Assembly (NCBI RefSeq): GCF_005886145.1
Contig: NZ_CP040504.1
Coordinates: 2,294,001 to 2,358,000, forward strand
DNA: 64,000 nt
Source: Neisseria sp. oral taxon 014 str. F0314
GTDB lineage: Bacteria > Pseudomonadota > Gammaproteobacteria > Burkholderiales > Neisseriaceae
Reading direction: 5' to 3'
A model generated the notes under the pieces. That model was not told where the DNA came from and did no database searches. It saw only the letters and a list, made by a program, of their open reading frames with translations. Positions 1 to 64,000 of the stretch are shown piece by piece (within the stretch, counting starts at the first letter, position 1; the number at the start of each line of letters is the position of its first letter). The position numbers were made by a program, and so were the translations under genes.

Positions 1-276
1 CGACACGGCGTGCTGCCCGAAGCCCTGAGCCTGCGGGAGTGCGGCGAAACCGTGTTGGCGCACGTCCGCGCCATGCACGATTTTTACGGTGCCGCCGCCG
101 GAGCGAGGATTGCGCGCAAACACATAGGCTGGTATCTGGATTCCATGCCCGAAGGCGAAGCGGCGCGTCGGGAAATCAACCGTCTGGACGACGCGGCGGC
201 GCAATATGACGCGGTGGCCGCCTATTTGGACAGGCTGCCCGAACTGACCGACGCTTGGGCGTGCGGCTACCGCTGA
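1..276 (+). CDS. dusB: tRNA-dihydrouridine synthase B, C-terminal part (partial)
   Basis: The window opens inside an open frame that runs to a TGA at 274-276; about 91 C-terminal residues are present. They include the stretch ARKHIGWYL, which resembles the conserved tail of bacterial DusB (RKH-GWY), followed by a helical tail. DusB reduces uridines in the D-loop of tRNA using FMN. The catalytic domain lies to the left of the window, so the call rests on the tail and on context. A fis gene lies about 725 bp downstream, and dusB-fis is a classical gene pair in proteobacteria. Here a LysE-type exporter gene sits between them. A DUS starts right at the stop codon. Confidence 0.8.
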   Translation, partial: RHGVLPEALSLRECGETVLAHVRAMHDFYGAAAGARIARKHIGWYLDSMPEGEAARREINRLDDAAAQYDAVAAYLDRLPELTDAWACGYR

Positions 277-326
277 GGCCGTCTGAAAACGCTGTTTCTG
301 CGGAGACGGGTCGGAAAGGAAACGCA

Positions 327-953
327 ATGGACTTCTGGCATGGTTTTTGGATTATCACCGGCGTGCATTTTCTAGCGTGCATGTCGCCCGGCCCCGATTT
401 CGTGTTGGTTTCGCAGCAGTCGCTGGGCCGCGGCAGGGCGGCGGGGCTGCTGACCACGCTGGGTATCGCGCTCGGTTTCGGCGTGCACATCGTTTATTCG
501 GTATTCGGACTGGTTACGCTGGTCGCGCAGTCCGCGCCGCTGCTGACGGCGGTTAAAATCATCGGCGGCCTGTATCTGGTCTATATCGGCTATAAGGGCA
601 TCCGCGCCAAAGCCGGCGGCGGTGTGTTGGAAATCAGAGCGGAGAAAGCCGCGCGCGAACCGGTTGGCAAAACCGTGTGGCGCGGCGCGTTGTGCAACGT
701 GCTGAACCCGAAGGCGGTGGTGTATATGCTGTCGCTGTTTACCGTGGTGTTGTCGCCTGCGACCCCGATGTGGCAGATGGCGGTTTACGGCGCGTGGATG
801 ACGCTGATGATTTTTATCTGGTTCGCACTGGTGGCGCTGATGCTGTCCGTTCCCGCCGTGAGCAGGCGGTTCTCGCGTTTCGGCCACTGGATAGACAGGG
901 TTTGCGGCGGCGCGCTGGCATTGTTGGGCGTGAAAGTGATGAGCGGAAGCTGA
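327..953 (+). CDS. LysE/RhtB-family amino-acid exporter
   Basis: A 208-residue inner-membrane protein with about six hydrophobic segments. Near the N-terminus it has the family signature MSPGPDFVLVSQQSLGRGRAAG followed by glycine-rich helix 2. RhtB/LysE proteins export amino acids or their analogues; the substrate cannot be told from sequence. I chose the ATG at 327 because GGAAAGGA lies just upstream and the conserved N-terminal helix begins right after it. An in-frame ATG at 255 would start inside dusB and add a non-hydrophobic stretch translated from a DUS. The gene lies between dusB and fis and is probably co-transcribed with them. Confidence 0.9.
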   Translation: MDFWHGFWIITGVHFLACMSPGPDFVLVSQQSLGRGRAAGLLTTLGIALGFGVHIVYSVFGLVTLVAQSAPLLTAVKIIGGLYLVYIGYKGIRAKAGGGVLEIRAEKAAREPVGKTVWRGALCNVLNPKAVVYMLSLFTVVLSPATPMWQMAVYGAWMTLMIFIWFALVALMLSVPAVSRRFSRFGHWIDRVCGGALALLGVKVMSGS

Positions 954-1001
954 GGCCGTCTGAAAACAGATTGGCAATCGATTTTGGAAAGGGAAGATAA
1001 A

Positions 1002-1244
1002 ATGAAACAAAAAATAGACATCGCGCAATGTATCGAACAGAACCTGAAGCAATACTTTAAGGATTTGAACGGGGAAACGCCGTGCGCGGTTTATGAAATG
1101 GTGCTCAACCAAGTCGAAAAACCGCTGCTCGGCTGCGTTATGGAGGAATGCGGCGGCAACCAGTCGAAAGCCGCCGCCGTATTGGGGTTGAACCGCAACA
1201 CGCTGCGGAAGAAATTGGTGCAGCACGGGTTGCTGGAAAATTAA
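1002..1244 (+). CDS. fis: Fis-family DNA-binding protein
   Basis: An 80-residue protein ending in the helix-turn-helix GGNQSKAAAVLGLNRNTLRK (about residues 51-70), the hallmark of Fis and of NtrC-family C-termini. Fis is a small nucleoid protein that bends DNA and modulates rRNA and recombination promoters. The length matches free-standing Fis. The ATG at 1002 is preceded by GGAAAGGGAAG; an in-frame TTG at 984 is the only upstream option and is less likely. Its position downstream of dusB supports the assignment. A DUS-pair hairpin follows the gene. Confidence 0.9.
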   Translation: MKQKIDIAQCIEQNLKQYFKDLNGETPCAVYEMVLNQVEKPLLGCVMEECGGNQSKAAAVLGLNRNTLRKKLVQHGLLEN

Positions 1245-1255
1245 AAAAGACACGA

Positions 1256-1291
1256 CAGGCCGTCTGAAAACCGACCGTTTCAGACGGCCTG
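1256..1291 (+). terminator. DUS inverted-pair terminator after fis
   Basis: caggccgtctgaaa and its reverse complement are separated by a short loop and followed by a T-rich run. This is the usual Neisseria arrangement in which two facing uptake sequences form a factor-independent terminator. Confidence 0.8.
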
Positions 1292-1340
1292 ATTGCTTTT
1301 TGCGGCCGGATACATGCGGGCGGGGCGCGAAGGATTTTCA

Positions 1341-2567
1341 ATGAACAACCGAACCAAACTGTGGCTTGCGCTGACGATGGTAGGCATAACCGGCGGGCTG
1401 GTCGGCATCGTGCTGACGGAATTGCTGCATTTCGTGCAACATCACGCCTACGGTTATGCTTTGGACGGCGGACATCAGTCGTTCCGCGAGGGCGTGGAGG
1501 CGGCCGCCCCGCTACGGCGGTTTTACGCGCTGCTCTCGTGCGGCGTTGCCGCGGGCGGCGGCTGGTGGCTGCTGAAGCGGTACGGCAAACCGCTGGTCGG
1601 TATCAAGGCTTCGTTGGCCAAACCGCTGGCGGGGTTGCCGTTTGCCGCCACCGTCAGCCATGCGCTGTTGCAAATCGTAACCGTCGGACTGGGTTCGCCG
1701 TTGGGGCGGGAAGTGGCGCCGCGCGAAATGACGGCGGCGTTCGCCTCGTTGTGGGTCAGGCGGCTCGGTTTGGACGAGGACGGCGCGCGGCTGCTGATTG
1801 CCTGCGCTTCCGGCGCGGGCTTGGCGGCGGTATACAATGTGCCGCTGGCCGCCACGCTGTTTATCTTAGAAACGATGCTCGGCGTGTGGACGCGGCAGGC
1901 GGTAACGGCGGCGCTGTTCTGTTCGGTGCTGGCAACCGCAGTGTCCAGAATGGGGCTGGGCGACATGCAGCAATACAGCGTCGGCTTGCAGATTGACCGG
2001 CCGCTGCTGTGGTGGTCGGCGGCGGCCGGGCCGTTGTTGGGTGCGGCGGCGGTGCTGTTTCAGCGCACGGCCGCTCCGTTTCCGCTGCTGGCGCGCGGCG
2101 ACCGGCGCATTGTGCCGCTGGCGGTAGCGGCGTTCGCCGCCGTCGGCCTGCTGGCGATGTACAGCCCCGATATTCTGGGCAACGGCAAAGCGGGCAACCA
2201 ACTGGTGTTCGGCGGCCTAATCGGCTGGCAGGACAGCCTGCAACTGGCGGTGCTGAAATGGCTGGCGGTGTTGCTGGCGCTGGCGGCCGGCGCATACGGC
2301 GGGCTGATTACGCCTTCGATGATGCTCGGCAGCACGCTTTCCTTCGCAAGTGCGGCGTTATGGAATGCTTTTTTACCCGCTATGCCGTCTGAAAGCGCGG
2401 CCGTGGTCGGTGCGGCGGTGTTTCTGGGCGTGTCGCTGAAAATGCCGCTGACCGCCGTCGTGTTCGTGCTGGAATTGACCCGCGCGCCCGTCGCGCTGCT
2501 GATGCCGCTGTGCCTTTGCCTGACCGGTGCGGTGGCGGCGGGACGGTTGGAAAAGGCAATAAAATAA
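1341..2567 (+). CDS. ClC-family chloride channel / H+-Cl- antiporter
   Basis: A 408-residue multi-pass membrane protein. The stretch GSPLGREVAPRE (about residues 117-128) corresponds to the GREGP anion-filter motif of ClC proteins and keeps the gating glutamate. SGAGLAAVYNVPLAATLFILE matches the next conserved ClC helix, with the internal repeat typical of the fold. The function is chloride transport across the inner membrane; sequence alone does not separate channel from antiporter. The ATG at 1341 has AAGGA six bases upstream. An in-frame ATG at 1293 would read through an arginine-rich stretch unlike family starts. Confidence 0.88.
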   Translation: MNNRTKLWLALTMVGITGGLVGIVLTELLHFVQHHAYGYALDGGHQSFREGVEAAAPLRRFYALLSCGVAAGGGWWLLKRYGKPLVGIKASLAKPLAGLPFAATVSHALLQIVTVGLGSPLGREVAPREMTAAFASLWVRRLGLDEDGARLLIACASGAGLAAVYNVPLAATLFILETMLGVWTRQAVTAALFCSVLATAVSRMGLGDMQQYSVGLQIDRPLLWWSAAAGPLLGAAAVLFQRTAAPFPLLARGDRRIVPLAVAAFAAVGLLAMYSPDILGNGKAGNQLVFGGLIGWQDSLQLAVLKWLAVLLALAAGAYGGLITPSMMLGSTLSFASAALWNAFLPAMPSESAAVVGAAVFLGVSLKMPLTAVVFVLELTRAPVALLMPLCLCLTGAVAAGRLEKAIK

Positions 2568-2576
2568 AGGGAAACC

Positions 2577-3452
2577 ATGTTCTACCAGATTCTCTCGTTG
2601 CTGATTTGGAGCAGCTCGTTTATCGCCGCCAAATTCGCCTACACCATGCTCGATGCGGCACTGATGGTGCAGGCGCGGCTGCTGATTTCCGTGCTCATCG
2701 TACTGCCCGTCTGCCGCCGCTATCTCGACAAAATTCCGAAAAACAAATGGAAACCGCTGCTGTGGCTGTCGTTTCTCAATTATGTGGTGGTGCTGATGCT
2801 GCAATTCATCGGCCTGAAATACACCTCCGCCGCCAGCGCGGAAACCGTTATCGGGCTGGAACCGCTGCTGATGGTGTTTATCGGTCATTTTTTCTTTCGC
2901 GACCGGGCCGAATGGTATCACTGGCTGTGCGGGCTGGCTGCCTTTGCCGGCGTCGCCGTTATGATTGCCGGCGGACACGGCGGCGGCAATATCGGCATTT
3001 GGGGCTGTCTGATGATTTTCATCGCCGGCATCGTGTTTTGCAGCATCACCCGCCCGACGCAGAAATTGATTGCCGACATCGGCGCGCCGGCGTTTACCTC
3101 CATGTCGCTGGCCGTTTCCGCCGTTATGTGCCTGCCGTTTTCACTGCTGCTGGCCGACAGCTATCAAATCAACTGGAACTGGCCGGGCGGCATCGCGCTG
3201 CTGTACCTCGGCGTCGGTTGCAGTTGGTTTGCCTATTGGCTGTGGAACAAAGGCATGAGCCGCGTTCCCGCCAACCTCTCCGGCCTGCTGACCACGCTGG
3301 AACCGGTGTTCGGCATCCTATTGGCGGTCGTTATCCTCGGCGAACGCATTTCCGCCGTGTCGGGAGCAGGGATGATGATTGTCGTCGCGGCGGCATTCGC
3401 AGCGGCACTGCTGCCTAAGGTTCTGAAGAAACAGGTAAATAAGGCCGTCTGA
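2577..3452 (+). CDS. DMT/EamA-family transporter
   Basis: A 291-residue protein with about ten hydrophobic helices in two homologous halves, typical of EamA-type drug/metabolite transporters. The first helix contains the usual WSSSFIAAKFA, and the second half repeats the pattern around AYWLWNKGMSRVPANLSGLL. The substrate is unknown. It starts 10 bp after the ClC gene with aaagggaaacc upstream, so the two are probably one operon. The coding sequence ends inside a DUS: the codons GCC GTC TGA supply the last residues and the stop. Confidence 0.88.
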   Translation: MFYQILSLLIWSSSFIAAKFAYTMLDAALMVQARLLISVLIVLPVCRRYLDKIPKNKWKPLLWLSFLNYVVVLMLQFIGLKYTSAASAETVIGLEPLLMVFIGHFFFRDRAEWYHWLCGLAAFAGVAVMIAGGHGGGNIGIWGCLMIFIAGIVFCSITRPTQKLIADIGAPAFTSMSLAVSAVMCLPFSLLLADSYQINWNWPGGIALLYLGVGCSWFAYWLWNKGMSRVPANLSGLLTTLEPVFGILLAVVILGERISAVSGAGMMIVVAAAFAAALLPKVLKKQVNKAV

Positions 3453-3476
3453 AAACCGGTTTTCAGACGGCCTTAT
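3439..3476 (+). terminator. DUS-pair terminator overlapping the DMT transporter stop
   Basis: aaggccgtctgaaaaccg and its near-perfect inverse form a hairpin. The stop codon of the upstream gene is the TGA within the left arm. Confidence 0.8.
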
Positions 3477-3607
3477 TTAAAGGATTGTCAACAATTTTTC
3501 AAAGAAGCTACTGCCAAAAAGCCGAAAATAGCGGATAATGACGCCTTGAAAATTTAATTAATATTTTTGCAAAAACACCGGTTCAACCTTCAAAAAAGGA
3601 AATCCCC

Positions 3608-5188
3608 ATGCCTTCCATCAAACGCGCCCTGATCAGCCTGTCCGACAAAAACGGCGCAGTCGAATTTGCCCAAACCCTGCACAAACTCGGTGTCGAAATC
3701 CTCTCCACCGGCGGCACGGCGAAGCTGCTTACCGATGCGGGCGTTCCCGTGATTGAAGTCGCCGACTACACCGGTTTCCCCGAAATGCTCGACGGCCGCG
3801 TGAAAACGCTGCATCCGAAAATCCACGGCGGTATTTTGGGGCGGCGCGATTTGGGCGAACACGTCGCCAAGATGGAAGAGCACGGCATCGGCAACATCGA
3901 CCTCGTTTGCGTCAACCTTTACCCCTTCGCCGCCACCATCGCCAAACCCGACTGCACGCTGGAAGACGCGATTGAAAACATCGACATCGGCGGTCCGACC
4001 ATGGTGCGCTCCGCCGCGAAAAACTGGAAACACGTCGCCATCGTTACCGACACCGCCGACTTCCCCGCCGTCGCCGCCGAAATGGAAGCCAACGGCGGCG
4101 CGTTGAGCGACAAAACCCGCTTCAACCTGTCGCGCAAAGCGTTCAGCCACACCGCCCAATACGACGGCATGATTTCCAACTACTTAACCTCACTTTCAGA
4201 CGACGTCTTGAGCGGCACGCCTGAAATCGGCGAATTTCCCAGCCAGTTCAACCAAAGCTGGATTAAAGTGCAAGACATGCGCTACGGCGAAAACCCGCAC
4301 CAGCGCGCCGCGTTCTACCGCGATGTGTACCCCGCCGCAGGCAGCCTCGCCGCCTACAAACAACTGCAAGGCAAAGAATTGTCGTACAACAATATCGCCG
4401 ATGCCGATGCCGCTTGGGAAGCCGTCAAATCCTTCGACGCACCCGCCTGCGTGATTGTGAAACACGCCAATCCGTGCGGCGTCGCCGTTGCAGCCGATAC
4501 ATTGACCGCCTATAAACTCGCCTACGCCACCGACACCACCAGCGCATTCGGCGGCATCATCGCCTTCAACCGCGAAGTGGACGGCGAAACCGTGAAACAG
4601 ATTACCGACAATCAGTTTATGGAAGTCCTCATGGCGCCGAAGTTCACCGCCGAAGCCCTCGAAATCGCCGCCGCCAAGAAAAACGTGCGCGTATTGGAAG
4701 TGCCGCTTGAGGCAGGTGCGAACCGTTTCGAACTCAAGCGCGTCGGCGGCGGACTGTTGGTACAAACGCCCGACATCCACCGCATCAGCCGCGCCGATTT
4801 GAAAGTCGTCTCCAAACGCCAACCGACCGAGCAGGAATGGAACGATTTGCTGTTTGTTTGGAACGTTGCCAAATACGTCAAATCCAACGCCATCGTGTTC
4901 GGCAAAGGCGGTCAAACCTACGGCATCGGCGCAGGCCAAATGAGCCGCGTGGACAGCACCCGCATCGCCGCCCGCAAAGCGCAAGACGCAGGTTTGGACT
5001 TAAACGGCGCGTGTGCTGCTTCGGACGCCTTCTTCCCGTTCCGCGACGGCGTGGACGTCATCGCCGAGCAGGGCATCAAAGCCATCATCCACCCCGCAGG
5101 CTCGATGCGCGATCAGGAAGTTTTCGATGCGGCGGACGAACACGGCATTGCGATGGTAGTAACGGGCGTGCGGCATTTCAGGCATTGA
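3608..5188 (+). CDS. purH: Bifunctional AICAR transformylase / IMP cyclohydrolase
   Basis: A 526-residue enzyme catalysing the last two steps of purine synthesis: 10-formyl-THF-dependent formylation of AICAR and closure to IMP. The N-terminal methylglyoxal-synthase-like IMP cyclohydrolase domain starts with [10 protein letters not shown] and has ILSTGGT. The transformylase domain carries the catalytic KHANPCG near residues 285-291 and ends with RHFRH. Length equals the usual 520-530 residues. The ATG at 3608 has aaaaaggaaatcccc upstream. The gene is monocistronic, with a DUS-pair terminator behind it. Confidence 0.97.
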
Positions 5189-5204
5189 TTCGGAAACACA
5201 TTCA

Positions 5205-5241
5205 AAGGCCGTCTGAAAATTGTTTCAGACGGCCTTTTATA
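5205..5241 (+). terminator. DUS-pair terminator after purH
   Basis: aaaggccgtctgaaa, a short loop, then tttcagacggccttttat. It also faces the minus-strand slam gene ending at 5325 and may stop both transcripts. Confidence 0.8.
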
Positions 5242-5324
5242 ATCAATAAGCCTTCCGCAAGCGCGTTTAATTTAAGGGTTTGCCGGTATTCAAATCTTCA
5301 CAGGAAACCCGATAAAAAACGACT

Positions 5325-6791
5325 TCAGAATCCGTATTCCACTTTAAACATGTATTCGTTGCGCTTGTAGCGGTTCAGCCAGGACGAGCTTTTGTTGTCG
5401 GTGTGTTTTACGGTGAGGACGGGTACGAAGCCGCGGAGGAAAGGGCGGTCGAATTTGATGTCCAACTGGTAGGTGCGTTCGAAATCACGGCGGCGGGTTT
5501 CCAGCCAGGCATGGTAGTCCTGATAGGCTGTTTTGCGCCAGATTGCCTGAAAGGTGGCGTCGATGCCGGATTCGAAACGTTTGTTGACACCCGCGCGCAG
5601 GCCGTGCCGGCGGTAGGAATCCACTTTTTCGCGGCTGTTTTTGCGCAGGTAGTCGTAGCCGCCGAATACCAGCCAGTCTTTCGGCAGGGCGTAGATGGCG
5701 GTGGTGAACAGAAGCGTCTGCGGGCCGTTGAAATGTTTTAATTCGCCGCGGTAGCGGTCGTATTTGTGGTCGAGCTGCACGCCCAGCGAGGCTTGGTCGG
5801 AAAAGGTGCGGCTGTATGCCATGCTGATGCCAGCGCTGCTGTCGCGCAGTTTGCCGCCCGACCATTCGTATTGCACCTGCGGGCCGATACTGAAGGAATG
5901 GTCTTTGCTCTGAAAACTGTAAGCGGGGCTGACGTTGATATTGTGTTCGCCGTATTCCTTGTTGCCGGGATAGAGCCGGCCCCATGCGTAGCCGCCCAGT
6001 TGCAGGCCGTGGTGGCCGTTGAGCGAAATGCGTCTGCTTAAGTTGGCTTCATATACCCACATCCGGTTTTTCAACGCATCGGGCGCGTAGGCGTCAAGCC
6101 GTTCGTTGCGGCAGGACAGCATTCCGGCGTCGTCCAGAATCGGCTGCCCGTTCGAATCGAAACCGCAGCTTGTCTGATTGCGGACAACCGTCGCGCCCGA
6201 CGACTGGTTTAAGTTGGTGTCGTAACCCGCGCCGAACGAAACCGAACCGCTCCACGCATCGCGTTTCTTCAAAGCGTCGGCAAACACTTTGATTTTCTCA
6301 TTGACGGCGGGCACTTCGGGAATATCGATGCCGTCGAACAATGCCGCCGATTCTTTGTTTTGTTTGTCTATAAACAGCAGCCGCGCCAAATCCAGGCGGC
6401 CGCGCAGAAATTCGGGATTTTTGCGGTAAAGCTCGCGGTATTTCGCCAGCGCGGCCTTCAAATCGTCGCGGAACACCGCCTGATTGGCCTCGGCAAACAG
6501 CACTATATCGGGGTCGTAATCATCCTGACGGCGGTAAATGTCCAACAGCCGCGCCGTTTCCTCTTCGTTTTGCGCGTTGACCGCCTTCATCAGCGACAAC
6601 GCTAAATCTTCGCCGTCCTGCACTTCTCCCGCGCCGAACTCAATCGCCGTATTGTCCGCTTCGTTCCTTTCCTGCTGTGCGCGGCGGAGTTCCGTTCCCT
6701 GTTTGAGCTGCATGAAGCGGTCTTCCCTGTCGTCGGCAAACGCGTGGGGCAGCAGGCTCAGAAAAACGGGCAGGATGAGCAGGCGTTTCAT
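5325..6791 (-). CDS. Slam-type outer-membrane translocator (DUF560)
   Basis: A 488-residue outer-membrane protein with a signal peptide (cleavage after PHAFA, about residue 19). An alpha-helical TPR-like part covers about residues 60-190 (ALAKYRELYRKNPEFLRGRLDLARLLF). A beta-barrel with repeated aromatic/Gly strands runs to a C-terminal phenylalanine. This is the architecture and length of Slam (surface lipoprotein assembly modulator, type XI secretion). Slam proteins carry TbpB-like lipoproteins, or soluble hemophilins, to the cell surface. It is the last gene after two hemophilin-like genes on the same strand, only about 90 bp from the nearer one, so those proteins are its likely cargo. Cargo specificity is inference. 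Confidence 0.9.
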   Translation of the reverse strand: MKRLLILPVFLSLLPHAFADDREDRFMQLKQGTELRRAQQERNEADNTAIEFGAGEVQDGEDLALSLMKAVNAQNEEETARLLDIYRRQDDYDPDIVLFAEANQAVFRDDLKAALAKYRELYRKNPEFLRGRLDLARLLFIDKQNKESAALFDGIDIPEVPAVNEKIKVFADALKKRDAWSGSVSFGAGYDTNLNQSSGATVVRNQTSCGFDSNGQPILDDAGMLSCRNERLDAYAPDALKNRMWVYEANLSRRISLNGHHGLQLGGYAWGRLYPGNKEYGEHNINVSPAYSFQSKDHSFSIGPQVQYEWSGGKLRDSSAGISMAYSRTFSDQASLGVQLDHKYDRYRGELKHFNGPQTLLFTTAIYALPKDWLVFGGYDYLRKNSREKVDSYRRHGLRAGVNKRFESGIDATFQAIWRKTAYQDYHAWLETRRRDFERTYQLDIKFDRPFLRGFVPVLTVKHTDNKSSSWLNRYKRNEYMFKVEYGF

Positions 6792-6880
6792 TTAGATTAC
6801 TTTCCTTTTGGTGTGGTGGGATTGGGTTTTCAGACGGCCTCTGAAGCGGGCCGGCAGACATTCATTCGGGTTTTCAATTA

Positions 6881-7768
6881 TTATTTTTTCGTACCGCCGA
6901 AAGCAGTATTGAGATTCGGATTTCGGGCGAACTCGGCGACACCGGCCAGCGCGGCGGCATCGTTGCCGTAGAAATTGCCGCGGGTCGTACCGCTTACATC
7001 GTTGGCCGTAGCCCTGCCGCCGAACGAAGCGTTCGCGGTGTTGATAACGGCATTGTCGACGGTAACGCTCAGGCCGGGGCGTTTAATCGTGCCGTTCAGC
7101 CTTTTTTTAGCGAAGTCCGCCTTTAAATCGCCGGTCAGCAGGGCGGTATTGGCGTCGACATAGTGATTGATGCCTTTGACCGAGTAAACGGCGGTGCCGC
7201 CGGTCGGCATTTTTGCGGTTTTGCCCGTACCGTTGTAGAACACGGAATAATTGGTTCCGGCCGTTCCCGCCGCCGCACCCGGCTGCACGTCCGCCCAATC
7301 GCCGAAATACACGTCCGCGTTGCCGACCCTGGCAAAAGACATACGGCCCAGGTTGGAATAATCGTTGGGTACCCCGCCGGGGACATATCTGTAAATCGGG
7401 CTGTACATACGGTAAAGGCGGGTAACGGTTACGCCGTTATCATCACGGTTGACGATACCGTCGAATAACCGGCGGATAAGCGGTAATCTGCCGATTTCGT
7501 CAAAGCGGGCGAACGAAGTTGAATTTTTATGGGTGTGGTACAGCCTTTTTCCTTTATAAGTCAGCAGATTGGAATAAGCAATATGAACGGAGGCCCTGTT
7601 TCCGTACCAGCCTGACGATTCGGTTCCGAGCCTGATATAGCGCGGTTGCCTGCCGTCCGTAACCGTTGCGCCCGCTTGGTCACCGGATACGAAAGATCGG
7701 GGCTGTGCCTGCGCGGCGGCAGCGGCAAACACGGCCGCCGCTATCAGCAGAAGTTTGGTATGTTTCAT
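6881..7768 (-). CDS. Hemophilin-like Slam-dependent secreted protein, copy B
   Basis: A 295-residue exported protein. The signal peptide ends AAAAQA before QPRSF and has no lipobox cysteine, so the mature protein should be soluble. The C-terminal third contains the Slam-substrate beta-barrel pattern: SVFYNGTGKT, LNGTIKRPGLSVTVDNA and RGNFYGNDAAALAGVAEF. This barrel is shared by TbpB-like lipoproteins and hemophilins. It is a full-length paralogue of the upstream copy and aligns without gaps for long stretches. At three positions where copy A has His (44, 137, 139), this protein has Tyr44, Tyr137 and Asn139. It instead has His62, His78 and His80 in the N-terminal part. It may therefore bind heme differently or bind another ligand. 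Confidence 0.82.
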   Translation of the reverse strand: MKHTKLLLIAAAVFAAAAAQAQPRSFVSGDQAGATVTDGRQPRYIRLGTESSGWYGNRASVHIAYSNLLTYKGKRLYHTHKNSTSFARFDEIGRLPLIRRLFDGIVNRDDNGVTVTRLYRMYSPIYRYVPGGVPNDYSNLGRMSFARVGNADVYFGDWADVQPGAAAGTAGTNYSVFYNGTGKTAKMPTGGTAVYSVKGINHYVDANTALLTGDLKADFAKKRLNGTIKRPGLSVTVDNAVINTANASFGGRATANDVSGTTRGNFYGNDAAALAGVAEFARNPNLNTAFGGTKK

Positions 7769-7890
7769 ATCAATCCCTTTAATGTAGCTGAATATTTTTT
7801 GAAAATTTGTTTAAAGGCCGTCTGAAACCGAATCGGGCGAAAGCAGGGCTTCCGCCCGACGGATAATCATCGTTTTCCAATCAGCCTGCT

Positions 7891-8775
7891 TTAGCGTCTG
7901 GTGCCACCGAAGGCAGTATTGAGTTTGGGATTGTTAAAATCGGCCACCCCGGCCAGTGCGGCGGCATTGTTGCCGTAGAAGTTACCGTGGGTTTTGCCGA
8001 TTACGCCGTTGGCTTTGGCGGCACCGTCAAACGAGGCCTGGGCGGTATTGATGGTGGCATTGTTGATCGCAACGCTCAAACCTGTTTTGGCAATCGTACC
8101 GTTCAATTTCTTGGCGCCGAAATCGGCGGTCAGCGTGCCGATCATGATGGGCGAATTCTGGTTGACGTAATTGTTGATACCTTTAACGGCATAGGTAGCC
8201 TTGCCGCTGGTCGGCATTCTGGTAGTTTTGCCCGTGCCGTTGTAGAACACGGAAGTATTGGTACCGACAGTACCCGCACCGGCTCCCGCTTTCACATCCG
8301 CCCATTCGCCGAAATACACATCCAGATTGCCGACTTTGCCGTAAGTCATACGGCCCAAATGGGAGTGGTCGGGCATTTTCCATATTTTGTTGTTGTAGAG
8401 CACGTTCCAAGCAGGACCACTCATACGGTACATGCGGGAAACGATAACGCCGTTTCTGTCCTTATTAACAATGCCGTTGGCCAAGCGGCGGATAAATGGC
8501 CTTGTCCCGATAGAATCTACTTTGGCGAACGGAGTGGGATTGTTATTGGCTACCTTTCTCCCTTGGCCTTTCAGGCTGGGGTCAACAACATTGATAGCAG
8601 CCTTGCCTCTGTAATTGCCTTCTCCTTCTATTCCCAATTCGATATGACGAGGAAGTCCGTTGTTTGTAACTGTTGCACCTATCTGCGTACCGGAAGTAAA
8701 AGTGCGGATTTGAGCTTGGGTGGAAGACGCGGCAAACACGGTGGCCAAGGCTATCAGAAGTTTAGCGTGTGTCAT
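7891..8775 (-). CDS. Hemophilin-like Slam-dependent secreted protein, copy A
   Basis: A 294-residue exported protein with an SPase I signal peptide (ASSTQA before QIRTF) and no lipidation cysteine. The N-terminal ligand-handling domain includes LPRHIELG (His44) and MPDHSHLG (His137, His139), plausible axial heme ligands. The C-terminal domain has the Slam-substrate barrel pattern ending GNFYGNNAAALAGVADF. Hemophilins (HphA) are secreted heme scavengers that deliver to a dedicated TonB receptor and are exported by Slam. The neighbours here, a TonB receptor upstream and slam downstream, match that organisation. An AT-rich promoter region with a Fur-box-like site lies upstream. Heme binding is inferred, not shown. 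Confidence 0.84.
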   Translation of the reverse strand: MTHAKLLIALATVFAASSTQAQIRTFTSGTQIGATVTNNGLPRHIELGIEGEGNYRGKAAINVVDPSLKGQGRKVANNNPTPFAKVDSIGTRPFIRRLANGIVNKDRNGVIVSRMYRMSGPAWNVLYNNKIWKMPDHSHLGRMTYGKVGNLDVYFGEWADVKAGAGAGTVGTNTSVFYNGTGKTTRMPTSGKATYAVKGINNYVNQNSPIMIGTLTADFGAKKLNGTIAKTGLSVAINNATINTAQASFDGAAKANGVIGKTHGNFYGNNAAALAGVADFNNPKLNTAFGGTRR

Positions 8776-8920
8776 GATTAAATCTCCTAAATATGGTGTT
8801 TACAAATGCCTTCCGAAGATTTACAAAAGGCCGTTTCAATCGGACCGGATTCGGATAAGCGGTCTTTAATGCATTCAGAAGGTAATATGAACTATACGCC
8901 TGATTACAACTAATGCAAAT

Positions 8921-8939
8921 AAAAATAATTTTAATTATC
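8921..8939 (-). promoter_or_regulatory. Candidate Fur box upstream of hemophilin A
   Basis: aaaaataattttaattatc matches 13 of 19 positions of the classical Fur consensus by my own alignment. It lies about 145 bp upstream of the hemophilin A start. The surroundings are AT-rich, so a chance match is possible. Confidence 0.4.
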
Positions 8940-9058
8940 TTCTTTGTTAAATATATTTTATCTATTAACTTTTGTGTTAATCAAATATAACTAAAAAAAT
9001 AATTGTTATAGCGGTTACATAAATATGTAATGCCGACCGGCACGGATAAATCTGCTTT

Positions 9059-9079
9059 GTTTCCCGCCTGTGCGGGAAT
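9059..9079. repeat. dRS3-type repeat
   Basis: ttcccgcctgtgcgggaat, the neisserial dRS3 inverted repeat with conserved ends and a variable middle, as a single copy. Confidence 0.6.
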
Positions 9080-9162
9080 GGCTGGGTACGGGGAAGGGCG
9101 GTTTTGTCAAAGGGAGTAATGGATGGGTTTGAAAAGGCGGAGAAGGCCGTCTGAAAAGGAAG

Positions 9163-9219
9163 AGGCCGTCTGAAAAATCTTCCGGCTGCTTTGGCGCGGC
9201 GGTATTTTTCAGACGGCCT
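9163..9219 (-). terminator. DUS-pair hairpin after the TonB receptor
   Basis: aggccgtctgaaaaat at 9163-9178 is exactly complementary to 9204-9219, with a 25-bp loop, just beyond the receptor stop at 9240. Confidence 0.65.
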
Positions 9220-9239
9220 GACGATAGGCAAATAAATGG

Positions 9240-12200
9240 TCAGAATTTGCCGGTAATCCCTATCCTGACCGTTCTGCCCGGTGCGGGCATGAAGGAGCGG
9301 CTGAACGGGTCCATATAGTAGCGGTTGGTCAGGTTGGTGCCCACCAGCTCGGCGGTAATGTTTTTGTTGATGCGGTAGCGCAGATAGGCATCGACGACGG
9401 CCGTGGCGGTCCAACGCATATCTTCTATGCCGTCAGTATAATCTTTGACTTCGTCCACAGCGGTGGCGTAGTGGTCGTTAACCGCCCGCTCGAAGCCGCG
9501 CCATGAGTCTACGCGGGTTTTATAGACGTCGCTGTGCCAGTGGAAGCGGGTGCCGACATCCAGTTTGTTTTTCAGGAAACGTGCGCCCAGCTCGGCATCG
9601 ACCGACCAGCGCGGCTGCATCATGGACGACAGGTAACCATCGATTTTCACTCCGCCGGGGAAACAGGTCGGCGCGCGCAGCAGCGGTTTGCTGCCGCTGC
9701 TTTGAACATGCAATCTCAGCACGGTTGACTGTAATCGGTCAGTGAATGCGGCACCTTCGTCGCAGACGTCGTTGCGGATGGTGCGGATGAGGCCGAGGCT
9801 GCCGTACACCTTGCCGGTATCGAAGCGGGCGGACAATTCCGCACCAGAACGTATCTGCTTGTCGAATTGTTCGAATTCAAGCTGGTCGTTGCGGTCGATG
9901 ATGTTTTTGGTGGTGTTGCGGAAATAGTTGATGCGGAAATCGGCCTTGCGCATTTTCGGGAACATTCCGGTCAGGTCGTGGATATAGCCGACCTCGAAAT
10001 TTTTGCCGCGTTCGGGTTTCCATTGGTAGCCATAGCGGTTTACCGAAGTGGTGTTGAGCTGCGGGCTGATGGGAACACCTACGGTACCCTCGAAAATGCT
10101 GGGAAAACGCAGGGTTTGGGTATAGCGCAGGTAGGCGCGGGCATAGTCGGTCAGATTGAAGGTTACCGAAGCGGCGGGTGCCCAGCCGCTGCCTTTCTGC
10201 TTCAGCGCCTGCTGCTTCTGCGCCGGTGTCAGCGCGCTTTTATAAGAGTAGTCACTTGCAGTTTCAGCTTTAAGGTTTTGGAATTTGTTTACAAAACGCG
10301 GGCTGCTGGGATCAGCCGGATTATAGGCGGGGTTTTCGACACGGGTCAGCACTTTGGGATTGTTCAATATCGGATGGTCGGCCATATTCAGTTTGCCGTA
10401 TTGGTCTTTGGTCCAATCGAAACGCGCTCGATTAATATACACTGGTAGTATACCGTCAGATCCTACGGGATTGATTTTAGCAGACGCATCCAACATGTCT
10501 TGTGTCGGTTCGCATGCAGGTAATATGATGCAGGCATTGAATTTTTGGTAGGCTTCGTAATCCTTTTTCGTTGCCACAACTTCGGCGGTATATCGAAGCC
10601 CCCTGTGGGCTTCCAATTCACCGCCATTGTCTAAGAATTTTTTGACACTGTCGTCTTGCAGGGAGAAGTTGGTATAGCGCGCGCCTGCGGTCAGCGTCAG
10701 CCACGGACGCGGCTCGAAGCGGAAATTGAAGCCGAGGTTGTATTCGCGCCGCCTGCCGTTGCGCGGGTAGGTAATAGTATCAAGAAATGAACTGGGATAG
10801 ATCAAGTTTTGATCAAATTCCTTTTTGTAGCGGTTGCCATATAAATCGGCAAATTCGTTATGCGTTGCCAGTTTTTCGTTCTGAAAGTCGCCCAATACGG
10901 TCAGCTCGAGATTGTCGCGCAGCTTCATGCGGTTGGAGAAATTGAAGCCGTTGCGGTTGTTGGTGGCGTAGAGCGCCTGCGCCTGGCGGGTATTGAAGCG
11001 GCCGTCGGTATTCGGCAGGCCTTCGTCCAAACCGGGCCTTTTGCGAAGGCCTTGAATCCAGTCGTCGGCAGCCGCATTCCATCCCACGTCGGTCCAAGCA
11101 ATATCGCCGGGGACGCCGCCGGAGGAATTGGTTTTGGAGCGGGTGCGGGTGGTCCATAGCGAGGCGTTCAAATCAATCCAGCGGCTGCCTTCGGGCTTCC
11201 ACAAATAGTCGATATTGTAGGCGCGCTGCTTGACCCACGCCTGCGGCCATTCGGCGATTTTGTTTTGGGAATTGACGTTTTCACCTTGGAAACCGCCGCC
11301 GCTGAGGATACGCGAGGGCATAACCTCGCCGAAGGTGGAGTGCGTATGGCGCAGGCCGAGTTTGATGCTCTGGTTGTTCGGCAGGCGGAAGGTGGTTTTT
11401 CCCAGCCAGGATTCGGTTTCCAGCGAAGTATTGGCTACTTCGCCCCCCGGCGTATAGAAGAGGCCGATAATGGGGGCTTCGGGGCTGAGTTCCTTTATTC
11501 CCCGTTCGTTCAGTCTGCGGAGGTTCTCGGCATTGTCGGCAGAATAATAACCGTAACGGTGCGCGCCTTTTTTGCCTGAAAAGTAATTGCCCTTGTTGCG
11601 GTAGGCATAGGTGAGTATGGCATCGAAATTTTCCTGTTTGGTCGCGGCTGCGATGCGGTAGGCCTTGTCTTCCGAAAATTTATGCTTGCCGCCGAAGCGC
11701 GGGGGTAATCTGTCGGAATCGTCGGCATAAAACCGCCAGTATCCGCCCATTACATTTAAAGGATTCTCCAAGGTACGGTAATCCATGTTTTCGGCATAGG
11801 TGGCTTTGCGCGGCTTGATGGAATTGTTGCTGGTTTCCGCCTTGATTTCCACGCCGTATTTCTGACCTTCGGGCACGATGTCGTCGGCTTCGAGAGTTTT
11901 CAGCGCCACCGAACCGCCGATACCGCTTTTGACCTCGCGGTTGAACGACGGGCCTTTTTCCACATACACGCTGCTGATGATATTGGGATCGACATAGTTG
12001 CGGTTGTTTGCGCCGAACATGCCGCGCCAGACGGTAATCGCCTGCTCAGTGCCGTCGATGGTAACGGGGATGCGCCCCTGCCCCTGTACGCCGCGGATGT
12101 TGGGGTCGAGCGCGCCGCTGTTGCGCGCTTCGCCGCTGTAGACTCCGGGCAGCCCGCTGAAGAGGTCGGATACGGTGTTGCCTTTGAAGGTTTCGACATC

Positions 12201-12419
12201 TTCCTTGCCTTTGTAGAGGTTGACGATTTCGCGGGTATAGACGCGGTTTTTACCGCGTTCGTCTTTGTGTTTGCCTTTTACGGTAATCGGATTGAGCGTA
12301 ACGGTTTGGGTGGCGGCTCCTTCGGCGGAGGCGTCGGCATTGTCGGCGGCAAGGAGGGAAGGGCAGAGGCCGAGCACGCTCAGGCAGGCCGCGATGGTTT
12401 TCAGTCGGTTGTTTCTCAT
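9240..12419 (-). CDS. Large TonB-dependent receptor, probable hemophilin/heme receptor
   Basis: A 1059-residue outer-membrane receptor. The signal peptide ends near SLLA (about residue 24). A TonB-box-like segment (TVTLNPITVKG) follows. The plug domain carries DLFSGLPGVYSG and NIRGVQGQGRIPVTIDGTEQ, and the long barrel ends NITAELVGTNLTNRYY and a terminal Phe. Such receptors import iron or heme compounds using TonB energy. Length and position beside hemophilin-slam genes resemble hemophilin receptors, so heme or heme-hemophilin is the inferred ligand. An extracellular loop with CDEGAAF...TCFPGG could form a disulphide. The gene has its own AT-rich promoter region upstream and a DUS hairpin behind it. 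Confidence 0.88.
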   Translation of the reverse strand: MRNNRLKTIAACLSVLGLCPSLLAADNADASAEGAATQTVTLNPITVKGKHKDERGKNRVYTREIVNLYKGKEDVETFKGNTVSDLFSGLPGVYSGEARNSGALDPNIRGVQGQGRIPVTIDGTEQAITVWRGMFGANNRNYVDPNIISSVYVEKGPSFNREVKSGIGGSVALKTLEADDIVPEGQKYGVEIKAETSNNSIKPRKATYAENMDYRTLENPLNVMGGYWRFYADDSDRLPPRFGGKHKFSEDKAYRIAAATKQENFDAILTYAYRNKGNYFSGKKGAHRYGYYSADNAENLRRLNERGIKELSPEAPIIGLFYTPGGEVANTSLETESWLGKTTFRLPNNQSIKLGLRHTHSTFGEVMPSRILSGGGFQGENVNSQNKIAEWPQAWVKQRAYNIDYLWKPEGSRWIDLNASLWTTRTRSKTNSSGGVPGDIAWTDVGWNAAADDWIQGLRKRPGLDEGLPNTDGRFNTRQAQALYATNNRNGFNFSNRMKLRDNLELTVLGDFQNEKLATHNEFADLYGNRYKKEFDQNLIYPSSFLDTITYPRNGRRREYNLGFNFRFEPRPWLTLTAGARYTNFSLQDDSVKKFLDNGGELEAHRGLRYTAEVVATKKDYEAYQKFNACIILPACEPTQDMLDASAKINPVGSDGILPVYINRARFDWTKDQYGKLNMADHPILNNPKVLTRVENPAYNPADPSSPRFVNKFQNLKAETASDYSYKSALTPAQKQQALKQKGSGWAPAASVTFNLTDYARAYLRYTQTLRFPSIFEGTVGVPISPQLNTTSVNRYGYQWKPERGKNFEVGYIHDLTGMFPKMRKADFRINYFRNTTKNIIDRNDQLEFEQFDKQIRSGAELSARFDTGKVYGSLGLIRTIRNDVCDEGAAFTDRLQSTVLRLHVQSSGSKPLLRAPTCFPGGVKIDGYLSSMMQPRWSVDAELGARFLKNKLDVGTRFHWHSDVYKTRVDSWRGFERAVNDHYATAVDEVKDYTDGIEDMRWTATAVVDAYLRYRINKNITAELVGTNLTNRYYMDPFSRSFMPAPGRTVRIGITGKF

Positions 12420-12713
12420 TGAGTGACTCCAAAATATTGTTTTGTTGTTTCACCCGTTTGTCGTGATTGGCGGGTACAGAGAAAATTAAAAAGAGAAGCA
12501 GTTCGAATGTGATTCGAATTTAAATTATTTTGAATAATATTGATTATTGTTTGATTATTTGACGGAAGATGATGGATTTTGTTTCACTGCTTGGAAACTT
12601 TTACAAAAGATTTTCGCAGAAAATTCTAATTGTTTGCTATTCGGATAAAAAATATGGCTTAAATTAAAAGATTTTCGGTATTAAAAACCGATAAACGGTA
12701 TAGAGGACAAGCA
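12420..12713 (-). promoter_or_regulatory. Promoter region of the TonB receptor, candidate Fur site
   Basis: About 290 AT-rich bases upstream of the receptor start, with no gene seen. At 12533-12548 aataatattgattatt is a palindrome-like run. On the minus strand the 19-bp window around it matches about 11 of 19 Fur consensus positions. Weak, but consistent with iron control of a heme receptor. Confidence 0.35.
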
Positions 12714-12743
12714 GGCCGTCTGAAAACTTTTCAGACGGCCTGC
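12714..12743 (-). terminator. DUS-pair terminator after the NAD(P)-binding gene
   Basis: aggccgtctgaaaacttttcagacggcct region, a perfect stem of two facing DUS, next to the minus-strand stop at 12762. Confidence 0.75.
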
Positions 12744-12761
12744 TCCGATAGAAATAACGTG

Positions 12762-13382
12762 TCAGCCGCCTGCGCCGACGGTGTAAACCTTACCGATGCT
12801 GTCGGGGTTGCGGAGGATGGCGGAAACGGCGGCGGCGAGTCCGTTCCGAGTCATGTATTTTTTGGGGATGCCGTCGGGTTGCAGGGTCAGGTTGTAGCTG
12901 TTGCCGTCGCCGTCGGCGAGGCCGCAGGGGCGGAGGATGGTCCAGTTCAGGCTGCTTTGTTTGAGATAGATTTCGGCTTCGGTTTTGGCGCGGACGGCTT
13001 CGCCGAGGGCTTGTTTGAAGGGTTCGCTCATCATGTCCCATTGTTCGCCGCAGCCCATGCTGGTAATCAGGATGAAACGGGCTTGCGGGTTGGCGGTTTG
13101 GGCGGCGGCGATGATGTTGATGTTGCCCAGTGCGTCACTGCGTATGCCTTGTTCGTTTTTGCCGCCGACGAAGCTGATGACGCTGTCGGGGCGGTATTGT
13201 GCAAACACTTTGTCGAGCGCGTCGGCATCAAGCGCGTCGGCGGTGGCCGTCTGAATGCGGTGTTCGCTAAAGAACGAATCTTCAGACGGCTTTCTTAATA
13301 CCGCGACGGTGTCGGCTGGGTTGGTGAGCGTGCGGATAAATGCGCGGCCGGACGGGCCGTTGGCACCGAAGATGAGTTGCAT
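12762..13382 (-). CDS. NAD(P)-binding, NmrA/SDR-like oxidoreductase
   Basis: A 206-residue cytosolic protein of the atypical short-chain dehydrogenase group. It begins MQLIFGANGPSGRAFIRTL, a Rossmann GxxGxxG variant. It contains DALDADALDKVFAQYRPDSVISFVGG and ITSMGCG, then a TILRPCGL segment typical of NAD(P)H-binding (NmrA/YwnB-like) proteins. The substrate is unknown. The ATG at 13382 has AAAGGAGACCCC upstream; longer starts add a disordered segment. It sits between the heme receptor and hutWX on the same strand, where hutZ is found in other organisms. A reductase role in heme breakdown is possible but only inferred. A DUS (tcagacggc) lies inside the coding region. Confidence 0.75.
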   Translation of the reverse strand: MQLIFGANGPSGRAFIRTLTNPADTVAVLRKPSEDSFFSEHRIQTATADALDADALDKVFAQYRPDSVISFVGGKNEQGIRSDALGNINIIAAAQTANPQARFILITSMGCGEQWDMMSEPFKQALGEAVRAKTEAEIYLKQSSLNWTILRPCGLADGDGNSYNLTLQPDGIPKKYMTRNGLAAAVSAILRNPDSIGKVYTVGAGG

Positions 13383-13599
13383 GGGGTCTCCTTTGTTGGA
13401 TGGTTTGGGGTAGGCTGGTTGATTTTTCAGACGACCTTGTTGTGTTTGATGTTGTGTGGTCGTGGGCATAGCCCACGCTACTTCTTTTTGGTTTTCTTTT
13501 GCGGTAGAGCTGAGGTCGTCTGAAACGGGTAAAGCGGGTTTTATAACAACAGCCGTAGCGTGGGCTTTGCCCGCGGAATTGACTTGCCGGTTTGGTGCT
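13383..13599. other. Intergenic: short palindromes and DUS
   Basis: No gene. It holds facing mucosa-type DUS forms (cagacgacctt at about 13430, gaggtcgtctgaaac at about 13512), the palindrome gtgggcatagcccac at 13465-13479, and a related imperfect copy (gtgggctttgcccgc) at about 13559. Confidence 0.55.
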
Positions 13600-13742
13600 T
13601 TACCCTCTCCCTAGCCCTCTCCCACGGGGAGAGGGGATTGAGGATACTGAGATTCAACCATTTTTGGATTCTCTGCCACTTGGAGTCTCCCTGCCAATTT
13701 ATCCCCTCTCCCCGTGGGAGAGGGTTAGGGAGAGGGCGGTAA
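13600..13742. repeat. MITE-like element: inverted 37-bp arms
   Basis: The left arm at 13600-13637 (ttaccctctccctagccctct and on to ggggagagggg) is nearly identical to the reverse complement of 13701-13742. About 60 bp lie between. The arms themselves contain a nested palindrome (cccctctccccgtgggagag). It has the shape of a small REP- or MITE-like insertion between hutWX and the NAD(P)-binding gene. No coding capacity is seen. Confidence 0.65.
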
Positions 13743-13887
13743 GCGCAAGCTTACTTTGGGGTAAACACCAATCTTGCAGGCAGCCTGTCGAATTTCATCG
13801 GATATTTACGATGCCGAGAGATGGTTTCGTTTGTGCAGGAATGCGGCAATTTCTGTCGGTTTCAGACAGAGGTCGTCTGAAACCTGT

Positions 13888-15708
13888 TTAAGCCGCCTCA
13901 AACAGTTTTCTCATGGCTTCGATTTGGTGTTGTTTGAGTTCGCCGGCTTCGTCGCGGCCGACGAAGATTTTGAACATGGCGCCGCCGTTGCGGTTGATGA
14001 AGTTGAGCGAGCAGGTGTCTTTGCCCATAAACGGACGCTCTAAAAGGTAGATGGCGGCGCAGTTTTCGTAATAGATATGACCGTGTACGCCGCCGTCGGT
14101 TTCGGGGTGGTCGAAATTGTAGAAGCCGCGGCCGACTTTGCCGCCGGGCAGTTTGCCGGTAACTTCGACGATGGCGTCGGGGGTGTGGGCGATGAAGGTG
14201 ACGGCTTCGTCCCAAGCGGCGACGGCTTGGAGGATTTCGACGATGCGGCTGCCTTCGATTTGGCGGATGCAGTTTTCGGGCAGGCAGCGGATGACGTCTT
14301 CAAAGCTGCATTGGTTTTGCGCGGCGAGCATTTCGAGCACTTGGCCGGGATTTTTTTCCAATGATTGGCGCAACATGATTTGTTGTTCGGATGAAAGTTT
14401 TTGCATGGTTTGATCCTTTTCTTGGGTCGGGAGGGTGAGCATGAGTTTGCGGATGAGGGTGGGCGACCAGTAGCGGCCGCTGGTGTTCAGGCGGATGAGG
14501 CCGTCTGAACCTTGTTCTTCAAAGAGTTGCATGTCCTGCCATTGGGCAATCAGTTTCTGCGCGGCGGCGTTGCCGTCAAACAGCGAGGGATTCAGACGAC
14601 CTGTTTCCATATCGTGCTGCACTTGTCCGAGCAGGGCTTTGTTCGGGCTGTGGCCGCTCATGAAGGCGATGTTTTTTTCGCCTTTCGGGGTGGCGAGGTA
14701 GCTGTCCAAATCGCCCTGCACCTGATAGCTGAAGCCGCCGAAGTTGCCGCCTGCGCCGGAGCCGAACGCCCAGCAGGGGATATTGGATTTGACCAGGGTG
14801 TTGTAGCGGTTGCGTTCGCCGCGGCCGGGATAGGCGAAATGGCTGTTGCTGACTTGGTTCCAGCCTTTTTGCGCCAGCGTTTCGACGGCGTAGGCGTATT
14901 GGTCTGCCTGAACGTCGAAACCGGGCGGGGCGGGAAATGCGCCTTTCTCCACCATGCGGTTGATAGGCAGCATGGGATAGAGGTTGAAGGCGTAGGTGTC
15001 GAGTCCGGACAAAGGCAGGGCGGTGGCGCGTTCGAGGTCGTTTTGCCAAACGGTGTCGGTTTGGTTGGGCAGGCCGAACATCAAATCGACAACGATGACG
15101 GCATTGATTTCACACAGTTTTTCCAGATAGGCAAAGGCTTCGTCGCCGCCGTGTTTGCGGCCGAGGCGGCGGCGGATGGCGGTGTCGAAGGTTTGCACGC
15201 CGATGGAAATGCGGTTGGCACCCGCTTCGACGCAGGCTTGGGCTTTTTCGATGTCGAAATGGCTCATGCGGCCTTCGATGGTGAACTCGCAGTCGTCGGC
15301 AATCGGCAGGTATTGGTAACAGGCGCGGATGAGTCTGGCGAGGTCCGGGGTTTGCAGCGCGGTGGGCGTGCCGCCGCCGAAATAGACGGCGCGGATTTTG
15401 CCGTTGCCTTGGCGGATTTCGGCTTCCGCCGCCATTTCTTCGATGATTTTGTCGGTGTAAACGCTGCTGTAACTCTCTTTCCATGCGTTGCGGTAGAAGC
15501 CGCAGAACACGCAGTGGTTGGCGCAGAAGGGAATGTGCAGATAGGCGAGCGCGTCGGAATCGGCGGCATGGGGGAGCTTCTGCCGCCAAATATTTTGCCA
15601 TTGCGGACGGGGAATCGGTATGCCACCCCATATCGGCATCAACGCCTGCCGTTCGGGAAAGGCTTTGGGCGCGGATTGGCGCGGTGTCCAAACAATCTGC
15701 TGGGTCAT
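13888..15708 (-). CDS. hutW: HutW-HutX fusion: anaerobic heme-degrading radical SAM enzyme joined to heme carrier
   Basis: A 606-residue protein. Residues 1-434 are a HemN-like radical SAM protein of the HutW/ChuW type. The cluster motif FCANHCVFCG gives Cys62, Cys66 and Cys69, followed by AVYFGGGTPTALQ and RISIGVQTFD. HutW/ChuW opens the heme ring without oxygen. Residues 435-606 match HutX/ChuX, the cytosolic heme carrier (GKVGRGFYNFDHPETDGGVHGHIYYENCAAIYLLERPFMGKDTCSLNF in the family pattern). In other bacteria these are separate neighbouring genes. The junction codon 435 is an ATG with AAAAGGA upstream, i.e. an apparent old hutX start. Possible Fur box upstream. Confidence 0.88.
   Translation of the reverse strand: MTQQIVWTPRQSAPKAFPERQALMPIWGGIPIPRPQWQNIWRQKLPHAADSDALAYLHIPFCANHCVFCGFYRNAWKESYSSVYTDKIIEEMAAEAEIRQGNGKIRAVYFGGGTPTALQTPDLARLIRACYQYLPIADDCEFTIEGRMSHFDIEKAQACVEAGANRISIGVQTFDTAIRRRLGRKHGGDEAFAYLEKLCEINAVIVVDLMFGLPNQTDTVWQNDLERATALPLSGLDTYAFNLYPMLPINRMVEKGAFPAPPGFDVQADQYAYAVETLAQKGWNQVSNSHFAYPGRGERNRYNTLVKSNIPCWAFGSGAGGNFGGFSYQVQGDLDSYLATPKGEKNIAFMSGHSPNKALLGQVQHDMETGRLNPSLFDGNAAAQKLIAQWQDMQLFEEQGSDGLIRLNTSGRYWSPTLIRKLMLTLPTQEKDQTMQKLSSEQQIMLRQSLEKNPGQVLEMLAAQNQCSFEDVIRCLPENCIRQIEGSRIVEILQAVAAWDEAVTFIAHTPDAIVEVTGKLPGGKVGRGFYNFDHPETDGGVHGHIYYENCAAIYLLERPFMGKDTCSLNFINRNGGAMFKIFVGRDEAGELKQHQIEAMRKLFEAA
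14404..14422 (-). promoter_or_regulatory. Internal ribosome-binding site and start codon for a separate HutX
   Basis: On the minus strand AAAAGGATCAAACC precedes an in-frame ATG whose product would be a 172-residue HutX, the normal HutX length. It suggests that HutX may be made both alone and as part of the fusion. Confidence 0.55.
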
Positions 15709-15716
15709 AATAAATT

Positions 15717-15735
15717 AAAAACGATTATTATTCAC
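15717..15735 (-). promoter_or_regulatory. Candidate Fur box upstream of hutWX
   Basis: Read on the minus strand, gtgaataataatcgttttt matches 13 of 19 Fur consensus positions and lies 9 bp upstream of the hutWX start codon, a position that would block transcription or overlap the leader. Confidence 0.4.
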
Positions 15736-15833
15736 TCTAATAGAGTAAATAACTAATTTTGAAAGGTCAAGGAAAGAAGCGCGGAAGGTTGCCTAGGCCG
15801 ACGGGTAACTATGAAACCGATTTTCAGACGGCC

Positions 15834-16559
15834 TCAGCTTCTGAAATAAATCCCTTCTTCGTCTTGGCAGCGGCGTATCGGCCAGCCGTAAACCGCTTCG
15901 AGCAAATCCGGCCGCATGACGGCTGCCGCATCGCCGGCAGCGATGATTTTCCCTTTATCCATCAGGACAATATGTTCGGCATAACGGGCGGCAAGGTTGA
16001 GGTCGTGCAGCACCATCACGGATGAGGCGCGGCTTTTGTGGCGGACGAGATACTGCATCAGGCGGTGTTGGTGGCGGATGTCGAGGTGGTTGCACGGTTC
16101 GTCCAAAAGCAGGACGCGGGCGTTTTGCAGCAGGGCGCGGATGATGTTGGCGCGTTGCTGTTCGCCGCCGGAAAGCCTGCCGATGCGTTTTTCCGCCAGC
16201 GCCGCCAAATCGAAATAGTTTAAAAGTTCGTCCGCCCATTCGTGATTCAGACGGCCTTTCTGCACGAACGCCGCCAGAGCGATGTATTCGCGCACGGTCA
16301 TGGGCATGTTGTAACGGCCGTGCTGCCCGACCCACGCCGCTTTGCCTGCGCGGATTTGCGGCGCGGCGGCTTCGCCCAAAAGTGTAATCTCTCCTTGTCC
16401 CGCCTGTCCGATTAAGGCCCTCAGCAAAGTGGATTTGCCTGCGCCGTTGGGGCCGATAACGGCGGTGCTGCCCGCAGGAATATCGAGCGCGTCGATTTCA
16501 AGCAGGGTTTTGCCTTTGATGCGGACGGAGAGATTGCGGATTCGGAATACGGGTTGCAT
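15834..16559 (-). CDS. hmuV: Heme ABC transporter ATP-binding protein
   Basis: A 241-residue ATPase with Walker A GPNGAGKST, signature LSGGEQQRANIIRALL, Walker B VLLLDEPCNHLD and switch His in VMVLHDLNLAARY. It is of the FepC/HmuV type, energising import of heme or iron chelates. The start ATG at 16557-16559 begins MQPVFRIRNLSV; a TTG 21 bases upstream is an alternative, and neither has a strong ribosome site. It lies 48 bp after the permease gene and upstream of hutWX, which supports heme as substrate. It ends within a DUS (TCA in cctcagctt). Confidence 0.88.
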   Translation of the reverse strand: MQPVFRIRNLSVRIKGKTLLEIDALDIPAGSTAVIGPNGAGKSTLLRALIGQAGQGEITLLGEAAAPQIRAGKAAWVGQHGRYNMPMTVREYIALAAFVQKGRLNHEWADELLNYFDLAALAEKRIGRLSGGEQQRANIIRALLQNARVLLLDEPCNHLDIRHQHRLMQYLVRHKSRASSVMVLHDLNLAARYAEHIVLMDKGKIIAAGDAAAVMRPDLLEAVYGWPIRRCQDEEGIYFRS

Positions 16560-16607
16560 GGCAATGAAAGATACGGGCAATGGGTTTTCAGACGGCCTGA
16601 ACAGGCA

Positions 16608-17549
16608 TTAACTGCCTCTCAAAGGCTTAATAAACAAATACATAAAAAACGGTCCGCCGATTAGGGCGATGACGATGCCGACAGGCAGGTCGACGGGATA
16701 GGTAAACCAGCGCGCCGCACCGTCCACCATCATCAGAAACACCGCGCCCAGCCAGGCGGACAGGGCGGTGAGTTTGCGGCGGCTGCCGCCGACTGCCTGC
16801 GAGAGCACGTTGGGCACCATCATGCCGAGAAAACCGATGATGCCGGCTAGCGACACCGCCGCACCTGTCATCAAGGCCGCGCCGATAACGGTCTGCACGC
16901 GCAGTGCACCGACCGACACGCCCATGCTGGTGGCGGTATCCTCACCCGTCATCAGCACATCGAGGCGGCGGCCTGCGGAAAGCAGGAGCAGGAAGCCCGG
17001 CAGCATCACCGCCAGCGCCGCCGACGGCGAGGTAAAGCCCGCTTCGGCCAAACTGCCCGAAAGCCATGTGGTCGCACTGCGCAACACCAGGTCGTCTGAA
17101 AGAAACAGGATCATGCTGACCACCGCGCCGGAAAACGCGCTCAACACAAAACCCAACACCAGCAGCCCCAAAGTGCCGCCGCCGAGCAGCTTGTGCGCCG
17201 CCAAAATCAGCAGGCACACGCCCAGCGCGCCGATAAAAGCCGCCGCCGATACGCCGACGGCACCGCCGCCCGCCGCCAGCAGGGCAATCACGCCCAATGC
17301 CGCACCGCCCGAAGTGCCGATCAGGCTGGGGTCGGCGAGCGGGTTCTCAAACAGGGCCTGCAACGCCGCCCCCGAAGCGGACAAACCCGCGCCGACCAAA
17401 AGCGCGGTGTAGATGCGCGGCAGGCGGATTTGGCGGACGGTTTCGTCCATGGCAAATGGTGATTCCCACGCACCGAACCCGATGCCGCAGCAGAAATAAA
17501 CGGCGGCGGCGGTGAGGGCGAGACAGATGAGGAGAGTGGGCAGTTTCAT
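16608..17549 (-). CDS. hmuU: FecCD-family permease, heme/iron ABC transporter
   Basis: A 313-residue integral membrane protein with about nine or ten helices and the FecCD signature (RLPRIYTALLVGAGLSASGAALQALFENPLADPSLIGTSGGAALG; LGMMVPNVLSQ; the C-terminal GGPFFMYLF). It would form the inner-membrane channel with HmuV and take its ligand from HmuT. The ATG at 17549 starts directly before the first helix; a TTG at 17618 would add 23 polar residues encoded partly by a DUS. A mucosa-type DUS is embedded in the coding sequence near 17090. A dRS3 cassette separates it from hmuT. Confidence 0.87.
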   Translation of the reverse strand: MKLPTLLICLALTAAAVYFCCGIGFGAWESPFAMDETVRQIRLPRIYTALLVGAGLSASGAALQALFENPLADPSLIGTSGGAALGVIALLAAGGGAVGVSAAAFIGALGVCLLILAAHKLLGGGTLGLLVLGFVLSAFSGAVVSMILFLSDDLVLRSATTWLSGSLAEAGFTSPSAALAVMLPGFLLLLSAGRRLDVLMTGEDTATSMGVSVGALRVQTVIGAALMTGAAVSLAGIIGFLGMMVPNVLSQAVGGSRRKLTALSAWLGAVFLMMVDGAARWFTYPVDLPVGIVIALIGGPFFMYLFIKPLRGS

Positions 17550-17867
17550 GGGTTTACAATGTCGGGGGCGTTCTGCTTTCAGTCGGCCTTTGAGGTCGTC
17601 TGAAAGCGTCAGTTTCAATAAAGTTAAAATTTAAAACGGCAAACCGTGAAGCAAACAACTGAAGTTTACCGGCCATCATCTCCGAAGGGTCGTCTGAAAC
17701 CTATAAACCGTCATTCCCGCGCAGGCGGGAATCCATTTTTGAAATTCAGAAACTGTTTTTCAAATAAAGGTCATCAAGTTTTACGATAGAATCCCGCCTG
17801 CGCGGGAATGACGGCGGCGGGGAATAAGGTGTTCGGGTTGAAACATAGGTCGTCTGAAAACCGCGGC
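17550..17867. repeat. Intergenic spacer with dRS3/NIME-like cassette between hmuT and hmuU
   Basis: About 320 bp without a gene. A perfect dRS3 (attcccgcgcaggcgggaat, 17713-17732) and an inverted, slightly degenerate partner (17790-17809) bracket about 57 bp. This is the pattern of neisserial intergenic mosaic elements. Three mucosa-type DUS flank it. Confidence 0.7.
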
Positions 17868-18656
17868 CTATTTCGCCAGCCCGTTCAAACGCTGCACCAC
17901 CTGCGGTGTATCCAATCCGTAGCGGAACATGTCGTTGGCTTTCCACAGGTAAATCTTGCCGTTTTTCGCGGCGGGCGAGCCTGCGATTTCGGGGCGGGCG
18001 GCGAATGCTTTGGTACTGCCTATCATGGCGGTGTTGTGGTCGGCGATGACGATGATGTCGGGTTTGGCCGCTATCCATGCTTCGCGCGTCATCGGCTTGA
18101 GGCCGTCGATGGCGGCTGCGGCGTTGATGCCGCCGGCGCGGCGGATGATTTCGTCGGCGGCGGTGTTTTTACCCGAAACGATGCGGCCGTCGTAGCTGAA
18201 CAGGTATCGTTTGCCGTTGGCGGGCTGCTGTTTCATGTCCGCCTGCCATTTCGAGGCGATTTTGTCCGCCTGCGCGCTTTTGCCGATGAGCTGCCCGATG
18301 CGGCGGATGCTTTGCGGGTAGGCGGCGATGCTGTCGTCGGGCGCGACGTTGACGGCGTTGACGCCGGCCGTTTTCAGGCGGGTGAAAATGTCGGCGGGCT
18401 GTGCCATCCACGAACCGATGGCGATGTCGGGCTTGGCGGCGATAATAGGCTCGACGGTCAGGCGGCGGTGGATGCCGATGCTGGGTTTGCTTTGCAGGAC
18501 GGGATTCTGCACGGTCTGGTCGCGGCCGACGATTTCGTCCAGCGAACCGAGTGCGACGACGATGTCCGCCGTATCGGGCGTCAGCACGACGATGCGCTGC
18601 GCGTGGGCGGCGGCTGTAAGGGCGATGACGGAGAGAACGAGGTGTTTGGGTTTCAT
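17868..18656 (-). CDS. hmuT: Periplasmic heme-binding protein of the ABC transporter
   Basis: A 262-residue protein with a signal peptide (TAAAHA before QRIVVLTPDTADIVVALG), no lipobox, and the BtuF/HmuT-type fold. It has a TPDTADIVVALGSLDEIVGRD start, the AAKPDIAIGSW and AAKPDIIVIADH lobes, and RAGGINAAAA in between. It should capture heme in the periplasm for HmuUV. The ATG at 18656 has AAAGGAAATTCC upstream, a clear ribosome-binding site. Upstream on the same strand lies the remnant of a TonB receptor, which probably once formed the first gene of this operon. Iron chelates other than heme are not excluded. Confidence 0.85.
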   Translation of the reverse strand: MKPKHLVLSVIALTAAAHAQRIVVLTPDTADIVVALGSLDEIVGRDQTVQNPVLQSKPSIGIHRRLTVEPIIAAKPDIAIGSWMAQPADIFTRLKTAGVNAVNVAPDDSIAAYPQSIRRIGQLIGKSAQADKIASKWQADMKQQPANGKRYLFSYDGRIVSGKNTAADEIIRRAGGINAAAAIDGLKPMTREAWIAAKPDIIVIADHNTAMIGSTKAFAARPEIAGSPAAKNGKIYLWKANDMFRYGLDTPQVVQRLNGLAK

Positions 18657-18675
18657 GGAATTTCCTTTGAGGGTT

Positions 18676-18855
18676 TCAGACGGCCTTGAAGGATTCGCGT
18701 TTAACAATCCGATTAATGACGGATTTTTTACGGAAAAATCTGATTGCCGCGCGTTTGCGACCGACGGTAACGGCTTTCAGTTCGGCTTGTCCGACGCATA
18801 CGGATTATTGGGAACACAGCGCAACCAACGTGCAAGCAACAGCTTTTGGTTTCAT
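18676..18855 (-). pseudogene. Remnant of a second TonB-dependent receptor
   Basis: On the minus strand an ATG at 18855 opens MKPKAVACTLVALCSQ, then TAA, and the same frame continues as SVCVGQAELKAVTVGRKRAA and on to a DUS-provided stop at 18676. The first part looks like a signal peptide, and AELKAVTVGRKR resembles the mature N-terminus and TonB box of heme receptors. About 60 codons remain of what is normally 650 or more. The likely history is a nonsense mutation plus deletion of the barrel. It lies 20 bp upstream of hmuT, where hmuR-type receptors usually sit. Confidence 0.65.
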
Positions 18856-18885
18856 GATATTTCTGTTTTTATTTTTAAACTAAAT

Positions 18886-18904
18886 AGTAATGATTTATAT
18901 TTAT
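18886..18904 (-). promoter_or_regulatory. Possible Fur box in the hmu promoter
   Basis: Minus-strand ataaatataaatcattact matches 11 of 19 Fur consensus positions, including the central AATCATTA, about 30 bp upstream of the receptor remnant. The whole stretch 18856-19090 is AT-rich and without a gene. Confidence 0.35.
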
Positions 18905-19107
18905 AAAATAATTAAACATGGTTTGCAAGTTTTATCATGTCAATAATGAAAACAGGTTTTCTGAAACAGATTATTGCCGTTTTGTGCGCAATTTAATGAT
19001 TTAATGATATAGGTTTGCCGATCTTTTGCATTTCCCTGCTGAATATGCAAAGGTCGGGGCGGAGGCGACAGCAAATATTTCAGGCAGATTGCTTGCGGTT
19101 GCGACAA

Positions 19108-19137
19108 AAGGCCGTCTGAAATTTTCAGACGGCCTCA
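19108..19137. terminator. DUS-pair hairpin upstream of phoH
   Basis: aggccgtctgaaattttcagacggcct, a perfect inverted pair with almost no loop. Confidence 0.65.
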
Positions 19138-19229
19138 AACTGCTGCTTGATATGAAGGGGTTTATCCTCAGATTCAGAAAGACTAGAATACCTTAATATA
19201 TAATCCATCCAACACGGAAACCGACCTAT

Positions 19230-20219
19230 ATGACCCATACCGTCCACCTGCAACTTGAAGACATCGACAACACCGTCCTCCAACGTCTCTGCGGCGCACT
19301 CGACAGCAACCTTGAAGCCCTGGGCAAAGCCCTCGACATCCAGATCAGCCGCCGCTTCGAACACTTCACCTTCATGGGCGAACTCGCCCATGCCGGCCGC
19401 CGCGCCTTGCTCGCGCTGGCCGAAGCCGCCGAACAAGGCGATTTGGACGACAACGCCATCCGTCTTGCCGCCGTCGAAGCCAAAACCGCCGACGAGAAAC
19501 ACGAAGAAAAGCATCATGACCAACAATATTATTTCCGCACCAAACGCGGCAGCATAGGCGGGCGCACCCCGCGCCAAAACGGCTACATCCGCGCGCTGTT
19601 GAACCACGACGTCGTCTTCGGGCTGGGTCCCGCCGGTACCGGCAAAACCTATCTTGCCGTCGCCGCCGCCGTCGATGCCATGGAAAAACACCAAATCGAA
19701 CGCATCGTCCTCGTCCGCCCCGCCGTAGAAGCAGGCGAAAAACTCGGCTTCCTGCCCGGTGATTTGGCGCAAAAAGTCGATCCCTACCTGCGTCCGCTCT
19801 ACGACGCGCTCTACGACTTGATGGGCTTCGACCGCGTCACCAAACTGATGGAAAAAGGCCTGATCGAAATCGCTCCGCTCGCCTATATGCGCGGCCGCAC
19901 GCTCAACGGCGCATATGTGATTCTGGACGAAGCGCAAAACACCACGCCCGAACAAATGAAAATGTTCCTGACCCGTATCGGCTTCGGCGCTAAAGCCGTC
20001 ATCACTGGCGACATCAGCCAAATCGACCTCCCGCGCAACGTCAAATCCGGCCTGAAAGACGCCCGCGAAAAACTGCGCGATGTGGAAGGGCTGTATTTCC
20101 ACACCTTCACCAGCGAAGACGTTGTCCGTCATCCGCTGGTGCAGAAAATTGTGGAAGCATATGAAGCGGCCGAGGAAGCGGAAGACAAGATTTCCGGCCG
20201 AATCGGAATTAAGTTTTAG
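19230..20219 (+). CDS. phoH: PhoH-family ATPase
   Basis: A 329-residue cytosolic protein. Walker A GPAGTGKT is near residues 133-140 and the DEAQN Walker B in [34 protein letters not shown] and the C-terminal [11 protein letters not shown] stretch are typical of PhoH/YbeZ. In many proteobacteria phoH is adjacent to ybeY (rRNA maturation endonuclease), but no ybeY follows here. The start ATG at 19230 gives the usual N-terminal VHLQLED extension. The role is probably in RNA metabolism or heat shock. The protein length is normal. Confidence 0.92.
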
Positions 20220-20253
20220 CGGTTGGTTGGGAAAGTGTGCTGGTTTGGTAAGC

Positions 20254-20430
20254 CTAAAAGAATTTTTTATTAAAAAATTTGTTTAATAAAAAATTGATTG
20301 GTACAAAAATCAGCGTCGAAATAACGGTGAATTTAAAGGCTTCACCGATTTCATGGTAGATGAAAAAATAAGAAAATATCAGCATGTATAAAAAAAATAT
20401 CGCTCCAGAGGTCAACATAAATTTTTTCAT
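20254..20430 (-). CDS. Small two-helix membrane protein, candidate bacteriocin immunity protein
   Basis: A 58-residue, very hydrophobic protein with two predicted membrane helices (GAIFFLYMLIFSYFFIYHE and FTVISTLIFVPINFLL) and a lysine-rich tail. It is AT-rich compared with its surroundings. It lies directly downstream of the bacteriocin-like gene on the same strand, with a strong hairpin between them. Size, topology and position fit a bacteriocin immunity protein, but I recognise no family, so this is inference from context. The ATG at 20430 is preceded by only a weak ribosome site (GAGAAAA). Confidence 0.5.
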   Translation of the reverse strand: MKKFMLTSGAIFFLYMLIFSYFFIYHEIGEAFKFTVISTLIFVPINFLLNKFFNKKFF

Positions 20431-20465
20431 AATGGTTTTCTCATAATGTGAAGTTGAGATGACGG

Positions 20466-20509
20466 GATTGCAAGACGGCTTTGTTTCAAGCAAAGCCGTC
20501 TTGCAATCC
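20466..20509. terminator. Strong hairpin between bacteriocin-like gene and membrane protein
   Basis: attgcaagacggctttg and caaagccgtcttgcaat form a perfect 17-bp stem with a 7-base loop. It could attenuate transcription from the bacteriocin gene into the downstream gene. Confidence 0.7.
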
Positions 20510-20530
20510 GCCGATAGCTAATGTGTAGTT

Positions 20531-20773
20531 TTACCAGGCATCGTTGATAACTGAGCCTCCGAATCCGGCTATAAATCCATCGGCAGCACCAAATCCTGCG
20601 CCAACAGGGCCTCCACCGGCACCGGCTATTCCGCCCCCTAATGCTCCTACGCCACCTAGTGCGGCAGCCTTACCCCAATCTACCTTATTCCAATTCTAAC
20701 CGCCGGAAACCAAATCCAGTTCGGTCATAGTCAATTCACGTGTACTAAATCCAGTTGCAGTTAATGTTTGCAT
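20531..20773 (-). pseudogene. Double-glycine bacteriocin precursor with an amber codon at the leader/core junction
   Basis: On the minus strand an ATG at 20773 encodes a 25-residue leader ending ELTMTELDLVSGG, a classic double-glycine leader recognised by C39-peptidase transporters. The next codon is TAG (20698-20696). The frame then continues for 54 codons to a TAA at 20533-20531: NWNKVDWGKAAALGGVGAL, then a Gly/Ala-rich stretch with many GxxxG motifs, ending FGGSVINDAW. This looks like a class IIb bacteriocin or small microcin core. Apart from the amber codon the frame is intact, so either a very recent nonsense mutation or a sequence error is likely. No exporter is in the window. Confidence 0.72.
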
Positions 20774-20955
20774 GAGTAAACTCTTTATTAATTAAATACA
20801 AAAATAAAAATATGAGTTTGATTCCATAACTTTTGTGGAAAACGCACTAAGTCGGAGTATTTTCTTACAAAGTTTGTTCCTTATTTTTGTGTTTTCTTTT
20901 GCAATAATTATCATTAACTTTGTTTGCTTAAATACTCTACATATTTATTTGACAA
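20774..20955 (-). promoter_or_regulatory. Upstream region of the bacteriocin-like gene with candidate Fur box
   Basis: An AT-rich stretch without a convincing gene. At 20900-20918, read on the minus strand, gttaatgataattattgca matches 14 of 19 Fur consensus positions, the best such match I found in the window. The site is about 130 bp upstream of the leader start codon. Confidence 0.5.
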
Positions 20956-20989
20956 TGAGGCCGTCTGAAAAATATTTTCAGACGGCCCC
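20956..20989 (-). terminator. DUS-pair terminator after nqrM
   Basis: aggccgtctgaaaaatattttcagacggcc forms a near-perfect hairpin downstream of the minus-strand nqrM gene. Confidence 0.75.
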
Positions 20990-21015
20990 AATATTATCCG
21001 GCGGACGCAGGCCGG

Positions 21016-21231
21016 TTAACGGTCAACGCTGATGCTTTTTGCGGCGTTTTGTTTGTCCAGCCGTTTTTGCAGCGTGTCGCAGGGTGTTTCGCAGTCGCAC
21101 ACTTTTTTCATGCCCAGCGATGAAATGCCGCCGCAGCTTCCTTTGATGGTGCGTTTGGAGAAAATATAGCCGACCGACATGCCGAGGATAATCAGCAGGA
21201 AAAAGCCGAAGGTAAGTAGGATGGTGTACAT
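21016..21231 (-). CDS. nqrM: Na+-translocating NADH:quinone reductase maturation protein NqrM
   Basis: A 71-residue protein with an N-terminal membrane helix (TILLTFGFFLLIILGMSVGYIFS) and the NqrM/DUF539 cysteine pattern GSCGGISSLGMKKVCDCETPC. NqrM delivers iron for the Fe centre between NqrD and NqrE. It lies 16 bp downstream of apbE on the same strand, the usual nqr operon tail. The nqrABCDEF genes themselves are not in the window. Confidence 0.9.
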   Translation of the reverse strand: MYTILLTFGFFLLIILGMSVGYIFSKRTIKGSCGGISSLGMKKVCDCETPCDTLQKRLDKQNAAKSISVDR

Positions 21232-21246
21232 AGGCGGTGTCGCTTT

Positions 21247-22302
21247 TTAGCGGATAAGTTGTTTGAATTTAGACGACATTTCCGTGCGGTAGCCGTCGCG
21301 TGTCCTGATGATTAAGAATACTGCCAAACCCTGCTGTTCGGCAAGGGCGAGGGCTTTTTCTTCGCCTAGGACGAACAGGCCGGTAGAGAGGCCGTCGGCG
21401 GTCATTGCGGTATCCGCCACCACGCTGATGGAGGCCAGATTATGGCTGATGGGTTCCATTTTCTGCGGATTGATGATGTGCGACAGACGCTTGCCCTGCT
21501 TGTCGGTGTGAAAATTGCGGTAGTCGCCGGACGTGGCCAGCGCACGGTTGTCCAATGGCACGATAATCTGCGTACCGCCGCCTTGCAGCAACCGCGGCTG
21601 TTCGATGCCGATGCGCCACGGTTCGCCCTGTGCGTTACGCCCCTTGCCGCGTAGTTCGCCGCCGATTTCCACCAGATAATCGCGTATCCCCAGGCTTTCC
21701 AGATAAAGCGCGAGCTTGTCCACGCCGAAACCTTTGGCGATGGAGGATAAGTCCAGATACACTTCGGGGCGGCTTTTGACCAGTGTGGCGGAACCGTTGT
21801 TGTGCGACAGCGAAATTTTGTCGATGCCCACAACATCCGACGCCCGTTTGATTTCTTCGGCGGAAGGGCTGTAAGTAAGTTGTTTGTCCGGTCCGAAGCC
21901 CCAAAGGTTGACCAGCGGGCCGACCGTTACGTCCAATGCGCCGTGCGTTGCTTTGTTCAGGCGGACGGCTTCGGCGGTTACGGCTGCAAAATCGGCGGCA
22001 ATAGGCATAGGCTTGCCGGTTTCGCGCATTTTGTTGAAACGGCTGATTTCCGAATCTTCGCGGTAGGTGGACATCTGCCGGTTGACCTCTTCCAGAAGAA
22101 GGTCCAGTTGGGATTTGACTTTTTCAGGGGAGGGGAGGTCTTTGAGGCCGTCTGAAAGATATTTGACGGTGTAGGTTGTGCCCATCGTTTCGCCTTGCAG
22201 CGTTATTGTCCGGCGGGCGGGCTGCCAGTCGCAGGCGGTCAGGATGCCGGCGCTCAGCAGAATCAGAAAGGGGATGACGAGTAAGTTTTTTAAAAGTGAC
22301 AT
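21247..22302 (-). CDS. apbE: FAD:protein FMN transferase ApbE
   Basis: A 351-residue lipoprotein: a signal peptide ending ILTAC with the lipobox Cys, then GETMGTTYTVKY, which opens the ApbE domain. Conserved blocks LDLSSIAKGFGVDKLALYLESLG, YLVEIGGELRGKG and the C-terminal TAMTADGLSTGLFVLG, with the metal-binding residues, are present. ApbE covalently attaches FMN to NqrB and NqrC in the periplasm, which agrees with the adjacent nqrM. The start ATG at 22302 precedes the signal peptide directly. Confidence 0.93.
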   Translation of the reverse strand: MSLLKNLLVIPFLILLSAGILTACDWQPARRTITLQGETMGTTYTVKYLSDGLKDLPSPEKVKSQLDLLLEEVNRQMSTYREDSEISRFNKMRETGKPMPIAADFAAVTAEAVRLNKATHGALDVTVGPLVNLWGFGPDKQLTYSPSAEEIKRASDVVGIDKISLSHNNGSATLVKSRPEVYLDLSSIAKGFGVDKLALYLESLGIRDYLVEIGGELRGKGRNAQGEPWRIGIEQPRLLQGGGTQIIVPLDNRALATSGDYRNFHTDKQGKRLSHIINPQKMEPISHNLASISVVADTAMTADGLSTGLFVLGEEKALALAEQQGLAVFLIIRTRDGYRTEMSSKFKQLIR

Positions 22303-22405
22303 ATTGTTGAATCAGGTTTGTACTGTATTTTCAGACGGCGTATTGTATCGTAAAACCTGCCATGGGGAGGCAGGATGGTTTTCAGACGGCCTCGCCGAAA
22401 CAGGT

Positions 22406-22440
22406 AAAGGCGCTTTTCCTTGCGGAGAAAGCGCCTTTTT
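22406..22440 (-). terminator. Bidirectional hairpin behind the TonB-domain gene
   Basis: aaaggcgctttt and the matching gaaagcgccttttt enclose a 10-base loop, with T runs on both strands. Confidence 0.65.
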
Positions 22441-22459
22441 CAGGGAGAGGGTGCGGAGA

Positions 22460-22807
22460 TTATTTTAAGCTGGCTTGGTTGATTTTGCCGGTTTCGGAGA
22501 ATTTGATTTCTTTCACCAGACTAAATTCCTGTGCTTGCCCGTTAACGAATACGGGTGTCATTTTTTGTGCTTCCAGCCATTGGACCGCGCTGTTGTCGAT
22601 GCTGAGCGAACCGCTGCTGCGCACGACGCGCACATTGCTGATGTCGCCGTCGGTGCCGATGGTCAGACGCATCGCCACTTTGCCGGTAATCGGGGCTTGC
22701 GCTTCAGAAGCCTTTTGGTAGAAGGAAATTCCGTTGGCCATAACGCTTTGGGAAACAGCCAGTACGGCAAAAGCGGCGAGGGCGGTTAAAGTGCGGCGGA
22801 TATTCAT
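22460..22807 (-). CDS. Secreted TonB C-terminal-domain protein
   Basis: A 115-residue protein with a cleavable signal peptide (VSQSVMA before NGISFYQKA). It is essentially one TonB C-terminal domain: APITGKVAMRLTIGTDGDISNVRVVRSSGS...NSAVQWLEAQKMTPVFVNGQ, matching the G-V-V-x-F-x-I-x-x-D-G-x-V pattern. The membrane anchor and proline-rich linker of a true TonB are missing, so it cannot energise receptors by itself. Similar small TonB-CTD proteins occur in Neisseria, and their role is not known to me. The start at 22807 has AAGGACC upstream. Confidence 0.75.
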   Translation of the reverse strand: MNIRRTLTALAAFAVLAVSQSVMANGISFYQKASEAQAPITGKVAMRLTIGTDGDISNVRVVRSSGSLSIDNSAVQWLEAQKMTPVFVNGQAQEFSLVKEIKFSETGKINQASLK

Positions 22808-23433
22808 GATGATGGTCCTTATGAGTTGTTACGTTTGTCGTAATTTTGTTTAAAATATCGGATTCATTATTTTTATAATGAGTTTTTATTCGGGCTTTGG
22901 GTCCCGTCAAACAAGTTTCCTTGTTTTGATGAATGCATTTTGCATTTTTATGAGCCGGAGTGCAATAGATAAATGCACGAAAAATGCGATGAACGGCTTT
23001 ATTTTTAATAGCTGGTACTCTAATTGTTGACAAAATAGACAGAATTTCAACTATACGAATCAAATCGGAATATAATTTCTCGATGTGTAAAATGTTTCAA
23101 ATTATATTAAAAACATGATGTTGGAATTTAATTGTGATATGGCGGAGGATATCGGGAAAAGTGCGGTTTGACGGTATATTATTTTATTTTCATAAAATAC
23201 CGTTTGTCTCTTTTATGCACCGATTGTTTTATTATTGCCACAGTACACCAGTCCGCTTGAAGATTTCTCGTTTCGGAAGGTTGTCGGCCGTAATCCGATA
23301 TTTGTGGTGCGCCGTTAAAACGGAAGCAGCCAACCGGTATGCGATATGGTGTAGAATCGCAGCATCACGCAGCAGGTTTGCAATGCTTGCCGCATACGGT
23401 TTCCGCATGGTTGCACAGATTTGAGGAATGGCA
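22808..23433. other. AT-rich intergenic region upstream of dapF
   Basis: About 620 bp with no ORF I trust in either direction. It contains the perfect inverted repeat cattat-tttt-ataatg (22865-22880), about 58 bp upstream of the TonB-domain gene on the minus strand, which could be an operator. Otherwise I see nothing recognisable. Confidence 0.5.
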
Positions 23434-24282
23434 ATGAAAACCTTGAAATTTACCAAAATGCACGGTTTGGGCAATGATTTTATGGTAATCGACGGCATCA
23501 ATCAGACGTTCGAGCCGAAAGAAGCGCCGTTGTCGGCGTGGTCGGACCGCTTCAGAGGTGTAGGTTTCGACCAGCTTTTGCTGGTGGAGAGGCCTTCTTC
23601 CGAATTGGTGGATTTCCGTTACCGGATTTTTAATGCCGACGGCGGAGAAGTCGGACAATGCGGCAACGGGGCGCGCTGTTTCGTACGTTTCGTTACCGAT
23701 AAGGGATTGACCGATAAGAAGGAAATTTTGGTGGAAACGGCAGGCGGCGTGATTGTGCCCCGTTTGCTGGAGAACGGCCTGGTAACGGTCAATATGGGCC
23801 AGCCGCGGTTCATGCCGTCTGAAATACCGTTCGTGCCCGATTCGGGGGAGGATTCCGATGCGCTGACCCATATTATTTTGGTCGGTTTGGAGTCGGTGCC
23901 GGTCAGTTGTGTGAATATGGGCAACCCGCATGCCGTGATTATCGTGGAAGATACGGAAACTGCACCTGTGGGGCAGTGGGGCGAGGCCATTGAATCCCAT
24001 GAGCAGTTTCCCGAACGGGTCAACGTAGGATTTATGCAGATAATCAACCGCCGAGAGATACGGTTGCGTGTTTACGAGCGCGGTACCGGGGAGACCCAGG
24101 CCTGCGGTACGGGCGCGTGTGCGGCTGTGGTGGCCGGCGTCCGCCTGGGATTGCTGGATGCGGGCGAGTCCGTCAAAGTGATGCTGCCCGGAGGGGATTT
24201 GTTTATCAGTTGGGCGCCTGAAGGCGGCGTGATGATGACCGGTCCGGCAGAAACGGTGTTTGAAGGCGAACTGCAATATTGA
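23434..24282 (+). CDS. dapF: Diaminopimelate epimerase
   Basis: A 282-residue cytosolic enzyme converting LL- to meso-diaminopimelate for lysine and peptidoglycan. It starts [20 protein letters not shown]. The two catalytic cysteines lie in [17 protein letters not shown] (about residue 72) and [14 protein letters not shown] (about residue 216). I prefer the ATG at 23434, six bases after GAGGA; the ATG at 23428 touches that motif. The next gene begins 16 bp downstream. Confidence 0.95.
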
Positions 24283-24298
24283 ATATTAAAAGGCAGAT

Positions 24299-24895
24299 AT
24301 GGGTTTTGATTTAGCGGCGGCTGTGGTTTATGCAGCCGTCTTTCTGATTGCGGCTTTCCGCGCGGGGATGTTCCAATGGTTTTGGGGCAGTGTGCTGTTA
24401 TGGTTGGGGTGCGGCATGATCGGTGCGCAGCTTTTGCCGGGCATTTGGGGAATTACCCATCTAGGGCCGCTGTTTTTTCCCCATCTTTATATCACTGCGG
24501 CCAGCCTGTTTTTCTTCGTCGATCATTGGAAACGCCGACCGGAACCTCAGTTGTGGCAGGCTGATTGCAGTCATATCTGGTTGGGTTTGTTTGCTGTCAG
24601 CAATGCGGTCATGACTTTGGCTTTCCTGATTCTTGCGGCCGCAGTGTGGTACCACTATCCGGGCGGGGTGAGTACCTTTGCGGCAGTGTCCCTGTTCAAT
24701 CTGTATGCTTTGAAACCGTCAAACTGGTTTGTGATGCAGGCGGTTATCATGATGGTGTTTTACCTGCACAGGAAAGCGGTTGCGAAACAGGAAGCTTGCT
24801 TATTCAGTGCGAAGCAGCTTCAAGCCGGATTGTTTCTGGCCTTGGTTTTCCAGATGGTTACCGTAGTGGCGATGATGCTGGAAGGGCACTATTAA
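24299..24895 (+). CDS. Unknown multi-pass membrane protein
   Basis: A 198-residue protein with about six hydrophobic segments and no motif I recognise. Helices include AAAVVYAAVFLIAAFRAGMF, GITHLGPLFFPHLYITAASLFFF and AVMTLAFLILAAAVW. It follows dapF by 16 bp and is probably co-transcribed, but nothing links it to lysine synthesis. Probably a conserved Neisseria hypothetical. Confidence 0.75.
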   Translation: MGFDLAAAVVYAAVFLIAAFRAGMFQWFWGSVLLWLGCGMIGAQLLPGIWGITHLGPLFFPHLYITAASLFFFVDHWKRRPEPQLWQADCSHIWLGLFAVSNAVMTLAFLILAAAVWYHYPGGVSTFAAVSLFNLYALKPSNWFVMQAVIMMVFYLHRKAVAKQEACLFSAKQLQAGLFLALVFQMVTVVAMMLEGHY

Positions 24896-24989
24896 CGAAT
24901 GGTTATAAAGAAAGAAACAATAGCTATTGGTTTTTCAGACGGCCTCGGATTAAGATAATGCCGTCTCGTTTTTACTCAGGAACAGGATT

Positions 24990-25922
24990 ATGAAGATTGC
25001 AAACAGTATCACAGAATTGATCGGCAACACGCCTTTGGTCAAATTGAACAATCTGACCAAAGGATTGAAAGCCGAAATCGCCGTCAAATTGGAATTTTTC
25101 AATCCGGGCAGCAGTGTGAAAGACCGTATTGCCGAATCGATGATTGAGGCGGCGGAAAAAGCAGGAAAAATCCACAAAGACACCGTAATTGTAGAGGCAA
25201 CCAGCGGCAATACCGGTATCGGTTTGGCGATGGTATGCGCCGCCCGCGGCTACAAATTGGCGATTACCATGCCGGAGAGTATGAGTAAAGAACGCAAAAT
25301 GCTGTTGCGCGCATTTGGCGCCGAGCTGATTCTGACACCCGCCGCCGAAGGCATGGGCGGCGCGATTGCCAAAGCACAGGCTTTGGTTGACGAGCATCCC
25401 GATACCTATTTCATGCCGCGCCAGTTCGACAACGAAGCCAATCCGCAAATCCACCGCGAAACCACGGCCGAAGAAATTTGGCGCGATACCGACGGCAAAG
25501 TTGATATTTTCGTGGCGGGCGTCGGTACGGGCGGTACGATTACCGGCGTGGGCGAAGTGTTGAAACAGCGTAATCCCGCCGTCCAAATCGTAGCGGTCGA
25601 ACCGGCGGCTTCTCCGGTATTGAGCGGCGGAGAAAAAGGGCCGCATCCGATTCAGGGACTGGGCGCAGGTTTTGTGCCGAGCATCCTGAACACAAAAATT
25701 TACGACAGCATTATCCAAGCTCCGAACGAAGCCGCATTTGAAACTGCCCGCGCCATGGCGGAGAAAGAAGGCATTTTGGTCGGTATTTCTTCCGGGGCGG
25801 CCGTGTGGAGCGCCTTGCAGTTGGCCAAGCAGCCGGAAAACGAAGGAAAACTGATTGTCGTCCTGATTCCTTCCTACGGTGAACGTTATCTTTCTACTCC
25901 GTTGTTTGCCGATTTGGCGTAA
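24990..25922 (+). CDS. cysK: Cysteine synthase A (O-acetylserine sulfhydrylase)
   Basis: A 310-residue PLP enzyme making cysteine from O-acetylserine and sulfide. It has [12 protein letters not shown] near the N-terminus, the PLP lysine in [10 protein letters not shown] (Lys44), the substrate loop [13 protein letters not shown], and the glycine-rich phosphate-binding [15 protein letters not shown]. The C-terminal SGAAVWSAL and [11 protein letters not shown] complete the family pattern. Its length is normal. The ATG at 24990 has CAGGAACAGGATT upstream. Confidence 0.97.
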
Positions 25923-25944
25923 CTGCATGTCGGGTAGTTTGAAA

Positions 25945-25972
25945 AGGGCCGTTTCAGACGGCCTTTTTTATA
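25945..25972 (+). terminator. DUS-based terminator after cysK
   Basis: ggccgtttcagacggcctttttta: a compact GC hairpin followed by T residues. Confidence 0.7.
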
Positions 25973-26179
25973 AGCGTTGCGGCAGAATTAAAAAAAACGT
26001 TTCGTCAATACTTAGTTGGCATCCCTGATACGTAAAAGTTTATGATGACGCGCTTCGGTTATCGGTTATAATGTGCGGCATACGAGGCCGTCTGAAAATA
26101 GTGTTGCAGCCCGACCCTTTTCAGGCAGCGGTTATTTCATCGTTTTGATTATCAACCGAATCCGATTATAATAACGCCC

Positions 26180-26695
26180 ATGAAAAAATATCTCCCCCTC
26201 TTATTTATCACAGTCGCCCTTACCGGTTGCGAATCGGTTTACCTGCCTTCTTTGAAAGAAGTGCCCGTGCGTCCCATCAACGTGAAACAAGGCGATACGG
26301 CGTCGAAAACACCGGCGGGCAAAACCGGCCAGTCGAATTTCCATCTTGCTTCGAACCACTGGTCCGACGTCTCCAAAATCCGCGATGAAGCGACCCGCCT
26401 GAGTTATCAGGTCAGCCAAGGGAAAATGACCAAAGTGCAGGCCGCGCAGTATTTAAACCGTTTCCGTATCCAGTTGGTCGGCCGCAATTCGGTTGACGAC
26501 AGTATGTATGAAGTGTATCTGCGTTCGGCGGTGGACAGCCAGCGCGGCGAAATTTCGACTTCCCAGTCCAAGCTGTATATTCAAAATGCCCTGCGTGGTT
26601 GGCAGCAGCGCTGGAAGAGCATGACCAACAAACCGTCCAATCCTGCGTTTACCAACTTCCTGATGGAAGTGATGAGCATGACGCCGCTGCAATAA
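26180..26695 (+). CDS. Predicted lipoprotein of unknown function
   Basis: A 171-residue protein with a lipoprotein signal (LFITVALTGC, Cys16), then a polar linker (KQGDTASKTPAGKTGQ). A helical region follows, EATRLSYQVSQGKMTKVQAAQYLNRFRIQLVGRN...LYIQNALRGWQQRW. I recognise no functional family. It is probably anchored to the outer membrane. It stands alone between cysK and a hairpin terminator. Confidence 0.8.
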   Translation: MKKYLPLLFITVALTGCESVYLPSLKEVPVRPINVKQGDTASKTPAGKTGQSNFHLASNHWSDVSKIRDEATRLSYQVSQGKMTKVQAAQYLNRFRIQLVGRNSVDDSMYEVYLRSAVDSQRGEISTSQSKLYIQNALRGWQQRWKSMTNKPSNPAFTNFLMEVMSMTPLQ

Positions 26696-26717
26696 ATTGT
26701 CGTGCTGCAAAGAGGCA

Positions 26718-26753
26718 AGAGGCCGTCTGAAAAAATTCAGACGGCCTCTTTGA
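26718..26753. terminator. DUS-pair terminator between convergent genes
   Basis: agaggccgtctgaaaaaattcagacggcctctt. It separates the plus-strand lipoprotein gene from the minus-strand YkvA gene and can serve both. Confidence 0.8.
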
Positions 26754-26773
26754 TTTTGTTTTGTGTCAGTACA

Positions 26774-27145
26774 TCATGATTTCTTGCCGAACAGGTTTTC
26801 GGCCGCCTGTCTGGCCCGTTCACGAATGTCTTCCGTAAGATATGCCTTCACTTGGCTATATACCAAGGTAATCACGGCAATATCGTCGCTGAATCCCAAG
26901 GGGCCGAGCATATCGGGTATGCTGTCTATCGGGCTGAAAAAGTATACCAATGCGCCCAAGATAATCATCTTGGCACGTTTGGGTGTATACGGTGATTTGA
27001 AAAGAAAATAAAGCGCGTAAAGCTGACGGACGACAGGTTGTCCCAATCTGCTGGCAAAGCGTGCCAATTTTCTTAAAAACCCAGGTTCGTCGAGTTGCCT
27101 GCGACGGAAGCTGGGGATGTATTCTTCCGGAGGTGTCGTATTCAT
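26774..27145 (-). CDS. YkvA-family (DUF1232) protein
   Basis: A 123-residue protein with the DUF1232 core AKMIILGALVYFFSPIDSIPDMLGPLGFSDDIAVI, i.e. the YF-SPIDxIPD...GxxDD pattern of YkvA proteins. The preceding segment LYALYFLFKSPYTP is also typical. Function unknown; one or two membrane-associated helices. It has its own upstream region shared with the sdh promoter area. Confidence 0.85.
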   Translation of the reverse strand: MNTTPPEEYIPSFRRRQLDEPGFLRKLARFASRLGQPVVRQLYALYFLFKSPYTPKRAKMIILGALVYFFSPIDSIPDMLGPLGFSDDIAVITLVYSQVKAYLTEDIRERARQAAENLFGKKS

Positions 27146-27523
27146 CAGAATCCTTTGTTGTGGTACGGGGAGCGTAAACAGTATAGGATGGTTGATTGAA
27201 AAGAAATGTAAGTATTTTGAATTTTCGGGCTAAACAGATGCCCGCCGAATCTGTTTTTTGAGAATGATTCAAATTATATTAATGATAGCAGGTCAACATC
27301 GGTAGAAGGGCGGTATGGTTGAAAAAGGTACGAATAATCAGTCATACGAAGCAGGGCGGGCTAATACGATAGATTTAATTTGTCGTATTTTTGTAAAAAA
27401 ACATGAGATTGTTAACAGATTGCTCTGTTCAAATGCGGCTAAAACGGGTAAATTATGTTTCGTGTAACTTGATGTAGTTTGAGTTGCAGCGGTTTTGAAA
27501 AGAAAAAATCTGAGGAACGGACT
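27146..27523. promoter_or_regulatory. Divergent region between ykvA and sdhC, candidate Fur box
   Basis: About 380 AT-rich bases without a gene. At 27260-27278 gagaatgattcaaattata matches 13 of 19 Fur consensus positions. The sdh operon is known to respond to iron in N. meningitidis through Fur and the sRNA NrrF; whether that applies here is inference. Confidence 0.4.
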
Positions 27524-27901
27524 ATGCCTGTCAAATCACGCCCTGTTTTTCTGGAAATCCCGAATATCCGTCTGCCGATACCGGGAATTGTTTCTATCCT
27601 GCACCGTATCAGCGGTGTCATTTTGTTTGTAATGCTTCCCGTTTTGCTGTATCTCCTGTCCGGTACGTTGAGCCGCGAGTCGGCGTTTGAAACTTACCGT
27701 GTCATCGTTTCCAATCCTTTGGCCAAATTGATTTTAATCGGCGTGTTGTGGGCTTATCTGCACCATCTGCTCGCCGGCGTCCGTTTTTTATTTTTGGATG
27801 CACACAAAGGCCTTGAGCTGAATACTGCGCGCAATACCGCCAAATTGGTGTTTGCTGCCGCACTGGTGTTGACCGTCGTTTTGGGAGCGTTGTTATGGTA
27901 G
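27524..27901 (+). CDS. sdhC: Succinate dehydrogenase cytochrome b556 subunit
   Basis: A 125-residue membrane anchor with three helices. The family motif RPVFLEIPNIRLPIPGIVSILHRISGVILF contains the quinone-site Ser and Arg, and HHLLAGVRFLFLD includes a heme-ligand histidine. It is the first gene of sdhCDAB. The ATG at 27524 follows GAGGA; an upstream ATG at 27479 adds non-conserved residues. Its last codons overlap the sdhD start by 7 bp. Confidence 0.95.
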   Translation: MPVKSRPVFLEIPNIRLPIPGIVSILHRISGVILFVMLPVLLYLLSGTLSRESAFETYRVIVSNPLAKLILIGVLWAYLHHLLAGVRFLFLDAHKGLELNTARNTAKLVFAAALVLTVVLGALLW

Positions 27902-28236
27902 AGCGTAAATTGACCGGTGCCCATTACGGTTTGCGCGATTGGGCGATGCAGCGTGCGACTGCGGTTATCATGTTGATCTATACCGTTGCACTTTTAGTGA
28001 TTCTGTTTACCCTGCCTAAAGAATATTCGGCATGGCAGGCATTTTTCGATCAAGTTTGGGTGAAAGTGTTCACTCAGGTCAGCTTTATCGCTGTATTTTT
28101 GCACGCTTGGGTGGGTATCCGCGATTTGTGGATGGACTATATCAAACCTTTCGGCGTGCGTTTGTTTTTGCAGGTTGCCACTATCGTTTGGTTGGTCGGC
28201 TGCTTGGTGTATTCAGTTAAAGTAATTTGGGGGTAA
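27895..28236 (+). CDS. sdhD: Succinate dehydrogenase membrane anchor subunit
   Basis: A 113-residue three-helix protein beginning [20 protein letters not shown] and containing [16 protein letters not shown], the SdhD heme/quinone motif. It starts within the end of sdhC and ends two bases before the sdhA start, so translation is probably coupled. Complex II links the TCA cycle to the quinone pool. Confidence 0.95.
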
Positions 28237-28238
28237 GT

Positions 28239-30002
28239 ATGGGTTTTCCTGTTCGCAAGTTTGATGCCGTGATTGTCGGCGGTGGTGGTGCAGGTTTACG
28301 CGCGGCCCTCCAATTATCCAAATCCGGTCTGAATTGTGCCGTTTTGTCTAAAGTGTTTCCGACCCGTTCGCATACCGTAGCGGCGCAGGGCGGTATTTCT
28401 GCCTCTTTGGGTAATGTGCAGGAGGACCGTTGGGACTGGCATATGTACGATACCGTGAAAGGTTCCGACTGGCTGGGCGACCAAGATGCGATTGAGTTTA
28501 TGTGTCGCGCCGCGCCTGAAGCAGTGATTGAGTTGGAGCACATGGGTATGCCTTTTGACCGCGTCGAAAGCGGCAAAATTTATCAGCGTCCTTTCGGCGG
28601 CCATACTGCCGAACACGGCAAGCGCGCGGTAGAACGTGCTTGCGCGGTTGCCGACCGTACCGGTCATGCAATGCTGCATACTTTGTATCAACAAAACGTC
28701 CGTGCCAATACGCAATTCTTTGTGGAATGGACGGCGCAAGATTTGATTCGTGATGAAAACGGCGATGTGGTTGGTGTTACGGCCATGGAAATGGAAACCG
28801 GCGAAGTTTATATTTTCCATGCTAAAGCCGTGATGTTTGCTACCGGTGGCGGCGGCCGTATTTATGCGTCTTCCACCAATGCCTATATGAATACCGGCGA
28901 CGGTTTGGGCATTTGCGCCCGTGCGGGTATTCCGTTGGAAGATATGGAGTTCTGGCAATTCCACCCGACCGGCGTGGCAGGTGCAGGCGTGTTGATTACC
29001 GAAGGTGTACGTGGTGAGGGCGGTATTCTGTTGAATGCTGACGGCGAACGCTTTATGGAACGTTACGCACCGACCGTAAAAGACTTGGCTTCACGCGACG
29101 TGGTTTCTCGCGCAATGGCGATGGAAATCTACGAAGGTCGCGGCTGCGGTAAAAACAAAGACCATGTATTGCTGAAAATCGACCATATTGGTGCCGAAAA
29201 AATTATGGAAAAACTGCCGGGCATCCGCGAGATTTCCATTCAGTTTGCCGGTATCGACCCGATTAAAGACCCGATTCCCGTTGTGCCGACTACCCACTAT
29301 ATGATGGGCGGTATTCCGACCAACTATCACGGCGAAGTCGTTGTTCCGCAAGGCGACGAATACGAAGTGCCGGTAAAAGGTCTGTACGCAGCGGGCGAGT
29401 GCGCTTGTGCTTCCGTACACGGTGCGAACCGTTTGGGTACTAACTCCCTGCTTGACTTGGTGGTGTTCGGTAAAGCTGCCGGCGACAGCATGATTAAATT
29501 CATCAAAGAGCAAAGCGATTGGAAACCTCTGCCTGCGGATGCGGGCGAGCTGACCCGCCAACGTATCGAACGCTTGGATAACCAAACCGGCGGCGAAAAC
29601 GTTGATGCACTGCGCCGCGAACTGCAACGCTCCGTCCAACTGCACGCCGGCGTGTTCCGTACTGATGAGATTCTGAGCAAAGGCGTTCGAGAAATCATGG
29701 CGATTGCCGAGCGCGTGAAACGTACTGAAATCAAAGACAAGAGCAAAGTGTGGAATACCGCGCGTATCGAAGCTTTGGAATTGGATAACCTGATTGAAGT
29801 GGCAAAAGCGACTTTGGTGTCTGCCGAAGCACGTAAAGAATCACGCGGCGCGCACGCTTCAGACGACCATCCTGAGCGCGATGACGAAAACTGGATGAAA
29901 CACACGCTGTATCATTCAGATACCAACACCTTGTCCTATAAACCGGTACACACCAAGCCTTTGAGCGTGGAATACATCAAACCGGCCAAGCGCGTTTACT
30001 GA
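28239..30002 (+). CDS. sdhA: Succinate dehydrogenase flavoprotein subunit
   Basis: A 587-residue flavoprotein. The FAD fold [17 protein letters not shown] is at the N-terminus; His45 in [11 protein letters not shown] is the expected covalent FAD attachment site. The active-site block is [21 protein letters not shown], and [22 protein letters not shown] lies near the C-terminal third. The ATG at 28239 has GGGGGTAAGT in front; a TTG at 28227 is less likely. A mucosa-type DUS half (tcagacgacc) lies near 29858. Confidence 0.97.
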
Positions 30003-30005
30003 TGC

Positions 30006-30050
30006 GTTTTCAGACGGCCTCTCCGTATCATATAAGAGGCCGTCTGAAAA
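30006..30050. repeat. Facing DUS between sdhA and sdhB
   Basis: ttttcagacggcctct and agaggccgtctgaaaa enclose 14 bases. It lies within an operon and may weaken, rather than end, transcription into sdhB. Confidence 0.6.
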
Positions 30051-30130
30051 TCAAATACACCACCACACTGAACAGCCTGAACCCATAACATAAAATCATC
30101 AGGCGGTTTATGAGAAAAGGAACACTTCTC

Positions 30131-30838
30131 ATGGAAAAAATGAGTTTTGAAATTTACCGTTACAATCCGGACGTTGATGCCAAACCTTATATGCAACGTT
30201 ACGAGTTGGAACTGGAACCTACCGACGTCAAACTTTTGGACGCGCTGGTGCGCCTGAAAGCGCAAGACGATACCCTGTCTTTCCGCCGTTCCTGCCGTGA
30301 AGGTATTTGCGGTTCGGACGGTATGAACATCAACGGCAAAAACGGCTTGGCATGTTTGACTGACTTACGCGGTTTGAAACAGCCTGTCAAAATCCGTCCG
30401 CTGCCCGGTCTGCCTGTCATCCGCGACCTGATTGTGGACATGACCCAGTTCTTCAAACAATATCACTCCATCAAGCCTTACGTTGTCAACGATAACCCTA
30501 TCGATGCCGACAAAGAGCGTTTGCAAACTCAGGAAGAGCGTAAAGAGTTGGACGGCTTGTACGAATGTATTTTGTGTGCCTGCTGTTCGACTGCCTGCCC
30601 GTCATTCTGGTGGAATCCCGACAAATTCGTCGGTCCATCCGGTTTGCTGAATGCCTACCGCTTTATCGCAGACAGCCGTGATACCATTACCAACGAACGT
30701 TTGGATAATTTGAACGATCCGTATCGTCTGTTCCGCTGCCATACCATTATGAACTGCGTAGACGTATGTCCTAAACACTTGAATCCGACCCGTGCCATCG
30801 GTAAGATTAAAGAAATTATGTTGAAACGAGCCGTTTAA
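30131..30838 (+). CDS. sdhB: Succinate dehydrogenase iron-sulfur subunit
   Basis: A 235-residue protein beginning MEKMSFEIYRYNPD. It has the 2Fe-2S motif SCREGICGSDGMNINGKNGLAC (about residues 54-75), the 4Fe-4S motif CILCACCSTACPS and the 3Fe-4S region CHTIMNCVDVCPKHLNP. Electrons pass through it from SdhA to quinone. The ATG at 30131 follows AAAAGGAA; the ATG at 30140 is an alternative. sdhE follows after 3 bp. Confidence 0.97.
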   Translation: MEKMSFEIYRYNPDVDAKPYMQRYELELEPTDVKLLDALVRLKAQDDTLSFRRSCREGICGSDGMNINGKNGLACLTDLRGLKQPVKIRPLPGLPVIRDLIVDMTQFFKQYHSIKPYVVNDNPIDADKERLQTQEERKELDGLYECILCACCSTACPSFWWNPDKFVGPSGLLNAYRFIADSRDTITNERLDNLNDPYRLFRCHTIMNCVDVCPKHLNPTRAIGKIKEIMLKRAV

Positions 30839-30841
30839 GAA

Positions 30842-31090
30842 ATGATGGTTTTTGACGATATTGCCAAACGGAAAATCCGTTTTCAAACCCGCCGGGGATT
30901 ATTGGAGTTAGATCTGATTTTCGGCAGGTTTATGGAAAAAGAATTCGAGCATTTGAGCGACGATGAGCTGACCTGTCTGGTGGAGATATTGGCGTTTCAG
31001 GATCAAGAGCTTTTGTCCCTGATTAACGGCAGCCGTACCACTGACAAAGCACACTTGGTTCCGATGCTCGAAAAAATAAGACGGTCATGA
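30842..31090 (+). CDS. sdhE: FAD assembly factor SdhE
   Basis: An 82-residue protein with the SdhE/YgfY signature RRGLLELDLIFGRFMEKEFEHLSDDEL (RGxxE) and a small helical fold. SdhE helps attach FAD covalently to SdhA. It begins 3 bp after sdhB and precedes gltA. Confidence 0.92.
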   Translation: MMVFDDIAKRKIRFQTRRGLLELDLIFGRFMEKEFEHLSDDELTCLVEILAFQDQELLSLINGSRTTDKAHLVPMLEKIRRS

Positions 31091-31180
31091 TCCAACGGGC
31101 ATCTCCGGAGACAATGGAGGCCGTCTGAAAACGAAAATAATGGGCGGCCGGGCCGCTACTTTTACAAAGGAGTCATCTAA

Positions 31181-32467
31181 ATGTCTGAAAAAACAAAAGT
31201 AACCTTAACCGTTTCCGGCTGCGAAACAGAATTACCGGTACTGGACGCGGCTTTGGGCCACAATGTCGTCGACATCCGGTCATTGACCAAGTCCACCGGA
31301 CTATTCGCCTTTGATCCGGGATTTATGTCCACCGCCAGTTGCGAATCAAAAATCACTTATATCGATGGCGACGAAGGGCTGCTGTATTACCGTGGTTATC
31401 CCATTGAACAGCTTGCCGAAAAATCCGACTATCTGGAAGTCTGCTACCTGCTGATTTACGGCGAACTGCCTACGCCCAAGCAAAAAGCGGAATTTGAATG
31501 TACCGTGCGCCACCACACCATGGTACACGAGCAGCTTACTTGGTTCTTCCGCGGTTTCCGCCGCGATGCGCATCCGATGGCGATGATGGTGGGTGTGGTC
31601 GGCGCGCTGTCTGCGTTCTATCAAGACAGTCTGGACATTACTAATCCCGAACACCGCAAAATCGCGATTTACCGCCTGATTTCCAAAATCCCGACCATTG
31701 CGGCGATGTGCTACCGCTATTCCAACGGTTTGCCGTTCAATTATCCGAGAAATAACCTCTCTTATTCCGAAAACTTCATGCATATGATGTTCGCGACGCC
31801 GTGCGAAGACTACAAACCCAATCCCGTATTGGCACGCGCGCTTGACCGTATCTTTATCCTTCATGCCGACCATGAACAAAACGCATCCACTTCCACCGTG
31901 CGGCTGGCCGGTTCTTCCGGCGCGAATCCGTTTGCCTGTATTTCGGCGGGTATCGCCTGTCTGTGGGGCGCTTCGCACGGCGGGGCGAACGAAGCCGTTT
32001 TGCTGATGCTGGATGAAATCGGCGACGTGTCGCATGTTGCCGAATATATGGAAGGGGTCAAGCAGCGCAAATACCGCCTGATGGGCTTCGGTCACCGCGT
32101 GTACCGCAACATGGATCCGCGCGCCAGCATCATGCGCCAAACCTGTTATGAAGTGCTGAAAGAGCTGAACCTTGAAGATAATCCGAAATTCAAGTTGGCG
32201 ATGGAGCTGGAAAAAATCGCACTGAAAGATCCGTTCTTCGTTGAGCGCAAACTGTATCCGAATGTGGATTTCTATTCCGGTATCGTATTGTCCGCACTCG
32301 GCATTCCAACCTCGATGTTTACCGTGATTTTCGCTTTGGCGCGCAGCGTGGGCTGGATTTCACATTGGCATGAAATGATTGGCGATCCTTCGCTGAAAAT
32401 CGGCCGTCCGCGTCAGCTTTACACCGGTGCGCCGCGCCGCGATTTCGTGCCGCCGGAGCAACGCTGA
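31181..32467 (+). CDS. gltA: Citrate synthase, type I hexameric
   Basis: A 428-residue enzyme condensing acetyl-CoA and oxaloacetate. The citrate synthase signature [14 protein letters not shown] is present, as is the active-site region [45 protein letters not shown]. The N-terminal domain ([48 protein letters not shown]) is that of the proteobacterial type I form. AAAGGAG lies upstream of the ATG at 31181. Confidence 0.97.
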
Positions 32468-32699
32468 TATCCGAATGCCCGACCATCGTAACGAAAGGAA
32501 GATGTCGGGCTGTTTGATATTATCAAACAAAAAGTTAAATTGCGCCTGTACCGTTGAAAGCCTTGTCGGGCCGAAATACTACAAGCAGTTTCATCCGGAA
32601 GGGAGTAGAATGCTATCGTTCGGGGCGGTCGTGCAGGCCGTCTGAAAACAGACGGAGTTCTACTCTTTATTCACATCTTAATTGAAAAGAGCATACGCC

Positions 32700-35522
32700 A
32701 TGATGGACGACAAACTCAATTTCTCTTACCTTTTCGGTTCAAACGCTCCCTATATTGAAGAGCTGTACGAACAATTCCTTGAAAATCCCGATTCCGTAGA
32801 TGAAAAATGGAAGCAGTATTTCAGCGATTTGTCGAAACAGCCCGGTGCAGCCGCAGTCGATGTCGCCCACGGCCCCATCCGCGAATCGTTCGCCAATCTG
32901 ACCAAGCACAAATCCGCAGCGGCAGGTGGCATTGACGAAACGATGATGAGGAAACAGGTCGGCGTATTGCGCTTGATTTCCGCTTACCGTATACAAGGTG
33001 CCGGTGCCGCCCAGCTTGATCCGCTGAAACGTATGCCGCCGCGCAATATCGAAGCCCTCGACCCCAAATTCCACGGACTGAGCGATGCCGACATGGCCGT
33101 TCAGTTCAGCATGGGGGAGGGCGATTTCTTCGGCCGCGACAAAATGGCGCTGTCTGACATCGTTAACAATCTGAAACAGACTTATTGCGGCCATCTCGCA
33201 CTGGAATACATCTACATCCCGAATACCGAAGAGCGCCGTTGGTTGCGCAATTATTTTGAGAGCGTCCTCTCTACGCCGCAATACAGTGCCGAACAGAAAC
33301 GCCGCATCCTGAAAGAAATGACCGCTGCCGAGACTTTGGAGCGTTATCTGCACACCAAATACGTCGGTCAGAAACGCTTCGGCGTAGAAGGCGGCGAGAG
33401 CGTGATTGCCGGTCTGAATTACCTCATTCAAAACGCAGGTAAAGACGGCGTCGAAGAAGTCATCATCGGTATGGCACACCGAGGTCGTCTGAATGTCTTG
33501 GTCAACATTTTGGGCAAGAAACCAGGCGATTTGTTTGCCGAATTTGAGGGCCGCGCCGAAATCAAGTTGCCCAGCGGCGACGTGAAATACCACATGGGTT
33601 TCAGCTCCGACATCGCTACGCCGAACGGTCCGATGCACGTTTCTTTGGCGTTCAATCCGTCGCATTTGGAAATCGTCAATCCTGTCGTTGAAGGTTCTGC
33701 ACGCGCCAAACAAAAACGTTTGGGCGAAAACGGCCGCGACAAAGTATTGCCCGTATTGATTCACGGCGACTCTGCATTTGTCGGTTTGGGCGTCAACCAA
33801 GCGACGTTCAACCTGTCTAAAACGCGCGGCTACACTACCGGCGGTACGGTTCATATCGTTATCAACAACCAAATCGGCTTTACCACTTCCGATACCCGCG
33901 ATACCCGCTCGACCGTACATTGTACCGACGTAGCGAAAATGGTTTCCGCTCCGGTCATCCACGTCAACGGCGACGATCCGGAACGCGTTTGCTTCGCCAT
34001 CCAAGCAGCTTTGGACTACCGTAAAAAATTCAACAAAGACATCGTGATCGATGTTGTCTGCTACCGCAAATGGGGTCACAACGAGGGCGACGATCCGACC
34101 CTGACCCAGCCGATGATGTACAAAAAAGTATCGCAACACCCCGGTGCGCGTGCTTTGTACACCGAGCAACTGATTGCAGAAGGCGTGGTAACGCAGGCAG
34201 AAGCCGACGGCTATATCCAAGCCTACCGCGATGCTTTGGATAAAGGCGAACATGTCGAACAAACGACGTTGAGCAATTTCCAACGCACGCAAATCGACTG
34301 GAGCAAATACCAAGGCAAAGACTGGCGTGAAGATGTGGAAACCGGTCTGCCCGCTGCCGACATCGAGCGTCTTGCCGAGAAAGTTACCGCAGTCCCCGAA
34401 GGCTTTGCACTGCATCCGACTGCCAAACGCGTGCTCGAAGCGCGCAAAGGCATGGCTGCGGGCAGTCAGCCGATTGACTGGGGTATGGCGGAAACCCTCG
34501 CATACGCCAACTTGGTCACCAAAGGCCACGGCGTACGCATTTCCGGCGAAGACTCCGGACGCGGTACGTTCTCGCACCGCCATGCCGTATTGCACGACCA
34601 AAAACGCGAAAAATGGGATGACGGCACTTATGTACCGCTGCGCAATATGGGCGAAGGTACGGGCGAATTCCTCGTCATCGACTCCATCTTGAATGAAGAA
34701 GCCGTCATGGCGTACGAATACGGTTTTGCATGCTCAGCACCTGATAAGCTGACCATTTGGGAAGCGCAGTTCGGCGACTTTGCCAACGGCGCTCAAGTCA
34801 CCATCGACCAATTCCTGTCGTCAGGCGAAACCAAGTGGGGCCGTCTCTGCGGTCTGACCACCATCCTGCCGCACGGTTACGACGGTCAGGGTCCGGAACA
34901 CTCATCCGGCCGCGTAGAACGCTGGTTGCAACTGTGTTCCGAACACAATATGCAAGTCATCATGCCGTCTGAAGCGTCGCAAATGTTCCACCTGCTGCAA
35001 CGCCAAGTCTTGGGTTCGTACCGTAAACCGCTGGTGATTTTCATGTCCAAACGCCTGTTGCGTTTCAAAGGCGCGATGAGCCCGCTGGAAAACTTTACCG
35101 AAGGTTCACGCTTCCGTCCCGTCATCGGCGATACCGCCGAGCGTGGCAACAATGAAAGCGTGAAACGCGTGATTCTGTGCGCCGGACAGGTTTACTACGA
35201 TTTGGAAGCAGGCCGCGCCGAGCGCAAACTGGAAAACGATGTCGCCATCGTCCGCGTCGAGCAGCTTTATCCGTTCCCATACGACGAGGTGCGTGCAGAG
35301 TTGGCGAAATATCCGAACGCGAAATCCGTGGTTTGGGCACAAGAAGAGCCGAAAAACCAAGGTGCGTTCTACCAAATCCGCCACCGCTTGGAAGACGTTA
35401 TCGGCGAAAGCCAAAAACTGTCTTATGCCGGTCGTCCGAGCAGCGCATCGCCAGCCGTCGGCTATATGAGCAAACACGTCGCCCAGCTGAAACAACTGGT
35501 TGAAGACGCAATGACGCTGTAA
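32700..35522 (+). CDS. sucA: 2-oxoglutarate dehydrogenase E1 component
   Basis: A 940-residue thiamine-diphosphate enzyme. The N-terminal FLFGSNAPYIEELYEQFLENP region is typical of SucA. EEVIIGMAHRGRLNVLVNILGK and the TPP/Mg site VINNQIGFTTSDTRDTRSTVHCTDVAKM are conserved; the C-terminal LPHGYDGQGPEHSSGRVERWLQL completes the pattern. The ATG at 32700 is chosen over the TTG at 32682. It releases CO2 from 2-oxoglutarate and passes succinyl groups to SucB. Confidence 0.96.
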   Translation: MMDDKLNFSYLFGSNAPYIEELYEQFLENPDSVDEKWKQYFSDLSKQPGAAAVDVAHGPIRESFANLTKHKSAAAGGIDETMMRKQVGVLRLISAYRIQGAGAAQLDPLKRMPPRNIEALDPKFHGLSDADMAVQFSMGEGDFFGRDKMALSDIVNNLKQTYCGHLALEYIYIPNTEERRWLRNYFESVLSTPQYSAEQKRRILKEMTAAETLERYLHTKYVGQKRFGVEGGESVIAGLNYLIQNAGKDGVEEVIIGMAHRGRLNVLVNILGKKPGDLFAEFEGRAEIKLPSGDVKYHMGFSSDIATPNGPMHVSLAFNPSHLEIVNPVVEGSARAKQKRLGENGRDKVLPVLIHGDSAFVGLGVNQATFNLSKTRGYTTGGTVHIVINNQIGFTTSDTRDTRSTVHCTDVAKMVSAPVIHVNGDDPERVCFAIQAALDYRKKFNKDIVIDVVCYRKWGHNEGDDPTLTQPMMYKKVSQHPGARALYTEQLIAEGVVTQAEADGYIQAYRDALDKGEHVEQTTLSNFQRTQIDWSKYQGKDWREDVETGLPAADIERLAEKVTAVPEGFALHPTAKRVLEARKGMAAGSQPIDWGMAETLAYANLVTKGHGVRISGEDSGRGTFSHRHAVLHDQKREKWDDGTYVPLRNMGEGTGEFLVIDSILNEEAVMAYEYGFACSAPDKLTIWEAQFGDFANGAQVTIDQFLSSGETKWGRLCGLTTILPHGYDGQGPEHSSGRVERWLQLCSEHNMQVIMPSEASQMFHLLQRQVLGSYRKPLVIFMSKRLLRFKGAMSPLENFTEGSRFRPVIGDTAERGNNESVKRVILCAGQVYYDLEAGRAERKLENDVAIVRVEQLYPFPYDEVRAELAKYPNAKSVVWAQEEPKNQGAFYQIRHRLEDVIGESQKLSYAGRPSSASPAVGYMSKHVAQLKQLVEDAMTL

Positions 35523-35634
35523 CGCAATACGGTGCGGCGTTCCGAATGAAACACTTCAGACGGAACGCCCGCCAAACAAAAGAGATAACACACAACAGGT
35601 CGTCTGAAAACCAACGACCATCCGGAGACACAAA

Positions 35635-36816
35635 ATGATTATTGATGTAAAAGTACCCATGCTGTCCGAAAGCGTATCCGAAGGCACGCTCTTGGAATGG
35701 AAGAAAAAAGTCGGCGAAGCCGTAGCGCGCGACGAAATCCTGATTGACATCGAAACCGACAAAGTGGTTTTGGAAGTACCTTCTCCACAAGCCGGCGTAT
35801 TGGTTGAAATCATTGCACAAAACGGCGAAACCGTTGCTGCTGAGCAAGTGTTGGCACGCATCGACACCGCCGCAACCGCTTCCGCTTCTGCTGAAGCTCC
35901 AGCCGCCGCGCCTGCGCCTGAAGCCGCTCCCGCCGCTGCGCAAACCAATGCCGCCATGCCTGCCGCCGCCAAACTGGCAGCCGAAACCGGCGTGGATGTG
36001 AACACGCTGCAAGGTTCCGGCCGCGACGGTCGCGTCTTGAAAGAAGACGTGCAAAACGCCGCCGCCAAACCAGCCGCTGCGCCAGCTGCCGCGCCTGCGC
36101 CTGTTCCTGCCGGCGCACGTCCTGAACAACGCGTTCCGATGAGCCGCCTGCGCGCCCGTGTTGCCGAGCGTCTCTTGGCTTCGCAACAGGAAAACGCGAT
36201 TCTGACTACGTTCAACGAAGTCAACATGAAACCCATCATGGACTTGCGTGCGAAATACAAAGAAAAATTCGAGAAAGAACACGGTACCAAACTCGGCTTC
36301 ATGTCTTTCTTCGTCAAAGCAGCCGTTGCTGCGCTGAAAAAATATCCGGTGGTCAATGCTTCCGTTGACGGCAACGACATCGTTTATCACGGTTACTTCG
36401 ACATCGGTATCGCCATCGGCAGCCCGCGCGGTCTGATCGTGCCGATTCTGCGTGATGCTGACCAAATGAGCATTGCCGACATCGAGCAAGCCATCGTCGA
36501 TTACGCCAAAAAAGCCAAAGACGGCAAAATCGCGCTGGAAGATTTGACCGGCGGTACGTTCAGCATCACCAACGGCGGTACGTTCGGTTCCATGATGTCC
36601 ACCCCGATTATCAATCCGCCGCAATCCGCCATTTTGGGTATGCACGCGACCAAAGAGCGCGCAGTCGTGGAAAACGGTCAAGTCGTCGTCCGCCCGATGA
36701 TGTATTTGGCACTCTCTTATGACCACCGCATCATCGACGGTCGCGAAGCCGTGTTGACTTTGGTTGCCATCAAAGACGCGCTGGAAGATCCGGCCCGCCT
36801 GTTGTTGGATCTGTAA
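35635..36816 (+). CDS. sucB: Dihydrolipoyllysine succinyltransferase, E2 component
   Basis: A 393-residue protein. The lipoyl domain has its lysine in [12 protein letters not shown] (Lys43). An Ala/Pro-rich flexible linker is followed by the E3-binding segment [29 protein letters not shown], a second Ala/Pro linker and the catalytic domain ending [13 protein letters not shown] (HxxxDG). It accepts succinyl groups from SucA and transfers them to CoA. The ATG at 35635 follows ccggagacacaaa. The linkers are low-complexity GC-rich DNA. Confidence 0.96.
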
Positions 36817-36885
36817 ACGCCGCCAAAGGGATATAAAGCGGATAAAAACAAAGCAGTTTGAAATTGGGCTGCTTACTGGTTTTCA

Positions 36886-36922
36886 GACGACCTTAAAACG
36901 AAAAAAGGTCGTCTGAAAACGG
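36886..36922. terminator. Facing mucosa-type DUS after sucB
   Basis: ttttcagacgacctt and aaggtcgtctgaaaa flank a short A-rich loop. Both arms have the aggtcgtctgaa form. Confidence 0.55.
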
Positions 36923-37009
36923 CGGGATGTTTGAAATCTAAGGGAGAAAGTTTGTTGCTGCCATTTTCCGTGCAGAAGCAAACGGTTGAAAATCCATAGG
37001 AGTATATCC

Positions 37010-37279
37010 ATGAAACCCATTTCCCTGTTTCCGCTTTTGGCTGTCGTTTCCCTGCTTGGCGCGTGTGCCGCATTCGAAGGCAAGGAATATTCCGTCAATG
37101 CTTATGATGCGCGCGGCAGAATGTTGAACAAGCGTTTTGAAATGGACAGCAACAAAGCAGGCATTCCCGTCGCCCGCAGCGTCTTGTGCAAACGCTATCC
37201 GCACGCTACCGTCCGCGTTTACAATAATTTCACCGGACAGGAAGTCAGGGAATACAGCCCGCATTCCTGCCACCGCTGA
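37010..37279 (+). CDS. Small predicted lipoprotein
   Basis: An 89-residue protein with a lipoprotein signal (LLAVVSLLGAC, Cys17) and a compact mature part with two cysteines (VLCKRYPHATVRVYNNFTGQ and SHSCH region). No family is recognised. The ATG at 37010 has AGGAG at ideal spacing. It sits between sucB and lpdA although nothing suggests a metabolic role. Confidence 0.75.
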   Translation: MKPISLFPLLAVVSLLGACAAFEGKEYSVNAYDARGRMLNKRFEMDSNKAGIPVARSVLCKRYPHATVRVYNNFTGQEVREYSPHSCHR

Positions 37280-37404
37280 TGCGTCCGAACCAATCGGGCT
37301 GAAGTTTCAAAGGTCGTGCCTGCGGGCAGGCTTCGCACTCTAAAAATGCAGAATGAGTTTTAACTGCGTTGAAGCCGCTCTTTCAGACGACCTCTTATAC
37401 AAAA
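37280..37404. other. Spacer before the Correia element
   Basis: No gene; a single mucosa-type DUS (ttcagacgacctc) at about 37382. Confidence 0.5.
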
Positions 37405-37511
37405 TATAGTGGATGAACTTTAAATCAGGAGAAGGCGGCGAAGCCGCAGACAGTACAGATAGTACGGCAAGGCCAGGCAACGCTGTACTGGTTTAAAGTT
37501 AATCCACTATA
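37405..37511. mobile_element. Correia repeat enclosed element
   Basis: A 107-bp element with terminal inverted repeats (tatagtggatgaactttaaa at the left, tttaaagttaatccactata at the right). The internal sequence is typical of Correia elements (tcaggagaaggcggcgaagcc, cagtacagatagtacggcaa). It is the short, internally deleted form. Correia elements are non-autonomous transposon-like repeats of Neisseria that can carry promoters or IHF sites. Here it lies 52 bp upstream of lpdA. Confidence 0.9.
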
Positions 37512-37563
37512 CCGCTGCCGAAGGTTTCCCTGCGGCAAAAATGTCAAACAAAGGATTTTTCAC

Positions 37564-38997
37564 ATGTCTCAATACGATGTAGTAGTCATCGGCGCAGGCC
37601 CCGGCGGATATGTTGCCGCCATCCGCGCCGCCCAACTGGGTTTCAAAACCGCCTGTGTCGATGCGGGCGTCAACAAAGCAGGCGATGCGCCCGCGCTGGG
37701 TGGCACCTGCCTGAACGTCGGCTGCATTCCTTCCAAAGCCCTGTTGCAATCCAGCGAACATTTCCACGCTGCGCAGCATGATTTTGCCGAACACGGTATC
37801 AGCGTCGGCGACATCAAATTCGACGCGGCGAAAATGATTGCGCGCAAAGACGCCATCGTAACCAAGCTCACCGGCGGCGTGAAATTCCTGTTCCAAAAAA
37901 ACAAAGTAACCAGCCTGTTCGGTACGGCTTCCTTTGCCGGCAAAAACGGCGATGCCTACCAAATCGAAGTCGATAACAAAGGCGAAAAAACCGTTGTCGA
38001 AGCCAAACACGTCATCGTAGCAACCGGTTCCGTGCCGCGTCCGCTGCCGCAGGTTGCCATCGACAATGTAAACGTATTGGACAACGAAGGCGCATTGAAC
38101 CTGACCGAAGTGCCCGCCAAACTCGGCGTTATCGGTTCGGGCGTGATTGGTTTGGAAATGGGTTCGGTGTGGAACCGCGTCGGTTCGCAAGTCACCATCC
38201 TCGAAGCCATGCCGACCTTCCTTGCCGCCGCCGACCAGCAAATCGCCAAAGAAGCCTTCAAATATTTCACCAAAGAGCAGGGCTTGAACATCGAGTTGGG
38301 CGTGAAAATCGGCGACATCAAATCTGAAGCCAAAGGCGTGTCCGTTGCCTACCAAACTGCCGCAGGTGAAGCCAAAACCGAAGTCTTCGACAAACTCATC
38401 GTCGCCATCGGCCGTATTCCGAATACTAAAGGTCTGAATGCCGAAGCCGTCGGCTTGGAAAAAGACGAGCGCGGCTTTATTAAAGTGGACGGCGAATGCC
38501 GCACCAACCTGCCTAATGTCTGGGCAATCGGCGACGTGGTTCGCGGCCCGATGCTGGCGCACAAAGCCAGCGACGAAGGCGTGGCGGTTGCCGAGCGCAT
38601 CGCCGGTCAGAAACCGCATATCGACTTCAATAATGTACCGTTCGTGATTTACACCGACCCCGAAATCGCTTGGGTCGGTAAAACCGAAGAGCAGCTCAAA
38701 GCCGAAGGTGTGGAATACAAAAAAGGCACTTCCGGCTTCGGTGCAAACGGCCGCGCGTTGGCAATGGGTAAGGCAAAAGGTACGGTCAAAGTGTTGGCGG
38801 ATGCCAAAACCGACCGCATCTTGGGCGTACACATGATCGGTCCGGTTGTCAGCGAATTGGTTACCGAAGGCGTCACTGCGCTCGAATTCTTCGCCAGCAG
38901 CGAAGACATTGCCCGTATCATCCATGCCCATCCGACCTTGTCCGAAGTGGTTCACGAAGCCGCACTGGCCGCCGACAAACGCGCTTTGCATGGCTGA
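37564..38997 (+). CDS. lpdA: Dihydrolipoyl dehydrogenase (E3)
   Basis: A 477-residue flavoprotein. FAD fold [22 protein letters not shown]; redox-active disulphide in [19 protein letters not shown] fold [17 protein letters not shown]-terminal catalytic His/Glu in [15 protein letters not shown]. It reoxidises the lipoyl groups of SucB and possibly of pyruvate dehydrogenase. The AAAGGA stretch just upstream of the ATG at 37564 supports the start. Confidence 0.96.
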
Positions 38998-39018
38998 TAA
39001 GGTCAAGTAAAGCATAAA

Positions 39019-39053
39019 AGGTCGTCTGAAACTTTTCAGACGACCTTTTCGGA
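39019..39053 (+). terminator. Mucosa-type DUS-pair terminator after lpdA
   Basis: aaaggtcgtctgaaacttttcagacgaccttttc; both arms carry the aggtcgtctgaa dialect. Confidence 0.8.
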
Positions 39054-39135
39054 AAGATGAATGTTCGCAAACAATGTTCTGATAGGTATAGAGAGAAAGT
39101 AGGGCATATCGGTTGCCGCCGTTCTCGTATCAGAA

Positions 39136-39165
39136 TGACGATTTAAGCTGAATCTACTATATAAT
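39136..39165 (+). promoter_or_regulatory. Possible promoter of the small membrane protein gene
   Basis: A perfect tataat (39160-39165) with a poor -35 (tgacga) about 18 bp upstream, 30 bp before the next start codon. Confidence 0.4.
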
Positions 39166-39195
39166 CGGTGACACATTCACAGACAGCATCTAATT

Positions 39196-39483
39196 ATGAA
39201 TAAAGAAGTAATCGGTATCCTGTTTATACCGATGGGCATTATCAGCATGTGTATGGCCGCGTTGTGGCAGATGTATGTGATGATGACCGAAACTTATACG
39301 CTCAACCGTTTCAAAGACAAAGAATTGGTTTGGCGCGTGGCATTGTTATTTATCAGTTTCAGCCTTGCCGTTTACCTGCTCTGCCCGAATTCGCGTAAAA
39401 AAGGCATCGTCTTTTTTATCCTCGGGGGCGGTGGCGCAATCATGTATCTGCTTGCGCGGATGTGGTTGCCGTTCAGCAAGTGA
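39196..39483 (+). CDS. Small membrane protein of unknown function
   Basis: A 95-residue protein with three hydrophobic segments (VIGILFIPMGIISMCMAALW, VALLFISFSLAVYLLC, GIVFFILGGGGAIMYLLA). No family recognised. It lies alone between lpdA and sucC, with a possible promoter of its own. Confidence 0.65.
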   Translation: MNKEVIGILFIPMGIISMCMAALWQMYVMMTETYTLNRFKDKELVWRVALLFISFSLAVYLLCPNSRKKGIVFFILGGGGAIMYLLARMWLPFSK

Positions 39484-39580
39484 AACGACGATTTCCGACC
39501 GCCGAAAGGTCGTCTGAAACGCACGGGGTTGCCATTCGGAGGCAGTCTCAGGGCATTCCACTAATCTAAAGGAGAAATCC

Positions 39581-40747
39581 ATGAATCTACACGAGTATCA
39601 GGCTAAAGAACTGCTGGCAGGCTACGGCTTGCCCGTGCAAGGCGGTATTTTGGCACACAACGGCGAAGAAGCCGCAGCCGCTTACGACAAACTGGGCGGC
39701 AAATTTGCCGTCGTCAAAGCACAAGTCCACGCAGGCGGACGCGGTAAAGCGGGCGGCGTAAAAGTCGTCAAAAGCCGTGAAGAAGCCAAAGAAGTGGCGG
39801 AAAGCCTGATTGGCACCAATCTGGTTACTTATCAAACCGATGCCAACGGTCAGCCGGTCAACAGCGTTTTGGTTTGCGAAGATATGTATCCGGTGCAAAC
39901 CGAGCTGTATTTGGGCGCGGTGGTTGACCGTTCTACCCGTCGCATCACATTCATGGCTTCGACCGAAGGCGGTGTGGAAATCGAAAAAGTTGCCGCCGAA
40001 ACACCTGAAAAAATCTTCAAAGTAACTGTTGACCCGCTGGTCGGTCTGCAACCTTGCCAAGCGCGTGAAGTGGCATTCCAACTGGGTTTGAAAGACAAAC
40101 AAATCAACGAATTCGTCAAACTGATGACCGGCGCGTACAAAGCGTTTGTCGAAAACGACTTCGCCCTGTTTGAAGTGAACCCGCTGGCAGTCCGCGAAAA
40201 CGGCGCGCTGGCCTGCGTGGACGGCAAAATCGGTATCGACAGCAACGCGCTATACCGTCTGCCGAAAATCGCCGAATTGCGCGATAAATCCCAAGAAAAC
40301 GAACGCGAGCTGAAAGCCTCCGAATTCGATCTGAACTACGTTGCTTTGGAAGGCAACATCGGCTGTATGGTGAACGGCGCAGGTTTGGCGATGGCGACCA
40401 TGGACATCATCAAACTCAAAGGCGGCCAACCTGCCAACTTCTTGGACGTAGGCGGCGGCGCGACCAAAGAGCGCGTAGTTGAAGCGTTCAAACTGATTCT
40501 CGAAGACAAATCCGTCAAAGGCGTATTGATCAACATCTTCGGCGGTATCGTACGTTGCGACATGATTGCGGAAGCCATCGTGGCAGCCGTTAAAGAAATC
40601 AACGTTGACGTGCCTGTCGTTGTCCGTCTGGAAGGCAATAACGCCGAACTCGGTGCGAAAATCCTGAACGAATCAGGTCTGAAACTGACTTCCGCCGACG
40701 GCCTGAATGACGCAGCCGAAAAAATTGTCGCAGCCGTAAACGCCTAA
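39581..40747 (+). CDS. sucC: Succinyl-CoA synthetase beta subunit
   Basis: A 388-residue ATP-grasp protein beginning [19 protein letters not shown]. It has [15 protein letters not shown] and the C-terminal CoA-ligase part with [17 protein letters not shown] and [18 protein letters not shown]. With SucD it forms succinate and ATP/GTP from succinyl-CoA. taaaggagaaatcc precedes the ATG; sucD starts 10 bp after the stop. Confidence 0.97.
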
Positions 40748-40757
40748 GGAGAAAAGA

Positions 40758-41648
40758 ATGAGCGTATTGATTAATAAAGACACCAAAGTATTGGTTCAAG
40801 GTTTCACCGGTAAAAACGGTACTTTCCACTCCGAACAAGCTCTGGCTTACGGCACTAAAGTCGTCGGCGGCGTTACCCCGGGTAAAGGCGGTCAAACCCA
40901 CCTGAACCTGCCCGTGTTCAACACCATGAAAGAAGCCGTTAAAGAAACCGGCGCAGACGCATCCGTAATTTACGTTCCCGCTCCGTTTGTGTTGGATTCT
41001 ATCGTTGAAGCCGTTGATTCCGGCGTAGGCTTGGTGGTTGTGATTACCGAAGGCGTACCGACTCTGGACATGCTCAAAGCCAAACGCTATCTGGAAACCA
41101 ACGGCAACGGCACACGTTTGGTCGGCCCTAACTGCCCGGGCGTGATCACTCCGGGCGAGTGCAAAATCGGCATTATGCCGGGCCACATCCACACTCCGGG
41201 CCGCATCGGCATCATTTCCCGTTCCGGTACACTGACTTACGAAGCCGTGGCACAAACCACCAAACTGGGCTTGGGTCAATCAACCTGTATCGGTATCGGC
41301 GGCGACCCGATTCCGGGCATGAACCAAATCGACGCGCTGAAACTCTTCCAAGAAGACCCCGATACCGACGCTATCATCATGATCGGTGAAATCGGCGGTA
41401 CTGCGGAAGAAGAAGCAGCCGAATACATCCAATCCAACGTAACCAAACCCGTTGTCGGCTACATCGCAGGTGTGACCGCTCCTAAAGGCAAACGTATGGG
41501 TCACGCCGGTGCGATTATCTCCGGCGGCAAAGGTACTGCGGAAGAAAAATTCGCCGCTTTCGAAAAAGCCGGCATCGCCTACACCCGCAGCCCTGCCGAA
41601 TTGGGCAGCACTATACTGGAAGTGTTGAAAGCAAAAGGCTTGGCGTAA
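40758..41648 (+). CDS. sucD: Succinyl-CoA synthetase alpha subunit
   Basis: A 296-residue protein with the CoA-binding domain [29 protein letters not shown]. It has [20 protein letters not shown] and the phosphorylated histidine in [29 protein letters not shown] precedes the ATG. It closes the TCA-cycle gene block. Confidence 0.97.
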
Positions 41649-41675
41649 ACGTTTTGAGCTAATCTATAATGAGTA

Positions 41676-41718
41676 AGGCCGTCTGAAGGGGGGGTGAATC
41701 CTTTTCAGACGGTTTTTT
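41676..41718 (+). terminator. DUS-pair terminator after sucD
   Basis: aggccgtctgaagg...ccttttcagacggttttttat; ends in a T-run. Confidence 0.75.
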
Positions 41719-41848
41719 ATAAAAAATTTCGAAATGTTTTAATTCGATAATACGCTTGTCGGAGGCGGGAGATATTCTTATACTGACCGTTCGTAAATGT
41801 ATTTATCAATATGGCCGATGGTAACGGCCGGACATCTAGGAGAGAATT

Positions 41849-42283
41849 ATGGGCAAACAGGATTTTGAAGCGCGTCGGGATGCGTTGTTGCAGGACATCC
41901 GTTCTATGATGGACGATGTGCAGGAGCTGTATGACAACAGTGTCGAAGAAGGCACGAAAGAGGCGAAGGAAGCTAAAGCGAAATTGCAGGTCAAGCTGGA
42001 TGCGGCTAAGGAAAAACTGGGCCGTTTTGAAGAAGAGGCCGCCAAACGTGTGAAATATCATGCGGAGCAGGCCAAAGAGCGGTTTGCGGAGTTTGGCGAA
42101 GAAGCCGGCGAACGTTTCAAACGCGGTAAGGAGTGTTTCGACCGCTTTGAAGAGGAAGCCGCGGAGCGGGTCAAACACCGTGCGCGTCAGGCTGACGAAG
42201 CGGTACGCGAGAAACCTTATTATGCAATGGGTTTTGCCGCACTGGCCGGCTTGGTAGTAGGTGTATTGCTGAACCGCCGTTAA
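41849..42283 (+). CDS. YqjD/ElaB-like (DUF883-type) membrane-tethered coiled-coil protein
   Basis: A 144-residue protein that is almost entirely charged helix with heptad-like repeats (FEEEAAKRVKYHAEQAKERFAEFGEEAGERFKRG appears in related copies). It ends in a C-terminal membrane helix MGFAALAGLVVGVLLNRR. This resembles YqjD/ElaB ribosome-tethering proteins of the inner membrane. It is followed by a YqjE-like and a YqjK-like gene, the same order as in E. coli. An aggagagaatt ribosome site precedes the ATG. Confidence 0.75.
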   Translation: MGKQDFEARRDALLQDIRSMMDDVQELYDNSVEEGTKEAKEAKAKLQVKLDAAKEKLGRFEEEAAKRVKYHAEQAKERFAEFGEEAGERFKRGKECFDRFEEEAAERVKHRARQADEAVREKPYYAMGFAALAGLVVGVLLNRR

Positions 42284-42296
42284 TGATGTAGGTGAG

Positions 42297-42326
42297 AGGC
42301 CGTCTGAAAGGTTTTCAGACGGCATT
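42297..42326 (+). terminator. DUS-pair hairpin between yqjD-like and yqjE-like genes
   Basis: aggccgtctgaaaggttttcagacggcat; weak T tract, possibly attenuating. Confidence 0.6.
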
Positions 42327-42355
42327 TCTGTCCTTACCGTGCGAGGGGGTGGAAG

Positions 42356-42769
42356 ATGGGCATCAGGCAGAACATCGAGCAGACGAAATTCTTGTTTAAC
42401 CAAGGCGTCGATTTGTTGCTGCTGCGCTTGCAGGTGTTGAACCTGGATTTGGCCGAGCAGGCCGGAAACGTGTTGCGCGCGGCAGTGTGGCTGGTGTTGG
42501 CGGCGGTATTGCTGTTTGTCGGCCTGATCAGCGCGCTGTTCGGCTTAAACAGAATATTGGACGACACGGCGGCGGTGTGGGTGTTTTTCGGTATCGCCGC
42601 ATTCTGTCTGTTGGTGATTGCGGCGGCGGGGCGTGCGGTCATTGAAAACTGGCGCGGACAAAATAACCGGATTGCTGAAACTTTACGCGATATTCAGACC
42701 GATATTGCCTATCTGCGCGGAGAAACGGGGATGGAGGCAGCCGACGGAAAAGGAGAAGGCGATGAATAG
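42356..42769 (+). CDS. YqjE-like (phage holin superfamily) membrane protein
   Basis: A 137-residue protein with two adjacent membrane helices (VLRAAVWLVLAAVLLFVGLISALFG and WVFFGIAAFCLLVIAAAGRAV) and charged ends, the pattern of YqjE/holin-superfamily III proteins. Function unknown. Its last codons overlap the next gene's start (8 bp). Confidence 0.75.
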   Translation: MGIRQNIEQTKFLFNQGVDLLLLRLQVLNLDLAEQAGNVLRAAVWLVLAAVLLFVGLISALFGLNRILDDTAAVWVFFGIAAFCLLVIAAAGRAVIENWRGQNNRIAETLRDIQTDIAYLRGETGMEAADGKGEGDE

Positions 42770-43046
42770 GGAGGCGCAGCAGACCAGAGAACTTTTACAG
42801 TTGGAAATCAAACTGATACGCCTGAAAATTGCCGCGGCGCACCTTAAGCGGCAAAAATCGGAAGAGAAGCGGCGCAATCGGCAGGAACCGCTGTTTAAAT
42901 TGCTTGATTGGGGCAGCGAACTGGCTACGGGCGAGTTGTTGCAAAAGGTTGCCGGATTGCCGGTCAGCCGGAAATATCGATTCGGTACGCTGGCGGCCCT
43001 GCTGGCCGTACAGGTGTTGCAAAACGGTATAAAGCGCGATAAATAA
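42762..43046 (+). CDS. YqjK-like small protein
   Basis: A 94-residue protein: a basic helical N-terminal half (LIRLKIAAAHLKRQKSEEKR) and a hydrophobic C-terminal helix (GTLAALLAVQVLQNG). I chose the ATG at 42762 with AAGGAGAAGG upstream; a longer frame from 42618 would overlap the upstream gene by 150 bp. Third gene of a yqjDEK-like trio. Confidence 0.65.
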   Translation: MNREAQQTRELLQLEIKLIRLKIAAAHLKRQKSEEKRRNRQEPLFKLLDWGSELATGELLQKVAGLPVSRKYRFGTLAALLAVQVLQNGIKRDK

Positions 43047-43098
43047 TAATCCTTATCAAGTTGAAAACATTGTCTGAACATTAAATTTTCATTACTAT

Positions 43099-43128
43099 TT
43101 CCCGGCGATTTTTTTAAATTTCCGGGAA
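43099..43128 (+). promoter_or_regulatory. 5-prime UTR hairpin at the porin ribosome-binding site
   Basis: ttcccgg (43099-43105) pairs perfectly with ccgggaa (43122-43128), only 7 bp before the porin ATG. The right arm overlaps the expected Shine-Dalgarno position, so folding could control translation. Confidence 0.45.
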
Positions 43129-43135
43129 TAATTTT

Positions 43136-44260
43136 ATGAAAAGAATCATTATCGCCTTGGTAACGGCAGGCCTGCCGTTTGCCGCAGCGGCGGAAGTAAC
43201 CCTGTACGGCCAAATCAAAAGCAGCGTATCGGCAGGTCAGGTCAGAATCAAGGGAGGTTCGGGCACGGAGAGAAGTCCGACCGTAACCAAAATCAACGAC
43301 AACACATCACGCATCGGTTTCAAGGGCAGCGAAAAAATCGGCGATGATTTGAAAGCCATCTGGCAGGTTGAGCAGCGCACGTCTGTTTTAAACGAAAGCA
43401 ACAGCACCAATTGGGGCAGCCGTGATTCCTTCATCGGTTTGGAAGGCGGGTTCGGTAAAATCCGTGCGGGTCATATGAATAACCTGCTCAATGAGATGGA
43501 TACCATCGACACATGGCTGTACAAATCCAGCGCACTGGGTTTGGGGGCATATGTCCGCACCGGTTCGCGCACGACTTCCGTGCGTTACGACAGCCCTTCG
43601 TTCGGCGGTTTGAAAGCGAACCTGCAATATTCTCCGCGCGACAACCAGAATCCGAGCGACAGAAACACCCGTGCCGAACCTAGCCGCGATCAGTACAATG
43701 TCGGCCTGACTTACGAAAACAGCGGGTTCACCGCCAATCTGGCCTACAACCTGCGTAAAAACCGTTATGCCGAAACGGGCGGCGGCGAAAGAAAAGACGG
43801 CCATGTCGTCCGCCTGGAAAGCTATTACGACAAGGATAATCTGTTTTTGGGTTTGGGCGCGCAATACGCCAAAGGCAATGAAACCGCCAACGATTATCTG
43901 GCCATTTTTACCAGCGGTTTCAATACTTACAACGGCAGCGGCATAACCGCCGATACGGGCAAGCAGGAAGCCGTCAAGGTAGTTGATGCCGCCGTTACCG
44001 CCGGTTACAACTTCGGCAACTGGCGGCCGCGTATTTCTTATGCCCGCGGCTGGCCGGCCAAGGGGGTGGAAAGCGGTGAGAAACTGGTAGACAAATTCGA
44101 TCAGATTATCGTCGGCGGCGATTACACGTTCAGCAAGCGCACGGCGTTGCGCGGACAAATCGGCTATCTGCGCGTCGGCGGCAAAACCCGCCTGACTGCG
44201 GCGGAGCGGGGCAAAATCGAGCAGAGCGGCGCATCGTTGGGTATGGTGCACAAGTTCTGA
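43136..44260 (+). CDS. Gram-negative general porin (PorB/PorA-like family)
   Basis: A 374-residue outer-membrane protein. The signal peptide ends PFAAAA before EVTLYGQIKSSV, the typical start of neisserial porins. KINDNTSRIGFKGSEKIGDDLKAIWQVEQ and WGSRDSFIGLEGGFGKIRAGHMNN are the loop-strand signature of Gram-negative porins. It ends with MVHKF, the C-terminal Phe needed for assembly. A trimeric 16-strand barrel for small solutes is expected. Surface loops are shorter than in meningococcal PorA. Which porin class it represents I cannot say. Confidence 0.92.
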   Translation: MKRIIIALVTAGLPFAAAAEVTLYGQIKSSVSAGQVRIKGGSGTERSPTVTKINDNTSRIGFKGSEKIGDDLKAIWQVEQRTSVLNESNSTNWGSRDSFIGLEGGFGKIRAGHMNNLLNEMDTIDTWLYKSSALGLGAYVRTGSRTTSVRYDSPSFGGLKANLQYSPRDNQNPSDRNTRAEPSRDQYNVGLTYENSGFTANLAYNLRKNRYAETGGGERKDGHVVRLESYYDKDNLFLGLGAQYAKGNETANDYLAIFTSGFNTYNGSGITADTGKQEAVKVVDAAVTAGYNFGNWRPRISYARGWPAKGVESGEKLVDKFDQIIVGGDYTFSKRTALRGQIGYLRVGGKTRLTAAERGKIEQSGASLGMVHKF

Positions 44261-44280
44261 CCGCCCGATAAACGGATAAA

Positions 44281-44312
44281 ACCTGCCCGAAGGAAATCGG
44301 GCAGGTTTTTTT
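44281..44312 (+). terminator. Porin terminator
   Basis: cctgcccga, loop, tcgggcagg followed by ttttttttt: a textbook factor-independent terminator not built on DUS. Confidence 0.85.
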
Positions 44313-44320
44313 TTGCCGTT

Positions 44321-44740
44321 TCAGACGGCCTCTGTGTTAGTTCGGCAGCTTTCCGTATCCGAAAGTTGCTCGATAATCGGGCAGTCAGGGCGATTGTCGC
44401 CGCAGCAGCAGTCGTGCCAGTTTTTCAATGTGTTTACCATGTCTTGCAGGCGGTCGATTTTGGCTTGCAGCGTAGCGATGTGCTCGGCGGTCAGCCGTTT
44501 GACTTCAGCGCTGGTGCGTTGCGGGTTGCTTTTCAGTTGCAGCAGCGTTTTAATCTGCGCCAGCGAGAAATCCACGTCGCGGGCGTGCCTGATAAAGCTC
44601 AGGTTTTCCAAATCCTGTTCGGTATAGCGACGGTAGCCCGATTCGCTGCGTCCGGCGGGCCGGATAAGGCCGATTTTTTCGTAGTCGCGAATCATTTTGC
44701 TGCTCAGGCCGCTGCGTTTCGCCATTTCGCCGATGTTCAT
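44321..44740 (-). CDS. MerR-family regulator, CueR-like
   Basis: A 139-residue regulator: an N-terminal winged HTH (MNIGEMAKRSGLSSKMIRDYEKIGLIRPAGRSESGYRRY), a dimerisation helix, and a C-terminal metal loop WHDCCCGDNRPDCPI. That loop matches the C-x7-C copper/silver site of CueR. It should activate a copper-efflux gene, none of which is in the window. The gene ends TEAV-stop, with the stop taken from a DUS. It converges on the porin gene. Confidence 0.85.
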   Translation of the reverse strand: MNIGEMAKRSGLSSKMIRDYEKIGLIRPAGRSESGYRRYTEQDLENLSFIRHARDVDFSLAQIKTLLQLKSNPQRTSAEVKRLTAEHIATLQAKIDRLQDMVNTLKNWHDCCCGDNRPDCPIIEQLSDTESCRTNTEAV

Positions 44741-44811
44741 CCTGTTCCTTTCTTTTCAGACGGCCTCACAAAGCCGCGCGTAAAACATAAGGCCGTTTTG
44801 CGGGATATTAA

Positions 44812-44845
44812 AGAGGCCGTCTGAAACCATTTTTCAGACGGCCTG
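44812..44845 (-). terminator. DUS-pair hairpin after the CNP1-like gene
   Basis: agaggccgtctgaaaccatttttcagacggcctgcc. Confidence 0.7.
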
Positions 44846-44863
44846 CCGCCTTTCCTTTGGGCT

Positions 44864-45469
44864 TTATTTGTCGCGGTTGGTCAGCGAAGGGGAGTATCTG
44901 CCCGCACGTTGCGTCAATCGGGCACGCAGGGCGTCGACGGAAGAGGGGACGCCGTCTTCGCAGAAGGTTTTATAGATGACGGTGTGCAGCGCGTCGTTTC
45001 TGCTCATGGTCGAACCGATGTCTTTCCAAGTGCCGTTGCGCGGGCTGATCCAGCGTTTGTTGACCGTGTCGCCGTAGCCGAACACTTTGTAGGACGAGCG
45101 TTTGCTGTTGCCGGAGCTGAAAGAAGTGTCGGCGCAAAACAGGCCTTCCGCACTCAGGTTGTCGTAACCTTGTGCGGATTTGACGTTTAACACATAGCGG
45201 ATGCTGCGGTCGGGAGCGATTTCGATGCTGTCGGTCAGGATTTTCGGGGATTTTCCGTAATTGCGGTCGACATAGATGTCGAACCAGTTGCCGCGTGCGG
45301 GATCAGGAAATGCGGGCAGGGGGATGTCCGCTTCTTTAAATTCCCGCGCGTTTTTCTCGGCGGCACTCTCTTTGTAGCGGGTATTGACCAGAGAGTCTTT
45401 GTCGGTGGAACCGGCGGCGTAAGCATGGGCCGCGGCAAGGGCCAGAACCAGCAGGCTGATGCGTCGCAT
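44864..45469 (-). CDS. CNP1-like family exported protein
   Basis: A 201-residue protein with a signal peptide (LLVLALAAAHAYA before AGSTDKD). The CNP1 (cryptic neisserial protein) family pattern is present: EADIPLPAFPDPARGNWFDIYVDR, then DRSIRYVLNVKSAQGYDNLSAEGLFC, and a final FCEDGVPSSVDAL. The role is unknown. The ATG at 45469 has GGAGAATGCA upstream; ATGs at 45481 and further up are weaker. Two cysteines could form a disulphide. Confidence 0.85.
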   Translation of the reverse strand: MRRISLLVLALAAAHAYAAGSTDKDSLVNTRYKESAAEKNAREFKEADIPLPAFPDPARGNWFDIYVDRNYGKSPKILTDSIEIAPDRSIRYVLNVKSAQGYDNLSAEGLFCADTSFSSGNSKRSSYKVFGYGDTVNKRWISPRNGTWKDIGSTMSRNDALHTVIYKTFCEDGVPSSVDALRARLTQRAGRYSPSLTNRDK

Positions 45470-45572
45470 TGCATTCTCCATCTTGAAAATAACGGCCATT
45501 GTAGGGTTTGGAAGGTGCAGGTGCAAGCAACTGCGGTATAATTAACCCAATCTTAATTTTGAAAAAAATACC

Positions 45573-45794
45573 ATGACACAGATTTTGGACGTTACCGGCC
45601 TGCGATGCCCGCTGCCGATTCTGCGGGCGAAAAAAGCACTGGCGCAGATGGAGGCGGGCGAGGTGTTGACCGTCTTGGCGACCGACGGCGGCGCGCCGGG
45701 CGACTTTGAAGCGTTCTGCCGTCAGACGGGACATATCCTGCTCGAATCCACGGAAGCGGACGGCGTGTTTACGCTGGTCATGCGGCATAAATAG
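45573..45794 (+). CDS. TusA/SirA-family sulfur carrier
   Basis: A 73-residue protein with the family motif DVTGLRCPLPILRAKKALA (CPxP, Cys13 as sulfur carrier). TusA-type proteins relay sulfur, e.g. to tRNA thiolation or molybdopterin. It shares a divergent promoter area with the CNP1-like gene. The gene after it starts 18 bp downstream. Confidence 0.88.
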   Translation: MTQILDVTGLRCPLPILRAKKALAQMEAGEVLTVLATDGGAPGDFEAFCRQTGHILLESTEADGVFTLVMRHK

Positions 45795-45812
45795 TCGGGA
45801 GGCCGTCTGAAA

Positions 45813-46403
45813 ATGCGTATTGCCGCGTCTGCGGCATTGTTCGGCATACTGCTGGCGGGATGCCGCGTCGATACCGTGCCGCCGGAGCAGTTGCAGCGGC
45901 AGGGCAGGGAAGTTGTGGCGCTGTTTGAGCAGTCTTGCGCAGCCAACGGCGGCGACGGTGCCAAAGTAACAGCATGGGCCGAATCGCGCCAAGCGCAGAA
46001 GCTGGCGGCGGACGAAGTGAACAAACTGCCTCCGGGTATGATGGAATCGGGCGTACAGGCCGTTTGGCGGATTCAAAAGGACGGCGCGGACTATTACCTC
46101 GGCCTCTCGCCAGACAGTTGCAGCGTCAAAACCGCCAAGGCCGACGAAAACACCGTGCGGCAGCAGTTTGAAGAACTGGTCAAACGCGGGGCGCAGGGCG
46201 CAAACGTCGAATTGCGGGCCGACAACGCCGCGCAATCGCCGTTCCCCATCCGCCAGCTTTCCTACGCATGGCGGCCCGCCGGCAGCGGCAGCGAAACCGT
46301 ACTGACCGCCAATACCTCGATGTCCGACCGTCTGCCCGTTCAGGCGGCATTGATGCTCACACATCAGGTTTACCATTCCGCCCCGATACTGGAGCAGGAC
46401 TGA
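45813..46403 (+). CDS. Predicted lipoprotein of unknown function
   Basis: A 196-residue protein with a lipoprotein signal (LFGILLAGC, Cys17). The mature part has Cys-containing FEQSCAANGGDGAKVTAW and YLGLSPDSCSVKTAK segments. No family recognised. A DUS lies right between the ribosome site (GGGAGG) and the ATG at 45813. Confidence 0.75.
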   Translation: MRIAASAALFGILLAGCRVDTVPPEQLQRQGREVVALFEQSCAANGGDGAKVTAWAESRQAQKLAADEVNKLPPGMMESGVQAVWRIQKDGADYYLGLSPDSCSVKTAKADENTVRQQFEELVKRGAQGANVELRADNAAQSPFPIRQLSYAWRPAGSGSETVLTANTSMSDRLPVQAALMLTHQVYHSAPILEQD

Positions 46404-46413
46404 GCCATACCGT

Positions 46414-46455
46414 TTTTTCAGACGGCCTCGTCATACGTTCGGGCCGTCTGAAACC
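46414..46455. terminator. Facing DUS upstream of pyrC
   Basis: ttttttcagacggcc and ggccgtctgaaa enclose about 15 bases. Confidence 0.6.
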
Positions 46456-46485
46456 CGAAACAGCCCTTCCGAATAAGGAACACCC

Positions 46486-47520
46486 ATGCAAACCCTGACC
46501 ATCATCCGCCCCGACGATATGCACCTGCACCTGCGCGACGGCGACGCGCTCCAAGCCGTTGCCCCCTATACCGCCCGCCAGATGGGGCGCGCCGTCATCA
46601 TGCCCAACCTCAAACCGCCCGTCGTCAGCGTTGCCGACGCGCTTGCCTACAAAGCGCGCATCATGGCGGCGTTGCCCGAAGGCAGCGCGTTTACGCCTTT
46701 GATGACGCTTTACCTGACCGACCAAGCCACGCCCGAGCTGGTGCGCGAAGCCAAAGCCGCCGGCATCGTCGCCTTCAAACTCTATCCCGCAGGCGCAACG
46801 ACCAATTCCGATTCCGGCGTAACCGACCTGTTCAAACTCATCCCCGTTTTGGAAGAAATGGCAAAACAGGGCATCCTGTTCCTCGTTCACGGCGAAGTAA
46901 CCGACCCCGAAATCGATATTTTCGACCGCGAAGCCGCCTTTATCGAGCGCGTGATGAAACCCGTTTTGGCGCGAGTGCCCGACCTTAAAGTCGTGTTTGA
47001 ACACATCACCACTGCTGAAGCCGCCCGCCTGGTTTTGGACGCAGGCGACAACGTTGCCGCCTCCGTTACCCCGCAACACCTCCTGCTCAACCGCAACGAC
47101 CTCTTGGTCGGCGGCGTGCGCCCCCATCATTTCTGCCTGCCCGTACTCAAACGCGAGACCCACCGTCGGGCATTGGTCGCCGCCGTTACCGGCGAGAAGG
47201 CGCATAAATTCTTCCTCGGTACCGACTCCGCGCCGCACGCCAAATCCGCCAAAGAAAACGCCTGCGGCTGCGCCGGCATGTTCAGCGCCATGACAGCCAT
47301 CGAGCTTTACGCCGAAGTGTTTGAAAAAGCAGGCGCGTTGGACAAACTCGAAGCCTTCTCCTCGAAAAACGGCACAAGGTTCTACGGCATTCCCGAAAAC
47401 ACCGACACGATAACCCTTGTCAAACAAAGCCAAACCGTCCCCGCAAGCGTCCCTTACGGCGACGGCGAACTTGTCCCGATGCGCGCGGGCGGCGAGATAG
47501 GCTGGACAGTCCGCTACTGA
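46486..47520 (+). CDS. pyrC: Dihydroorotase
   Basis: A 344-residue zinc enzyme forming dihydroorotate in pyrimidine synthesis. Metal-binding HLHLRDGD near the N-terminus (with [12 protein letters not shown]), [12 protein letters not shown] with the carboxylated lysine, HGE, H-TT and the C-terminal [16 protein letters not shown] aspartate. It is of the class II (E. coli-like) type by length and motifs. Confidence 0.96.
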
Positions 47521-47560
47521 AGATTTCGGACCGGCAGTCAGGCCGGTTTAACGATACTGA

Positions 47561-47594
47561 CAGGCCGTCTGAAATGTTTTCAGACGGCCTTTTC
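47561..47594. terminator. DUS-pair terminator between convergent pyrC and ydiJ-like genes
   Basis: caggccgtctgaaatgttttcagacggccttttcc. Confidence 0.8.
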
Positions 47595-47615
47595 CTTTTG
47601 TATATTGACCAAACC

Positions 47616-50600
47616 TTACAGCAACACTTTCTCCACGCCGCCGTTGTTGGCTTTTTTTACAAACTCGTCCAGCCAGTTTTCGCCGAGGATATGTTTCGCC
47701 ATTTCGATGACAATGTAGTCGGCAGGCATGTCGTTGTCGTCGGTGTAGCGGCTCAGTCCTTGCAGACAGGCAGGGCAGGAGGTGAGCATTTTGACGGGTT
47801 CGCCCTGCGGTAGCTCTTTGAGGTTTTTCTCGATTTCTTCCTGTTTGCGGAATTTGACTTGGGTGGCGATGTCGGGGCGTTTGACGGCGAACATGCCGGA
47901 TTCGCCGCAGCAGCGGTCGCTTAAGACGACTTTCTGCCCCATGAGGCTGCTGGCCATTTGGGTGGCGTTCATGGTTTTGATGGGGGTGTGGCAGGGGTCG
48001 TGGTAGAGGTATTGCTGACCTTTCACGCCGTTCAGTTTCACGCCTTTTTCGAGCAGGTATTCGTGGATGTCGATGATGCGGCAGCCGGGAAAGATTTCTT
48101 CGAAGCGGTATTTTTCGAGCTGGTCGTAGCAGGTGCCGCAACTGACGACGACGGTTTTGATGTCGAGGTAGTTGAGGGTATTCGCCATGCGGTGGAAGGC
48201 GACGCGGTTGTTGGTGCTCATTTGCTCGGCTTTTGCCTTGTTGCCGCCCGCGTCTTGCGGATAGCCGCAACACATATAGCCGGGCGGCAGGACGGTTTGT
48301 ACGCCGACATGCCAGAGCATGGCTTGGACGGCGAGTCCGATTTGGCTGAACAGGCGTTCGGAACCGCAGCCTGGGAAGTAGAACACGGCTTCGGCATCTT
48401 CGGGCGCATCGGGGTTGCGGATGATGGGGATGCTTTTATCGTCTTCGATGCCGAGCATGGAGCGCGGTGTTTTGGCGGGCACGCTTTTGGGCAAAGGACG
48501 GTTGATGAAGTGGATGATTTGTTCTTTAACCGAGGCGGTGCCGACGGTGGCTTTGGGTTCGGCTTTTTGTTTTTTGGTGCCGACGGGCAGGATTTTGCCG
48601 ATTTTGTAGGCGAAGTTCTGCGCGGGGAAGCCGGTCTGTATCATGGCGGCGCGCAGGGCTTTGATGGTTTTCGGGCCGGTAGCGTTCAAAAATGCCATGC
48701 CCATAGATGCGGCGGGTGCGAAGCGTTTGTGGCCGGAATCGGCAAGGTAGTTGCGGATGGCTACGGTTACGTCGCCGAAGTCGATGTTGACAGGGCAGGG
48801 TTTGACGCAGCGGTGGCACACGGTGCAGTGGTCGCCGATGTCCATGAGTTCTTCAAAGTGTTTGATGGAAACGCCGCGGCGGGTTTGCTCTTCGTATAAA
48901 AAGGCTTCGGTCAGCAATCCCACGCCGAGGATTTTGTTGCGCGGGCTGTACAGCAGGTTGGCACGCGGGACGTGGGTGGAGCAGACGGGTTTGCATTTGC
49001 CGCAGCGCAGGCAGTCTTTGACAGAATCGGCGATTGTGCCGAGGTCTGATTTTTCCATAATCAGCGATTCCGCGCCCAAAAGCTCGAATGACGGCGTGTA
49101 GGCGTTGCGTAAGTCCGAGCCTTTCATCAGTTTGTGACGGTTGAAGGTGTGTTTGGGATCGACTTGGTTTTTGTAGTCCCAAAACGGCTGCAAGTCTTCA
49201 TCGGTCAGAAATTCGAGCTTGGTGATGCCGATGCCGTGTTCGCCGGAAATCACGCCGCCGAGCGAGCGGGCGAGTTTCATGATGCGCTCGACCGAACGGT
49301 AGGCCGTCTGAAGCATTTGGGCGTCGTCTGAATTGACGGGAATGTTGGTGTGGACGTTGCCGTCGCCGGCATGCATGTGCAGGGCGACGAAGACACGCCC
49401 GCGCACGGTTTTGGCGTGGATTTTGCCCAAACCTTCGATGATTTTGGTGTCGGTTTTGCCGCTGAAGATTTCGGCGAGCGGTTTCATTACGTCTTCTTTG
49501 ACGGACACGCGCAGGCGGAAATCGCGGAATGCGGTGAAACAGCTCTCGCCGTCTTTGGCTTCGGGCGCGGCATGGACGGCTGCGCCGTAGCGGGATTTGT
49601 AGTCGGCAAGCGGCGTATCCAGATTGGCGAGCAACCAGTCCCAACGCGCTTTGACGGCGGAAACGTGGGCAAGGGCGTGTTTGCCGCGTTCGCCCAAAAG
49701 TTCGGCGGTCGGCAGGTCCGTGCCCATTTTGTCGATGGGGAGTTTGCCCGAAAGATATTGCTCCAATGCGGCGCAGAGGGTGAGTTTGTTTTGGATGGAA
49801 AGCTCGATGTTGATGCGTTCGATACCGTCCGAATACTCGCCCAACCGCTCCAGCGGAATCACCACGTCTTCGTTGATTTTAAAGGCGTTGGTGTGCTTGG
49901 CGATGGCGGCGGTGCGGCTGCGGTCGAGCCAGAAGGTTTTGCGTGCTTCGGGCGACACGGCGATAAAGCCTTCGCCGTCGCGGGCGCGGGCGAGTTCGCA
50001 GATGTGTTCGGCGGCTGCCTCTACGGCGGCTTCGTCGTCTGAAACCACGTCCGCCAGCAAGACCATTTTCGGCCGCCCCTTACCCGCTGCTTTGGTGGCG
50101 TAGCCGACGGCGCGGACATAACGCCAGTCCAAATGTTCCAAACCCGCCAACCGCACGCTGTCGTGGGCGAGCAGGAAATCGCGGATTTCGACGATGGACG
50201 GCGTGGCGGTGGCGACCGTGCCGAAAAACTCCATACACACGGTGCGCGTGTATTTCGGCATTTTGTGCAACACGAAGGCGACGCTGGTAATGATGCCGTC
50301 CGTGCCTTCTTTCTGCACGCCGGGCAGGCCGCTCAAGAATTTGTCGGTAACGTCTTTGCCCAAACCGACTTTGCGGAATTTGTGGCCGGGAATTTCCAAG
50401 CGTTCGGTTTTAACGACATTGAGGCCGTCTGAATCCAGCGTGTGAACGTCGAACACGGCGGTTTCTTCGTCGTGGATTTTGCCGAAATTGTGGCGCACGC
50501 GCTCGATGCGCAGCCATTTGCCCTGCGGGTTGACCATCTGCCAGTAGGCGAGGTTGTCCAACGCCGTCCCCCACAGCACGGCTTTTTTGCCGCCCGCGTT

Positions 50601-51449
50601 CATCGCCACATTGCCGCCCACGCAGGACGCATCGGCGGAAGTCGGATCGACGGCGAACACCAAACCCGCCTGATGCGCGGTTTCTTCCACCCGCCGCGTT
50701 ACCACACCCGCGCCGCAATGGATAATCGGATGCTTGCCGTCCAAGCCCGCCAGTTCGACAAATTCGACGCCGCGATGCTTGTCCAGTTTTTCCGTATTGA
50801 TGACCACGCTGTTTGCATCCAAAGGCACGGCGCCGCCGGTATAACCCGTGCCGCCGCCGCGCGGGATAATGACCAAATCCAGCTCGATTAAGGCGCGCAC
50901 CAAAGGCGCGACTTCCGCCTCTGTGTCGGGATTGACGACGACAAACGGATATTCGACGCGCCAGTCAGTCGCATCGGTAACGTGCGTTACCCGCGCCAGC
51001 CCGTCAAACATAATATTGTGCGGCTTGGTGATTTTGCTCAAACGCTCCAAAATCTGCCGCCGCTTTTGGCGCGTTTCGTCAAAGCTGCCGTCAAAACGCT
51101 CGACCGCCTTTTCCGCCGCAGCGACCAATACATCGACTTGCGGATTGTCGTCGCGGCGTTTGCGGATTTCGTTCAATCGGTGGCGCATTTCCCGCACCAG
51201 CGCGGCGCGGCGTTTCGGATGCTCCAGCAAATCATCAACCAGATACGGATTGCGCACGACCACCCAAATATCGCCCAACACTTCAAACAACATCCGCGCC
51301 GAACGCCCCGTCCTGCGCTGTCCGCGCAAGTCTTGCAGAATCTGCCACGCCTCATCGCCCAACAGGCGGATGACGATTTCGCGGTCGGTGTAGGAAGTAT
51401 AGTTGTAGGGAATTTCCCGAATACGCTGCGGGGCGGTAGTCGTGGTCAT
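47616..51449 (-). CDS. YdiJ-type FAD-linked oxidase with Fe-S and CCG domains
   Basis: A 1277-residue fusion-type oxidoreductase. The N-terminal FAD/PCMH domain has [21 protein letters not shown] and [27 protein letters not shown]. The FAD oxidase C domain ends [19 protein letters not shown] and SGEHGIG. Two 4Fe-4S motifs follow ([14 protein letters not shown] and [14 protein letters not shown]). The C-terminal cysteine-rich (CCG) repeats include [22 protein letters not shown] and CCGESGMF. E. coli YdiJ is a D-2-hydroxyglutarate dehydrogenase of this layout; the substrate here is unproven. Several DUS occur in the coding region. Confidence 0.92.
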
Positions 51450-51767
51450 GGTGGCGTTCTTTGGTGTTCGGTATTTTTTAGTATTTGAGGCCGTCTGAAA
51501 ACAGGAATGCGGCCAGAGGGAAGGTGTTAATGTAGTTTAATTTCCATTATTTTTCAATGGGAAAAAGGGCTTATTTTACTGCGCCGACGGGCGAGGATGA
51601 CGGCGGGAAGCGGCAGGAGCGGTGATTTTTGTTGACAATCCGTAGCCTGCGTTGCGGGCGGGCGGCCCGGGAAGCGAAATTTCAGACGGCCTCTGCCGCA
51701 GTGGCGGCATATTGTGCCGCGATACTTGGTATTTCGGATAAAAGCCGTTATAATGCCATTCTCTTAC
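51450..51767. promoter_or_regulatory. Intergenic region with the SRP RNA promoter
   Basis: About 320 bp without a coding gene. Two DUS (about 51487 and 51683). At the right end ttggta (51726-51731) and tataat (51749-51754), with 17 bp between them, form a good sigma-70 promoter 14 bp before the RNA gene. Confidence 0.7.
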
Positions 51768-51861
51768 GGCGGGCCTCCCCGCATGGCAATTCGGAACAAC
51801 GGGTCAGGGGCGGAAGCCAGCAGCCCACTCCGATGCGTCAGTGCCGGGGGTTCGGCTCGCC
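51768..51861 (+). ncRNA. ffs: 4.5S signal recognition particle RNA
   Basis: About 94 nt. The ends pair (ggcgggcc with ggctcgcc, one G-U). The conserved SRP domain IV loop is present as gggtcaggggcggaagccagcagcc, i.e. GGTCAG..GGAAGC.AGCAGCC, the Ffh-binding element with its GGAA tetraloop. Ffh with this RNA targets membrane proteins to SecYEG. It has a sigma-70 promoter in front and a clear terminator behind. Confidence 0.93.
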
Positions 51862-51868
51862 ACCTCAT

Positions 51869-51903
51869 GAAAAAACCTGTTTGCTTAGGCAAACAGGTTT
51901 TTG
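51869..51903 (+). terminator. Terminator of the SRP RNA gene
   Basis: aaaaacctgtttgc, ttag loop, gcaaacaggtttttg: long stem plus T-run; it also serves the convergent glnB. Confidence 0.88.
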
Positions 51904-51918
51904 TTTTGTCCGGCCGGA

Positions 51919-52599
<681 letters not shown>

Positions 52600-55500
52600 A
52601 TGTCTGTTGTTTTGCCCTTGCGCGGCGTTACCGCCCTTTCCGATTTCCGTGTTGAAAAACTCTTGCAAAAAGCGGCCGCACTCGGTCTACCCGAAGTGAA
52701 ACTGAAAAGCGAATTTTGGTATTTTGTCGGCAGCGAGAAAGCACCGGATGCCGCGACTGTCGAAAAACTGCAAGCCTTGTTGGCGGCGCAAAGCGTTGAA
52801 CAAACGCCCGAAGCGCGCGAGGGCTTGCATTTATTTTTGGTAACGCCCCGTTTGGGTACGATTTCGCCGTGGGCTTCCAAGGCGACCAATATCGCGGAAA
52901 ACTGCGGTTTGGAAGGCATAGAGCGCATCGAACGCGGCATGGCGGTGTGGCTGGAAGGTCGTCTGAATGATGAACAGAAACAGCAATGGGCGGCGTTGCT
53001 GCACGACCGCATGACGGAATCTGTGCTGCCCGATTTTCAGACGGCCTCCAAATTATTCCACCATCTCGAATCCGAAACCTTCTCCACCGTCGATGTTTTG
53101 GGCGGCGGTAAAGAGGCTTTGGTCAAAGCCAATACCGAAATGGGTTTGGCACTCTCCGCCGACGAAATCGATTATCTGGTTGAAAACTATCAGGCTTTGC
53201 AGCGCAATCCATCCGATGTTGAATTGATGATGTTCGCACAGGCAAACAGCGAACACTGCCGCCACAAAATCTTCAACGCCGATTTCATCCTCAACGGCGA
53301 AAAGCAGCCCAAATCGCTCTTCGGCATGATTCGCGACACGCACAACGCGCATCCAGAAGGCACGGTCGTTGCCTATAAAGACAACTCGTCCGTGATCGAA
53401 GGCGCGAAAATCGAGCGTTTCTATCCGAATGCGGCGGAAAACCAAGGCTACCGTTTCCACGAGGAAGACACGCATATCATCATGAAAGTGGAAACGCACA
53501 ACCACCCGACCGCCATTGCGCCATTTGCAGGCGCGGCAACGGGCGCGGGCGGTGAAATCCGCGACGAAGGCGCGACGGGCAAAGGTTCGCGTCCGAAAGC
53601 GGGCTTGACCGGCTTTACCGTGTCCAACCTCAACATCCCCGACCTCAAACAGCCGTGGGAACAAGACTACGGCAAGCCGGAACACATTTCCTCGCCGCTG
53701 GACATCATGATTGAAGGCCCCATCGGCGGCGCGGCGTTCAACAACGAATTCGGCCGCCCGAACCTCTTGGGCTACTTCCGCACCTTTGAAGAGAAGTTTG
53801 ATGATCAGGTTCGCGGCTACCACAAACCGATTATGATCGCCGGCGGCTTGGGCAGCATTCAGGCGCAACAGACGCATAAAGAAGAAATCCCCGAAGGTGC
53901 GTTGCTGATTCAACTGGGCGGCCCGGGTATGCTTATCGGCTTGGGCGGCGGCGCGGCTTCTTCGATGAATACCGGTACAAACGACGCGTCTTTGGACTTC
54001 AATTCCGTACAACGCGGCAACCCTGAAATCGAACGCCGCGCGCAAGAAGTCATCGACCGCTGCTGGCAGCTTGGCGACCAAAACCCGATTATCTCCATCC
54101 ACGACGTCGGCGCGGGCGGCCTGTCCAACGCCTTCCCCGAACTCGTCAACGATGCCGGACGCGGCGCGGTATTCAAGCTGCGCGAAGTGCCGCTGGAAGA
54201 ACACGGCCTCAACCCGCTGCAAATCTGGTGTAACGAATCGCAAGAGCGTTATGTGTTGTCGATTTTGGAAAAAGATTTGGACACCTTCCGCGCCATCTGC
54301 GAACGCGAACGCTGCCCGTTTGCCGTAGTCGGCACGGCGACCGACGACGGTCATTTGAAAGTACGCGACGATTTGTTCTCCAACAATCCCGTCGATTTGC
54401 CGTTGAACGTCTTGCTCGGCAAACCGCCCAAAACCACGCGCAGCGACAAAACCGTGAGGTCGTCTGAAAAGGCATTTAATGCCCAAAACATCGACATCAC
54501 CGAAGCCGCCTACCGCGTTTTGCGCCTGCCCACCGTAGCCGCCAAAAACTTCCTGATTACCATCGGCGACCGCAGCGTCGGCGGCATGACCCACCGCGAC
54601 CAAATGGTCGGCAAATACCAAACCCCCGTAGCCGACTGCGCCGTGACCATGATGGGCTTCAACACCTATCGCGGCGAAGCGATGAGCATGGGCGAAAAAC
54701 CGACCGTCGCCCTGTTTGACGCGCCCGCTTCAGGCAGAATGTGCGTCGGCGAAGCCATCACCAACATCGCGGCGGTCAATATCGGCGACATCGGCAACAT
54801 CAAACTTTCCGCCAACTGGATGGCGGCATGCGGCAACGAGGGCGAAGACGAAAAACTCTACCGCACCGTCGAGGCCGTCTCCCAAGCCTGTCAGGCATTG
54901 GACTTGAGCATCCCCGTGGGCAAAGACAGCCTGTCGATGAAAACCGTGTGGCAGGACGGCGAGGAGAAAAAATCCGTCGTCTCGCCGTTGAGCCTGATTA
55001 TCTCCGCGTTCGCGCCTGTCAAAGACGTGCGCAAAACCGTTACGCCCGAATTGAAAAACGTCGAAGACAGTGTATTGTTGTTTGTCGATTTGGGCTTCGG
55101 CAAAGCGCGTATGGGCGGCTCGGCATTCGGTCAGGTTTATAACAACATGAGCGGCGACGCGCCCGATTTGGACGATACAGATCGTCTGAAAGCCTTTTAT
55201 AGCGTGATTCAACAGCTTGTCGCTGAAGACAAACTCTTGGCATACCACGACCGCAGCGACGGCGGCTTGTTTGCGACGCTGGCGGAGATGGCGTTTGCGG
55301 GGCGTTGCGGCTTGAATGTGGATTTGACTTCACTGGTTGTCAACCAAGCAGATGTCAACGAAGCCAGTATCCGCGCATTGTTCAATGAAGAACTGGGCGC
55401 AGTGATTCAAATCGCCAAACAAGATGTTGCGGCAGCAGAAGCCTTGTTCAAAGCGGCAGCGCTGCCCTTGCATACCGTTGCCACCATCGGTTCTGACAAA

Positions 55501-56496
55501 AAAATCGTTATCCGCAATCAGGCAGGCATCGTGTTGGAACAAAACCGCGCCGACCTGCAACGCGCATGGCAGGAAACCAGCCACGCCATCCAACGCCTGC
55601 GCGACAACCCCGCCTGCGCCGACAGCGAGTTCGCCCTGATTGACGACAACGAACGCAGTGCATTGTTTGCCGACGTGAAGTTTGATGTAAACGAAGACAT
55701 CGCCGCGCCGTCTATCAACAGCGGCGCGAAACCCAAAATCGCCATCCTGCGCGAACAGGGCGTAAACGGGCAAATCGAAATGGCCGCCGCCTTCACCCGC
55801 GCCGGATTCGATGCCTACGACGTGCATATGTCCGACCTGATGGCAGGCCGCGTCCACCTTGCCGACTTCAAAATGCTGGCGGCGTGCGGCGGCTTCAGCT
55901 ACGGCGACGTACTCGGCGCAGGCGAAGGCTGGGCGAAATCCATCCTGTTCCACCCCGCCTTGCGCGACCAGTTCGCCGCCTTCTTCGCCGACCCGGACAC
56001 GCTGACATTGGGCGTGTGCAACGGCTGCCAAATGGTCAGCAACCTCGCCGAAATCATTCCTGGCACGGTAGGCTGGCCGAAGTTTAAACGCAACCTGAGC
56101 GAACAGTTCGAAGCACGCCTGAGCATGGTTCACGTCCCCAAATCAGCCTCCCTGATCCTGAACGAAATGCAAGGCTCCAGCCTGCCCGTCGTCGTCAGCC
56201 ACGGCGAAGGCCGCGCCGACTTCGCGCTTCACGGCGGCAAAATTTCAGACGGCCTCGGCATCGCGCTGCAATACGTCGACGGACAAAACCAAGTAACCCA
56301 AACCTACCCGCTCAACCCCAACGGCTCGCCGCAAGGCATCGCCGGCGTGACCAACGCCGACGGCCGCGTTACCATCATGATGCCCCACCCCGAACGCGTG
56401 TACCGCGCCGCGCAAATGAGCTGGAAACCGGAAGACTGGACGGAACTGTCCGGCTGGTACCGCCTCTTCGCCGGAGCAAGGAAGGCTTTGGGTTAA
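52600..56496 (+). CDS. purL: Phosphoribosylformylglycinamidine synthase, large single-chain form
   Basis: A 1298-residue purine enzyme converting FGAR and glutamine to FGAM, of the long proteobacterial type. The N-terminal PurS-like part is followed by two AIRS-like halves ([32 protein letters not shown]...; [18 protein letters not shown]). A C-terminal class I glutamine amidotransferase carries the nucleophile in [12 protein letters not shown] and the HPE pair in [10 protein letters not shown]. Length fits E. coli (1295). DUS forms of both dialects are embedded in the coding sequence (about 52957, 53036, 54459, 56245). Confidence 0.97.
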
Positions 56497-56529
56497 CCGG
56501 CAGGCTAATTTGATTCGGCTTTAAAGAGA

Positions 56530-56726
56530 AAGGTCGTCTGAAAACGATTTAGCGGATTCTGCTATATCTATTTTCAGACGACCTTTATATGTTCTTTTGC
56601 GTATAATACCGAACCAACCGCCGTCATTCCCGCGCAGGCGGAAATCCAGACCTCTGCATTTCAGAAATACTCAAAGACTACTGTAAATTCAAGCTTCTGG
56701 ATTCCCACCTACGCGGGAATGACGGT
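56530..56726. repeat. Left direct repeat flanking the HNH gene
   Basis: About 197 bp: an inverted pair of mucosa-type DUS (aaggtcgtctgaaaacgat...ttttcagacgacctt), then dRS3 copies at 56626-56645 and 56701-56720 bracketing a NIME-like unit. The same order and nearly the same sequence recurs at 57606-57803. Confidence 0.8.
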
Positions 56727-56794
56727 CATAGGAAAATCAATGCATTACCCCAAATAATTAAATTAGAAAACTTAACTTTGGTAGGAAGACTTAA

Positions 56795-57580
56795 ATGGCA
56801 AAAACAAAATATTCCGCACGGATCAATGGGGAACATATTGATGGGACGATAGAAATTATAAAAAGAATCGTCTTACATCTGCATGATATGGGCAAAACAC
56901 AATTTAAGGTAAAAGATGTAGATGAACAGATTGAAGAACTAAAAAACCAATGGCAGATTACTCCTGACTATAATGATGATACACGTGCTTCTTTGTATGT
57001 ACTTAGTGTTAATTCAAACTCAAGGAAGCATTATCACGAATCAATGCACCAAGACTTTTTATGGTGGAAAAAAGGAGGAATATTTGAATTATACAAACCA
57101 ACAAATTTTCAAATAAACTCAACCCAATCTTTGGAACAAGATCTCGGTAAACTCAAAGAACAATTAGCATCTGAAATTGAACCAGAAAAACGAACCGAAA
57201 TCGAAACCTTAATAAAAGCCCGTCAAGGGCAAGGCAGATTCCGGCAAAAACTACTCGAACTGTATTCGAGCTGTCCACTGACAGATCTAGATGTTCGGTC
57301 TTTACTTATTGCCAGCCATATCAAACCTTGGAGCAAGTGCAATAATGAAGAGAGGTTAGATCCCTTCAATGGTCTGATGCTCGCCCCCAATATCGACGCA
57401 TTATTCGATAGCGGACTGATTACGTTTGATGCCGACGGTACGATAAAAATCAGTCCGAAAATCGATCTGGAAAATCAAAAGCGGCTTGGAATTTCTCCCG
57501 ATATGAAATTAAAAATCGAACCTGAAAGCCAAAAATATTTCGAGTATCACCGCAACCACGTTTTCCAAAAAGAAGAATAG
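56795..57580 (+). CDS. HNH endonuclease-domain protein
   Basis: A 261-residue protein. The N-terminal part resembles restriction-associated DNA-recognition regions but is not assigned. A coiled segment (SLEQDLGKLKEQLASEIEPEKR) follows. The C-terminal HNH domain has VRSLLIASHIKPW...ERLDPFNGLMLAPNIDALFDSGLITF, the pattern of HNH restriction-type nucleases (PF13391-like). It is much AT-richer than its neighbours and lies between two direct repeats. No methyltransferase is adjacent, so a solitary or incomplete restriction system is likely. The ATG at 56795 follows ggtaggaagac. Confidence 0.75.
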   Translation: MAKTKYSARINGEHIDGTIEIIKRIVLHLHDMGKTQFKVKDVDEQIEELKNQWQITPDYNDDTRASLYVLSVNSNSRKHYHESMHQDFLWWKKGGIFELYKPTNFQINSTQSLEQDLGKLKEQLASEIEPEKRTEIETLIKARQGQGRFRQKLLELYSSCPLTDLDVRSLLIASHIKPWSKCNNEERLDPFNGLMLAPNIDALFDSGLITFDADGTIKISPKIDLENQKRLGISPDMKLKIEPESQKYFEYHRNHVFQKEE

Positions 57581-57605
57581 AAAGTGTTGAACAGACCGTT
57601 GATTT

Positions 57606-57803
57606 AAGGTCGTCTGAAAACGATTTAGCGAACCCCGCTCTATCTGTTTTCAGACGACCTTTTTGCATCCTTTTGCATATAAAGACCAAACCGACCGCCG
57701 TCATTCCCGCGCAGGCGGGAATCAGACCTCTGTATTTCAGAAATACTTAAAGATTACTGTAAATCCAAACTTCTAGATTCCCGCCTGCGCGGGAATGACG
57801 GCG
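57606..57803. repeat. Right direct repeat flanking the HNH gene
   Basis: A mucosa-type DUS pair (57606-57662) and two dRS3 copies (57703-57722 and 57777-57796) in the same order and orientation as the left copy, with high identity including the spacer words. Confidence 0.8.
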
Positions 57804-57935
57804 GCGAAGTGTTTTTGGATTCCTACTATCGGCATTCTATCGGCGTATTCTGCAAGCAGAAGCATCATTCCGTATAATCCCCCTTAGCTCCCTATCCACT
57901 ATAATCGGCACATTCAGACGGCCTCCTCCGACACC

Positions 57936-59042
57936 ATGACCCGACAAGCCTTTATCCTCAGTGATTGCGAATTTTCCGAATGCGGCGAAAAGCCTTATGC
58001 GCTGTTGACGGCGAATCCGACCAAGGAACACCACTATATCGCCCAGACCGAGCAGCGGCAGCACGCGCACAATCCGCAGGTCAGCCCGCAGAATCAGAAT
58101 GTTTACAAGCTGCCTTTGTCCATGTTCCGCGAACCGGCTGCCGCCCGACGCTCCCGCTCCGGCGACAAGGTTCGCGGCGGGCACGAAAGTCGCGGTGCGG
58201 CGGCGAGTGTCAACATCATCGGCAATCTGGCGGCGAAAAACCTCTACACGCTGACTTTCGTTGAAAACACCGCCAACCAGTACAATTTGGAAAGCTGGTT
58301 CAACCGCCACGAAAGCGGCTACGAAGAAGCCTGCAACCATCTGCGCACGCTGCCCGAAGGTCGTCTGAAAACGGGCGAAACCGATACGGTCAAAGTTCCC
58401 GAAGCATTGTGGCGGATATTGCGGCTGAAATTCCTCGGCATCCTGCGCAATCCGCACAACCATAAAAACCTGTTTGCCCACCGTCTGCATGAGGCCGTTC
58501 GGGCGCGGCTGCCGGAGGTCGGGTTTGAGTTTGTGCGCCTGATCAGCAAGCGCGATCCGAGCCGCATCGAAGCCATCATGCAAAACTACCGTTTTTCGTT
58601 TCTCGGCTATGTCGATTGGCTGGCCGGGCTTTACGGCATGTTGAGCGAAGGCGTGGCGCAGCCGTCGCTGTTCGAGCGGCTGTTTTGCACCATATTCGCC
58701 GAACCCGATGCGGTGAAAATCGAGCTGTTCCGTTATGCCGAAAACGAGGGGCTGTGCCTGTTCGGCGACAGCAGTTTCTGCCTTCAGACTTCGCCGAAAC
58801 TCATCAGCGTCGGCGTGAATATTTCGCACGATATGTTTGCCGTCGTCCACCTGCAAACCGACCGCTGGCTTGCGTTTAAAAATACTTTTCACCACGACGC
58901 GCCGAAATTGGAAGGCAGGGTAAGGATTATCGACGGCGACCAAACCCAGCGGCTGATGTTCAACCGGCTGACCATCAGTCAGGCGCATGAAGCCGTGTTC
59001 GGCAGAAGTCCGAATGCTGAAGATTATTTAGAGGCCGTCTGA
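57936..59042 (+). CDS. Protein of unknown function with an HHY motif
   Basis: A 368-residue cytosolic protein. Near the N-terminus PTKEHHYIAQTEQRQHAHNPQ is followed by NQNVYKLPLSMF. The HHY-then-tyrosine-aromatic arrangement faintly resembles DUF4238 proteins, but I do not rely on it. No signal peptide or membrane segment. The gene follows the HNH/repeat cassette. Its end LEAV-stop is made by a DUS, and gloB starts 24 bp later. Confidence 0.6.
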   Translation: MTRQAFILSDCEFSECGEKPYALLTANPTKEHHYIAQTEQRQHAHNPQVSPQNQNVYKLPLSMFREPAAARRSRSGDKVRGGHESRGAAASVNIIGNLAAKNLYTLTFVENTANQYNLESWFNRHESGYEEACNHLRTLPEGRLKTGETDTVKVPEALWRILRLKFLGILRNPHNHKNLFAHRLHEAVRARLPEVGFEFVRLISKRDPSRIEAIMQNYRFSFLGYVDWLAGLYGMLSEGVAQPSLFERLFCTIFAEPDAVKIELFRYAENEGLCLFGDSSFCLQTSPKLISVGVNISHDMFAVVHLQTDRWLAFKNTFHHDAPKLEGRVRIIDGDQTQRLMFNRLTISQAHEAVFGRSPNAEDYLEAV

Positions 59043-59066
59043 AACCCCCCAACAAGAAGAGACCTT

Positions 59067-59816
59067 ATGAACATCACTCCAATCCAAGCTTTGAACGACA
59101 ACTATATCTGGATGATACAAGACGGCAACCACGCCGCCTGCGTCGATCCGTCCGATGCCACGCCCGTTTTGAAATTCCTCGTCCGCAACCGTCTGATGCT
59201 GGCGCAAATGTGGATTACCCATCCGCATCACGACCATATCGGCGGCGTGAAAGCCCTCAAAAACAGCTTTATGGAATCGCTTGTGTACGGCGAGGCGGAC
59301 ATCGAAGCGGCAACGCATACGGTTAAGGTGGGCACGCAGTTTCCTTTCGGAGACGGTCTGGTTACGGTGTGGGCGACGCCCGGCCATACCGGCCGCCACG
59401 TCAGCTATCTTTTGGAAAATTCAGACGGCCTGCACGTTTTCTGCGGCGACACTTTGTTTTCCGCAGGCTGCGGCAGGGTGTTCACGGGGACGATAGAAGA
59501 GTTGTACGACAGTTTCCAGAGATTCAATCAGTTGCCCGAAGAAACGCTGTTTTATCCCGCACACGAGTACACCGCCGCCAACCTGCGTTTCGCCGGATTT
59601 ATCGAACCGGAAAATCCCGATATTCAGGCCGCTTTACGCGCGGCGGAGCATACGCCGACCCTGCCCGTTACCCTCGCGCACGAACGCCGAATCAATCCGT
59701 TTCTGCGGGTTGATTTCCCCAAAGTCCGCGAACGGGTGGAAGAACTGGCGGGGCGGGGGCTGAACAGCGGTTTGGAAGTGTTCGCCGCGCTGCGGGAATT
59801 GAAAAACCGTTTTTAG
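59067..59816 (+). CDS. gloB: Hydroxyacylglutathione hydrolase (glyoxalase II)
   Basis: A 249-residue metallo-beta-lactamase-fold enzyme hydrolysing S-lactoylglutathione. The metal motif THPHHDHIGG (His/His/Asp/His) and the later CGDTLFSAGCGRVF and HEYTAANLRF are characteristic of GloB. It starts 24 bp after the previous gene. Confidence 0.95.
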   Translation: MNITPIQALNDNYIWMIQDGNHAACVDPSDATPVLKFLVRNRLMLAQMWITHPHHDHIGGVKALKNSFMESLVYGEADIEAATHTVKVGTQFPFGDGLVTVWATPGHTGRHVSYLLENSDGLHVFCGDTLFSAGCGRVFTGTIEELYDSFQRFNQLPEETLFYPAHEYTAANLRFAGFIEPENPDIQAALRAAEHTPTLPVTLAHERRINPFLRVDFPKVRERVEELAGRGLNSGLEVFAALRELKNRF

Positions 59817-60161
59817 GCCGTCTGAAAACAGGGCGGGCAGGAACGGCGCAAATCAGGCATCATTGCCAAAGAGGCCGTCTGAAAATATTTTCAGACGGCC
59901 TCTTTTGCCGATATATAGCGTGGAACCGCTCAAAAATAAAACGATGCAAGGCATGGCGGCAACGGGATTTCAGACGGCCTCTATGCCGCAACGGCAATCT
60001 TGTTTCTTTTCCCGTTTGGCAGGGGAAGGTTAGGGTGGGGTAGCTTTGGGGGCTTGCAGAAAACCAAATTCATAGGGGCCGTAGGGCCGCGCTTTTTCGC
60101 CGGTTAGGAGAGGGGGAATTACTGAATATGGCCGTTACTGTTTTTTAGATATTTCAATATA
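59817..60161. other. Intergenic region with DUS-pair hairpin
   Basis: About 345 bp, no gene. A perfect DUS-pair hairpin lies at 59868-59905 (aaagaggccgtctgaaaata...ttttcagacggcctcttt), with single DUS at both sides. Nothing else is recognised. Confidence 0.6.
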
Positions 60162-60704
60162 TTAAACCCGTTTTGCTTTTTTCTTTTCCTCTTCCGCCGC
60201 TTTCAAGTCCACCAGCCGCGTTCCGGCCAAAAAATCATACAGAAACTGCCGGTCGGGATTGAAAAACGCAAACCCCCACGGCAGTATCAGCCAGATTAAG
60301 GCCGCGCCGAATGCGCCTTTTGGTGGAATTTGGCCCCAATAGCGCAGCCCGCTGTAAGCCAGAAGCGGGACGAACACGATGAAGACGCAGGCCCAGATGA
60401 AACGCAGGCGGAGCTGGTGCAGCGGCGGCCGCACGCCTTGCCGGTTGCAGAGGCCGATTTTCCAGACCTGCATCGGCAGGGTCCGGCCTTTTTTGTGCCA
60501 GTTGATTTTGAAGTAATACCACCAGCAGGCCAGCATCAGCAGGCATACCGTCAGCGAAGCGAGCCGGTGGGAAACGGGATTGAGGCGGATGGCGGCGATA
60601 CCCGCCGCAATGGCGGCGGCCGCGGTTACGGAGCCGACCAGCAGCAATTCGTACATCAGGGCGGCAAGGCGGCGCTTGACGGGGGCGGAGGGGAGTGTGG
60701 TCAT
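60162..60704 (-). CDS. RDD-family membrane protein
   Basis: A 180-residue protein with three hydrophobic helices and the RDD layout: an N-terminal VKRRLAALMYELLL, a middle WHKKGRTLPMQVWKIGL, and the terminal FYDFLAGTRLVDLK. RDD proteins are thought to be involved in transport or ion exchange; the role here is unknown. It lies upstream of (on the minus strand after) hpnE. Confidence 0.8.
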   Translation of the reverse strand: MTTLPSAPVKRRLAALMYELLLVGSVTAAAAIAAGIAAIRLNPVSHRLASLTVCLLMLACWWYYFKINWHKKGRTLPMQVWKIGLCNRQGVRPPLHQLRLRFIWACVFIVFVPLLAYSGLRYWGQIPPKGAFGAALIWLILPWGFAFFNPDRQFLYDFLAGTRLVDLKAAEEEKKKAKRV

Positions 60705-60727
60705 GGCGGACTTTTAAAACGGAAAAC

Positions 60728-60786
60728 AGGCCGTCTGAACGGGCGGAAACATTCGGGCTGCGCGACCGCACCGTTTCAGACGGCCT
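60728..60786. terminator. DUS-pair between hpnE and the RDD gene
   Basis: aggccgtctgaac...gtttcagacggcct with a 34-base GC-rich loop. Confidence 0.5.
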
Positions 60787-60807
60787 CGGGCGGTTGCGGG
60801 AAGCGGG

Positions 60808-62130
60808 TTAAAACAGGTTGAGCGGGCTGGCGCGCAATTCGTTCAGACACAAATCCGCCGTTACCGCGCCGGATTGCACCGCCGCTTCCAGCGTGCACGG
60901 ATAGCGCGGGTGCAGGTAGTCGCCGGCGGGATAGATGTTGCGGTGGTGCAGCCAGGCGAAATCCGGCAGGGTGCGGCCGGCCAGGGAAGCGGCGGTAGCG
61001 CGTTTTTCGGTGATGATGCGTCCGGCAACGGGGTCGCCGATGTCGGGGCAGACGCGCAGTACGTCGGCATGGATTTTTTCCGCAAACTCGCTGTTTTTCA
61101 AATGAAGGCGGTCGGATACGCTGACGACGGCGGCGATTTCGTTGGCGGGCAGCCCCAGCGCGCCGCGGTTGACCAGCCATTGCGCCGTGCCGTCGGCAAG
61201 CCCCGTCAGCACGGCGGGCAGTTTGACGTCCTTGGCGTAACGCAGGTAAACGGTGGTTACGGAGTGATAGCGGAGGTGGTCGTAGGCCGTCTGAATATAC
61301 TCCGGCGTGGACGAGGGCAGCAGCATGGCGGTGTGGTAGGGGGCGGTGGCCAGAATGGCAGCGTCGAAGGCTTCGCTGTTGACGTCGACCCGTCCGTCGG
61401 GCAGGTTGCCCAGCGGCGGAACGCGCGTTTCGAGGCGCACGGACGCACCGTGTTTCCTCAGGTAGTCCAGCGCGGGTGCGGCGACGATGCCGCCCAAATC
61501 GCGTTTCGGCAGCAGGTAGTCGCTGCCTGTCTTGTCCGCCCATATGCCGTCGTGCAGCACGTTGCAGAGCGTGTTGAGGCCGGCGTCTTCCAGCGGTGTG
61601 TTGAGCGCGCTCCATACCAGCGGCTGCCAGAACTCGGCCAGCAGCTTGCGCGAAGTGCGGCGGTCGCGCAGCCATTTGGCAACGGGGACGTCGGGGCGTT
61701 TGCGCATGTGGTGCCGTTGCAGCGCGGCCATGTCGCGCAACAGTTGGATTTTGTGGGCGAGCAGGATGTTGTCGGCCCGGAGTATGCCTGCGGCGATGTG
61801 CCACGGCGAAGGCAGGGAGGCCGTCTGAAACTGCAAACCTTCATGAATGTGCCATTGCAGCGGGCGGCGCACGAGGGCCTCTTCCGCCCGGACGCCGATG
61901 CGTTCCATCAGGGTCAGCACGCCGCGGTACGCGCCTATCATGATGTGTTGGCCGTTGTCGAGGAAGCTGAAGCTGTCGTTGCTGTTTTCGAGCGAGCGGG
62001 CGCGCCCTCCGGCCTGTTTTCCTGCTTCGAACAGGGTTACGTCGGCGCGGCCGACAAGTTGCACGGCGGCGGAAAGCCCCGCCCAGCCTGCGCCGATAAC
62101 GGCGATTTTCGGTCGTTGGGTATCATTCAT
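60808..62130 (-). CDS. hpnE: Hydroxysqualene dehydroxylase HpnE
   Basis: A 440-residue FAD-dependent amine-oxidase-type enzyme. The dinucleotide fold KIAVIGAGWAGLSAAVQL is followed by the E...GGRARS motif; conserved TAPYHTAML and AGDYLHPRYPCTLEAAVQSG near the end bind FAD. HpnE reduces hydroxysqualene to squalene. It overlaps hpnD by 4 bp (ATGA), so the two are translationally coupled. Confidence 0.9.
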   Translation of the reverse strand: MNDTQRPKIAVIGAGWAGLSAAVQLVGRADVTLFEAGKQAGGRARSLENSNDSFSFLDNGQHIMIGAYRGVLTLMERIGVRAEEALVRRPLQWHIHEGLQFQTASLPSPWHIAAGILRADNILLAHKIQLLRDMAALQRHHMRKRPDVPVAKWLRDRRTSRKLLAEFWQPLVWSALNTPLEDAGLNTLCNVLHDGIWADKTGSDYLLPKRDLGGIVAAPALDYLRKHGASVRLETRVPPLGNLPDGRVDVNSEAFDAAILATAPYHTAMLLPSSTPEYIQTAYDHLRYHSVTTVYLRYAKDVKLPAVLTGLADGTAQWLVNRGALGLPANEIAAVVSVSDRLHLKNSEFAEKIHADVLRVCPDIGDPVAGRIITEKRATAASLAGRTLPDFAWLHHRNIYPAGDYLHPRYPCTLEAAVQSGAVTADLCLNELRASPLNLF

Positions 62131-62999
62131 GGTCTGAATCCGAATAACCAGGTTTTCAAGGCAATGCGCTTTTTGCGCGGCGAGGGGATGGCGATTTTGT
62201 AGGTCAGCACGTTTTCTGCGCCGTCGCGCTCGATTTCGTTGAGCAACGCATAGTAAATCGCCGCCATAATCAGGCCGACCTTTTGGGATTTCTTATCGGC
62301 GGCGGGCAGCAGCGATACGGCCTGGCGGTAGGTTTCGCGGGCGCGGCCGATTTGAAACGCCATCAGCGCGGCAAATTCGGGCGTGGGTGCGGAGCGCATG
62401 ACGACGGACGCGGGTACGCCGAAACGCTGCATGTCTTCCACCGGCAGGTAAATCCGGCCTTTGCGCGCGTCTTCGCCCACGTCGCGGATGATGTTGGTCA
62501 GTTGCAGCGCCAGCCCCATTTTGTCGGCATACTCCAGCGTCTGCGGCTGCGTAAAGCCCAAAATCCGCGCAATCAGGCAGCCGACCACGCCGGCGGCGCG
62601 GCGGCAGTAGAGTTTCAAATCGTCGAAACTGTTGTAGCGCGCCTGATCCAAGTCCATCTGCATCCCGTCGATTAATTCGCTGAATTCCCCGTGCGGCAGC
62701 GCGAAGCTGTGCAATACGGTTTTCAATGCCTGATTGACAGGATGTTCGGGCATTTGTTCCGTAAATGCTTTGGCCAAATCGGCACGCCACCAGTTGAGCG
62801 CGGCCTGCGCCACGGCGGGGTTGGAACTGTCGTCGGCCACGTCGTCCAGTTCGCGGCAGAAAACGTACAGCACGGTCATCGCTTCCCGCTGCGCCTGCGG
62901 CAGGAAACGGAATCCCGAAAGGAAACTGGATTTGCTTTCCGCCGCTTTCAGGCGGCAATATTCGAGCGGTTGCACGGCGTGTCCTGGGTTGGGTTGCAA
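62127..62999 (-). CDS. hpnD: Presqualene diphosphate synthase HpnD
   Basis: A 290-residue trans-isoprenyl-diphosphate synthase of the squalene/phytoene family. It has both aspartate motifs: FCRELDDVADD (about residues 48-58) and NIIRDVGEDARKGRIYLP. It condenses two FPP to presqualene diphosphate. Overlap with hpnE supports the pathway. hpnC, the hydroxysqualene synthase, is not in the window. Confidence 0.9.
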   Translation of the reverse strand: MQPNPGHAVQPLEYCRLKAAESKSSFLSGFRFLPQAQREAMTVLYVFCRELDDVADDSSNPAVAQAALNWWRADLAKAFTEQMPEHPVNQALKTVLHSFALPHGEFSELIDGMQMDLDQARYNSFDDLKLYCRRAAGVVGCLIARILGFTQPQTLEYADKMGLALQLTNIIRDVGEDARKGRIYLPVEDMQRFGVPASVVMRSAPTPEFAALMAFQIGRARETYRQAVSLLPAADKKSQKVGLIMAAIYYALLNEIERDGAENVLTYKIAIPSPRKKRIALKTWLFGFRP

Positions 63000-63051
63000 A
63001 AGCGGGGGATTTTATAGCGAATCGGGGCGGGCAACAAATTTTCAGACGGCC

Positions 63052-64000
63052 TCATGCGCCCGCCACGGTCATTTCGGCAATCAGTATCGAACCGATTTTG
63101 TTGGGCGAGCGGCGCAGGGCGTCGTCGGCGATGCCCGCAATGTTGAGGTACATGTCCTGCAGGCGGCCGGCGATGGTGATTTCGTGGACGGAATGGGCAA
63201 TGACGCCGTTTTCCACCCAGAATCCCGCCGCACCGCGCGAGTAGTCGCCGGTGATGGTGTTGACACCCTGTCCCATCAATTCCGTAACCAGCAGGCCCGT
63301 GCCCATTTCTTTGAGCAGGTCGGCTTGGGCGGCATGGGTGGGGGCCAGATAGAGGTTGTGCGGGCCGCCCGCGTTGCCGGTGGTTTGCATACCGAGCTTC
63401 CTCGCGCTGTAACTGCTGAGGAAGTAGCCTTCGACAATGCCGTTTTTGATGACGAAACGCGGATGCGTGGCGACGCCTTCCGAGTCGAACCAGCAGCTTC
63501 CGAAGGCGCGCGGAATATGCGGTTCTTCGCGCAGGTTGACGAAATCGGGCAGGATTTTCTTGCCGATGCTGTCCATCAGGAAACTGCTTTGGCGGTAGAG
63601 CGCGCCGCCGCTGAGCGCACCCGCCAGATGGCCGATCAAGCTGCCCGACATCGTCGTGTCGAACAAGACGGGATAGGTGCCGGTCGGAATACTGCGGCTG
63701 TCGAGGCGGCGCACGGTGCGCAGGGCGGCGGTGCGGCCGATTTGTTCGGGCGTTTCCAAATCTTGATGGCAGCAGGCGGAATCGTACCAGTAGTCGCGTT
63801 CCATGCCTTGTTCGTCGGCGGCGACCACGCTGCACGAAATGCCGTGGCGCGTACCCTGCTGGTGCGCCATAAAGCCGTGGGAATTGCCGTAGACGTATTG
63901 GTAATGTCCGGTCTGGACATCCGCCCCTTCGGAGTTTTCGATACGTTCGTCCGAATCCAGCGCCGCCTGTTCGCATTGCTTTGCCAATGCCGCCGCCTCT
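63052..64000 (-). CDS. pmbA: Metalloprotease-like protein PmbA/TldE, C-terminal part (partial)
   Basis: A frame open to the right edge of the window; its start lies outside. The visible about 316 residues have NSEGADVQTGHYQYVYGNSHGF, a family segment. SGSLIGHLAGALSGGALYRQSSFL and GNAGGPHNLYLAPTHAAQADLLKEMGTGLLVTELMGQGVNTITGDYSRGAAGFWVENG are the PmbA/TldE core. TldD/TldE together process microcin and other substrates. Interestingly, TldE-type proteases mature some peptide antibiotics, but there is no link in the sequence to the bacteriocin-like gene. The gene ends in a DUS-flanked region. Confidence 0.92.
   Translation of the reverse strand, partial: EAAALAKQCEQAALDSDERIENSEGADVQTGHYQYVYGNSHGFMAHQQGTRHGISCSVVAADEQGMERDYWYDSACCHQDLETPEQIGRTAALRTVRRLDSRSIPTGTYPVLFDTTMSGSLIGHLAGALSGGALYRQSSFLMDSIGKKILPDFVNLREEPHIPRAFGSCWFDSEGVATHPRFVIKNGIVEGYFLSSYSARKLGMQTTGNAGGPHNLYLAPTHAAQADLLKEMGTGLLVTELMGQGVNTITGDYSRGAAGFWVENGVIAHSVHEITIAGRLQDMYLNIAGIADDALRRSPNKIGSILIAEMTVAGA

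Follow-up and report, generated by a model that had tools for sequence, protein, structure and literature searches.

A probable two-module heme-scavenging island in Neisseria with a His/Tyr pair of hemophilin-fold proteins

Introduction

Several described systems resemble parts of the locus analyzed here. The HphA-HsmA-HphR heme cluster 2 of Acinetobacter baumannii comprises, according to the available text of PMC8560813, a Slam-exported soluble hemophore, a Slam and a TonB receptor, and heme binding by HphA is abolished by loss of H106 together with H43. For NGO0554/NGO0555 of N. gonorrhoeae iron/Fur regulation is reported in the available parts of PMC8406197 and PMC12918729. With respect to heme breakdown, the roles of ChuW, ChuS, ChuX and ChuY are described in the available text of PMC10404700, and a Vibrio cholerae paper cited by both PMC7643975 and PMC10404700 states, judging from its title, that HutX serves HutZ.

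Every module of the island described here belongs to a known type, and for N. subflava a heme system resembling hutWXZ has already been published (available text of PMC7643975). The strongest new point is a pair of neighboring hemophilin-fold proteins, Hpl1 and Hpl2, with His in one and Tyr in the other at the axial heme-ligand position.

Results

Gene content of the island

The window, i.e., the whole analyzed stretch of 64,000 nucleotides, contained all genes named in the original prediction (hmuTUV-like genes, HutW-HutX, a TonB receptor, two hemophilin-like genes and a Slam) as open frames on the minus strand, as judged by Pfam and NCBIfam profiles (Table 1). A ChuY-like reductase gene had been overlooked, and the predicted end at position 18855 turned out not to be hmuT, as a start codon is located there, followed by 16 codons resembling the start of a TonB receptor that in relatives stands at the head of the operon. 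First-codon ORFs place several starts too early, and starts were therefore trimmed by alignment to relatives, which yielded the frames given for chuY and, approximately, for hmuT and hmuU. The true start of the HmuV-like ATPase may lie a few codons further in, because the alignment with relatives begins only at residue 8. Separate transcripts are suggested by gaps of about 340-500 bases within the island.

Table 1. Features of the island, with positions numbered within the window.
Feature	Position	Strand	Evidence
Slam, outer-membrane translocator of type 11 secretion, 488 aa, TPR at the N terminus and SlipAM barrel	5325..6791	-	SlipAM 3.1e-38, TPR_Slam 3.6e-18
Hpl2, hemophilin-fold secreted protein, 295 aa, Tyr137 at axial-ligand position	6881..7768	-	HphA_C 2.2e-14, slam_lipo NF041636 1.7e-33
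Hpl1, hemophilin-fold secreted protein, 294 aa, His137 at axial-ligand position	7891..8775	-	HphA_C 2.3e-20, NF041636 1.5e-37
TonB-dependent receptor, 1059 aa, proposed hemophilin/heme receptor	9240..12419	-	TonB_dep_Rec 3.1e-22, Plug 1.1e-11
ChuY-like NAD(P)H reductase, proposed anaerobilin reductase	12762..13382	-	NAD_binding_10 1.8e-30; 5ffq, 5guy matches
HutW-HutX fusion, 606 aa, radical SAM anaerobilin synthase and heme carrier	13888..15708	-	TIGR04107, TIGR04108
HmuV-like ABC ATPase (first-codon ORF)	15834..16580	-	ABC_tran 2.8e-25
HmuU-like FecCD permease (first-codon ORF reaches 17618)	16608..17549	-	FecCD 3.2e-72
HmuT-like periplasmic binding protein (first-codon ORF reaches 18707)	17868..18656	-	Peripla_BP_2 5.7e-28
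16 codons, possibly left over from the start of a TonB receptor of 732-734 aa	18808..18855	-	68.75% identity, E=1.5

Hemophilin-fold proteins, Slam and receptor

Sequence, profiles and predicted structure agree that two hemophilin-fold cargo proteins, a Slam and a large TonB receptor share one block, as had been proposed. Structure prediction of both small proteins, the check suggested along with that proposal, returned the hemophilin of Haemophilus haemolyticus (6om5; PMC10964412, available text) and HphA of H. parainfluenzae (8glo) as the closest solved structures, and the haemophore 6om5 was also the best PDB sequence match for Hpl2 (9.2e-40) and Hpl1 (3.9e-47). The predicted model of Hpl1 (pLDDT 82.5; Foldseek to 6om5 7.2e-24) and its profile matches, of which HphA_N (25.4 against a cut-off of 22 bits) covers residues 131-160 only and HphA_C reaches 73.5 against 31 bits, reveal the hemophilin architecture of an N-terminal clamp and a C-terminal 8-stranded barrel. 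Hpl2 exhibits the hemophilin fold as well. Both proteins lack any Cys, and thereby a lipobox Cys, have a TbpB-like C-terminal barrel, score above the cut-off of NF041636 and adjoin a Slam, which is what is expected of Slam-dependent soluble cargo; their signal peptides were assessed by eye only. The adjoining Slam is one of five in the genome. A further hemophilin-like protein is encoded beside a Slam elsewhere in the genome (1406080) and may belong to the NGO0554/NGO0555 group.

The closest subfamily of the large receptor is the heme/hemoglobin receptor family TIGR01785, whose cut-off it does not reach (217.9 vs. 316.85 bits), and its PDB matches to PhuR (8the, 2.2e-14) and HasR (3csl, 9.1e-11) cover the N-terminal part only. 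We propose it as heme-type on the basis of context and partial similarity only. At the far end of the island, the residues of the remnant were compared with the start of the receptor of one relative (G023), a match that is weak taken alone. At the same place five relatives (G014, G024, G035, G036 and G037) contain an intact 732-aa TonB receptor; the nearest match to this receptor in the rest of the present genome has 30% identity. Several species carry interrupted versions of related receptors or hemophilins.

The axial heme-ligand site

Alignment to 7re4 and 6om5 places HphA H106 at H137 of Hpl1 (His codon 8365-8367), whereas Hpl2 has Tyr137 at the equivalent position. Hpl2 is therefore classed as a hemophilin-fold paralogue and not as a proven heme-binding hemophilin, and the two predicted hemophilins may thus not be equal heme binders. 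A loop His of Hpl2, H80, is present in P0001, P0002 and P0003 and absent in P0019.

A first alignment of 136 rows, duplicates included, contained 97 His, 16 Tyr, 17 gaps, two Arg and one each of Phe, Gly, Asp and Ala at this site; these last six rows belong to distant families or a broken fragment, for which the site alignment is not sure. From it a tree of 85 rows was drawn, leaving out 10 proteins, namely P0004 (a Tyr fragment), P0046, P0047, P0069, P0084 and P0086 (His), P0045, P0057 and P0085 (broken or short) and P0068 (Ala in one alignment, a gap in another), together with 41 of the 48 locus frames, which were duplicates, additional His rows, fragments or members of distant families. Among the 85 rows 77 have His and eight Tyr. 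Tyr has two origins in this tree, one in a supported Neisseria clade of seven rows with long internal branches (99/98) and one in a protein of Aggregatibacter kilianii; a single origin was rejected (p-AU 5.7e-5). A tree of the N-terminal part only (59 rows, without P0077) had shown a single change, a reading that was set aside. Tyr also occurred in several rows of the 1406080 family in the first alignment. These rows were not counted, as realignment left the site unsure and this genome's own copy has Arg there.

Neither a Tyr hemophilin nor a His/Tyr hemophilin pair appeared in the literature searched, whose coverage was incomplete, and absence from print is not claimed.

Heme breakdown and inner-membrane transport

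The HutW domain of the fusion passes TIGR04107 (533.5 bits, cut-off 400) and carries the CX3CX2C cluster motif, as is typical for an anaerobilin synthase, and the HutX domain passes TIGR04108 (200.9 bits, cut-off 110). The reductase matches the ShuY-like 5ffq (8e-22) and ChuY 5guy (1.1e-21), and in all 14 relatives whose HutWX is uninterrupted a ChuY-like gene follows at most about 1.1 kb downstream of it; such a gene was not found beside the interrupted HutWX of G008. In view of this kinship and linkage we propose the enzyme as anaerobilin reductase, which would complete the anaerobic heme-breakdown set formed with HutW and HutX. For the transporter, the best NCBIfam match of the HmuV-like ATPase is a heme ABC transporter ATP-binding protein (4.3e-56; 189.9 bits, below the cut-off of 261), that of the HmuU-like permease is BtuC (195.8 vs. 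334 bits), and every match of the HmuT-like protein is under cut-off. As heme-specific cut-offs are not reached, heme is the putative substrate by operon context. Elsewhere in the genome HemO is encoded beside a 791-aa TonB receptor, and the HutZ profile TIGR04110 yielded only 22.4 bits in this genome (cut-off 225).

A restriction of the HutWX fusion to Neisseria was ruled out, since G578 and G627 match its whole length. They are two of 13 other matched genomes in a phylum sample of 398, the remaining 11 matching along HutW only, and all seven non-Neisseria matches in an order sample of 250 covered HutW only. P. bettyae encodes HutW and HutX in adjacent but separate frames.

Co-distribution of uptake and breakdown genes

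Among 46 Neisseria genomes HutWX was present in 16 and the window-type receptor in 13, all of which have HutWX, even where the two are unlinked. A phylogeny-aware test comprised five pairs, on average 3.9 concordant, none opposite and 1.1 without difference (p=0.125), and thus rests on about four informative pairs, all concordant. G013 and G031 combine HutWX with only a more distant receptor type, beside which a hemophilin was not found, and the genome with the interrupted HutWX lacks the window-type receptor. Receptor and breakdown genes lie close together in two different arrangements. In the genus search two hemophilin-like genes stood side by side only in this genome (G000) and in G019; in the latter the receptor (994062) and HutWX (2414202) are about 1.4 Mb apart. 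HemO, considered as an alternative partner of the island, does not track with HutWX (15 of 16 Neisseria with HutWX, 22 of 30 without; p=0.13).

Beyond Neisseria the link between receptor or hemophilin and HutW is loose. Only four of 12 hemophilin genomes outside the genus had a HutW match at 1e-40, and the window-type receptor had no match in two non-Neisseria genomes with a fused HutWX. The order receptor-hemophilin-Slam was also present in A. kilianii (L058).

Regulatory signals and repeats

A search with a 19-base Fur-box consensus gave its best matches upstream of Hpl1 (8921-8939, 14/19; 3 of 200 shuffles) and of HutWX (15717-15735, 13/19; 7 of 200). The other six gaps scored like shuffles (38 to 196 of 200), and as eight gaps were tried these boxes are only suggestive. 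Sigma-70 promoters were as frequent as expected (nine found, 9.0 expected), and 31 terminators were found where 24.5 were expected. No repeat indicative of phase variation occurred in 5325-18855 (homopolymers of A/T >=8 or G/C >=7; 4-6-base units repeated four times). Putative DNA uptake words comprised 64 AG-DUS, 22 AG-mucDUS and 4 DUS.

Discussion

Taken as a whole, our explanation is that the island probably consists of two modules, one for the uptake and one for the use of heme. Hpl1 and Hpl2, predicted to be Sec-exported and non-lipidated, would cross the outer membrane via the adjoining Slam, catch heme outside the cell and pass it to the adjoining TonB receptor. HmuTUV would then move periplasmic heme to the cytosol, where the HutX domain may transfer it, within one and the same polypeptide, to the HutW domain. 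HutW would open the ring by radical SAM chemistry that needs no oxygen, freeing the iron, and the ChuY-like enzyme would reduce the linear product. Hpl1 and Hpl2 would be unequal in this scheme, with the usual His ligand in Hpl1 and most likely Tyr137 in Hpl2, which should therefore favor ferric heme and release heme differently. A tentative extension, which we consider rather doubtful when all its parts are taken jointly, is a two-hemophore relay. Hpl1 would hold heme tightly in either redox state and Hpl2 would bind ferric heme through Tyr137 and H80 in a His/Tyr manner convergent with HasA, releasing it on reduction at the receptor. Heme would then feed the oxygen-independent enzyme with its fused carrier, and Tyr hemophilins would have at least two evolutionary origins, one in Neisseria and one in Aggregatibacter.

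That all pieces act as one pathway from surface to cytosol, as originally predicted, is strengthened by the complete HutW-HutX and ChuY set and by the presence of HutWX in every Neisseria genome with the window-type receptor. It is weakened by the missing axial His of Hpl2, by transporter and receptor scores below heme cut-offs, by HemO elsewhere and by the frequent separation of the modules outside Neisseria. The reported loss of heme binding by HphA without this His and H43 (PMC8560813, available text) also counts against the two-module pathway, as Hpl2 lacks this His. Further points against it are the outcome of the phylogeny-aware test (p=0.125), the findings for G008, G013 and G031, the distance between receptor and HutWX in G019 and the gaps that hint at separate transcripts.

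It appears unlikely that Hpl2 gave up iron coordination and, in the manner of HpuA, to which it is related in structure, binds hemoglobin or some other host protein instead of heme, assisting Hpl1 or the receptor as a soluble co-factor. The replacing residue is Tyr, a known heme ligand, and has arisen twice in the alignable family. A loss without selection would predict mixed residues at the site, whereas the rows with residues other than His and Tyr are either not surely aligned or were dropped (P0068). Even less credible, and in our view very improbable, is that Hpl2 is a functionless duplicate heading for loss. Its nature as a tandem paralogue, the restriction of such pairs to two genomes of the genus and the interrupted receptors or hemophilins of several species would fit. 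However, its frame is open and under purifying selection (dN/dS 0.19 vs. G019), and the Tyr clade is well supported, with long internal branches.

Somewhat improbable, yet more plausible than either of these, is that the modules are neighbors and not partners, HmuTUV-HutWX-ChuY handling heme from other receptors and hemophilin heme going to HemO. HemO indeed adjoins a TonB receptor of its own, the breakdown operon has its own intact receptor in five relatives, the modules lie apart in G019, and hemophilin and HutW are often separate outside Neisseria. Against this stand the co-occurrence in 13 of 13 genomes, the failure of HemO to track HutWX, and the closeness of receptor and breakdown genes in two arrangements. 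Moreover, the operon's own receptor is only a possible remnant in the window, and its best match elsewhere in the genome shares 30% identity. The two-module explanation remains the preferred one.

If it is true, Hpl1 and Hpl2 form a natural His/Tyr ligand-swap pair within one gene block, so that what the ligand contributes to stealing and releasing heme is testable within one system, and a hemophore system is tied to anaerobic heme breakdown in Neisseria. Should the host be a commensal like those of PMC7643975 (available text), it would be a bacterium competing for heme on human mucosa. On the question of which enzyme HutX serves, HutW or HutZ, its fusion to HutW speaks for heme delivery to HutW.

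Comparison with known systems

The TonB-dependent haem system of N. subflava and other commensals (PMC7643975, available text) likewise features a hutWXZ-like heme operon in commensal Neisseria; its main text contains none of the terms Slam, hemophilin, hemophore, ChuY and fusion. NGO0554/NGO0555 are, by description in the available parts of their sources, alike in combining a Slam with a hemophilin-like cargo. The island shares anaerobilin synthase, heme carrier and anaerobilin reductase with hutWXZ of V. cholerae and chu of E. coli O157:H7 (PMC10404700, available text), but has HutW and HutX in one polypeptide and a HutZ profile score far under the cut-off. The chains of 6om5 and 8glo both have His at the aligned site, unlike Hpl2. 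The A. baumannii cluster shares the fold of its hemophore with the island, and its H106 aligns with H137/Y137. However, it is described (PMC8560813, available text) with one bis-His hemophore (H43, H106) in a locus with HemO, whereas the island contains two hemophores, one of them with Tyr, beside an anaerobic degradation set.

Gene content of the island

The window (positions 2294001-2358000 in a Neisseria genome assembled as one contig of 2.5 Mb) does contain the gene set that the original prediction had described as a heme-capture to heme-breakdown island (5325..18855), and the coordinates agree. As for the further claim that these genes act as one pathway, the uptake part (TonB receptor, the tandem hemophilin-fold proteins Hpl1 and Hpl2, and Slam) is supported, and the tie of this uptake module to the breakdown module (HmuTUV, HutW-HutX fusion and ChuY-like reductase) is plausible. 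Heme binding, export and transfer by the island are predictions from sequence. The ChuY-like gene was absent from the originally listed genes, and it completes the breakdown set, because ChuY of E. coli reduces the linear product of ChuW (PMC10404700). HutZ is not evident in the genome, in which the TIGR04110 profile reached 22.4 bits against a cut-off of 225; weak matches to this profile occur in 18 of the 46 genomes of the genus, none of them above the cut-off.

Features of the island (minus-strand genes from upstream to downstream) and of further loci; positions refer to the window unless a contig or locus is given
Feature	Position	Strand	Remark
HmuT-like binding protein		-	
FecCD permease		-	
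ABC ATPase		-	
HutW-HutX fusion		-	606 aa
ChuY-like reductase		-	
TonB receptor		-	1059 aa
Hpl1	7891..8775	-	H137 at axial site
Hpl2	6881..7768	-	Y137 at axial site
Slam		-	
HmuT-HmuU gap	17619-17867		rich in inverted repeats
HutWX-ChuY gap	13470-13887		rich in inverted repeats
Possible receptor start remnant	18808-18855		16 codons
Second Slam locus (L054)	G000:C1:2415569-2421920		hemophilin-like protein (309 aa), TonB receptor (1105 aa)
Further hemophilin-like protein (L003)	G000:C1:1406080-1408096		adjoins a Slam
Heme oxygenase locus	G000:C1:2159527-2162505		adjoins TonB receptor (791 aa)
Second receptor-like stretch, A. kilianii	L058 12467-16623		two frames (395, 680 aa)

The repeat-rich stretches in two gaps of the island are taken by us to resemble neisserial dispersed repeats. 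In the Neisseria genome G035 the same gaps measure about 140 bases (HmuT-HmuU) and about 90 bases (HutWX-ChuY). Elsewhere in the genome holding the window (G000), two further loci combine a Slam with a hemophilin-like protein; that of L003 has an Arg near the axial site, where the alignment is unsure. The heme oxygenase together with its neighboring receptor is a heme route besides the island.

Axial heme-ligand site and origin of the Tyr hemophilins

Two residues of HphA, H43 and H106, ligate the heme iron, and heme binding is absent in the H43A/H106A variant (PMC8560813). The axial His of Hpl1 aligns with a 7re4 His of chain index 96, which is H106 because an offset of 10 applies between this index and HphA numbering (numbering to 264, chain of 254); the preceding residue is a Ser, the S105 of PMC8560813. 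In Hpl2 the Tyr at the same site stands three residues ahead of the invariant L140-G141-R142. A first alignment of 71 sequences exhibited His in 61, Tyr in seven, Ala in one and no residue in two at this site, and a fuller tree of 85 rows, built without the axial-site column, comprises 77 His and eight Tyr rows. Tyr is known to ligate heme iron in HasA and IsdX1 (PMC8560813), and for the HmuY hemophore family ligand swaps with altered redox preference are documented, but these involve His and Met (PMC12106395). By analogy, we infer that the Tyr of Hpl2 would be a ligand of the heme iron.

On the 85-row tree the His/Tyr change is needed twice, once on the stem of a seven-row Neisseria-type clade (support 99/98; two rows from genus genomes, five database proteins) and once in P0077 of Aggregatibacter kilianii, a protein whose closest relatives carry His. 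A single Tyr clade, i.e., one origin, was rejected when forced (p-AU 5.7e-5). A tandem pair with a Tyr partner was found only in G000 and G019 among the 46 genus genomes. Between these two, dN/dS is 0.28 for Hpl1, 0.21 for the receptor, 0.24 for Slam and 0.19 for Hpl2, the last value indicating that Hpl2 is maintained. The database proteins P0003 (Tyr-type) and P0042 (His-type) each have a longest contig listed at 7788 bases, and they may represent a third His/Tyr tandem encoded on a single contig.

Receptor types and co-distribution with HutWX

Receptor matches at E 1e-50 or better were obtained in 20 of the 46 genus genomes and sorted into types after they were known: 13 genomes have the window-type receptor (48-93% identity over aligned pieces), G013 and G031 only another type of about 1,130-1,200 aa (41-42% identity), and G006, G015, G029, G034 and G038 only more distant matches (36-46% over pieces). 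The window-type receptor is uninterrupted in nine genomes and interrupted in G004, G007, G014 and G036. G004 contains two copies, both interrupted. Within about 4.5 kb per side, a hemophilin gene adjoins seven of the nine uninterrupted receptors (six open, one interrupted in G024; not G035 and G037) versus none of the four interrupted ones (Fisher p=0.021). The Slam proteins of G019, G023 and G026 are 96-97% identical to that of the window, while in G023 and G026 the receptor and the hemophilin share just 54-56% identity with their window counterparts, as if a receptor-hemophilin cassette had been exchanged next to a Slam that stayed constant. The A. kilianii locus has the same receptor-hemophilin-Slam order as the window. 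Downstream of its Slam lies a second receptor-like stretch, and the frame after it resembles, by eye, a transposase.

HutWX is present in 16 of the 46 genomes, including all 13 with the window-type receptor (Fisher p 5.5e-9, shared ancestry ignored); the other three are G008, where it is interrupted, and G013 and G031. Counting the latter two as receptor genomes (15) gives a table of 15, 0, 1, 30, and counting all receptor matches places HutWX in 15/20 (p 4.1e-7). On a tree of purH that includes 45 of the 46 genomes, a weak species tree as it represents a single gene in a recombining genus, five independent pairs on starred branches yielded on average 3.9 concordant, 0 opposite and 1.1 pairs without difference (sign test p=0.125, the number of pairs being too small to reach 0.05). 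A count outside Neisseria speaks against a strict uptake-breakdown link: eight of 12 hemophilin genomes gave no HutW match at 1e-40, and neither of two genomes with fused HutWX matched the window receptor at 1e-30, a query which does give matches within its own genus.

Both modules lie close together in 6/13 window-type genomes, in two arrangements. In that of the window they share one strand, with chuY between them; in the other, the uptake module faces away from a 732-aa receptor heading the breakdown operon, directly in G035 and G037 and with two intervening frames in G014, G024 and G036. This operon's own receptor is intact in all five. Upstream of the breakdown genes, the window includes codons weakly resembling (E=1.5) the start of this 732-734-aa receptor of relatives, which makes a remnant of it possible; the remainder of the gene was not found within the window, and the G035 receptor gave one match in G000, of 30% identity, beside HemO.

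The HutW-HutX fusion and known heme systems

HutW and HutX form one open frame in 15 of the 16 Neisseria carriers. Two genomes from a different family of the class also gave matches along one frame (G578:C3 and G627:C1, 63-68% identity), hinting that the fusion may have been transferred between lineages. Seven non-Neisseria matches in the order sample comprised HutW only (a separate HutX lay outside the search), and in P. bettyae HutW and HutX are neighboring separate frames. The literature search, with full text for PMC7643975 only, revealed no title or abstract opening naming a HutW-HutX fusion.

Already known were sets of Slam, hemophilin and receptor, the HutW/HutX/ChuY proteins, and a heme system resembling hutWXZ in N. 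subflava and others (PMC7643975). The analysis adds the ChuY-like gene, the pairing of a His-type with a Tyr-type hemophore, in which Tyr has arisen twice independently, and the co-distribution of the window-type receptor with fused HutWX in Neisseria. In E. coli heme is trafficked to ChuW by ChuS, and HmuF of F. nucleatum unites the carrier and reductase roles (PMC10404700); besides these two, the carrier-synthase fusion is a third answer to the same need.
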